A DNA stretch of 33,996 bases, taken from positions 1 through 33,996 of the IMG/VR virus record IMGVR_UViG_3300017782_000091; one strand, given 5' to 3'. The notes under the pieces were generated by a model that saw nothing but the letters and a program-made list of their open reading frames with translations, did not search any database and was not told the DNA's origin. Of the stretch, positions 1-33,996 are shown piece by piece. This DNA is from a virus. The position numbers and the translations under genes were made by a program. Within the stretch, counting starts at the first letter, position 1. Each line of letters starts with the position of its first letter.

Positions 1-2
1 AG

Positions 3-140
3 TATGGGATCGCTGAACGAGGTGACATTATAATCTTTGAAACAGATGACGAGGAGGATGAGTGCGAAGTAGAGGATTCAGCTGAGTACCCAACGCATTA
101 CATCCTTGGTTCACAATTAAGAAAGGATTCAGATGAGTGA
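3..140 (+). CDS. 3' end of an unknown early gene, cut by the window edge
   Basis: Frame 3 is open from the first bases to a TGA at 138-140, giving about 45 codons of a protein whose start lies outside the window. The visible part has a run of acidic residues (ETDDEEDECEVED) about 15 residues in, then a short mixed tail. The stop overlaps the ATG of the next gene at 133 by 8 bases, the tight coupling usual for real genes in this genome. I do not recognise the family. Small acidic early proteins in T7-like phages are often host-takeover or anti-defence proteins, but nothing in this fragment proves that role. Confidence 0.5.
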   Translation, partial: YGIAERGDIIIFETDDEEDECEVEDSAEYPTHYILGSQLRKDSDE

Positions 141-438
141 GGAAGGATACATAGAGCATAAGAAATTCCTATTGGAATTACCTAACGGTAAGTACCTGTG
201 TCATAGTGGTAGCAAGCAAGCTATCATATATGATAAAGAGCGTGACCAAGATCAGCTACGGTTTGATCTTGAAATGACCAACGGTCATCTCGTAGCTTTG
301 GGCAGACCTCAGTGGCACGAGATATACAATGGTATGAAATATACCAACAACACAGATAACTTTGATTATATGGCTGAGCTGTACGAGGAGTTCATTGGTA
401 TGTCATCCAAGGGTAGAGAGGTAGGCAGGGAGAGTTAA
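133..438 (+). CDS. small early protein of unknown function
   Basis: A 101-residue protein with mixed charge and no membrane segment or recognised motif. The start at 133 has a good Shine-Dalgarno-like AAAGGA (about 123-127) and overlaps the stop of the upstream partial gene. It lies in the pre-polymerase position where T7-like phages keep host-takeover genes, and it is followed by an intrinsic terminator at 469-499, so it probably ends an early transcript. The gene body contains several perfect hairpins (164-179, 222-235, 247-271, 274-288, 330-346), a property shared with the small genes at 32.9-34.0 kb and not with the core genes I sampled. Function unknown. Confidence 0.65.
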   Translation: MSEEGYIEHKKFLLELPNGKYLCHSGSKQAIIYDKERDQDQLRFDLEMTNGHLVALGRPQWHEIYNGMKYTNNTDNFDYMAELYEEFIGMSSKGREVGRES

Positions 439-468
439 GACTTTCTAAGATATATATAATGTGTTCAA

Positions 469-499
469 GGGGCATCCTCGTAAGGGGATGTCCTTTTTT
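469..499 (+). terminator. Rho-independent terminator
   Basis: An 8-bp stem pairs GGGCATCC (470-477) with GGATGTCC (486-493), with one G-T wobble and an 8-nt loop. Six T residues follow at 494-499. It sits 30 bases after the stop of the 133-438 gene and before the gene group leading into RNA polymerase, so it should end the upstream early transcript. Confidence 0.8.
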
Positions 500-704
500 G
501 TGGCTAGTTTACTTGACTATCCCCTCTTTGTATGGGCAGTATATATTATAATAATATATTATATACTTTCTATAAGGGTACTTATAGATAAGATCTATAT
601 AACCTTTATAACTATAATAGTTATAGAACTTATTTATAATATTATATAAATAAAGATAGGTGTTCTACTTGACAGGTGTGTACCTATATGTATGCTCGCA
701 ACCT
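500..704 (+). other. AT-rich intergenic region with clustered hairpins
   Basis: No convincing gene. The stretch from 540 is almost pure A/T and contains abutting or overlapping perfect inverted repeats: 570-587 (7-bp arms, loop GGTA), 583-599 (7-bp arms, loop AAG), 607-625 (9-bp arms around one base) and the 12-bp palindrome at 635-646. The region separates the terminator at 469-499 from the gene group containing RNA polymerase, so it should hold the promoter or processing site for that group. The 9-mer TATAAGGGT at 571-579 recurs at 32895-32903, upstream of another gene group. Confidence 0.6.
669..696 (+). promoter_or_regulatory. possible sigma70-type promoter
   Basis: A perfect TTGACA at 669-674 is followed after 16 bases by TATGCT at 691-696 (4 of 6 to the -10 consensus). 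It would drive the small genes at 705 and 898 and then RNA polymerase, the place where host polymerase must act first. The predicted transcription start is almost at the ATG at 705, giving a very short leader, which is a reason for caution. Confidence 0.35.
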
Positions 705-917
705 ATGAGCAACTCACATAACGCAGAACCTCTGAAGAGGACACCTAGTGATACACTAGAAGCAGTTGAGATTCGTATCAACCTATTGAGAGACGAGTCT
801 CGCTTAGTATCTATCAAGATAGATGCACTGATGGACAGAAGAAAAGATATTAACACTGAAATCAAACGACTAAAAGAAGGAGCGAAGCAGATCAAAGATG
901 TCATTGCCAACGATTGA
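705..917 (+). CDS. small coiled-coil early protein, unknown function
   Basis: From ATG 705 the product is 70 residues. The frame is open upstream to a GTG at 660, but that extension would be translated from the promoter-like region, so 705 is preferred. After a short polar start, residues from about 15 to the end form a highly charged pattern with regularly spaced Leu and Ile (EAVEIRINLL, KIDALMDRR, EIKRLKEG), typical of a helical hairpin or coiled coil. It overlaps the next gene by 20 bases and probably belongs to the RNA polymerase transcript. Hairpins at 745-759 and 809-824 lie inside it. Family not recognised. Confidence 0.6.
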   Translation: MSNSHNAEPLKRTPSDTLEAVEIRINLLRDESRLVSIKIDALMDRRKDINTEIKRLKEGAKQIKDVIAND

Positions 918-1092
918 AACTATTGTAGATGAATTACAGCACGCAGTTAATTTACTTGAGGAGGTCAAACCACACAGGGATTGTAAAGATCCACAGATAC
1001 ATAGGGGTGGGTTGATGTTCGTCAAGGACGCATTATCTAAATTAAAACTTTATGCAGAACCTCGGAAAGCTCCTACCCAGTCAGAATCCTAA
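898..1092 (+). CDS. small early protein of unknown function
   Basis: A 64-residue protein starting MSLPTIETIVDELQ. The N-terminal half is amphipathic and helical (VDELQHAVNLLEEV), followed by a short polar segment with two His and one Cys, and a Lys/Leu-rich helix. Its start overlaps the preceding gene by 20 bases and its end overlaps the RNA polymerase start by 41 bases, which argues for translational coupling. AAGGAG occurs about 15 bases upstream of the ATG, rather far for an ideal ribosome binding site. I do not recognise the family. Confidence 0.55.
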   Translation: MSLPTIETIVDELQHAVNLLEEVKPHRDCKDPQIHRGGLMFVKDALSKLKLYAEPRKAPTQSES

Positions 1093-3469
1093 GATAGAAA
1101 AGGAGATGCTTGAGAAGGGTGTCACCAAAACGAGAAGACAGATTGAGTCAGCTCGTGATCGTGACTCTGAATCAGAGACCAAGTATGGTCAGCGTCTCCT
1201 TCGTGAAGGGATTCCAGAACTTGTGAAAGGAATCAAGGAATGGTTCAAGGAACAAGAGAAAGCTCCCATTGCAGGGAACGCTTACTATAAACTGAGGGAT
1301 ATAGATCCCAAGGTATCAGCCTTCATCGCATTGAAGAGTGTGCTTGATTGCTTGATGCAGAAGAGACCATTAGCATCCTCAGCCATACGACTCGGAGCAT
1401 TGATAGAAGATGAGATGCATTTCGGTGCATTCTCGGAACATCCTCAGTGGTCACAGATACTACGAGGTGCGAAGAAGCGACCGAACTATAAGAAGAGACG
1501 GTACTATTTAATACACTCAGAGAAAGGTGAAGCTAGTAAAGGTGAGGCAGATGAGTGGGAGAAGTGGGGTACAAGAATCAAACTACATATAGGTACTGTA
1601 TTGATTACACTCATCAAAGATTACACAGGTCTGTTAGATTTTGTAATGATACAGACAGACAAGCGTGGTCCAGCTCGCTTCATCCAAGCTACCAAGAAGA
1701 CACAGCAATGGATAGAAGATATGATTGCACACAACGAGATGCTTGAACCTTTTTGGATGCCACTCAAGGACTATCCAAAGCAATGGACAGAAAAGTGGAG
1801 TGGTGGCTACGATGTAGATAATGGATTGCCACCTATGCCTTTGATTAAATCTAGGAACAAAGCGTTCCTTCGTATCAACGAAGAACCTATGACTGATGTA
1901 ATGTCAGCCATGAACAGCCTACAGAATACACCTTGGAGGATTAACAACAAGGTACTAGGTACATTGAAAACATTTTGGGAAGAGGGTATACCTATTGGTA
2001 GTCTACCATCTAGGGAGGATGAAGTGTTACCTCCATTCCCAAAGGATGAGACAGATGAGATAGCTAAGACTATATGGAAACGCAAGGCGGCACAAATCTA
2101 TGACTTCAATGCATCCACTAAAAGTCGTAGGCTATTAGTATTAAATACTATTGGTCTAGCTCAGAAGTATAACAACACTAGATTTTATTTACCCCACCAA
2201 TGTGACTTCAGAGGTAGAGCATATGCTGTACCTGCTTATGTGAATCATATGGGAGCAGACTTTGCTAAGGCATTACTGCATTTTGATAGAGGGGTACGAG
2301 CTACCACAGATGATCAACTGAAATGGTTATTCATACATGGAGCTAACTGCTTTGGGTTCAAAGGAACTTATACACAGCGGATAGATTGGGTAATAGAGAA
2401 CACTAAACAAATAGACCAACTAGCTACTAACCCACTATCCGCTTTAGATTTTTTAAATGAAGCTGATGAAACATTCCAATTCCTTGCCTTTGCATACGAG
2501 TTTCAACGAATGCATAAAGAAGGGAGTAAGTTCTCTACTCATCTACCTTGTCAGATGGATGCTAGTAACAACGGACTACAGATTCTTGGAATGCTTACTC
2601 GTGATGAATCGTCTTGCATCGCTACTAATGTAGCACCTACTAATTACCCAGAAGATATCTATGGTATCGTAGCTGAGAAAGCTTGTGAATATCTACGAGC
2701 TGAGGCAGGTAGTAATCCATTTGCAAACAAGTGGCTTACCTTTGGGGTAAACAGATCAGCATCCAAGAGACCAACGATGACTCAGCCATATGGTTCTACA
2801 CCACACAGTGCTAGATCATATGTAAACCAATGGTATCTAGATAAGGTACGAGGTGGGGCTGATGATCCATTTGATGAGAGTAATCGTTTCCAAGCAACAG
2901 CTTACCTATCCTCAAAGATATGGGAGGCAATCAATCAAGTGGTAGGTAAACCAAGAGAAGCTATGGCTTGGCTACAGAACACAGCTAGAACTCTAGCAAA
3001 ATTTGATAGACCATTCTATTGGGTAAGTCCAAGTGGCTTCCCTTGTAACCAAGCGTATCAGAAATGGGAACAGAAAAGTATCCGCACCAAGATAGGTGAG
3101 CAGGTACTACGAGTAAAGTTCCGAGAAGATTTAAATAAGATGTCACCGAAACGCCAAGCACAGGGTAGCTCACCTAATTTTGTTCATTCCATGGATGCTA
3201 GTTGTTTACATTTGACTGTGAATAAGTGTGAACAACTAGGCATCAAGGACTTTGCAATGGTACACGACAGCTACGGTACACACAGTGTGAACTGTGATAC
3301 AATGGCAAACCAAATACGACAAACACTTGTTGAAATTTTTGAGCAAGATCAATTAGCTATCCTAAAAAATAATCTTGAGGAGGCTAATGACTTGACACTA
3401 CCACCGTTACCGTGCTATGGTAACTTTAATATACAAGATATAAAAAATTCAAAATACATATTCAGTTAA
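1052..3469 (+). CDS. phage single-subunit DNA-dependent RNA polymerase (T7 gp1-like)
   Basis: An 805-residue enzyme of the T7/mitochondrial RNA polymerase family that should transcribe the middle and late genes from phage promoters. All catalytic landmarks are present in order: DFRGRAYAVP near residue 385; the metal-binding Asp in QMDASNNGLQ at about D503 (T7 D537); Lys and Tyr in SKRPTMTQPYG at about K572 and Y580 with the same 8-residue spacing as T7 K631/Y639; and the second Asp in MVHDSYGTH at about D739 (T7 D812). The C terminus (NIQDIKNSKYIFS) matches the T7 carboxyl end that reaches the active site. T7 RNAP is 883 aa, so this is a compact version. The alternative ATG at 1106 lies directly against AAGGAG with no spacer, so 1052 is kept tentatively. 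Confidence 0.97.
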   Translation: MQNLGKLLPSQNPKIEKEMLEKGVTKTRRQIESARDRDSESETKYGQRLLREGIPELVKGIKEWFKEQEKAPIAGNAYYKLRDIDPKVSAFIALKSVLDCLMQKRPLASSAIRLGALIEDEMHFGAFSEHPQWSQILRGAKKRPNYKKRRYYLIHSEKGEASKGEADEWEKWGTRIKLHIGTVLITLIKDYTGLLDFVMIQTDKRGPARFIQATKKTQQWIEDMIAHNEMLEPFWMPLKDYPKQWTEKWSGGYDVDNGLPPMPLIKSRNKAFLRINEEPMTDVMSAMNSLQNTPWRINNKVLGTLKTFWEEGIPIGSLPSREDEVLPPFPKDETDEIAKTIWKRKAAQIYDFNASTKSRRLLVLNTIGLAQKYNNTRFYLPHQCDFRGRAYAVPAYVNHMGADFAKALLHFDRGVRATTDDQLKWLFIHGANCFGFKGTYTQRIDWVIENTKQIDQLATNPLSALDFLNEADETFQFLAFAYEFQRMHKEGSKFSTHLPCQMDASNNGLQILGMLTRDESSCIATNVAPTNYPEDIYGIVAEKACEYLRAEAGSNPFANKWLTFGVNRSASKRPTMTQPYGSTPHSARSYVNQWYLDKVRGGADDPFDESNRFQATAYLSSKIWEAINQVVGKPREAMAWLQNTARTLAKFDRPFYWVSPSGFPCNQAYQKWEQKSIRTKIGEQVLRVKFREDLNKMSPKRQAQGSSPNFVHSMDASCLHLTVNKCEQLGIKDFAMVHDSYGTHSVNCDTMANQIRQTLVEIFEQDQLAILKNNLEEANDLTLPPLPCYGNFNIQDIKNSKYIFS

Positions 3470-3474
3470 ATATT

Positions 3475-4062
3475 ATGAGCAAAAATAAATCAATAGTAAC
3501 ACCGAAAGGTAAAGCGAGATACCCATATGTTAATACACCGAACACTACATTTGATTCGGATGGGGTCTATACCTGTGATATAGTTGTATCAGAGGAAGAA
3601 GGTAAAGCGTTTGAAGCAACGCTTAAAGAAACATACGAACAAGCCTACGACAGAGAGTGTCAGATCAAGGGGAAGAAGTTAAAGAAAGCTCCTTCGTTTC
3701 CAATCTCTGTTGATGAGGAAGGCGATTACATTATCAAAACCAAACAACCTGCTAAGCGTACTGCTAAGGGTGGAGAAGTATACGAGTTCTCTATCAAGTT
3801 GTTTGATGCTAAAGGTAATATGATTGATGCTAATGTAGGTGGAGGTAGTATTGTAAAATGTGCTGTTCAACCTCGTTGCTGGTTTGCACCATCAATGGGA
3901 TTTGGTATGACACTAACACTCAAAGCTGTACAAGTAATAGAACTTGTGGAGTTCGGAGGTGGAGGTAATGCCAACAGCTTTGGATTTGAAGACGAAGATG
4001 GTTTCGTAAGTGGTGGTGAATCACTGAAGGAATCGTTTGATGATGTCAGCGGAGACTTTTAG
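3475..4062 (+). CDS. single-stranded DNA-binding protein (T7 gp2.5-like)
   Basis: A 195-residue protein in the gp2.5 position between RNA polymerase and endonuclease I (T7 gp2.5 is 232 aa). The body has the alternating hydrophobic and polar strands expected of an OB-fold, with aromatic residues that could stack on DNA. The last 40 residues are glycine-rich, then acidic, and the chain ends in GDF. In T7 the acidic tail with terminal Phe contacts gp4 and gp5, and this tail looks equivalent. There is no Shine-Dalgarno; the start follows the RNA polymerase stop through TAAATATTATG. Assignment rests on position, size and the tail rather than on a diagnostic catalytic motif. Confidence 0.85.
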   Translation: MSKNKSIVTPKGKARYPYVNTPNTTFDSDGVYTCDIVVSEEEGKAFEATLKETYEQAYDRECQIKGKKLKKAPSFPISVDEEGDYIIKTKQPAKRTAKGGEVYEFSIKLFDAKGNMIDANVGGGSIVKCAVQPRCWFAPSMGFGMTLTLKAVQVIELVEFGGGGNANSFGFEDEDGFVSGGESLKESFDDVSGDF

Positions 4063-4447
4063 ATCACGCTTTGAGGGGAGGGTAGCTCAGTTCTTATCTA
4101 CGACTGGGCTATCCTTTACTTATGAGGAGGATGTTATTAAGTTCGTGCAACCTGCACAGAACCGAAGGTATACTCCAGACTTCGTTCTTTCAAACAATAT
4201 CATTCTTGAAGTCAAAGGTTATCTTAAACCTTCAGACAGACAGAAACACAAATGGATCAAGGAACAGTATCCAGAGTTAGATATTCGTTTTGTATTTCAA
4301 AACCCATACAACAAAATTTACAAAGGTTCTAAGACAAGGAACTGTGACTGGGCTGACAAGCTTGGTTACCCTTGGTGCAAAGGACCACACATACCAGACA
4401 CATGGCTAACACAGAAGAAAAAATCACCGCCCTTAAAACACACCTAG
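4040..4447 (+). CDS. endonuclease I, Holliday-junction resolvase (T7 gp3-like)
   Basis: About 135 residues; T7 endonuclease I is 149. The enzyme cleaves branched DNA and helps degrade host DNA for nucleotide supply. The PD-(D/E)XK core is clear: YTPDF with the metal-binding Asp near residue 47 and LEVKG with Glu and Lys near 57 and 59, plus an upstream Glu in FEGRV near 12. Downstream, EQYPELDIRFVF closely matches the T7 protein. The frame is open to a TTG at 4037, but the two ATG codons at 4040 and 4043 are better starts. It overlaps the end of the SSB gene by 23 bases and the primase-helicase start by 46. Confidence 0.95.
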   Translation: MMSAETFRSRFEGRVAQFLSTTGLSFTYEEDVIKFVQPAQNRRYTPDFVLSNNIILEVKGYLKPSDRQKHKWIKEQYPELDIRFVFQNPYNKIYKGSKTRNCDWADKLGYPWCKGPHIPDTWLTQKKKSPPLKHT

Positions 4448-6006
4448 CTTGCCCAGATTGTGGGTCAAGCGATGCACTCACACTTAATGTTGATGGATCA
4501 ACTAAGTGTTTCAGTTGTGAGAAGTTTACACCAAGTCACTCCACAACAACAGTAACCCACCAACCTTTACCTACTAATTTTATTGGTGGAGAATTTCAAG
4601 ACCTACCTAAGCGTTGTATACAAGAAGACATCTGTCGTAAGTATGACTATCGTGTAGGTCAAAAAGATGGGAAGCCCTGCCACATTGCTAACTATAGAGA
4701 TAAAGATGGTAAGGTAGTAGGACAGAAGATAAGATTCCCAGACAAAACTTTTCGTATTGTCGGTAAAGTAAATACACCGTTTGGTTGGCATCTGTTCCAA
4801 GGTGGTAGAAGAATCACAGTCACAGAGGGAGAGATAGATACTCTCTCTGTGGCTACAGTCTTAGAAGGAAAATGGGCTGTGGTATCTCTACCTAGTGGAG
4901 CTGGTAATGCTAACAAAACTTTTAAGGATCACTTAGAATACTTTGAATCATTTGATGAAGTTGTTCTAATGTTTGATCAAGATGAAGCTGGGAGACAAGC
5001 TGCTAAAAACTGTGCATCTATTCTATCTATAGGTAAAGCAAGGATAGCACACCTATCAGCTAAAGATCCTAATGATCTACTAACAGAAGGTAGAGGTGCA
5101 GAGATTGTACAAGCTGGATGGAATGCTAAACCTTGGAGACCAGATGGTATCGTTGAAGGTACTGATATGTGGGATTTAATTACTGATGATACAGAAGTAG
5201 AATCAGCTGAGTATCCATATGCTGGTCTAAATAAAGTTACTCGTGGTATACGAGTGGGAGAGATTACTACATTCTGTGCTGGTAGTGGGGTAGGTAAGTC
5301 AAGTGTCTGTCGTGAGATAGCATACGGATTACTGAACCAAGGACAGAAGGTAGGATACATAGCACTAGAAGAAAGTATCAAGCGTACAGCTCTAGGTATT
5401 ATGGGACTCCATTGTAATACACAACTACACTTAGGTGAAGTAGTACCAGAGGAAGTTATGGATCAAGCTTTTAAAGCTACAGTTGGTAGTGGAAACTTTG
5501 TGACCTATGACCATTGGGGTTCTATTGAATCAGACAATCTAATTAATCGTATTAGATATATGAACAAAGCTCTAGGATGTAAGTGGATATTCTTAGACCA
5601 TGTTAGTATTGTAGTTAGTGGACAAGATGGTGACGAAAGAAAGATGATAGATATACTGATGACTAAGCTTCGTAGCTTGGTAGAAGAAACACAAGTTGGT
5701 ATGTTATTAGTTAGTCACTTGAAGAGACCAGAAGGTAGAGGCTTTGAAGAAGGTAGAGAAACCACACTCGGACACTTGCGTGGGTCAGCTGGTTTAGGTC
5801 AGCTATCAGATATGGTGATAGGTGTTGAGCGTAATCAACAAGACGAGGATCTAAAGAATAGAACTACTGTTCGTATTCTAAAGAATAGATTCAGTGGGGA
5901 GACAGGTGAAGCTTGCTTCCTCCGTTACAATAATCAAACTGGTAGACTAGTGGAAGAAACATTAGAAGATTTACCAGAGGACACAGACACAAACAACCCC
6001 TTCTAA
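4402..6006 (+). CDS. primase-helicase (T7 gp4A-like)
   Basis: A 534-residue bifunctional replisome protein (T7 gp4A is 566 aa). Order of domains: an N-terminal zinc-binding site with two CxxC pairs (C17/C20 and C36/C39) for primer-site recognition; a TOPRIM primase core with TEGEID near 141-146 and FDQDEAG near 191-197; then a RecA-like hexameric helicase with Walker A AGSGVGKSS (G294-S301), a Walker B-like FLDH, LVSHLKRP, and an arginine-containing RGSAGLGQLSD. The acidic C terminus ends in Phe (TDTNNPF), as in T7 gp4, where it contacts the polymerase. The frame is open upstream to a TTG at 4372, but ATG 4402 just precedes the zinc domain and is preferred. Confidence 0.97.
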   Translation: MANTEEKITALKTHLACPDCGSSDALTLNVDGSTKCFSCEKFTPSHSTTTVTHQPLPTNFIGGEFQDLPKRCIQEDICRKYDYRVGQKDGKPCHIANYRDKDGKVVGQKIRFPDKTFRIVGKVNTPFGWHLFQGGRRITVTEGEIDTLSVATVLEGKWAVVSLPSGAGNANKTFKDHLEYFESFDEVVLMFDQDEAGRQAAKNCASILSIGKARIAHLSAKDPNDLLTEGRGAEIVQAGWNAKPWRPDGIVEGTDMWDLITDDTEVESAEYPYAGLNKVTRGIRVGEITTFCAGSGVGKSSVCREIAYGLLNQGQKVGYIALEESIKRTALGIMGLHCNTQLHLGEVVPEEVMDQAFKATVGSGNFVTYDHWGSIESDNLINRIRYMNKALGCKWIFLDHVSIVVSGQDGDERKMIDILMTKLRSLVEETQVGMLLVSHLKRPEGRGFEEGRETTLGHLRGSAGLGQLSDMVIGVERNQQDEDLKNRTTVRILKNRFSGETGEACFLRYNNQTGRLVEETLEDLPEDTDTNNPF

Positions 6007-6007
6007 T

Positions 6008-7807
6008 ATGAACACAGCTTACTTTGATATAGAAACAAATGCGATAGAAGATTTCGCAACACTCTCAGACTTGAAACAGATACACTGTATGGTGGTAGCA
6101 CACGAGGATCAAGTCTATGTTGGTACAGATGACCCATCCATTGAACGATGCCTTGAGATTTTAGAATCAATGGATGCTATTGTCGGACACAACGCAGTTA
6201 GCTTTGATGTACCAGCTCTATGTAAACTCTATGATTTTAAATACCCACAAATTATAGACACTGTTCTTATGGGTAGGTGTATGTTTCCAGATGTACGAAG
6301 CATTGACTTCCGTAAGGATGACTTTGATAAGGAACTAATTGGTAGCCACAGTTTAAAAGCTTGGGGTAAAAGGATTGGTATACTCAAGGGAGAGTTCGGA
6401 GAAACAACTGACTGGTCTCAATGTACTCCAGAGATGATTGAGTATTGTAAGCAGGATGTTAGAGTTACACGAGCGTTATACATTTGGTTGATGGCTAAGA
6501 ACCCTAGTATGCAGATGTTAGAACTTGAGCATTACTTTGCTGTACTGATGCGTAGACAAGAGTTGAATGGTTTCCCATTTGATTCTAAGTCAGCTGATAA
6601 ACTAACTGAGAAGTTAATGGTTCGTAGAGCTGAGCTAAAGGATGAGTTAAGTAAAACATTCCCAGCTACTATAGTAGATATGAAGTCTACTTACTTTACT
6701 AATCGTAATGGTGATGAGTTCCCATCCAAGAAAGCTATGCTTGAAACTGGATACAAACAAAGTGATATCTTTGTAGGTAGAAACAAAACTAAAACTATAC
6801 CATTCAATCCTAACAGTCGTGATCAAATCTGTGAACGGTTAATGGAAATGGGATGGAAGCCTAATCAGTATGAAGGTAAGAGACCTGCTATCAATGAAGG
6901 TGTTCTTAAATCTATAGGTACAGATGAAGCACTACAGTTGTGTGAGTATTTATTATTAACTAAGAGACTTGGACAAGTAGCTGAAGGTAATCAAGCTTGG
7001 ACTAAGTTAGCTCGTAAGGGTAGGATACACGGAGGTGTGAATACTAATGGAGCAGTGAGTGGTAGGTGTACACATATGAATCCTAATGTTGCACAAGTAC
7101 CAGCAGTACGAGCTACCTTTGGAAAAGAATGTCGTGAATGTTTTACCGCACCACAAGGTAAAGTTCTAGTTGGAGCTGATGCTAGTGGGCTAGAGCTTAG
7201 ATGTTTAGCACACTACCTACATCCTTGGGACAAAGGTGCGTATGCTAAGACTATTCTAGAAGGAGATATCCACACTGAGAATCAGAAAGCAGCTGGATTA
7301 GATACAAGAGACCAAGCAAAGACTTTCATCTATGCGTTCTTGTATGGTGCTGGGGATGAGAAGATAGGTAAGATCGTTAACGGTACAAGAGCTGACGGTA
7401 AACGATTAAAGAACTCATTCAAAGAAAAGATACCAGCAGTAGCCAAGCTATTGAAAGCTGTAGAGTCTAAGGTAAAACAAACAAACTTTCTCAAAGGATT
7501 GGATGGTAGACAACTTCCTTGTCGTTCACCACACAGTGCTTTAAATTTATTATTACAATCCGCTGGGGCTGTGATAATGAAACAATCATTAATCTGCTTT
7601 GCTAATATAGCTGAGGAACTAGACTTACCCTACGAACTCCATGCCAATGTGCATGATGAAGTTCAGTTTAGTTGCGACAGTGAGCATTCAGAACAACTAG
7701 GACAAGCCTTCGTAGATGCTATCGTACAAGCAGGAGAAGAATTAAACTTCAAGTGTAAGTTAGATGGTGAGTACAAGGTAGGAAACAACTGGGCGGAGAC
7801 TCACTAA
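6008..7807 (+). CDS. family A DNA polymerase with 3'-5' exonuclease (T7 gp5-like)
   Basis: A 599-residue replicative polymerase. The proofreading exonuclease motifs are FDIET (D7, E9), GHNAVSFD (N62, D67) and YCKQD (D150). Polymerase motif A is GADASGLELR (D391), motif B is RDQAKTFIYAFLYG and motif C is HDEVQF (H549, D550, E551). Motif B keeps the Tyr at the position that makes T7 polymerase tolerant of dideoxynucleotides. It is about 105 residues shorter than T7 gp5 (704 aa). Part of the deficit lies in the thumb insertion that binds thioredoxin, about 40 residues here before FNPNSRDQI against about 75 in T7. The start follows the gp4 stop by one base with no Shine-Dalgarno. Confidence 0.97.
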   Translation: MNTAYFDIETNAIEDFATLSDLKQIHCMVVAHEDQVYVGTDDPSIERCLEILESMDAIVGHNAVSFDVPALCKLYDFKYPQIIDTVLMGRCMFPDVRSIDFRKDDFDKELIGSHSLKAWGKRIGILKGEFGETTDWSQCTPEMIEYCKQDVRVTRALYIWLMAKNPSMQMLELEHYFAVLMRRQELNGFPFDSKSADKLTEKLMVRRAELKDELSKTFPATIVDMKSTYFTNRNGDEFPSKKAMLETGYKQSDIFVGRNKTKTIPFNPNSRDQICERLMEMGWKPNQYEGKRPAINEGVLKSIGTDEALQLCEYLLLTKRLGQVAEGNQAWTKLARKGRIHGGVNTNGAVSGRCTHMNPNVAQVPAVRATFGKECRECFTAPQGKVLVGADASGLELRCLAHYLHPWDKGAYAKTILEGDIHTENQKAAGLDTRDQAKTFIYAFLYGAGDEKIGKIVNGTRADGKRLKNSFKEKIPAVAKLLKAVESKVKQTNFLKGLDGRQLPCRSPHSALNLLLQSAGAVIMKQSLICFANIAEELDLPYELHANVHDEVQFSCDSEHSEQLGQAFVDAIVQAGEELNFKCKLDGEYKVGNNWAETH

Positions 7808-7808
7808 T

Positions 7809-8069
7809 ATGGTAAAGATACTTAACATGACCATGATCCAAGAACATTTAGCTGACGATGCTAATAAGTTAGATGGTTTAGGATCAGCAATTATAGGTGT
7901 AACACACAGCGGTTATCTTGTGTACGACTACGAAAAAATCGTACGACATTTTGAATCACACGGAATGGAAAGAGAAGAAGCGTTGGAGTATACAGACTAT
8001 AATGTTGTTGGTCTTGGTGGTGAGTTTGCTAACTGGGTAATCATATCAAAACTGAATGACATATTATAA
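7809..8069 (+). CDS. conserved-looking small protein, unknown function
   Basis: An 86-residue acidic protein. The middle reads SGYLVYDYEKIVRHF followed by GMEREEALEYTDYNV, a pattern I recall from many small phage proteins of unknown function in which a Tyr-Asp/Lys segment precedes a helix with GM..EEA.EY..YN. It lies directly after the DNA polymerase (one-base gap after TAA) and overlaps the nuclease-like gene by 14 bases, so it is co-expressed with replication genes. No catalytic motif, signal peptide or membrane segment is visible. Confidence 0.7.
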   Translation: MVKILNMTMIQEHLADDANKLDGLGSAIIGVTHSGYLVYDYEKIVRHFESHGMEREEALEYTDYNVVGLGGEFANWVIISKLNDIL

Positions 8070-8589
8070 ACACCATAAAGACAGAGACGGTTCGTGTAGT
8101 GCTAGAGGTGAGAAGGCTGAGACGCTGTTCGCTAAGTCACTACACTATCTTGGATTCACTACAGAGGTAGCGGAGTTCCAAGATCAAATGAAACACATAG
8201 ACTACTTTATCCAAATAGATGGATCAGTAGATGTGAAAGCAAGGAAACGATTATCCAGAAGTGGAGGCGATCAAGATGAATATGTGTGGGTAGAGTTCTT
8301 AGGTACAACTGGTAGAAAAGGTTGGCTCTATGGACAGCAGACACATATGGCTTTTGAAAGACTACGAGACTTTGTTGTCGTACCAAGAGCTGAGCTTGCT
8401 ACATTGTGTGAAGCTATCGTAGAAGATGAGATCGTTACTAATGTAGCAGAAGCTCATCTTCGTAAGTATAGTAGACGAAACTGTAAATCCTTATGCAGTT
8501 TGATTCCGATGAAGACTATAACCAAACGCTTACCTGTAATATTATTAAAAAAATATGATGATGAAAAATGTGAAAACAGTTCTGATTGA
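8056..8589 (+). CDS. putative PD-(D/E)XK-type nuclease
   Basis: A 177-residue protein. Residues 15-60 hold RGEKAETLFAKSL, then HIDYFI and VDVKARK. This helix, Asp, DxK arrangement matches the core of PD-(D/E)XK nucleases: an N-terminal helix with Glu, a metal-binding Asp, then D-V-K. The following WVEF and GWLYGQQTHMAFE resemble small phage endonuclease-like proteins from marine podoviruses, from memory. The C-terminal 50 residues are basic. It lies between DNA polymerase and the gp6-like exonuclease, so a role in recombination or DNA processing is likely. The start overlaps the preceding gene by 14 bases and the end overlaps the exonuclease by 35. Fold assignment is inference. Confidence 0.6.
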   Translation: MTYYKHHKDRDGSCSARGEKAETLFAKSLHYLGFTTEVAEFQDQMKHIDYFIQIDGSVDVKARKRLSRSGGDQDEYVWVEFLGTTGRKGWLYGQQTHMAFERLRDFVVVPRAELATLCEAIVEDEIVTNVAEAHLRKYSRRNCKSLCSLIPMKTITKRLPVILLKKYDDEKCENSSD

Positions 8590-9271
8590 TGGAGATGAAA
8601 TCTCTTATCGTTCAGCTTGTGCTTGTGAACAGCCATTGAAGTGGGACGCTGATACTTGGACGATACATTCTTCTGAGCAAGATATGTTTCAACTCCTTGA
8701 GTCTGAAATCAAACGAGCTATGGCAGAGACTAACACTGACCGCTATCAGATAGCTGTGAGTAGTCCGACTAACTTCCGTAAGGAGATAGATAAAAACTAT
8801 AAAGCACATCGTAAAGCTACACGAAAACCTTTAGGTCTAGCTTCGTGTAGACAATACCTCATAGACAAACATATGGCTGTGTGGATGAATGATATAGAAG
8901 CTGATGATGTTATTGGTATCTGGGCAGATCCAGAACAGAACATGATATGGGCTATTGATAAAGACTTTCTCACTATACCTAGTCAACTACTTAGACCTAG
9001 CGGTTACTTGCGTATCAGTGAAGAGAATGCAGACTCTAACCTAAGACTACAAACTATGATAGGTGACAAGGCTGATGGCTTTGAAGGTGTTAAAGGTTTT
9101 GGTCCAGTCACTGCACTGAAGTGGATACAGAAACATGGAGACACTTGGCAATCTGTTCTTGATGCTTTCCTTAGTAAAGGATTGACAGAAGAGGACTGTA
9201 CTCGTAATGCTAGACTAGCAAGAATACTAAGAAACTATGATGAAAAATACAACTGGCAACCTACCTACTGA
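8555..9271 (+). CDS. 5'-3' exonuclease (T7 gp6-like, FEN family)
   Basis: A 238-residue nuclease, shorter than T7 gp6 (300 aa). The FEN-family metal sites are visible: LIDGDEISYR at the N terminus (D12, D14), FRKEIDKNYKAHR for the DNA-binding arch, DIEADDVIG and AIDKDF for further acidic ligands, and GDKADGFEGVKGFGPVTA for the helix-hairpin-helix that grips the duplex. It would remove RNA primers, degrade host DNA and support recombination. Three ATG codons in a row (8555-8563) make the exact start uncertain by two residues. It overlaps both neighbours. Confidence 0.93.
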   Translation: MMMKNVKTVLIDGDEISYRSACACEQPLKWDADTWTIHSSEQDMFQLLESEIKRAMAETNTDRYQIAVSSPTNFRKEIDKNYKAHRKATRKPLGLASCRQYLIDKHMAVWMNDIEADDVIGIWADPEQNMIWAIDKDFLTIPSQLLRPSGYLRISEENADSNLRLQTMIGDKADGFEGVKGFGPVTALKWIQKHGDTWQSVLDAFLSKGLTEEDCTRNARLARILRNYDEKYNWQPTY

Positions 9272-9545
9272 TGCACAAGAAAGGAAAGCGATCCCTATTT
9301 ATAGAGGATTTATTAAGTACTTTCCAGATGCTATCGTTGAAGTAACGAAGTGTTCTGTTCGTGGGAACAATCAACACCATCCAGATAAGGATGTACACTG
9401 GGACAAGTCTAAGTCTACAGATGAACTAGATAGTATGATGCGTCATCTACTAGAAGAAGACTGGGCAGCTGTAGCTTGGAGAGCTATGGCAAACCTACAA
9501 CGAGAGTGTGATAAAAAGAAGGAGTCTACCCTATATGAAAATTGA
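9237..9545 (+). CDS. DUF5664-like protein, putative dATP/dGTP diphosphohydrolase domain
   Basis: A 102-residue protein that matches from memory the small phage family DUF5664, often labelled dATP/dGTP diphosphohydrolase. The key patterns are RKAIPIYRGFIKYFPDAI, EVTKCSVRGNNQHHP, VHWDKSKSTDELDSMMRHL and a terminal AVAWRAMANLQRE. His, Asp and Glu residues in NQHHP, HWD and RHLLEED could bind metal. It overlaps the exonuclease by 35 bases and the next gene by 11. The proposed role is tuning of the nucleotide pool. No PurZ- or DatZ-like gene is in the window, so it is not evidence for a 2-aminoadenine genome. Confidence 0.7.
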   Translation: MMKNTTGNLPTDAQERKAIPIYRGFIKYFPDAIVEVTKCSVRGNNQHHPDKDVHWDKSKSTDELDSMMRHLLEEDWAAVAWRAMANLQRECDKKKESTLYEN

Positions 9546-9732
9546 AGATACAAAACAGTTTCCAAATATAACTAAAACTTTGTTAACTAGTTTAGACGAA
9601 AAGTTTCCTCAAAGAGACTTTCCTGCTACAGATAATGTAGCTGAGCTTAACTATCACTACGGACAGCGATCCGTTATTCAGTTTTTGAAACATCAATATA
9701 AAATTCAAAACGAAAATATATTAAATAACTAA
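9535..9732 (+). CDS. small protein of unknown function
   Basis: A 65-residue protein from ATG 9535, which has a good AAGGAG about 10 bases upstream. An upstream GTG at 9508 in the same frame is less likely. The sequence is polar with aromatic residues (ELNYHYGQRSVIQFLKHQY) and no obvious motif. The similar position in T7 holds small genes between exonuclease and portal that are mostly non-essential or act in virion assembly. I do not recognise it. Confidence 0.6.
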   Translation: MKIEDTKQFPNITKTLLTSLDEKFPQRDFPATDNVAELNYHYGQRSVIQFLKHQYKIQNENILNN

Positions 9733-9736
9733 TATC

Positions 9737-9958
9737 ATGGGGACACCAAAAGTAAATATACCAGAGCCTACACCTCCACCACCACCACCTCCACCTCCTA
9801 CACCTACAGCTAGAACTGCTAAAACTGTAGCTCAGAGACGAGGTCCAAGCGGTACTCGTAGACGCACAGGTGGATTATCTATACTATCACTTCGTAGACC
9901 GAGAGTAAGCGGAGGTATGGGTAGTAGTCCACGACGGTCTGGCTTAGGCGGTTACTAA
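9737..9958 (+). CDS. proline-rich, arginine-rich tail or assembly protein (T7 gp7.3-like)
   Basis: A 73-residue low-complexity protein: a proline run at about residues 9-21 (nine consecutive Pro), then an Arg/Gly/Ser-rich half containing RRTGGLSILSLRR and ending RRSGLGGY. T7 gp7.3, a virion-associated protein needed for tail assembly and adsorption, is also disordered with a basic, Ser/Gly-rich end, and many marine T7-like phages encode a Pro-run version just before the portal. Position and composition support the call; there is no catalytic motif. The start follows the previous stop through TAATATCATG. Confidence 0.65.
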   Translation: MGTPKVNIPEPTPPPPPPPPPTPTARTAKTVAQRRGPSGTRRRTGGLSILSLRRPRVSGGMGSSPRRSGLGGY

Positions 9959-9991
9959 TCACCACCACTAACTAATAGTTGCTTCAACTTT

Positions 9992-11506
9992 ATGCATAAA
10001 ACAGCTCAACAAATATATACAACACTAGAAAGCAAACGCTTTCAATATGTGGACAGAGCCAGACAGTGTTCTAAACTAACAATTCCTTATGTTATGCCAG
10101 ACGAAGGGTTTGGTTCACATAGTAAATTGGACACACCCTTTCAAGGAATCGGTGCAAGAGCTGTTAATAACTTGGCATCTAAATTGCTACTAGCATTACT
10201 ACCTCCCAACGCTCCGTTTTTTAGGTTGAATATAGATACCTATCAACTAAGAGCAGAGGGATCTCCAGAGGAACTTATCACTGAGATAGAGACCTCTTTA
10301 CAACAAGTAGAAGAAGCTGTTATGGATGAGATCAGTAGGGAAGCCTACCGAACAGGAATCCATGAAGCTGTTAAACATTTAATTATAACTGGCAATGCCT
10401 TAATTTATTTACCAGATGATGGTGGTATGCGTGTATTTCATTTGGATCGTTTTGTGGTTAAGCGTGATCCTATGGGTAATATCATAAAGATAGCTACTAA
10501 AGAAGATATAGCTTTCTCAGCTCTTCCTCAAGAGATTCAAGCACAGCTAGGTAGTGATAGTGACCATGATACTTTACAATTATATACAGCTGTTTGTAGA
10601 GAAGATAACAAATGGCGAGTATTTCAAGATGTAAAAGACATTAGAATTTCAGATGGATTCTATGATATAGATAAGAATCCTTTTATCCCTTTACGATTCT
10701 CTCGTGTAGACGGAGAAGATTACGGACGCTCATATGTAGAAGAGTATCTAGGAGATATACAATCGCTAGAATCTTTGACTAGAGCTATTGTAGAAGGTAG
10801 TGCGGCTGCTGCTAAAGTGTTGTTTATGGTTAACCCTAATGGTATAACTAGACCACGACAGTTAGCAGAGTCAGCAAACGGAGCTATTGTTTCTGGACAA
10901 GCACAAGATGTGTCTGTCCTACAACTTAATAAGTTCAATGACTTTAGAGTTGCTCAAGAAACTATGGCACAGATCAAAGACCGTATAGGTCATGCGTTCT
11001 TGTTAACATCTGGTGTTGTTCGTAATGCAGAGCGTGTCACAGCAGAAGAGATCAGAATGCTTAGCCAAGAGCTAGAGACTGCGATTGGTGGTCTATACTC
11101 TTTATTAAGTACAGAGCTTCAGTTACCGTTAGTAAATAGACTGATGACGGTAATGAATAAGAACAAGTCATTACCAAAACTACCAAAAGATTTAGTAAAC
11201 CCAGTTATTATTACTGGAGTAGAAGCATTAGGACGAGGCAACGATCTACAAAAATTAGATCTATTCCTTGGTGGAGCGGCTCAGATAGTTGGTCCAGAAT
11301 CTCTAATGCAATTTGTTAATGTACCAGAATACTTTAAACGAAGAGCTACTTCGTTGGGAATCAAGACTACTGGTCTAATTAAGTCACAAGAAGAATTAAA
11401 TGCAGAACAAGCTCAATTCCAGAATCAAGCCTTGACAGAAAAGCTTGGACCTGCTGGAATCAAAGCGGTCTCAGACCAAATAAAAGATCAACCAATAGAG
11501 CAATAA
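9992..11506 (+). CDS. portal (head-tail connector) protein (T7 gp8-like)
   Basis: A 504-residue portal (T7 gp8 is 536). It forms the dodecameric ring at one capsid vertex through which DNA is packaged and ejected. Typical family features are the helical start with repeated Arg/Tyr (YTTLESKRFQYVDRARQC), GARAVNNLASKLLLALLPPNAPFF, ITGNALIYLPDDGGMRVF, and the long helical crown with AERVTAEEIRMLSQELE followed by LQLPLVNRLM. The C terminus is Gln/Glu-rich. There is no Shine-Dalgarno; a 33-base gap separates it from the gp7.3-like gene. It is followed after four bases by the scaffold gene. Confidence 0.95.
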   Translation: MHKTAQQIYTTLESKRFQYVDRARQCSKLTIPYVMPDEGFGSHSKLDTPFQGIGARAVNNLASKLLLALLPPNAPFFRLNIDTYQLRAEGSPEELITEIETSLQQVEEAVMDEISREAYRTGIHEAVKHLIITGNALIYLPDDGGMRVFHLDRFVVKRDPMGNIIKIATKEDIAFSALPQEIQAQLGSDSDHDTLQLYTAVCREDNKWRVFQDVKDIRISDGFYDIDKNPFIPLRFSRVDGEDYGRSYVEEYLGDIQSLESLTRAIVEGSAAAAKVLFMVNPNGITRPRQLAESANGAIVSGQAQDVSVLQLNKFNDFRVAQETMAQIKDRIGHAFLLTSGVVRNAERVTAEEIRMLSQELETAIGGLYSLLSTELQLPLVNRLMTVMNKNKSLPKLPKDLVNPVIITGVEALGRGNDLQKLDLFLGGAAQIVGPESLMQFVNVPEYFKRRATSLGIKTTGLIKSQEELNAEQAQFQNQALTEKLGPAGIKAVSDQIKDQPIEQ

Positions 11507-11510
11507 TATT

Positions 11511-12254
11511 ATGGCAGATTTACAACAAGTCCAAATCAATGAGCCTGTAGAGGAAACAAACAAAACTCTAGAGCAACAAGCCGCTGAACAAGATTCAGTA
11601 GCTAATCCCACCACAGACGAGAATCGTCCAGAGTGGTTACCAGAGAAGTTTAACTCACCAGAAGAGTTAGCTAAATCTTATAATGAGTTACAATCAAAAC
11701 TATCCCAACCAGAAGAAGAATCAACTGAGGAGCAACCTACCGAAACTGAAGGTGGGAATATTAACTCCGCAATTAGCTCGGCAACTACTGAGTTTGAAGA
11801 GACAGGAGAACTCACGGATGCATCGTACAAAGCTTTGGCTGAAGCAGGTATTCCGAAAGAGTTTGTTGACGCTTATATGGCTGGTCAGACAGCGGTTGCT
11901 GACACTGAATCCGTCCAAGTCATGGACACAGTGGGTGGTCAAGAGCAGTATGAAGCTATGGCAGAATGGGCTATGGAAAATTTATCAGACGCTGAGTTGG
12001 ATACATACAATCAAATGGTAGAATCTGGTTCTATGGAGCAAGCACAGATGGCTGTAACAGGTCTACACGCTCGTTATACTGGTTCTGGTGGAGCTGGGGT
12101 TAACTTAGCTCAAGGAGGAACTAGCGGACTTGGTATCAAACCTTTTAATTCTGCCGCTCAAGTAACTGAAGCAATGCGAGACAAACGATACTCTACAGAT
12201 CCTGCATATCGCAAAGAAGTAGAACAACGCCTCTCTGTTTCTAATGCTTTCTAG
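11511..12254 (+). CDS. capsid assembly scaffolding protein (T7 gp9-like)
   Basis: A 247-residue, strongly acidic and Gln/Glu-rich protein between portal and capsid genes, as in T7 (gp9, 307 aa). Segments include RPEWLPEKFNSPEELAKSYNELQ, a motif very common in scaffolds of T7-like phages, a Thr/Glu-rich linker and a C-terminal basic helix (MRDKRYSTDPAYRKEVEQRL) that should contact the capsid protein. It would form the internal core of the procapsid and leave before DNA packaging. It begins at TAATATTATG without a Shine-Dalgarno. Confidence 0.92.
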   Translation: MADLQQVQINEPVEETNKTLEQQAAEQDSVANPTTDENRPEWLPEKFNSPEELAKSYNELQSKLSQPEEESTEEQPTETEGGNINSAISSATTEFEETGELTDASYKALAEAGIPKEFVDAYMAGQTAVADTESVQVMDTVGGQEQYEAMAEWAMENLSDAELDTYNQMVESGSMEQAQMAVTGLHARYTGSGGAGVNLAQGGTSGLGIKPFNSAAQVTEAMRDKRYSTDPAYRKEVEQRLSVSNAF

Positions 12255-12266
12255 AGGCACACTTTT

Positions 12267-12662
12267 ATGAATATGGAACTTATAAGTTTAATCGGAGGCT
12301 CAATTAGTGGGTTTCTTTTCAAAATGGCTGGTGTGCTTATACAAGCACAAGTAGACATGGCGAAAGGTAAGATAGAAGCACAACAAGCTGCTGATGAATC
12401 TCACGATAAAGCTGCACAAAGAGGTGGGCAATGGGTTCGTAGGGGAATAGTAGTAGCTGTTCTCTTTGCGATTGTTGTCGCTCCATTCATTGTAGCGTTC
12501 AACCCAAGTATAGGAGTTACTATTCCTATTGAGAAAGGGTTTTGGATATTTAAAAATATAGCCTATGAGACACAACAAGGCTTACTTATTCACGATTCAG
12601 TGATTCAAAGTTTATATGCAATAATAGGATTTTATTTTGGAAGCAGTACATTAAATAAATAA
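12267..12662 (+). CDS. small membrane protein, possible holin
   Basis: A 131-residue protein with three candidate membrane segments: about residues 5-25 (LISLIGGSISGFLF), about 58-80 (GIVVAVLFAIVVAPFIVAF) and about 112-126 (SLYAIIGFYFGSS). A charged helical linker (MAKGKIEAQQAADESHDKAAQR) lies between the first two. The layout resembles three-segment phage holins, which make the inner membrane leak at lysis, but the gene sits in the head-gene block and no endolysin is beside it, so a virion or membrane-remodelling role is also possible. A second single-segment holin candidate lies at 30154. Start at 12267; an alternative ATG is two codons later. Confidence 0.5.
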   Translation: MNMELISLIGGSISGFLFKMAGVLIQAQVDMAKGKIEAQQAADESHDKAAQRGGQWVRRGIVVAVLFAIVVAPFIVAFNPSIGVTIPIEKGFWIFKNIAYETQQGLLIHDSVIQSLYAIIGFYFGSSTLNK

Positions 12663-12904
12663 TGAGCAAACGAAAGGGCGTGTCGCTTCGTAAAGAACAT
12701 AAGAATAAATCTGGTGGTCTTTCAGAAGCTGGTAGAAAATATTACAACCGTAAGACAGGCTCAAACCTCAAGAGACCGCAACCAGAAGGAGGACCAAGGA
12801 AGCGGTCTTTTTGTGCAAGAATGAGTGGAGTTAAAGGACCTATGAAAGATTCTAAAGGTAGACCAACTCGTAAAGCTCTAGCACTTAGAAAGTGGAAGTG
12901 CTAA
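12662..12904 (+). CDS. small basic protein, marine-phage type (DUF6321-like)
   Basis: An 80-residue, Lys/Arg-rich protein. GLSEAGRKYYNRKTGSNLKRP and RKRSFCARMSGVKGPMKDSKG, ending TRKALALRKWKC, match a small family I recall from marine viruses (probably DUF6321). The two conserved Cys (one in FCARM, one at the C terminus) may bind metal. The ATG overlaps the stop of the membrane protein by one base (TAATG). It is the first of a run of mini-genes for basic proteins before the capsid gene. Function unknown; DNA or RNA binding or a packaged cationic protein is plausible. Confidence 0.75.
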   Translation: MSKRKGVSLRKEHKNKSGGLSEAGRKYYNRKTGSNLKRPQPEGGPRKRSFCARMSGVKGPMKDSKGRPTRKALALRKWKC

Positions 12905-12984
12905 TGAAAGGTTGTGGTTGTGCTAAATGTATGCGAAAGTCTTTATCAATAAAGAAAGGAAAACGATATGCCAAAAGTAGGTAA
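12904..12984 (+). CDS. 26-residue Cys-rich basic peptide
   Basis: A mini-gene whose ATG overlaps the previous stop by one base (TAATG) and whose end overlaps the next gene. The peptide starts MKGCGCAKCMRK, with three Cys in a CxCxxC pattern that could bind zinc, and ends in a Lys/Arg-rich tail. Its composition fits the neighbouring basic mini-proteins and the junctions are as tight as for accepted genes. It is too short for a firm call. Confidence 0.45.
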   Translation: MKGCGCAKCMRKSLSIKKGKRYAKSR

Positions 12985-13072
12985 AAAGAAATATCCTTAT
13001 ACTAAAGAAGGTATGAAGGAAGCTAAAGCGACAGCGAAGCGTAAAGGTTTAAAAATCAAATACGGTAAATAA
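12968..13072 (+). CDS. 34-residue basic protein, marine-phage type
   Basis: A 34-residue protein, MPKVGKKKYPYTKEGMKEA followed by a Lys/Arg-rich end. I recall very similar MPKVG-K-YPYT-GM-EAK peptides next to head genes in marine podoviruses and myoviruses. It has one of the better ribosome binding sites in the window (AAAGGA, about 8 bases upstream) and overlaps the previous mini-gene by 17 bases. Function unknown; its strong positive charge suggests nucleic acid or capsid-interior contact. Confidence 0.65.
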   Translation: MPKVGKKKYPYTKEGMKEAKATAKRKGLKIKYGK

Positions 13073-13073
13073 T

Positions 13074-13226
13074 ATGGCTAAAATATGTCCAGCAGGTATC
13101 GCATGGGCTAAGCGTAAGTTTGATGTGTATCCATCTGCATATGCTAATATGGCTGCTTCCAAGTATTGTAAGTCTAGCACTTACGGTAAAAGTAAACGAA
13201 AGAAACTTTCAGTTAAAAAGAAATAA
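13074..13226 (+). CDS. 50-residue basic protein, CPAGIAWAKR family
   Basis: A 50-residue protein with CPAGIAWAKRKFDVYPSAYA and NMAASKYCKSS, then a Lys-rich tail. This pattern is familiar as a short conserved domain in marine phage proteins, sometimes fused to the domain found in the next gene. Two Cys are conserved. One base separates it from the previous stop (TAATATG). Function unknown; as a separate gene beside its usual fusion partner it may represent a split version of that protein. Confidence 0.65.
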   Translation: MAKICPAGIAWAKRKFDVYPSAYANMAASKYCKSSTYGKSKRKKLSVKKK

Positions 13227-13228
13227 CT

Positions 13229-13480
13229 ATGGGAGAACTAGCTAAGTGGCGTTCGCAGAACTGGGTTCGTATAGGAACAGACGGTAAGATCAAAGGCGAA
13301 TGCGGTACAAGCAAAAACAAAAAGAATCCAGACAGATGTCTGCCAATGGCAAAAGCTAGAAGTCTCTCAACTTCTCAAAGAGCTGCAACAGCAAAGAAAA
13401 AGAAAAACGCTCAGAAAGGTGGACGCAAAGTTGTAGCTAATACTCCAGCCGCTCGTGTACGGTTGAAGATAAAACGATAG
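13229..13480 (+). CDS. small basic protein (DUF5872-like)
   Basis: An 83-residue protein. WRSQNWVRIGTDGKIKGECG, then NPDRCLPMAKARSLS and a long Lys/Arg/Ala tail resemble the small domain I recall as DUF5872, found in marine phages and algal viruses. Conserved Trp and Cys suggest a small folded head followed by a disordered cationic tail. It closes the basic mini-gene cassette; a 126-base non-coding gap follows before the capsid gene. Confidence 0.65.
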   Translation: MGELAKWRSQNWVRIGTDGKIKGECGTSKNKKNPDRCLPMAKARSLSTSQRAATAKKKKNAQKGGRKVVANTPAARVRLKIKR

Positions 13481-13606
13481 AATTTAGTCTCTAATACTAG
13501 TAGCACAAGACCCTTCGTGGAGGATAATCTTAGGTTAGCAAATGTAGATAAAGGACACCACAAACAATACAATCAATAAAAATCAAAATAGAAAGAAACA
13601 TATATC
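13481..13606 (+). promoter_or_regulatory. leader and likely promoter region of the capsid gene
   Basis: 126 bases with no gene, upstream of the most highly expressed gene, in the place of T7 promoter phi10. It contains TAATACTAGTAGCAC at 13493-13507, which shares only its first six bases with the T7 promoter, and a purine-rich AGAAAGAAA about 8-16 bases before the ATG that may serve as ribosome binding site. No firm promoter can be drawn from sequence alone. Confidence 0.4.
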
Positions 13607-14635
13607 ATGTCTAATACAACGGCAAATAGAGTCGGTGCTATCAATGGCGGAGCAGATAAAGATGCATTGTTTCTGAAAGTATTCTCTGGTGAGATCCTAA
13701 CCACATTTGATGAAATCAATGTGATGAAAGAACTCCACACAGTGCGTACTATCAGTAACGGTAAATCAGCTCAGTTCCCTGCCACAGGTGTAGCGTCCGC
13801 AAAATATCATACAGTTGGTGAAAGCATTGGTCTAAGTACAAACGGTTATCTTTCAGACATCAAAAGTGCTGAAATTACTGTTAACATTGACGATGTTCTA
13901 TTATCTTCTGTATTCCTAGCAAACATTGACGAGTTAAAAACACACTACGATGTACGAAGCATCTATGCTAAAGAGCTTGGTAAAGCTCTTGCAAACCGCT
14001 TTGACCAAGCTGTGATGAAAACACTTGTCGCTGGTGCTAGACAATCAGCAACAGTATCTGGCGGTAAAGCTGGTATCAGCTTCGCTGGGGATAACGCATT
14101 AGCAAACGCAGCTGACATCGTTAGCGGTTTGTTTGATGCAGCTCAGAAGCTTGACGAGAATGATGTACCATCAGACGATCGTTATGCTATCTTAACACCA
14201 ACAATGTACTACAAGTTAATTAGCGATAATACTTCTAACATTATCCTTAATCGTGACTTCGGTGGATCAGCTGACCCATCTCGTGCTACAGTTCCTCAAG
14301 TTGCTGGATTCAGCATCTACAAGTCTAACCACTTACAAGATGTTATTAATCTAACAGACGCTTCTGGTACTTCAACTGGTGACGGTGCATCTAACAATGA
14401 TGTGTTTGATGTTAACCCATCTGGTGGAACTCTTGGTTCTGGTTACAACGGTAACTTCACAAACACTGGTATCCTTGCTGGACATAAAGCTGGTGTTGGT
14501 ACTGTCAAGTTACTTGACTTAGCAACTGAGTCTGAATATCAGATTGATAGACAAGGTACTCTATTCGTAGCAAAATATGCTATGGGTCATGGCGTTATCC
14601 GCCCAGAGTGCTGTGTTGAAATCAAGACTGCTTAA
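13607..14635 (+). CDS. major capsid protein (T7 gp10A-like, HK97 fold)
   Basis: A 342-residue protein, almost the same length as T7 gp10A (344). It forms the icosahedral shell. Matching patterns include ALFLKVFSGEILTTFDE, the E-loop region with GKSAQFPATGVA, IDDVLLSSVFLANIDE, and the C-terminal end with EYQIDRQGTLFVAKYAMGHG. No frameshift-extended gp10B form is evident. Codon use is strict and the gene is isolated between a 126-base leader and a strong terminator, as expected for high expression. A single 8-bp hairpin at 13971-13990 lies inside the gene. Confidence 0.97.
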   Translation: MSNTTANRVGAINGGADKDALFLKVFSGEILTTFDEINVMKELHTVRTISNGKSAQFPATGVASAKYHTVGESIGLSTNGYLSDIKSAEITVNIDDVLLSSVFLANIDELKTHYDVRSIYAKELGKALANRFDQAVMKTLVAGARQSATVSGGKAGISFAGDNALANAADIVSGLFDAAQKLDENDVPSDDRYAILTPTMYYKLISDNTSNIILNRDFGGSADPSRATVPQVAGFSIYKSNHLQDVINLTDASGTSTGDGASNNDVFDVNPSGGTLGSGYNGNFTNTGILAGHKAGVGTVKLLDLATESEYQIDRQGTLFVAKYAMGHGVIRPECCVEIKTA

Positions 14636-14648
14636 CTCTTAACATAGT

Positions 14649-14684
14649 TGGGGGTCACACTTCGTGACCTCCAGCTTTTTTTTT
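14649..14684 (+). terminator. strong Rho-independent terminator after the capsid gene
   Basis: A 9-10 bp stem, GGGGGTCAC (14650-14658) with GTGACCTCC (14664-14672), one G-T wobble, loop ACTTC, followed by nine T (14676-14684). It lies 14 bases after the capsid stop, the position of the T7 late terminator T-phi. It should lower expression of the tail genes relative to capsid. Confidence 0.92.
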
Positions 14685-14707
14685 AACAAAAAGAAAGGAA
14701 TAATATT

Positions 14708-15118
14708 ATGGGAACATTTGGAAATACAGCTGACAATAACGATCCTACAAATTGGTTTACATCTGACTATAATTTCTCAAGCAACAATCTTACATTAGCT
14801 ATTAATAATAGTGTAACAGTTGATGGAGTATCACAGGATGCAAAATCTAATACAGGGATTGTAGACGCTGATTTAAACGAAACCCTTGGAGATGTGCGTG
14901 CTGTTTACTTAGCACTTGCTGAGACTTTGTTCTTAGCTTATCAAGCTAAACAAGATACCAGCACAACTAGTCACGGCTCTAATCGTTTGAAAATGTCTAG
15001 GTCACAGACTATAGACACTACAAATAATAAACGACACACTGTTTATACCATCGCTATTCAAGAAGACGGAACTCCAACTGTGGAATCATTTGCTTCTTCT
15101 GGTGTAGCTACTGAATAA
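14708..15118 (+). CDS. putative virion protein of unknown function
   Basis: A 136-residue, Asn/Thr/Ser-rich acidic protein with a central helix (NETLGDVRAVYLALAETLFLAYQA) and a beta-rich, polar C-terminal part. It lies between the capsid terminator and the gp11-like gene, has a clear ribosome binding site (AAAGGAA about 8 bases upstream) and is separated from both neighbours, so it may be well expressed. T7 has no gene of this kind here. A head decoration or head-tail joining protein is a guess from position and composition. Confidence 0.6.
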   Translation: MGTFGNTADNNDPTNWFTSDYNFSSNNLTLAINNSVTVDGVSQDAKSNTGIVDADLNETLGDVRAVYLALAETLFLAYQAKQDTSTTSHGSNRLKMSRSQTIDTTNNKRHTVYTIAIQEDGTPTVESFASSGVATE

Positions 15119-15124
15119 TTAATC

Positions 15125-15140
15125 TATATATATATATATA
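15125..15140. repeat. (TA)8 microsatellite
   Basis: Eight TA units between the 14708-15118 gene and the gp11-like gene, 7 bases before the latter's ATG. It leaves no room for a Shine-Dalgarno and makes an unstructured or self-pairing leader. Confidence 0.8.
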
Positions 15141-15147
15141 AAATAAC

Positions 15148-17781
15148 ATGGCTGAGAAAAATGATCTAACCTTCGTGGATTCAGTAAACATCTGTTTATC
15201 TGCAATTGGAGAACAACCTACAACTGGAGATACAAGCGGTAAAGTAACTGTTAATACAGATACAAATCGTATTGTACAAATCACTTCAGATTTACTTAAA
15301 GAAGTTACTATTGATGTTGAAAATAGAGGATGGGATTTCCAAGCTACAACTGGTACAGTAGAAGGTATAGATATAACTACCAATAAATATGATTGGAACG
15401 GTCTTCACACTGTCTCTTTCAAACGCTATGTTACCATCCGTGCTGCTAGAATATTACAAGCTAGATATGTTACGGATGAGAATTTACACACTTTCAGTGC
15501 AGCTGAAGAAGCGTTCTCTTACGCTAACTTACAACAAGTAGATGCCACAGCTAGACTAGCAGCTCAATTTAAACTTCCAGATAGTATTACTAATTTAGGA
15601 ATAGAGAAGACTGACTTCCTTGCTGGGACTGTAGAAGAAAAACTAGGTTATCTAAGAATGGCTACAGAGGTAAATAATACTCAGTTAGTCAACGCACAGA
15701 AGTTACGAGTAGATGAAGAAACGGATTTACTTCAACAACAATTTTTAACAGAACAAAAAGAAACAGAAAAACGATCTGCTGAATCTGGACTAACAAATCA
15801 ACAACAAGGGTTGATTGGAGAACAGACTATAACAGAAGCTGCTAATCGTTCAAAACTGAATGCAGAAAAAAGTTTAATAGATCAACAAAGAGAAACAGAA
15901 GCTAAGCAAACTGACAAAGTAGAAGCTGAAACGGATTTAATTGCTGAGCAAGAAGACTTAATCGTCCAACAACAAGCGACAGAAGTACAGGAAACAGAAA
16001 AACGCAGTGCCGAAACAGGTTTAGTCCACGGACAACTAGGACTAGTAGGTGAGCAAACGATAACAGAAACCGTAAATCGTACTAAAGTAGACTCGGAGCG
16101 GAAGAGAATTGACGAGGAGACTGATCTTTTACAAGAACAGCATAATACGCAAATAGAGGAAACAGCAAAACGCAGTGCTGAGACAGGTTTAGTCCAAGGA
16201 CAACTAGGGTTAGTTAGTGAACAAACTTTATCTGAAATTAAAAATAGAGAGTTAACAGACGCACAGAAAGTTAAAACTAATACTGAATCAGAGTTAATAG
16301 AAGATCAGAAAACTAAACTAGCAGCTGACACAGGATTAGTAGCTCAACAATCTACCCTCGTAAGCGAGCAAGTTACATCTGAAGCTATAAACCGTGCAAA
16401 AGTTACCAAAGAAACAGAGGTGCTTCTAGAGCAACAACAATTAATAGACGAGCAAGGAAAGACTCAACAACAAGAAACAATTAAAAAAGCTGCGGAAACA
16501 GGACTCGTAGCACAACAATCTACACTGACAGTTGAGCAAGCTAATAAAACATCTAAAGAAAGTCTTTTAGTAGCATCACAAAAGAGTTTAGTAGACGCAC
16601 AAAAGAATACAGAGTTACAGGAAAAGGCTAAACGAGAAGCTGAAGTTAAACAAGTAGAATCACAAACTCTACAAGTAGATGCTCAGACAGGTCTTGCTGG
16701 TCAACAAACAATTTTAACAAGTGAACAAGCTCAAACACAAGCTACGCAACGATCGTTGTTATCAGCTCAAGCTGCTCAAATAACAGCACAAAGGAATACA
16801 GAGACTCGTACTCAAAGAAAACTAGAAGAAGAAACAGATTTACTTGAAGCCCAAGAGTCACGCATAACAGGTGAGACAGCGTATATGATTACCGCTGAGA
16901 ATGATTATATAGCTATTCTTAAAGGTACAGGTATACTAACTAGTAATGTCTTCTATGATCAACGATTCAATCCTCTTTATAATAATAAAAAACATAGCTT
17001 TAGAATGATGGGTATTAAAGAAGCAGACTTTAATGCAGCACCAGCTTACAAAAAACTTTCAATGTTAGAAGAAGCGGATGCGTTTAGTCAATCTCAACTT
17101 ACTGGTACATCTAGTGTAAGTATACCTTATACTAGAACTGGAGGCTACGGTCACTGGGTATTTGAAATGTATCAAAAATTAGGATATGGTAAGGCGGAAA
17201 ATTCAAATGATGACACAATCACTAGATGGTTGTATGATAGTTATTTAAACAATCTATACACTTTAGGTGAAAGAAAATTATCATGGACTCGTAGAACTAT
17301 TAAACTAACTGCTGATAGCAACGGTAGATTAAAAGCACCATTAAGTAGTGGTTTCGTAATAGGAGGCGGTAGAACATATTCTAGCTATACTTACTATAGA
17401 ATTAACGGTAAGCAGTTAGGATACGAACCTCATACAGAAGGTGGTGAAGATTATAATATTCTTGTAGATTTAGATCTAGATGAAAACCAATCAACTTCCT
17501 TTAACGGTGAATACACGGTAGAAGTCGGTCAGACAATGGATTCACATCAAAGTAATGGTATTGCTCCGTTGTTTGAAAACTGGGTACAAACTTATACTTT
17601 ACTACAGTTTGTTGAGACATATCCTGTCAATGCTACAGAAGTAGACAAGTTTAGAAAAGAAGAAGCTCGTTTCAGATCCTTGATGGAACAAGAAGAAGCA
17701 GAGCTTGGACAGTATAATATTTTAGATTCTACTGATGTAGCACAACGAGTAGGACATAATCGTAATTACAATCTTTTATAA
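15148..17781 (+). CDS. tail tubular protein A (T7 gp11-like) with coiled-coil and extra domain; possible built-in fibre
   Basis: An 877-residue protein where T7 gp11 has 196. Residues 1-170 resemble gp11: FVDSVNICLSAIGEQP, VENRGWDF, and FKRYVTIRAARILQARY. Residues about 175-590 are a long charged Gln/Glu/Leu coiled coil with repeats of the type KRSAETGLVxGQLGLVxEQT starting at 211, 288, 344, 393, 449 and 512. Residues about 595-800 look globular and aromatic-rich (TRTGGYGHWVFEMYQKLGYG). The last 70 (WVQTYTLLQFVETYP to GQYNILDSTD) resemble the gp11 C-terminal helices and end. T7 gp11 is the dodecameric adaptor between portal, nozzle and fibres. Here the insert or duplication resembles a fibre shaft with a tip. 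That fibre role is inference. Confidence 0.85.
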   Translation: MAEKNDLTFVDSVNICLSAIGEQPTTGDTSGKVTVNTDTNRIVQITSDLLKEVTIDVENRGWDFQATTGTVEGIDITTNKYDWNGLHTVSFKRYVTIRAARILQARYVTDENLHTFSAAEEAFSYANLQQVDATARLAAQFKLPDSITNLGIEKTDFLAGTVEEKLGYLRMATEVNNTQLVNAQKLRVDEETDLLQQQFLTEQKETEKRSAESGLTNQQQGLIGEQTITEAANRSKLNAEKSLIDQQRETEAKQTDKVEAETDLIAEQEDLIVQQQATEVQETEKRSAETGLVHGQLGLVGEQTITETVNRTKVDSERKRIDEETDLLQEQHNTQIEETAKRSAETGLVQGQLGLVSEQTLSEIKNRELTDAQKVKTNTESELIEDQKTKLAADTGLVAQQSTLVSEQVTSEAINRAKVTKETEVLLEQQQLIDEQGKTQQQETIKKAAETGLVAQQSTLTVEQANKTSKESLLVASQKSLVDAQKNTELQEKAKREAEVKQVESQTLQVDAQTGLAGQQTILTSEQAQTQATQRSLLSAQAAQITAQRNTETRTQRKLEEETDLLEAQESRITGETAYMITAENDYIAILKGTGILTSNVFYDQRFNPLYNNKKHSFRMMGIKEADFNAAPAYKKLSMLEEADAFSQSQLTGTSSVSIPYTRTGGYGHWVFEMYQKLGYGKAENSNDDTITRWLYDSYLNNLYTLGERKLSWTRRTIKLTADSNGRLKAPLSSGFVIGGGRTYSSYTYYRINGKQLGYEPHTEGGEDYNILVDLDLDENQSTSFNGEYTVEVGQTMDSHQSNGIAPLFENWVQTYTLLQFVETYPVNATEVDKFRKEEARFRSLMEQEEAELGQYNILDSTDVAQRVGHNRNYNLL
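15673..16917 (+). repeat. degenerate heptad-register repeat inside the gp11-like gene
   Basis: The segment encodes about 415 residues of coiled coil. The repeat marker (A-[EDQ]-[ST]-G-L) recurs at residues 211, 288, 344, 393, 449 and 512. The distances are 77, 56, 49, 56 and 63 residues, all multiples of seven, so repeats have been gained or lost only in whole heptads. Confidence 0.85.
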
Positions 17782-20696
17782 TGCCTCTAATAACACAAGC
17801 CATACCTAATCTTGTACAAGGTGTAAGCCAGCAACCTCCAGCTCAACGCTTAGCAGGTCAGTCTGAAGTTCAAATAAATGCTTACAGTGATCCAGTTACA
17901 GGGTTACGGAAAAGACCACCAGTAACTTTTGGTAAAACTTTAAGAACTGATAAGTTAGACTTAACAGATGATAAAGTATCTATCATAAAAAATGATAGCG
18001 TGGGTAAGTTTGGTATGATGATACATGATAGTAAACTTCATGTATACAATTTAAATACTGGAGTTGAAGCAGAGATAGAAAACGAATCTGGTACTGGTTA
18101 TACCGCTGGTTTACCTATTAGTAGCGGTGATTATTTAGATACAACTGACAGTAACGAAGATTCTATATTTACTTTAAGTGTAGGTGATACAACCTATGTA
18201 GGCAATAAAGAAGTTCCAGTAAGTTCTGATAATGTTATTACAGATTCTTTTGATGAGGCTGCTTATGTTTATGTCAAACAAGGGGCTGTTAATAATGGTT
18301 ATTCTATAATTATAGATCATAATGATGTAATAGGTGGAACAGATAACGCCCAAAAAGCTACGGTTACTTTTAGTTGGGAGGCTAGGAGATCTGGAAAACG
18401 AACTTACTGGTATCTAAAAGACGGAGGCGTAGCGACAGTAAATGATGGTGGTACTGGTTACACAACAGATCAAGAAATAAAAATTAACTTTTCATCTACA
18501 CGATATAGAGGTAGTGTTAGTACAGCAGATGGTAGTTTAGAAGTTACAGTCGGAGCTAATGGAGCTATTACCTCTGTTAAATCTAACAGTACATCTTTTG
18601 GTTTTCTACGCACAAATAGTACATCTCCTGCACACACTATATCAGAACCCAACGATCCTACTTTTGGAACTGGAGGTCCTTTAGTTGCTAGATATGTTAG
18701 TAAAGATGCATCAAAATTAATAATAGATAACGATTCATCTGATGAAACTTATGATGAAGATGTTTCCGCATCTTCGTCAGATTTAATAGCTGAACGACTA
18801 AAAGAAGCTTTTCTAAGTAATACTAACAATAGTGCTGCTTTTAAACGAGAAGGAGAAACAGCAACATCTAACACTAGATTTTTTGTATCTAGGAAAGGTA
18901 GCATGATTAGGATTAGACCTAAATCAAGTATTGCTTCTGACTTTACTTTCTCCATAAAAACAGAAGATGGTTTAGCTAATAACGGTCTTCAAGCAATTTA
19001 TAAAGAAGTTAGTAGTATAACAGACTTACCTTTACAAGCATACAATAATACTAAAGTGAAGATATCTGGTGATGAAGCATCTGAAGATGATTACTATGTA
19101 AAATTTGAAACTACTAACGGTGCTGATTTTGGTGATGGTTATTGGTTAGAGACAATAGGTTTTGACGAGATATTACAATTAGACAACGAAACTTTACCTC
19201 ATGTTTTACAACAAATAGGTGAAGCTGAAACCTCATCAGATGCGGATTTGTTTAAATTTGCTCCAATGAAAGTAGAGCCTAAACTAGTTGGTGATAAACT
19301 ATCTAATCCTTTTCCATCCTTTTTAACTAAAGTAATAGAAAATATGTTCTTCTTTAAGAATAGATTAGGTTTTCTGGCTGAAGATAGGGTTGTACTGACT
19401 GAATATGGTTTAGGTAAACAAATAGATGATCAAATCTATTACAACTTTGGGAGGACTACCGTACAAACTTTTGTAGACACAGATCCTATAGATGTAACAG
19501 TGGCTACAGATAAATCCACTACCTTACGAAGTGCTTCTATTTTTCAAGATAAACTTGTTTTATTTTCCGATCACACTCAGTTTGTTTTATCTGGTGAGCG
19601 TCAATTAACACCTAGTACCGTGTCTATTGTTCCTGTCACCAACTACGATATAACCTCTAATATTCATCCTATTGCAGTTGGAGATGCGGTTTACTTTGCA
19701 ACGAACCAAGAAACATCTATGACGGTTCGTGAGTTTATTCTTAATGAAGTTACAGATACTTACACAGCTTTTGACATCACTGCCCAAGTTCCTAATTATA
19801 TACCTACAGACGCTACTTATTTAAGTGGATCTGGTAGTTCTAACATTATAGCAGTTGGTTCTAGAGATAACAGAAAACATCTTTACATCTATAAATTCTT
19901 AGTTGTAGATTCTAAAAAGGTTTTAAGTTCTTGGTCTTTATTTACTTTTAAACATGATGTCGCAGCAATATCCTTTGAGAAGGATAGACTAGATATTATA
20001 TTTACTCATAATGGCGGTACATACAACGGTGTGATGGACTTTGATCCTACCAGTAAACCTTCTAATCACCCATTCGTACCTCTTCTAGATTGTGTAATAG
20101 AAAAAGATTATAATACGACAAGTGGTTCTGTAACTTTACCATTTACTGCTTCTGATCTTACTAAGGATGACTTTGATGTAGTTAGTATAGACGGTTCTGG
20201 AGAAGTAACTCAGTTACATACAGCTAATACAAAAATTAAAGTTGAGAGTCTTTCCAATACAGCCATCAGTGCGAGTAGTAATGATGGGAATCCAGCTAAG
20301 TGTTATATCGGTATGAAGTACGATATGGAGTATGAGTTCTCTGAAGTAATAATGAAAGTAGAATCTTCTCATGGTGACACACCAACAAATGTACCATATA
20401 AGATTCGTAATCTATCTTTATACTATACTAATGTAAAAGGTACAGAAGATAAAGATGACGGACATAATATCTTTGATTTAAAAGTTACAGCACCAAGAAT
20501 TGGTGACTTTAGCTCAGATACGAAAAATTATGGGTTTGACACAACTCTAGATCCAAGCGATGGTTTCTTTAAAGTTCCTATATATTTAGATGGGAACGAT
20601 GTAAAGTTGAAATTAGAACACAAATCTGGATACCCTGTTAATTTTCAAAATGCTGAGATTGAAGCTATAACTTATGCAAGAGCCAAGCGATACTAA
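17781..20696 (+). CDS. tail tubular protein B, tail nozzle (T7 gp12-like)
   Basis: A 971-residue beta-rich protein (T7 gp12 is 794). The N terminus ITQAIPNLVQGVSQQPPAQR followed by QINAYSDPVTGLRKRPP is the hallmark of the family. Later segments such as FKNRLGFLAEDRVVLTE, FVDTDPIDVT and FSDHTQFVLSG match the conserved core. It forms the hexameric nozzle through which DNA leaves. Extra length lies in Gly/Thr/Ser-rich loops between about residues 200 and 400. The ATG overlaps the gp11-like stop by one base (TAATG) with no Shine-Dalgarno. The last 23 bases overlap the gp13-like gene. Confidence 0.95.
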   Translation: MPLITQAIPNLVQGVSQQPPAQRLAGQSEVQINAYSDPVTGLRKRPPVTFGKTLRTDKLDLTDDKVSIIKNDSVGKFGMMIHDSKLHVYNLNTGVEAEIENESGTGYTAGLPISSGDYLDTTDSNEDSIFTLSVGDTTYVGNKEVPVSSDNVITDSFDEAAYVYVKQGAVNNGYSIIIDHNDVIGGTDNAQKATVTFSWEARRSGKRTYWYLKDGGVATVNDGGTGYTTDQEIKINFSSTRYRGSVSTADGSLEVTVGANGAITSVKSNSTSFGFLRTNSTSPAHTISEPNDPTFGTGGPLVARYVSKDASKLIIDNDSSDETYDEDVSASSSDLIAERLKEAFLSNTNNSAAFKREGETATSNTRFFVSRKGSMIRIRPKSSIASDFTFSIKTEDGLANNGLQAIYKEVSSITDLPLQAYNNTKVKISGDEASEDDYYVKFETTNGADFGDGYWLETIGFDEILQLDNETLPHVLQQIGEAETSSDADLFKFAPMKVEPKLVGDKLSNPFPSFLTKVIENMFFFKNRLGFLAEDRVVLTEYGLGKQIDDQIYYNFGRTTVQTFVDTDPIDVTVATDKSTTLRSASIFQDKLVLFSDHTQFVLSGERQLTPSTVSIVPVTNYDITSNIHPIAVGDAVYFATNQETSMTVREFILNEVTDTYTAFDITAQVPNYIPTDATYLSGSGSSNIIAVGSRDNRKHLYIYKFLVVDSKKVLSSWSLFTFKHDVAAISFEKDRLDIIFTHNGGTYNGVMDFDPTSKPSNHPFVPLLDCVIEKDYNTTSGSVTLPFTASDLTKDDFDVVSIDGSGEVTQLHTANTKIKVESLSNTAISASSNDGNPAKCYIGMKYDMEYEFSEVIMKVESSHGDTPTNVPYKIRNLSLYYTNVKGTEDKDDGHNIFDLKVTAPRIGDFSSDTKNYGFDTTLDPSDGFFKVPIYLDGNDVKLKLEHKSGYPVNFQNAEIEAITYARAKRY

Positions 20697-21159
20697 TCTA
20701 TGTAAAGAGTACGGTGTTTGTAAACTAGTACCAGCAACATTAGACCATGTATACAAGCTTGGACCTAAGTTAAGACACTACGATCGTATGGAAGTAGGAG
20801 CATTCTTCACCTGTAATGAAGATGCTTTACTAAATGGTTTAGATAAAGACGATCAAACATACACAGGGTTAGATACACAAGGTGAGCCTTTCGTAATGTT
20901 TGGGGTTGGTATTGAGAATAACCAACCTTACATTTGGTTACTAGGATCAAAAGGTATAGAAGAAAACGCTCTAACCTTTGCACGACAATCTAAAAAGATT
21001 TTACCAGAACTTATCAAGCCGTATGGGGTAGTAAGTAATCTAGTCTATGCAGACTACGGTTCTTCTATCAAATGGTTAAAATGGCTTGGAGCTAAGTTCT
21101 TAACTAAAGTAGAGATCAATGGGTATCTCTTCTATGAATTTATAATAATATCAAAATAA
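20674..21159 (+). CDS. internal virion protein A, GNAT-like (T7 gp13-like, DUF2833)
   Basis: A 161-residue protein in the gp13 slot. VPATLDHVYKLGPKLRHYDRME, MFGVGIENNQPYIWLLGSKGIEEN, then FARQSKKILPEL and YADYGSSIKWLKWLGAKF reproduce the beginning, central strand and C-terminal hairpin of a GNAT acetyltransferase fold, as in the DUF2833 family that includes T7 gp13. In T7, gp13 is required for assembly of the internal core and is not known to be an active enzyme. The first ATG lies inside the gp12 gene; the next in-frame ATG is at residue 39, inside the fold, so 20674 is the likely start. Confidence 0.82.
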   Translation: MQEPSDTNLCKEYGVCKLVPATLDHVYKLGPKLRHYDRMEVGAFFTCNEDALLNGLDKDDQTYTGLDTQGEPFVMFGVGIENNQPYIWLLGSKGIEENALTFARQSKKILPELIKPYGVVSNLVYADYGSSIKWLKWLGAKFLTKVEINGYLFYEFIIISK

Positions 21160-21160
21160 T

Positions 21161-21682
21161 ATGGGAGTCCCTCCACAAGTAATAGGCGTAGCCGCTGGCG
21201 TAGGTCAATCAGCATTAGCGATTGGCGGTCAGAAGGCTAAAGCGAAAGCACAAGCAACAGCACAAGCTCGCCAAACCAAAGCCGAAAGAGCTAGATATAT
21301 CCAACAAGTTAATGCTGAGCGTATATCCCAAAGATTTGAAATGGAGCAACGCTCACAACAATTACAGGTAGCTTCTATGAAAGCTTTACAAGCTCGTTCT
21401 CAAGCAAGAATGGCTGCTGGAGATGCTGGTGTATCTGGTGGTTCAGTAGATGCGTTACTCAGAGACTTCTCTAGACAAGAAGCAGCGTATCGTTTCGGAC
21501 TCACTAGACAAGGAGAGCAAGCTAACATTGGTAGAGATTTAAGAGTACAAGACTTCCAACACAATTCTTATCAGCGTATGCTTGGAATTAATCAACCAAT
21601 TGAACAACCTAATTATGGAGCTGCAATACTAAGTGGTGTCACTACTGGTATATCCGTAGCTAGTGGATTAAAAGATTTATAA
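21161..21682 (+). CDS. internal virion protein B (T7 gp14-like)
   Basis: A 173-residue protein (T7 gp14 is 196). It has a Gly/Ala-rich hydrophobic start (QVIGVAAGVGQSALAIGGQK), then a long Ala/Gln/Arg-rich helix (RYIQQVNAERISQRF) and a conserved middle RMAAGDAGVSGGSVDALLRD, typical of gp14 proteins. gp14 is ejected first and forms the outer-membrane pore that extends the tail. The start follows the gp13-like stop by one base and the end overlaps gp15 by one base. Confidence 0.9.
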   Translation: MGVPPQVIGVAAGVGQSALAIGGQKAKAKAQATAQARQTKAERARYIQQVNAERISQRFEMEQRSQQLQVASMKALQARSQARMAAGDAGVSGGSVDALLRDFSRQEAAYRFGLTRQGEQANIGRDLRVQDFQHNSYQRMLGINQPIEQPNYGAAILSGVTTGISVASGLKDL

Positions 21683-24174
21683 TGGCTAAACAAAATTTAA
21701 GTAAACTTCTAGGTCTAGACGAGAAAAGAAAACAAGTAGAGTTAGGTTTAGATGAACAAGTATTTGCAGCACAGGAAGTGAAAGCAGGTACTTATGGTAT
21801 CTCTGGTCCTGTCTACGCTAAAACAAACTCAGCTTTACAAATGGCAGAAGCGTTAGGACGCTATGCTGGTCCAATCGCTCAAGGTCTTGGTAGATTAAAA
21901 GATCAACGAGAAGAGGAGTATGAAGAGTTAGCATCTGGTTTATCTCCACAAGTATTGACAGCTATTCAAAACGGTGATGTCAGTTCTGTAGAAGATCAGT
22001 TCAATGCAAGCTTAGAAAACTTAGACAAAGCTCAAAGAAAGAAGTTGATAAGGTTTTCAGAGAATCCTACTAATTATATCAGAGCTTACAATGTTGTAGG
22101 AGAGAATGCCTCACAAACTTTGTATGGTGACTTATTAGAAAATACAGACCAATACAGCACTAAGAAAGATGACAACGGAGATTACATTCCACCATCTGCT
22201 GTTATAGATGAAGAGATAGACCGTCTTGCAAATTCATTAGGAACACCACAAGCAGTTGCTGCATTCCGTAGAGATGCTAATCGTTGGAAGACTGGTGTCA
22301 CAGCTAAACTCTTAGATGAACAAGATAGAGTATTTCAAGTAGAAGAGAAGTTAAAGTATAGTTCTCTGTTAACAAAGAATGCTTCTAATCAAAACTTCAC
22401 ATCGTTTAGTGATAATTTCAAAGCTTATACCAATGGTATGGACAACGCTGAATCATACGAGTTTACTACTGAGTTCTTTACTGACTTAGCTCAAGATAAT
22501 TATGGAGCAGCTTCTATGTTATACGCTGAGATTGCTAACTCAGCTAGTCCTTTAGAATTAGGAATAGGATTAGAAACAGAAACTAAAGAAGCGTTAATAG
22601 ATGACTTGTCTGATATATTAACTGAACAAGCCAAGAATGATATTATAGAAAAAGATCAGACTGAAAGATTGGCTATATCACAGTTAGATGATGTATACGA
22701 TAGAACTGTAGCTGCTATAGGACGAGGTGAAGATGTAGGTGTTATCAAACTTCCATCTGCGATTGATGCAGAAGAAGCTCTAGAAATAGATTTAACTGGA
22801 GTGACTAGCCCAGAAGAAATACAATCTAAAATGCTAGAAGCTTATGGTTCTGTTGAAGGAGACTCAGCTACAAAAGATATTTTAGCTACTCACATTAGTT
22901 CTTTACAAGAATCTAGAGCAATTGAAAAAGGAAGGTTTGAACAAGCTACTGGTTTAAGTAATCTTAAAGCTAACCTTACAAAGGATTTATCTCAAAATCT
23001 AAATGGTGTTAACATATTTCAACTAGACGCTGCTGGAGTTTCTACAAAAGTTAATGAGTTGATGCAACCTTATCAAGAACAGATAACATCTATCTGGAAT
23101 GATCCTACTAAAGATATTTACACTAAGATTGACGAAGCTAACACTATCATAGACCAAGGTACACTTATTGTTACTGGACAAGTTAATGAAATGTACGGAT
23201 CAAATTTACAAGCACAAGCTAACGAATCTTATGTAAACGATTTATTAAACGGTGCTTTTGTGACAGATATAGCCAATTCATTTTATGAAGCGTCACTAGG
23301 TAGTGGGCGAGGGTTAGAAGATGAGAGTAAAGCTGTAGCATTTGATCAAGGGCAAGAGTATGTTAACCAAATCCGTCCACAAGCTTTAGACATTTTAAAC
23401 GCTCCAATTGAAGAGGAGTTAGCGGCTGGTAAAACAATTACTCAAATCTACGAAGAAAGACAAAACAAAGTTGATGTTCTAGTACAAAGAGCTGCATACG
23501 CTGCTGAAGAACTTTATAGCGGTGGTGAGGCGGAGCTTCCTAAACAGGATTCTGAGGATGTTCCTACAACAGAAGTAGAATTAAATACAACTGGTACTTA
23601 TGTACCAGAAGGTTCTGCTAGTACAAGTAGAAACAGTGATCGCACAGAGTCTTCAGAATTTAGAACATATAAAAAGCGAAAGACCTCTTGGACTAAGTCT
23701 CAAGAAACAGCTAATGATTATGGTTTTGGAAGTTACCGAGAGTATCTCAAAGCTACGATGGATGGTGATACTGATCAGTTTGGTGTGGGCATAACACAAC
23801 ATAAATCAGTCTTAACAGGTAAATCTTTTGTGACTTACAATAACAGTTTCTATCAAAGAGGTCATGTAAGATACTACGAAGATTTAGCTTTTGAAAACTT
23901 GAACGGAGATAAACCAGTATTTACTGTAGAAGAACTACAGAGTGGTGGTGATGGTTTCTTACCTACTTCAAGTATTGATCCTAATCATGTGGTAGTTCTA
24001 TCACCATCTATGGTAATTAATCAAGATGGAGAATACGATGATCAAATAAAAGCATACGCTGTAGCGTTAGGTATGGAAGATCTCAGTGATGATTCATTAA
24101 ATGCATTTGTAACTCGCCAAGCTGTGTTAATGCAACAAGAATTTGGTTTAAACATTTTTAATAATAGTAAATAA
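21682..24174 (+). CDS. internal virion protein C (T7 gp15-like)
   Basis: An 830-residue mostly helical, acidic protein (T7 gp15 is 747). NSALQMAEALGRYAGPIAQG near residue 50, the acidic helices that follow, and FSENPTNYIRAYNVVGE fit the ejected periplasmic tube protein. The last 200 residues include an acidic, Ser/Thr-rich linker and an aromatic-rich end. It is coupled to gp14 by TAATG and to gp16 by a two-base gap. Assigned by position, size and neighbours plus these segments; no enzymatic motif is visible. Confidence 0.88.
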   Translation: MAKQNLSKLLGLDEKRKQVELGLDEQVFAAQEVKAGTYGISGPVYAKTNSALQMAEALGRYAGPIAQGLGRLKDQREEEYEELASGLSPQVLTAIQNGDVSSVEDQFNASLENLDKAQRKKLIRFSENPTNYIRAYNVVGENASQTLYGDLLENTDQYSTKKDDNGDYIPPSAVIDEEIDRLANSLGTPQAVAAFRRDANRWKTGVTAKLLDEQDRVFQVEEKLKYSSLLTKNASNQNFTSFSDNFKAYTNGMDNAESYEFTTEFFTDLAQDNYGAASMLYAEIANSASPLELGIGLETETKEALIDDLSDILTEQAKNDIIEKDQTERLAISQLDDVYDRTVAAIGRGEDVGVIKLPSAIDAEEALEIDLTGVTSPEEIQSKMLEAYGSVEGDSATKDILATHISSLQESRAIEKGRFEQATGLSNLKANLTKDLSQNLNGVNIFQLDAAGVSTKVNELMQPYQEQITSIWNDPTKDIYTKIDEANTIIDQGTLIVTGQVNEMYGSNLQAQANESYVNDLLNGAFVTDIANSFYEASLGSGRGLEDESKAVAFDQGQEYVNQIRPQALDILNAPIEEELAAGKTITQIYEERQNKVDVLVQRAAYAAEELYSGGEAELPKQDSEDVPTTEVELNTTGTYVPEGSASTSRNSDRTESSEFRTYKKRKTSWTKSQETANDYGFGSYREYLKATMDGDTDQFGVGITQHKSVLTGKSFVTYNNSFYQRGHVRYYEDLAFENLNGDKPVFTVEELQSGGDGFLPTSSIDPNHVVVLSPSMVINQDGEYDDQIKAYAVALGMEDLSDDSLNAFVTRQAVLMQQEFGLNIFNNSK

Positions 24175-24176
24175 TT

Positions 24177-27100
24177 ATGGCACTAGGAATAAAAACAGAC
24201 TTAATAAATAACCCAGACCCAAACAAAGATAAGTTAAATGCTGGTGACATAGCTAAAGATTTAGCTCTTGCACCTGTTCGTGGAGCAGAAGGAGCTGCTA
24301 AAAGTGTATACAACTTAGCTGACTGGGCATTGGGAGATGCGTTACCAGATTATAATAATCGTTTCTTAGGACAGTCTCAAACGATTGGTGGGTCATTAGT
24401 AGAGGGTGTTACACAATTCTTATTACCATTTGGAGCATTAGCTAAAGGAGCTACAGCTGTCAGTAAATTAGGGGCTGCTAGTAAATTAGGTAGAGCTGCT
24501 AAACCATTTACGACTGTAAACAAGAAAGGTAAAACTAAACTAAACTGGAAAGGTGTTCTAGCTGCTGAATCAGCCTCTGACTTCGTAGCCTTTGAAGCTC
24601 ACGAACAACGCTTATCTAATTTAATACAAACGCACCCTAACCTTAAAAACCCAATCTCAGAGTTCTTAGCTGCAAAAGATACAGACGGAGAACTAGAGGG
24701 TAGATTTAAAAATACTTTAGAAGGATTAGGTTTAACAGGTGTAGCTGGTTCATTGATACAAGCGGTTAAACTTGTAAAGTTAAACAGACAAGACCGAGCT
24801 GGTACATTAGGTGATGGTCAAAAACCTAAAGCTACCAAACAACAAGTAGATCAAAGTGCATATCGTTCTGTCTTTGGAGAGAATGCTACTTATGATGTAT
24901 ACAGTCCATCACTACGAGCTGTAGATAAAGTCCAAAGAAAATCTATACCACCTAAGAATATTATCCAAGAGTTATCTAGAACTGGTGAGCGTGGTGTCGC
25001 AGAAGAACTTAAATGGATGGGACTAGATAATCCAGAGTTTCTACCTTTAAACGCTAAAGGACAGGTAGATGTACCACTATTGAAAGAGTACATTGAAGAT
25101 GCTCAACTACAAACTGTTATTGTAGAGCAAAGACCAGATAGGGTATATAGACAGTATAAACAAAAAGGCGGCACAAACTACCGTGAGTTTACAGTAGAAA
25201 CTACAAGTCATGCAAATCGTGTTGAAAAGGAAAAACTAGGATATCTAACATCTTATAACCCACACTACGATCAAGTAGCTAGAAGAGAAGGTAGAGAAAA
25301 TTTAATACATTTTAGAACAACAGAGCGTACTTTGGACGATGGTAAACAGATTTTACAAATAGAAGAACTACAATCTGATTTTATTCAAACAGTTAAAAAA
25401 GAAAGACGGACTGGTGAGCTACAGAAACAAGCTCCAGATCAATACAAAGCTCCGTTAGAAGAGAGTTACATAGCTTCAGCTATGCGTCAGATTGTACAAA
25501 TGGCAGCTAAAGAAGGTTACGATGCGGTATCGTTTCCACGAGGATCAGATGTAGCTGATTTATACAATGAAACTTTAGATAATATTAAAATTAACGCTAT
25601 CAATGAAGATGGTTCTAAATCATTAAGAGTAACTAAAAATGATAAGACTGAAGACTTTGTTGTTAAAGATAAAAAAGAATTAGAATCTTATGTAGGTAAA
25701 TCCGCAGCTGATGAATTAGATACCAAACCAGAAGGTTGGGAAGCTGATAAATATATAGTTGGCTCAAAACCAGCTCCATTTATTCAACAGTATGATGCGA
25801 AAATGCCAGCGGCTTTGAAACGATTAGGTGCATCTTTTGGTACTAAGTCTAGAATAGAGAAACTAAAAACTTTAAATAAAAGTGAACCAGTAGACAAGCA
25901 AACTGTATTAGATCCTTTCACTGAAAGACTAATAACTTCTGGACGAGAAGAACAATACTTCGCTTACGATTTAGATTCTATAGCATTCCATGACACCGTA
26001 AAACCATATCAAGTTGTTATGAAAGCTGGTAATATACGGATGGATATGGAAGAGTTACTAGATACTTTACGCAGAGACCAAGGTGATGTAGATGGTGTAA
26101 GATACGGAGAAGATCCAACTACTGACCAACAAATTGATGAAGTTATTTCTAAGTATCTTTTATCTCCTAAGTTTGATAAAGACTATCAATTTATTCGTGG
26201 AGAGTTTGATGAAGGTAACAAAATATTTCAAGAAGCTCACATCATTGATATCAACAAAGATATGGCAGAGTCCGTGTCTAAAGGTGTATCTCTTTGGGGA
26301 CAGAAGAGTTTGAATAATAGTTTCGGTGGACAGATCAATGATCCATTACTAAAAGACCGTCTAGGGTTTGCAGAAGCTGACAGCTTACCAATCGTTCAAG
26401 CAATGGCTAGAGAACGCAAAGCAGAGGCAGGTAATCTATTAGATCCGTTAAATGATAAATCAATTGATAACAAATACGCAGCTGGAAGATTAGCAGAAAA
26501 TGGATCAACACCAGAAGTTCGTAGAGCGTTCAAAGCTTTACTTAAATTGCATGAAGGTGATGAAGCATGGGAAAAGACAGATATACAAGTCTTCCTAAGT
26601 AATCAACAAGCTGGTGACTTCAATCCATTGAACCCTCAAACTGGTAGAGGTTCTATTCAGCTATACACAGCTAAGACTGGCGTATTCAACAATACAGTAG
26701 ATCCTAACCAAGTGTTCTCTGAAGCCACACTCTTTCATGAAATGGTACACGCAGGTATCACAACTAAGATTCCTGTAGAAATATCAGCAGTCAATCAATC
26801 ACTAAAAGGTGAAGATTATCTAAGTACAGTAGCTGCTGTCGCTGATGACACTGCTCAAGCTGAGCCTCTCAGAAAAATACTACGCTCATACTTGAAAGCT
26901 GTAGACAATGCTCCAGAACAATTTAAAAGTATTAGAGATAGTTTAAATGATGTAGACGGTTACTTAAAAGCTGGAAACGAAACTACAGTAAATGAATGGT
27001 ACGGTCTATCTAATGTAGACGAGTTTGTTGCTGAGTCTCTATCTAACCCAGTCTTTCAAAACTATCTAAAAGGTATTCAAGGAGAAGGTGGTAACAACAC

Positions 27101-30100
27101 TTTATTTGATGAGATACTAGAGTTTATCTCTGACCTACTTGGATTAGAAGGTAAAGGAACAGTATTAGAAGATGTAGTAACTGCGTACTCTGATTTAGCA
27201 ACGAAACATAAGAAGCGTTTCCGTGCTATAGATTATACACCAGAAGGTGTGTCTCGTATGTTCCCTACTAGAAGTTCGTTTGCTTTTAGACAGATTAGAG
27301 AAAAGAAGAAAGTAGATAACATAAAAGGTAGATTAGGTGAAATAGAAATAGACTTTACAAATCCAGATGTTGGTAAAGGCGGTACACAAGCTGTTCAAGG
27401 TGTTGGATCTGCTTTACGACAAGTAGAAACAGCTAATGACTTATCAGAAGTTATTGGAGAAACCGAACGATTAGTAGAACAAAACTTACAAGCAAGTCCT
27501 AAACTATCACCAGCAAACTTAGAAGCTGGAGGTATTGCAGCAGCTGTGAGAAGATTCTCTGAACTTACTGGACAGGATAAAGACTTTATTTTATCTGAAG
27601 TAGAACAAGCTGGTAAAGATGCGAATGAACTTCGTAGAATCGCAGCTCGTATGTACACAGTAGAATCATTAGCAATGGGACAGGCTGATGAAGTATTTAA
27701 ACTTGCTACAAGTATTCGTGAAAAGGGTACAGCTGTAACAGATGTAGATAAAGCTCAAATGGCTGGTGAGTTAAAGAAACTAGTTAGTATTGCAGCAGCT
27801 GGTTCTAATCTTCGTAGAGGATTTGGACAAGGTCTTCAGTCTACACAATTCAAACGCAGTAAGCTAACCCTTAATGAATTAGAACTACGAGAGAAAGAAA
27901 TTGTTTCTGAGTTCATGGCTAATAACATTGGTGAGAAGAATTTTGATTTATTTATCAATAGACTGTTAGTCGCTGGTGGTAAGGAAAACCCTGTAGAGAA
28001 GATGCTTGGGCTTGTCCGTTACGGTAAATCTGCCGATCCGAATGGATACATAGAAAAAGCTCAGAACTGGTTTGTTAACTCTCTCTTATCTGGTCCTCGT
28101 ACTATGATGAAGAATGGTATTGGTAATGCTGTTACTCAAGCTTTATTACAAGTTGAGCTAGGTGTTGGCGGTGCAATACGAGGAAACGAACATATCGTAC
28201 GCCACGCTATGAAAGAGTTCTTTACACTTGAATCTATGAGAGAAGGTATGGACTTCTTCTTACGAGCTTACAAGTTAGATGAACAGTTGTTAGATGTAGG
28301 GCGTTCTCCACTAGAGAATACTATGAAGACTGAGCGTCCTCAATACTTTACAAACGCTTCTCCAGAACAAACAATGAAGACAGCGTTCAATTGGTTTGGT
28401 GATAATGTGGTCAACATTCCTACCAAACTCTTGATGTCTATGGACGAAGTGTTCAAACAATCTTTATTCCGTCAGAATACAAAACTAGAGTTAACACTGA
28501 AAGCTATCAAGTTAGGTATTAAGAATCCAGATGAGATCTCTGAATATGTAGCGGATGGTCTTGATCAAATATTAGTCAATGGAGAAAGAGCTTTCTCTAA
28601 TACTGGTATCATTAAGTTCGCTCAAGAAACTGTAGCAAAAGAAGAAGCTGCTTTATTAGAAGCTGGCGGTAAAGCTTTACTTCCTAGTGAGCGAGGACAG
28701 AAACTAGAAGCTATAATCAAAGCTGAAACAGAAAGTAGAGGTAAAGCTCTAGGCTCTATAGAAGAAGGTGGACTAGGATTTGAAAGTCTAGGAGAACTAG
28801 AAGCTATGGCTGAAAGAGGACTAGAACAAGCTCGTTATGGTACATTCACTAATGACGCTGGTAAAGCAGCTGAGTTAGCAGGTGCTATTGTTAAGACTGT
28901 TCCATTATTGAAACTTATCTTCCCATTCGTTCGTACTCCAATCAATCTATTGAAGTTCTCGTTTGATCGTGCTTCCTTTGGTAGTATGGAGATTGGTAGA
29001 CAAGTTCTTGGTAATATGCCAGAGATGCCAATGCTTCGTAGTATTCAGCAAGATTTCAAGAGACAGTTGTCTAGCAGAAACGAAATTGAGAAAGCTAGAG
29101 CTGTTGGTAAACTAGCAACTTCTGCTATGATTAATGCGACTCTTCTCTATATGATAGCTTCTAACAGAGAATACATAACTTCTGGTGGTCCAAAGAATTA
29201 CAATCAAACTAAGACTTTAGAACAAACAGGATGGCAAAGATATGCTTTCAGATTTGGAGATAAGTACGCTAGTTACAGTGGTTTAGATCCTATTGGTACT
29301 CAGATTGGTCTACTAGCTGATATGGTAGAACAAATGGATGAGTACGGTGATGGTATCAATCAAACTGCTATGGAAAGTATGTTCGCTGCGGTGACTATAT
29401 CAATGACTCGTAACATTACTGATAAGTCTTATCTTGCTGGTCTACAACTACTTTCAGACGCTGTATCTGATCCAGACTCTAAGATGGAGAAACTTGTAAA
29501 TAATATTGCAGGTGGATTCGTACCTAACTTCTTGTACCAAGGACAATCTGTTGTTGGTGATACAACACTTAGAGAAGTACGAAATCTTGGGGATGCGTTC
29601 TTGAAGAAGCTACCAAATGGTAACGACAAGCTTGATCCAAAGCGTAATTTATTAGGTGAGCCTATTATCGCTGAACAGATTCCTTTCGTAGGTCCGTTCA
29701 ATCCTTCTAGAATATCTACTCGTAAGGGTGATTCAGTCTTTGAAGAATTAGCACAACTAGATCATGGCTTCACTATGCCTCGTACAAAACTAGCTAAACT
29801 GATAGATCTGTTAGACTATAGCAATGATAAAGGTCAAACAGCATACGATCGTCAGTTAGAGCTTCTTGGTAACATAAAGATTAAAGGTAAGTCCTTACGC
29901 CAAGAATTAGAACGAGTGATCAAGAATCAGCGTTATCAAAAACTTTCTACTTTCTCTGAAGGCGGTGTCAAGAGTCCTAGAGTAGCGGTAATCAATAGAG
30001 TATTATCTCGCTACCGTACTGCGGCTTTTGGTCAAATGCTAGAGGAGTTTCCAGAATTACAACAGAAGTATCTACAAATTCGTAAAGCGAAGGTTGTCGG

Positions 30101-30152
30101 TAAAGCAGGTGCTTCTGAAGATGTCTTAACTAACTTACTTAACCTTCAATAA
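24177..30152 (+). CDS. internal virion protein D (T7 gp16-like), long form with LPD-like and metallopeptidase-like motifs
   Basis: A 1991-residue protein, much longer than T7 gp16 (1318). The N terminus holds hydrophobic helices (LVEGVTQFLLPFGALAKGAT). Around residues 395-460, QIEELQSDFIQTVKKERR, then AKEGYDAVSFPRG, resembles the large polyvalent protein domains of phages and mobile elements. At 854-858 is HEMVH within LFHEMVHAGI, the zinc-metallopeptidase HExxH signature. The C-terminal 650 residues include SGPRTMMKNGIGNAVTQ and KTVPLLKLIFPFVRTP, which I recall from marine podovirus internal proteins. No lytic transglycosylase motif like that of T7 gp16 is visible. It should be ejected to help DNA enter the cell; the peptidase-like site may replace the murein-cutting activity or process proteins. 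Confidence 0.88.
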   Translation: MALGIKTDLINNPDPNKDKLNAGDIAKDLALAPVRGAEGAAKSVYNLADWALGDALPDYNNRFLGQSQTIGGSLVEGVTQFLLPFGALAKGATAVSKLGAASKLGRAAKPFTTVNKKGKTKLNWKGVLAAESASDFVAFEAHEQRLSNLIQTHPNLKNPISEFLAAKDTDGELEGRFKNTLEGLGLTGVAGSLIQAVKLVKLNRQDRAGTLGDGQKPKATKQQVDQSAYRSVFGENATYDVYSPSLRAVDKVQRKSIPPKNIIQELSRTGERGVAEELKWMGLDNPEFLPLNAKGQVDVPLLKEYIEDAQLQTVIVEQRPDRVYRQYKQKGGTNYREFTVETTSHANRVEKEKLGYLTSYNPHYDQVARREGRENLIHFRTTERTLDDGKQILQIEELQSDFIQTVKKERRTGELQKQAPDQYKAPLEESYIASAMRQIVQMAAKEGYDAVSFPRGSDVADLYNETLDNIKINAINEDGSKSLRVTKNDKTEDFVVKDKKELESYVGKSAADELDTKPEGWEADKYIVGSKPAPFIQQYDAKMPAALKRLGASFGTKSRIEKLKTLNKSEPVDKQTVLDPFTERLITSGREEQYFAYDLDSIAFHDTVKPYQVVMKAGNIRMDMEELLDTLRRDQGDVDGVRYGEDPTTDQQIDEVISKYLLSPKFDKDYQFIRGEFDEGNKIFQEAHIIDINKDMAESVSKGVSLWGQKSLNNSFGGQINDPLLKDRLGFAEADSLPIVQAMARERKAEAGNLLDPLNDKSIDNKYAAGRLAENGSTPEVRRAFKALLKLHEGDEAWEKTDIQVFLSNQQAGDFNPLNPQTGRGSIQLYTAKTGVFNNTVDPNQVFSEATLFHEMVHAGITTKIPVEISAVNQSLKGEDYLSTVAAVADDTAQAEPLRKILRSYLKAVDNAPEQFKSIRDSLNDVDGYLKAGNETTVNEWYGLSNVDEFVAESLSNPVFQNYLKGIQGEGGNNTLFDEILEFISDLLGLEGKGTVLEDVVTAYSDLATKHKKRFRAIDYTPEGVSRMFPTRSSFAFRQIREKKKVDNIKGRLGEIEIDFTNPDVGKGGTQAVQGVGSALRQVETANDLSEVIGETERLVEQNLQASPKLSPANLEAGGIAAAVRRFSELTGQDKDFILSEVEQAGKDANELRRIAARMYTVESLAMGQADEVFKLATSIREKGTAVTDVDKAQMAGELKKLVSIAAAGSNLRRGFGQGLQSTQFKRSKLTLNELELREKEIVSEFMANNIGEKNFDLFINRLLVAGGKENPVEKMLGLVRYGKSADPNGYIEKAQNWFVNSLLSGPRTMMKNGIGNAVTQALLQVELGVGGAIRGNEHIVRHAMKEFFTLESMREGMDFFLRAYKLDEQLLDVGRSPLENTMKTERPQYFTNASPEQTMKTAFNWFGDNVVNIPTKLLMSMDEVFKQSLFRQNTKLELTLKAIKLGIKNPDEISEYVADGLDQILVNGERAFSNTGIIKFAQETVAKEEAALLEAGGKALLPSERGQKLEAIIKAETESRGKALGSIEEGGLGFESLGELEAMAERGLEQARYGTFTNDAGKAAELAGAIVKTVPLLKLIFPFVRTPINLLKFSFDRASFGSMEIGRQVLGNMPEMPMLRSIQQDFKRQLSSRNEIEKARAVGKLATSAMINATLLYMIASNREYITSGGPKNYNQTKTLEQTGWQRYAFRFGDKYASYSGLDPIGTQIGLLADMVEQMDEYGDGINQTAMESMFAAVTISMTRNITDKSYLAGLQLLSDAVSDPDSKMEKLVNNIAGGFVPNFLYQGQSVVGDTTLREVRNLGDAFLKKLPNGNDKLDPKRNLLGEPIIAEQIPFVGPFNPSRISTRKGDSVFEELAQLDHGFTMPRTKLAKLIDLLDYSNDKGQTAYDRQLELLGNIKIKGKSLRQELERVIKNQRYQKLSTFSEGGVKSPRVAVINRVLSRYRTAAFGQMLEEFPELQQKYLQIRKAKVVGKAGASEDVLTNLLNLQ

Positions 30153-30153
30153 C

Positions 30154-30321
30154 ATGAATAGTCCACACATGACTCCTGCTATCGCAATGACTGGTCTCCT
30201 TGGTACACTTACATTAGACGGTATAAATACATCAGTAGCGATCCTTGTGGGCTTGACTACTCTGTTTTACCTTGGTATCAAGATATATAAAGAACTAAAA
30301 GATGGCAAACTCAACAAATAA
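30154..30321 (+). CDS. holin-like single-span membrane protein (T7 gp17.5 position)
   Basis: A 55-residue protein starting MNSPHMTPAIAMTGL. It has a polar or weakly hydrophobic N terminus, one membrane segment at about residues 26-45 (TSVAILVGLTTLFYLGIKIY) and a short Lys-rich tail. T7 gp17.5, the class II holin of 67 aa, lies at the same place just before the small terminase. Size, topology and position agree, so it is the best holin candidate in the window. It overlaps the small terminase by 20 bases and starts one base after the gp16 stop. Confidence 0.72.
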   Translation: MNSPHMTPAIAMTGLLGTLTLDGINTSVAILVGLTTLFYLGIKIYKELKDGKLNK

Positions 30322-30538
30322 AGCACTGCTAGAAGAACTAGCTTCGCTTACTATCCAAGAGTTGATAGCAACTATCAAATCTGGAGAAGCGTCCCCAGCT
30401 GTACTAAATGTTGCTAGGCAAATGCTTAAAGACAACCAAGTTACCACAGCGGTCAACGAAGAAACACCGTTGAAGGAGTTAGTACACTTATTACCTTTTG
30501 ATGAAGACGGAGATACCAGAAAAGCTCAAGGACTTTAG
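30302..30538 (+). CDS. small terminase subunit (T7 gp18-like, DNA maturase A)
   Basis: A 78-residue protein (T7 gp18 is 89). SLTIQELIATIKSGEASPAVLNVARQ followed by MLKDNQVT is characteristic of small terminase subunits of T7-like phages, and the acidic end with LLPFDEDGD is also common. It recognises concatemeric phage DNA and regulates the large subunit. It overlaps the holin-like gene by 20 bases and the large terminase by 38 bases from the preferred ATG. Confidence 0.9.
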   Translation: MANSTNKALLEELASLTIQELIATIKSGEASPAVLNVARQMLKDNQVTTAVNEETPLKELVHLLPFDEDGDTRKAQGL

Positions 30539-32174
30539 AAACTTCCTGTACCTTATCTGGCACTCCCTTGAGCAGATAAAAAGAGATCCTACACCAATCC
30601 AGTATGATATTGCAGACTTTATGCAACATGGTCCAAAGAGGACTGTTATTCAAGGATTTCGTGGTGTGGGTAAGTCTTGGATCTGTTCTGCCTTTGTTGT
30701 TCACCAACTACTTCTAGACTCTTCTAAGAACATTCTAGTTGTTTCTGCATCCAAAACTCGTGCTGATGATTTCTCCACTTTTACTCTTAGACTACTTCAT
30801 GAAATCCCTATTCTCAAGCATCTTAAACCACAAGCTGATCAAAGGTTTTCAAAAGTCAGTTTTGATGTTGGACCTGCACCTGCGTCTCATGCACCTTCGG
30901 TTAAGTCTTTGGGGGTTACCTCCCAACTTACAGGAAGCCGTGCTGATATCATCATTGCAGACGATATTGAAGTCCCAACAAACTCCGCCACGCAACAAAT
31001 GCGAGACAAACTCGGAGAACAAATAAAAGAATTTGATGCTATTTTAAAGCCCCTAGAAGCCTCTAAGATTCTCTTTCTAGGCACACCGCAGTGTGAGGAC
31101 TCAGTGTACACGAAACTCACTACTAGAGGGTATTCTGCGAAGATATGGACATCTGAGAAGGTTAACCAAAAGAAAGCAGAGCTTACTTACAATAATACAC
31201 TGTCTGATCTTTGTATATCAGACGATGAAGAAGGACAATCCTCAGAGCCTTCTAGATTTACAGACTTTGATTTAAATGAAAGAAAAGTGTCCTATGGTTC
31301 TGTAGGATATGCACTACAGTTCATGCTTAATCCTAGCTTGTCTGATGTGGATAGATTCCCACTCAAACTAGGTAACCTTATAGTACAATCTGTTGACCCA
31401 GATGTAGCTCCAGAGAAACTAGTGTGGGCTAAGACACCAGATTTAGAATGGGATGCACTACCCAATGTAGGACTCCGTGGAGATCGTTACTATAGACCTA
31501 TGAAGGTTATAGGAGATATGATTCCGTACACTGGATCTGTACTCTCTATTGACCCTTCTGGTAGAGGTTCTGATGAGACTGGGTATGCTGTAGTAAAGAT
31601 GCTGAATGGTACTCTATATGTTCCAGAAGCTGGTGGTCTCAAAGGAGGCTACGATGAAGAGACTTTAAATGAACTAGTTAACATAGCTAAACGCAACAAG
31701 GTTAACAAAGTGATTACTGAGTCTAACTTTGGTGACGGTATGTTCAACCAACTAATAACGCCCATATTTAGACGAGAATACCCTGTAGCGTTAGAAGAGG
31801 TACGACACCACACCCAGAAGGAAAAACGCATTATAGATACCTTAGAACCCCTTCTAGCTACCCACAGATTAGTTATAGACCCTACGGTCATAGAGAACGA
31901 CTTTAAAACAGCTCAATCTTACTCTGCTGAAAAACATATTCACTATATGTTATTCCATCAGTTGACGAGGTTGACCAACAGGAGAGGTAGTATCCGTCAC
32001 GATGACCGCCTTGATGCCCTGTCAATCGCTTGTAACTATTGGGTAGACCAAATGGCACAAGATGCTGACAGACAAATCAAGGAGAGGAGACGAGATTTAG
32101 TGGATGAAGGTCTCCATAAATTTCAAGACGAATACTATAAGAACAAAAGACCTAACGCTTTAAAATGGATTTAA
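30501..32174 (+). CDS. large terminase subunit (T7 gp19-like, DNA maturase B)
   Basis: About 557 residues (T7 gp19 is 586). The ATPase domain has Walker A GFRGVGKSW (G52-W60) and Walker B ADIIIADDIE near 148-157, with LVVSASKTRAD and SVKSLGVTSQLTGSRAD very close to T7. The nuclease domain has SIDPSGRGSDETGYA (D351), TESNFGDGMF and HDDRLDAL. It powers packaging and cuts concatemers. The frame extends three bases upstream to a TTG, but ATG 30501 is preferred. Confidence 0.97.
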   Translation: MKTEIPEKLKDFRNFLYLIWHSLEQIKRDPTPIQYDIADFMQHGPKRTVIQGFRGVGKSWICSAFVVHQLLLDSSKNILVVSASKTRADDFSTFTLRLLHEIPILKHLKPQADQRFSKVSFDVGPAPASHAPSVKSLGVTSQLTGSRADIIIADDIEVPTNSATQQMRDKLGEQIKEFDAILKPLEASKILFLGTPQCEDSVYTKLTTRGYSAKIWTSEKVNQKKAELTYNNTLSDLCISDDEEGQSSEPSRFTDFDLNERKVSYGSVGYALQFMLNPSLSDVDRFPLKLGNLIVQSVDPDVAPEKLVWAKTPDLEWDALPNVGLRGDRYYRPMKVIGDMIPYTGSVLSIDPSGRGSDETGYAVVKMLNGTLYVPEAGGLKGGYDEETLNELVNIAKRNKVNKVITESNFGDGMFNQLITPIFRREYPVALEEVRHHTQKEKRIIDTLEPLLATHRLVIDPTVIENDFKTAQSYSAEKHIHYMLFHQLTRLTNRRGSIRHDDRLDALSIACNYWVDQMAQDADRQIKERRRDLVDEGLHKFQDEYYKNKRPNALKWI

Positions 32175-32186
32175 ATAAATTACTCA

Positions 32187-32450
32187 ATGTCATCACCTCT
32201 GTCAAGTCAAAACTCACCAGATCCTTTAGAACGCTTAAAGGCTATTGCAGGAGAACACTTCCAAAACTATGTAATTGTAGTAGACGATCCAAATGTAATA
32301 GAAGGTGTCCGTTTTGCGTACAATAACGAGTTCTCAGCTACTGGTATGATCATTCGTGCTGGTAAATTATTAAAAGATTCTGAGTGTTCTGATGTTGACA
32401 CTGACTGGATTTGGGTAGACGATGAGGATGACGATAACGAAGAAGAATAA
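32187..32450 (+). CDS. small acidic protein after terminase, unknown function
   Basis: An 87-residue protein with a folded-looking core (RLKAIAGEHFQNYVIVVDD, FAYNNEFSATGMIIRAGKLL) and a very acidic end (DTDWIWVDDEDDDNEEE). It lies where T7 has its last small genes (19.2, 19.5) and is followed by an intrinsic terminator at 32484-32520, so it closes the late transcript. I recall similar short proteins with a C-terminal acidic tail after the terminase in marine phages but cannot name a function. Confidence 0.7.
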   Translation: MSSPLSSQNSPDPLERLKAIAGEHFQNYVIVVDDPNVIEGVRFAYNNEFSATGMIIRAGKLLKDSECSDVDTDWIWVDDEDDDNEEE

Positions 32451-32483
32451 TTTGTTAATAATGTAATCTGTGTATGTGAACTC

Positions 32484-32520
32484 AGCACCTCTGTTCTAGT
32501 AATGGGGGTGCTTTGTTTTT
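32484..32520 (+). terminator. Rho-independent terminator at the end of the late region
   Basis: AGCACC (32484-32489) pairs with GGTGCT (32507-32512). The stem can extend inward by one T-G and one C-G pair. The stem is followed by TTGTTTTT (to 32520). It lies 34 bases after the last late gene. Confidence 0.8.
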
Positions 32521-32585
32521 GGTAAAAATTTATGAGAGGGTTATATATACGACAACGAACCGAGATACCCCCCAAGACCCCCTCT

Positions 32586-32679
32586 AAGCTTCGTAGAAGC
32601 TAGTAAAAGCCCCCAAAAAGCTTATAAATAAGCTTCTTTTTAACCTTCTATGAAGGTTATTTAAGCTTCAAAGAAGCTT
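32586..32679. repeat. cluster of AAGCTT-centred inverted repeats
   Basis: AAGCTT occurs five times in 94 bases (32586, 32618, 32630, 32663 and 32674), always as an arm or arm end of a hairpin. A fourth hairpin here (32641-32659, TAACCTTC loop TAT) is a near relative. The hairpins look like diverged copies of one unit of the form AAGCTTC-3 nt-GAAGCTT. Confidence 0.75.
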
Positions 32680-32696
32680 GGACAGCGACTTTTATG

Positions 32697-32722
32697 CATC
32701 TGTTTGTAAACAGATGTTTTTT
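32697..32722 (+). terminator. terminator-like hairpin with T-run
   Basis: A 9-bp perfect stem (CATCTGTTT with AAACAGATG, central GT) at 32697-32716 followed directly by TTTTTT at 32717-32722. It has the shape of an intrinsic terminator but the stem is AT-rich. It may be just one more member of the hairpin array. Confidence 0.45.
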
Positions 32723-32789
32723 GAAATCTTACTAAAGTAAGATCAGCAAATCTTATAGAATGGTACAACCATTATATAAAGTCGGCTCT

Positions 32790-32845
32790 AATTATCGTCA
32801 AGGCTCTCCTGTGCATTATGCCTAGGGAGAGATCGCACGATAATT
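32790..32845 (+). ncRNA. candidate structured RNA element
   Basis: Outer 9-bp arms AATTATCGT (32790-32798) and ACGATAATT (32837-32845) enclose a second 6-bp stem, CTCTCC (32804-32809) with GGAGAG (32826-32831), and a small apical GCA/TGC. AGGC/GCCT offers an alternative inner pairing. It is the only multi-stem element in the region and could be a processed RNA leader or RNase III site. This is inferred from pairing alone. Confidence 0.35.
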
Positions 32846-32876
32846 CAACAACTATCCCTAAAGGGATAAAACGGAT

Positions 32877-32903
32877 TTGACAAAAGGTTTATAATATAAG
32901 GGT
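32877..32903 (+). promoter_or_regulatory. promoter-like sequence before the right-end gene group
   Basis: TTGACA at 32877-32882 is followed by TATAAT at 32890-32895, but the 7-base spacing is too short for a normal sigma70 promoter. The overlapping 9-mer TATAAGGGT (32895-32903) also occurs at 571-579, upstream of the genes leading to RNA polymerase. It may be a phage or host promoter element. It lies 30 bases before the ATG at 32934. Confidence 0.3.
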
Positions 32904-32933
32904 CGGCAATTCAGCCTCAAACCAAAAATCATT

Positions 32934-33266
32934 ATGTCTTATATCAAAAATCTTAAATTAAATCCTAATGAATGTTTCCCAAATAATAAGGAAATACCTA
33001 GTAGGATTTGGAGTAAACTCTCAACCGTTATCTTTGATAACGAAGAGGAGTTAAACTACGAAGACCTCGGTTGGGGTTCTTGTAAAGAACCTAAGAGAAA
33101 CCATTATAAAATAATGGTTTTGTTAGGGACTGATTTGGACAACTACGATGACGAAAAGAACATCGTTCAAATCTATAGATTTCAGAGAGTGGGTGACAAA
33201 TTGTTTACAATTTCAAATCCAAAAAAGGAATATAATATATTCCCTGCTGAACTTTCTCTAGTCTAA
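32934..33266 (+). CDS. small early protein of unknown function
   Basis: A 110-residue protein with mixed charge, starting MSYIKNLKLNPNECFPNNKE. A hydrophobic strand pattern occurs near residues 60-105 (NHYKIMVLLGTDL, IVQIYRFQRVGDKLFTI). There is no membrane segment or known motif. It is the first gene after the non-coding hairpin region and begins at CATTATG without a Shine-Dalgarno, a start context shared with the next two genes. The coding sequence contains at least six perfect hairpins, the longest (33098-33120) with 10-bp arms. Function unknown; position suggests an early host-takeover gene. Confidence 0.65.
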   Translation: MSYIKNLKLNPNECFPNNKEIPSRIWSKLSTVIFDNEEELNYEDLGWGSCKEPKRNHYKIMVLLGTDLDNYDDEKNIVQIYRFQRVGDKLFTISNPKKEYNIFPAELSLV

Positions 33267-33305
33267 TAATCACACACAAGAATATAATTCTCATACACAA
33301 TTATT

Positions 33306-33761
33306 ATGATATCTCATCTCATTCATACCATTCGCCCTGTCAAAGACAGGATTATCGTAGCGAATAAACCTGTAAAGGTTTATTTTAATCTCCACAAAAA
33401 GTGCTTTTCCATTCAACAGAATGGATTAGTGATGGGTCATACTGATGCCATAGCTCTTCGTGATGTTACCTTTAAGGTAAGCCAAGCAGGAAGAAACAGA
33501 GTTCTAAAAGAGCGTAAGAAGAATGTACACGCTTTTGTCACAGGCTACCTAGACTGCTTCGCTGATGAAAGATTCTACGATGTAAAGATTGTATACAATC
33601 CTTACAAATACGATTCCTTCAGACTCTACCGTAAAGACAGTATAACTGTCCATAACATTGGGGCTGTTCTCTTACGAAGTAAGGATGGACGGTCTCAAAT
33701 CCTAGCAGATAGGGATGCACATACAGATGGTCTGTGCAGAATCATCAAAGACAAAAGTTAA
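33306..33761 (+). CDS. conserved-looking early protein of unknown function
   Basis: A 151-residue basic protein. The middle, VKVYFNLHKKCFSIQQNGLV, then VTFKVSQAGRNRVLKERKKN and VHAFVTGYLDC, looks familiar from small proteins of marine phages, where a strand-rich N-terminal domain ends in KNVHAFV-G, but I cannot attach a function. The C-terminal half is aromatic and basic (YNPYKYDSFRLYRKDS). The ATG lies at the end of an inverted repeat (33264-33270 with 33300-33306) that could hide the start in mRNA structure. Seven or more perfect hairpins lie in the gene, several codon-aligned. Confidence 0.7.
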   Translation: MISHLIHTIRPVKDRIIVANKPVKVYFNLHKKCFSIQQNGLVMGHTDAIALRDVTFKVSQAGRNRVLKERKKNVHAFVTGYLDCFADERFYDVKIVYNPYKYDSFRLYRKDSITVHNIGAVLLRSKDGRSQILADRDAHTDGLCRIIKDKS

Positions 33762-33772
33762 GCAAAAACATT

Positions 33773-33985
33773 ATGCAAAAATCAGCACTACAAAAGCCCT
33801 CTATAAGAGTAGAGAAAAAAGAAAACTACGGTAATACTTTGTATTACCCTGTGGAAGTAAACCAACAGACAGCCTTAGGTATCTTGACCAAAGGTCAAAA
33901 GACGCTCACCGAAAGCCAATGCAAAGCATTGATGCAACTCGGTTTTAGAATAGATGTAATCCAACACAACCCATTTACAAAGTAA
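33773..33985 (+). CDS. small early protein of unknown function
   Basis: A 70-residue protein from ATG 33773, preceded by CATT like its neighbours. An upstream GTG at 33734 in the same frame would overlap the previous gene and is less likely. The sequence NYGNTLYYPVEVNQQTALGI, then ILTKGQKTLTESQCKALMQLG, suggests a compact strand-helix fold. Hairpins at 33830-33848, 33884-33898 and 33917-33931 are inside it, two of them exactly in codon register. Family not recognised. Confidence 0.6.
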   Translation: MQKSALQKPSIRVEKKENYGNTLYYPVEVNQQTALGILTKGQKTLTESQCKALMQLGFRIDVIQHNPFTK

Positions 33986-33989
33986 ACAT

Positions 33990-33996
33990 ATGAAAT
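33990..33996 (+). CDS. possible start of a further gene, cut by the window end
   Basis: An ATG at 33990 follows the previous stop by four bases after AACAT, a start context like those of its neighbours. Only two codons are visible, so the call rests on spacing alone. Confidence 0.25.

Follow-up and report, generated by a model that had tools for sequence, protein, structure and literature searches.

A dense array of sequence-diverse perfect mini-hairpins in the early region of a T7-like phage

The DNA analyzed here, called the window below, is the whole 33,996-base stretch of IMG/VR record IMGVR_UViG_3300017782_000091, a virus contig of a T7-like phage. The window encodes its own single-subunit RNA polymerase (RNAP), 32 to 36% identical to the RNAPs of Pelagibacter, Roseobacter and uncultured marine autographiviruses, together with a phrog_38 terminase, as is found in Autographiviridae-like (T7-like) phages, and replication and virion genes lie between the two. 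No near DNA match to the window was found in the phage collection. Beyond the terminase gene there are a non-coding block, a few separate elements and three early genes (Table 1). One of these genes belongs to the Phage_L5_gp82 family with a score of 106.5 bits (the Pfam cut-off is 27), and the other two, at 32934-33266 and 33773-33985, are orphans almost without relatives in homologue searches. In the near relative L189 the early genes that follow the array (GP88, a 325-aa protein and others) are joined to the first genes of the window and the RNAP gene; the two ends of the window thus correspond to a single early region whose middle is missing from the contig.

Two observations were made outside this region. 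The middle of the 877-aa ORF at 15148-17781 is a run of similar peptides, and at 15737-16237 a 102-nt direct repeat is present in three copies that are 65 to 78% alike. All 13 core genes checked (starts at 3475, 6008, 8056, 8555, 9992, 11511, 13607, 15148, 17781, 20674, 21161, 21682 and 24177) lack a Shine-Dalgarno-like sequence upstream of the start codon, a possible hint that the host initiates translation by a non-Shine-Dalgarno route.

Table 1. Features of the early region and its borders in the window
Feature	Position	Strand	Evidence or remarks
Left end of the window (opposite side of this early region, as far as the RNAP gene); 10 more hairpins	1-1050	+	
Examples of left-end hairpins	222-235, 541-559, 569-588, 607-625, 809-824	+	
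Single-subunit (T7-type) RNA polymerase gene	1052-3469	+	tblastn to Autographiviridae RNAPs; array stops here
Terminase large subunit gene (start 30498 or 30552)	30498-32174	+	phrog_38, E 8e-110; left border of the array
Non-coding block, 7 perfect hairpins	32587-32773	+	scan
Hairpins of the non-coding block	32587-32601, 32618-32635, 32641-32659, 32663-32679, 32697-32716, 32726-32743, 32759-32773	+	
Hairpin with T tract, intrinsic-terminator-like	32696-32717	+	sole such array member on the + strand
Larger conserved branched RNA-like element between hairpins, stem ATTATCGT/ACGATAAT	32785-32850	+	
Hairpin TATCCCT-aa-AGGGATA, just 5' of the promoter-like element	32853-32868	+	TATCCC-ttt-GGGATA in L086
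Conserved single-copy TTGACA-N7-TATAAT-ATAAGG	32877-32902	+	conserved in six sequences
Early gene, 110 aa, orphan, 6 hairpins	32934-33266	+	single relative (L175/L086), 92% identical
Hairpins of the 110-aa gene	33026-33042, 33075-33091, 33098-33120, 33169-33182, 33198-33213, 33227-33243	+	exhaustive scan
Early gene, 151 aa, Phage_L5_gp82 family (PF25735), 6 hairpins	33306-33761	+	E 1e-30
Hairpins of the 151-aa gene	33336-33350, 33363-33384, 33408-33425, 33466-33480, 33587-33600, 33636-33650	+	exhaustive scan
Early gene, 70 aa, 3 hairpins (33830-33848, 33884-33898, 33917-33931)	33773-33985	+	scan

The window was scanned exhaustively for non-overlapping perfect inverted repeats with arms of at least 6 bases and loops of at most 5. 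The stretch 32587-33931 holds 23 such hairpins, with arms of at least 7 in 17 of them, at least 8 in 8 and at least 9 in 3. A preliminary description of this DNA had counted the same 23, about 17 of them with the longer arms, at coordinates that agree with the scan, and had put the chance expectation at 2 to 3, and below one for arms of at least 7. Dinucleotide-preserving shuffles of the same stretch gave 2.3 +- 1.5 hairpins (maximum 9 in 300 shuffles), with means of 0.6, 0.16 and 0.04 for arms of at least 7, 8 and 9. At the left end (1-1050) 10 hairpins were found vs 1.6 expected, an enrichment that is shared because both contig ends belong to one early region, incomplete here. The core (1051-32500) is mildly above its shuffles for arms of at least 6 (66 vs 44), with 17 vs 11.8 for arms of at least 7 and 2 vs 3.3 for arms of at least 8. 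The terminase gene (30552-32174) has no hairpin at all, and the interval 22.0-22.8 kb, earlier described as holding almost none, has one. The claim of a local density above both shuffled and core sequence therefore stands, with 23 hairpins vs 2.3 and a core at or near chance. Codon shuffling, a control that the same description had proposed, does not explain the excess in the three early genes either: they hold 6, 6 and 3 hairpins vs means of 0.8, 1.0 and 0.6 in synonymous-codon permutations, and the terminase, portal and RNAP genes remain in the range of their permutations, with 0, 2 and 6 vs means of 1.9, 2.2 and 3.2.

Concerning their anatomy, the array hairpins have perfectly paired stems of 6-10 bp and loops mostly of 1-4 nt, a loop class that is sharply enriched in hairpin-rich phages, whereas loops of at least 5 nt hardly are. 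Three-nucleotide loops occur in 12 of the 23 array hairpins vs 4 of the 66 in the core. The loop is closed by a 5'-pyrimidine/3'-purine pair in 60 of 68 window-lineage hairpins (60:8), almost always so when the loop has 2-3 nt; the ratio is 27:29 in chance hairpins of hairpin-poor phages. Loop composition tracks the strand background, stem G+C is not above flank G+C in the window lineage, and median stem energies are about -5 kcal/mol as RNA and -3.7 kcal/mol as DNA. Among 6-bp stems with 3-4 nt loops in this lineage, perfect Watson-Crick stems number 62 vs 2.3 expected, while those with one G.T (1 vs 3.8), one A.C (5 vs 5.1) or another single mismatch (14 vs 16.6) lie at or below expectation, so that only perfect Watson-Crick stems are enriched. 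We looked for regular spacing and found gaps that are random or slightly clustered. A search of the stems for a hidden motif, such as an RNase or restriction site that pairing would protect, revealed no dominant k-mer beyond AGCTT, and an Rfam search of the array gave a sub-threshold chance match only. A copied repeat was rejected as the origin of the array, the arms differing from hairpin to hairpin with no direct-repeat family among them, in agreement with the earlier view of a shared architecture. Sequence-specific protein-binding dyads, also proposed before, are unlikely because no arm sequence or motif is shared.

The stems of the non-coding block are nearly invariant across relatives L083-L088, whereas loops and flanks vary. 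One hairpin of the block carries a paired indel, AAGTTAT/ATAACTT vs AAGCTTAT/ATAAGCTT, the latter with one base more in each arm. Formal covariation analysis of the block gave 95.7% of cells paired vs 23-49% for slid partners; 9 of 500 shuffles reached the covariation score, a weak signal because most pairs never vary. The branched element at 32785-32850 has a predicted fold of -22.1 kcal/mol (z -3.4) and contains GTCAAGGCTCT, invariant in six relatives; no Rfam family matched it. Judging from its sequence, the conserved element at 32877-32902 is a possible early promoter, though its spacing matches no sigma-70 promoter; a repeated phage promoter family of the form TTGACA-N7-TATAAT was rejected, as the window has one copy. 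Eight array hairpins lie upstream of this promoter-like element and may be outside the early mRNA. Two differences between relatives were observed within the block. At the equivalent of 32641-32679 L086 has a segment flanked by two neighbouring hairpins, both with AAGCTTCTTTGAAG, that L087 has lost, as if by recombination between the two hairpins, and at the equivalent of 32726-32743 the almost identical L084 and L085 differ by inversion of a 2-nt loop (aa/tt).

Six contigs with a terminase 90-91% identical to that of the window carry the array. One of them, L087, carries about 40 hairpins within 2.25 kb downstream of the terminase gene, in genes that partly differ from those of the window. 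Relatives with 77-79% identical terminases show moderate enrichment and the 64-68% group mostly little or none. A search with the gp82-like protein led to contigs of another, unrelated kind of phage, the HMO-2011 type (HMO-like phages). In three HMO-like contigs the hairpins are concentrated in 5-6 kb of small genes of early type and are scarce or absent in core genes, and the arrays start abruptly and then thin out along the early unit. In cultured HMO-2011 each 500 bp of 50-53 kb has 0-2 hairpins, followed by 4, 7, 5, 8, 3 and 4 from 53 kb on; its array starts sharply at 53.2 kb, where leftward genes give way to the rightward early operon, and has become faint by 3 kb. The cultured Roseobacter phages CRP-1 and CRP-345 show the same trend: counting arms of at least 6, CRP-1 has 14, 9, 5 and 6 hairpins in its first four kb, and CRP-345 has 11, 6 and 4. 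The array is weak or missing in CRP-3, CRP-9, HTVC033P, HTVC103P, AP013544, CRP-125, HTVC031P and T7. In HMO-2011 (NC_021864) we also observed one hairpin, AGTCCG-acag-CGGACT, five times (53877, 54807, 60, 1260 and 1926), mostly near gene ends and once with an inverted loop (ctgt).

A tie between the array and the gp82/GP88 genes was considered and rejected: bacterial contigs with GP88 have no hairpin arrays, nor do Bacillus BpsS-36 and Limnohabitans DC31, and the trait therefore does not travel with these genes. In GP88 genes, lineages with about 50% protein identity have some hairpins at the same positions but with different stems, as in CTTACT-ttc-AGTAAG vs GTAACT-ttc-AGTTAC. Other GP88-bearing phage contigs (L213, L214, L243, L244, L249 and L251) are hairpin-enriched too; L214 and L243 differ in stem composition and closing pairs, the stems of L243 having 70% G+C, and their enrichment may be a different phenomenon.

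Comparison of relatives, with gapped hairpins excluded, revealed stem differences at 1 of 196 positions (0.5%) between the window and L086, vs 58 of 599 (9.7%) in the flanks, and at 1 of 128 (0.8%) vs 87 of 766 (11.4%) between the left end and L189. Among HMO-like phages of 85-90% identity 69% of hairpins are intact and stems change at about 0.5-0.7 of the flank rate; deduplicated pairwise counts in which these stems appeared faster than background were discarded as a counting artefact, the stems being slower without deduplication. Judged from these alignments, the stems are under purifying selection. Where stems do change, paired substitutions and indels are found, the compensatory arm changes that the preliminary description had proposed to look for; examples are AATGGT/ACCATT to AACGGT/ACCGTT and TAGCTTC/GAAGCTA to AAGCTTC/GAAGCTT. 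Compensated pairs number 3 vs 0.1 and 8 vs 0.4 expected in the window lineage, and 27 vs 2.9, 146 vs 32 and 354 vs 128 in HMO-like phages, counts that reuse related sequences and ungapped hairpins only and hence give direction and size, not exact probabilities. An origin of the hairpins by insertion was rejected, alignment gaps being no commoner in hairpins than in control spans.

Chance, base composition, codon usage or an assembly artefact as the source of the array has a practically negligible probability. The A+T richness of the genome is all that speaks for it, whereas the observed counts exceed both dinucleotide shuffles and codon permutations; and since identical hairpins occur in independent metagenomes and arrays in cultured phage genomes, an artefact of assembly is ruled out. 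Template switching, in which quasi-palindrome correction would create perfect hairpins and maintain them without selection, had been listed among the earlier options and is disfavoured; we consider it very improbable. According to PMC8604942 and PMC8794818, this process homogenizes arms and inverts loops. Perfect stems are common to such quasi-palindromes and to the array, and inverted loops may be: the alignments suggest occasional loop inversion between relatives (aaa/ttt, aa/tt), such flips being few among many ordinary loop changes. However, since template switching uses one arm as the template for the other, the changes behind a newly gained hairpin should cluster in one arm, as in such quasi-palindromes; where a homologue lacks the hairpin the changes instead split binomially between the arms (19:40:23, 13:31:29:13 in the three-change cases, and 2:11:21:12:1), and one-arm clusters are absent. 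Unbiased conversion would also leave the stem substitution rate unchanged and should deplete near-hairpins with one mismatch. Yet window-lineage stems are more conserved than their flanks, changing several to 20 times more slowly, one-mismatch near-hairpins stay near chance level and are hardly depleted (20 vs 25.5 expected), and early regions alone are affected.

The remaining readings differ in the molecule on which selection would act. The best reading, to which we give a probability of roughly 0.45, is that the hairpins are selected local structure of the immediate-early mRNA. Of the options raised earlier, RNA structure is the best supported, by compensation, by the G.U excess in HMO-like phages, by low hairpin coverage at translation starts and by confinement to the early unit, each of them indirect. 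In HMO-like phages stems with one G.U form 85 independent clusters vs 39 with one A.C (expected ratio 1.11, P 0.0002), while the window lineage shows no such preference (6 G.U clusters vs 14 A.C). The sense strand folds slightly better than the antisense strand in early regions known to read rightward. Hairpin coverage at +0 to +19 of genes falls to 0.17 (0.03-0.41) of the average, family-weighted, a dip that is generic because long-loop inverted repeats show it equally. Against RNA stability alone stand the lack of G+C enrichment and of G.U preference in window-lineage stems, and the cut-off at 4-nt loops, which is not a thermodynamic optimum, counts against mRNA as well. Hairpins or cruciforms in the DNA itself, acting while early DNA is in single-stranded or supercoiled form (for example in genome entry, R-loops, lagging-strand synthesis or as sites of structure-specific proteins), are somewhat unlikely. 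They would accord with the restriction to perfect Watson-Crick stems without G.U tolerance in the window lineage, with the bias in closing pairs, with loops that match the strand background and with the position of the densest block, upstream of the promoter-like element and adjoining what is probably a genome end (the end position is deduced). The G.U excess over A.C in HMO-like phages, the start of the HMO-2011 array at the rightward early operon and the scarcity of hairpins at translation starts argue otherwise, and on evidence of moderate strength we take RNA to be likelier than DNA by about two to one. The main alternative at the RNA level, rated as distinctly unlikely, is that hairpins in nascent RNA pause, slow or attenuate the host RNA polymerase in a manner graded along the early operon. 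Density is indeed highest where the early unit begins and falls downstream, T is enriched just 3' of hairpins in HMO-like phages, and the sizes of stems and loops suit hairpins forming in the RNA exit channel; but a terminator T tract follows only 1 of 23 hairpins on the + strand (32696-32717) and 1 on the - strand, and hairpin spacing is not fixed.

Taken together, the extreme enrichment, the restriction to the early region, the stem conservation with compensated changes and the recurrence in unrelated phages show one selected feature, a closely packed series of compact stem-loops with perfect pairing in the phage's immediate-early region. If the selected object is the early mRNA, which host RNA polymerase would make before phage functions gain control, this mRNA would fold into a string of small local hairpins that leave translation starts mostly open. 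The benefit can be guessed at: the transcripts made first might persist longer in a hostile cell or come through it more safely, perhaps with less single-stranded RNA exposed to RNase E-type host endonucleases or to an RNA-sensing defence.

Several known systems resemble the array in part. In T7 the early mRNA carries RNase III sites and terminator hairpins, few and specific, and the likeness lies in hairpins in the early-region mRNA of a T7-like phage; the whole T7 genome, however, has 3 perfect hairpins with arms of at least 7, one of them in the first kb. The hairpin promoters of the N4 virion RNA polymerase have a 5-7 bp stem, a 3-nt loop and a conserved sequence, whereas stems and loops of the array are not shared, and the window encodes a T7-type RNAP. 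REP and Rickettsia palindromic elements, which lie partly inside genes, are copies of one sequence, unlike the array with its lack of a repeat family and of a dominant k-mer beyond AGCTT. Genome-scale ordered RNA structure (GORS) is pervasive selected structure across the coding RNA of RNA viruses and has been proposed to aid evasion of RNA sensing or decay by the host. Pervasive selected structure in coding nucleic acid is also found in the phage array, but GORS is a diffuse folding of RNA genomes, and the array is made up of separate, perfect hairpins with small loops that lie in a single transcription unit of a DNA phage. Structure is not genome-wide here, since the core genes are at chance for hairpins and weakly structured locally, and a literature search on GORS and bacteriophage found no such phage case. 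Nematomorph mitochondrial genes contain coding palindromes of up to 284 bp, that is, perfect inverted repeats in functional protein genes that are kept with the protein sequence (PMC6649704), as in the array; those repeats are far longer and mitochondrial, while the phage hairpins are many and short, lie in early genes only and show compensated changes. Hairpins, palindromes or inverted repeats are not mentioned in PMC9038755, on HMO-2011-type phages, and dense arrays of diverse mini-hairpins confined to the early unit of a DNA phage were not found in the open-licence papers searched, which is not proof of absence. There is a real chance that the array is categorically new.

It is possible, and we put it forward tentatively, that unrelated marine phages converged on sequence-diverse perfect mini-hairpin arrays in the immediate-early region, in coding and non-coding DNA alike, and that selection keeps these arrays as a general shield or means of control for the nucleic acid that is first active in the host, possibly against an unrecognised RNA- or DNA-targeting host defence. 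Phage early regions consist mostly of unknown genes and are the first thing that the host meets. A selected structural code in abundant marine phages, cultured ones among them, would lead to the testable question of which host process sees the first phage transcripts or DNA structure. Synonymous recoding of such early genes may destroy a function other than that of the protein, and hairpin density offers a computable marker for immediate-early units in uncultured phages.
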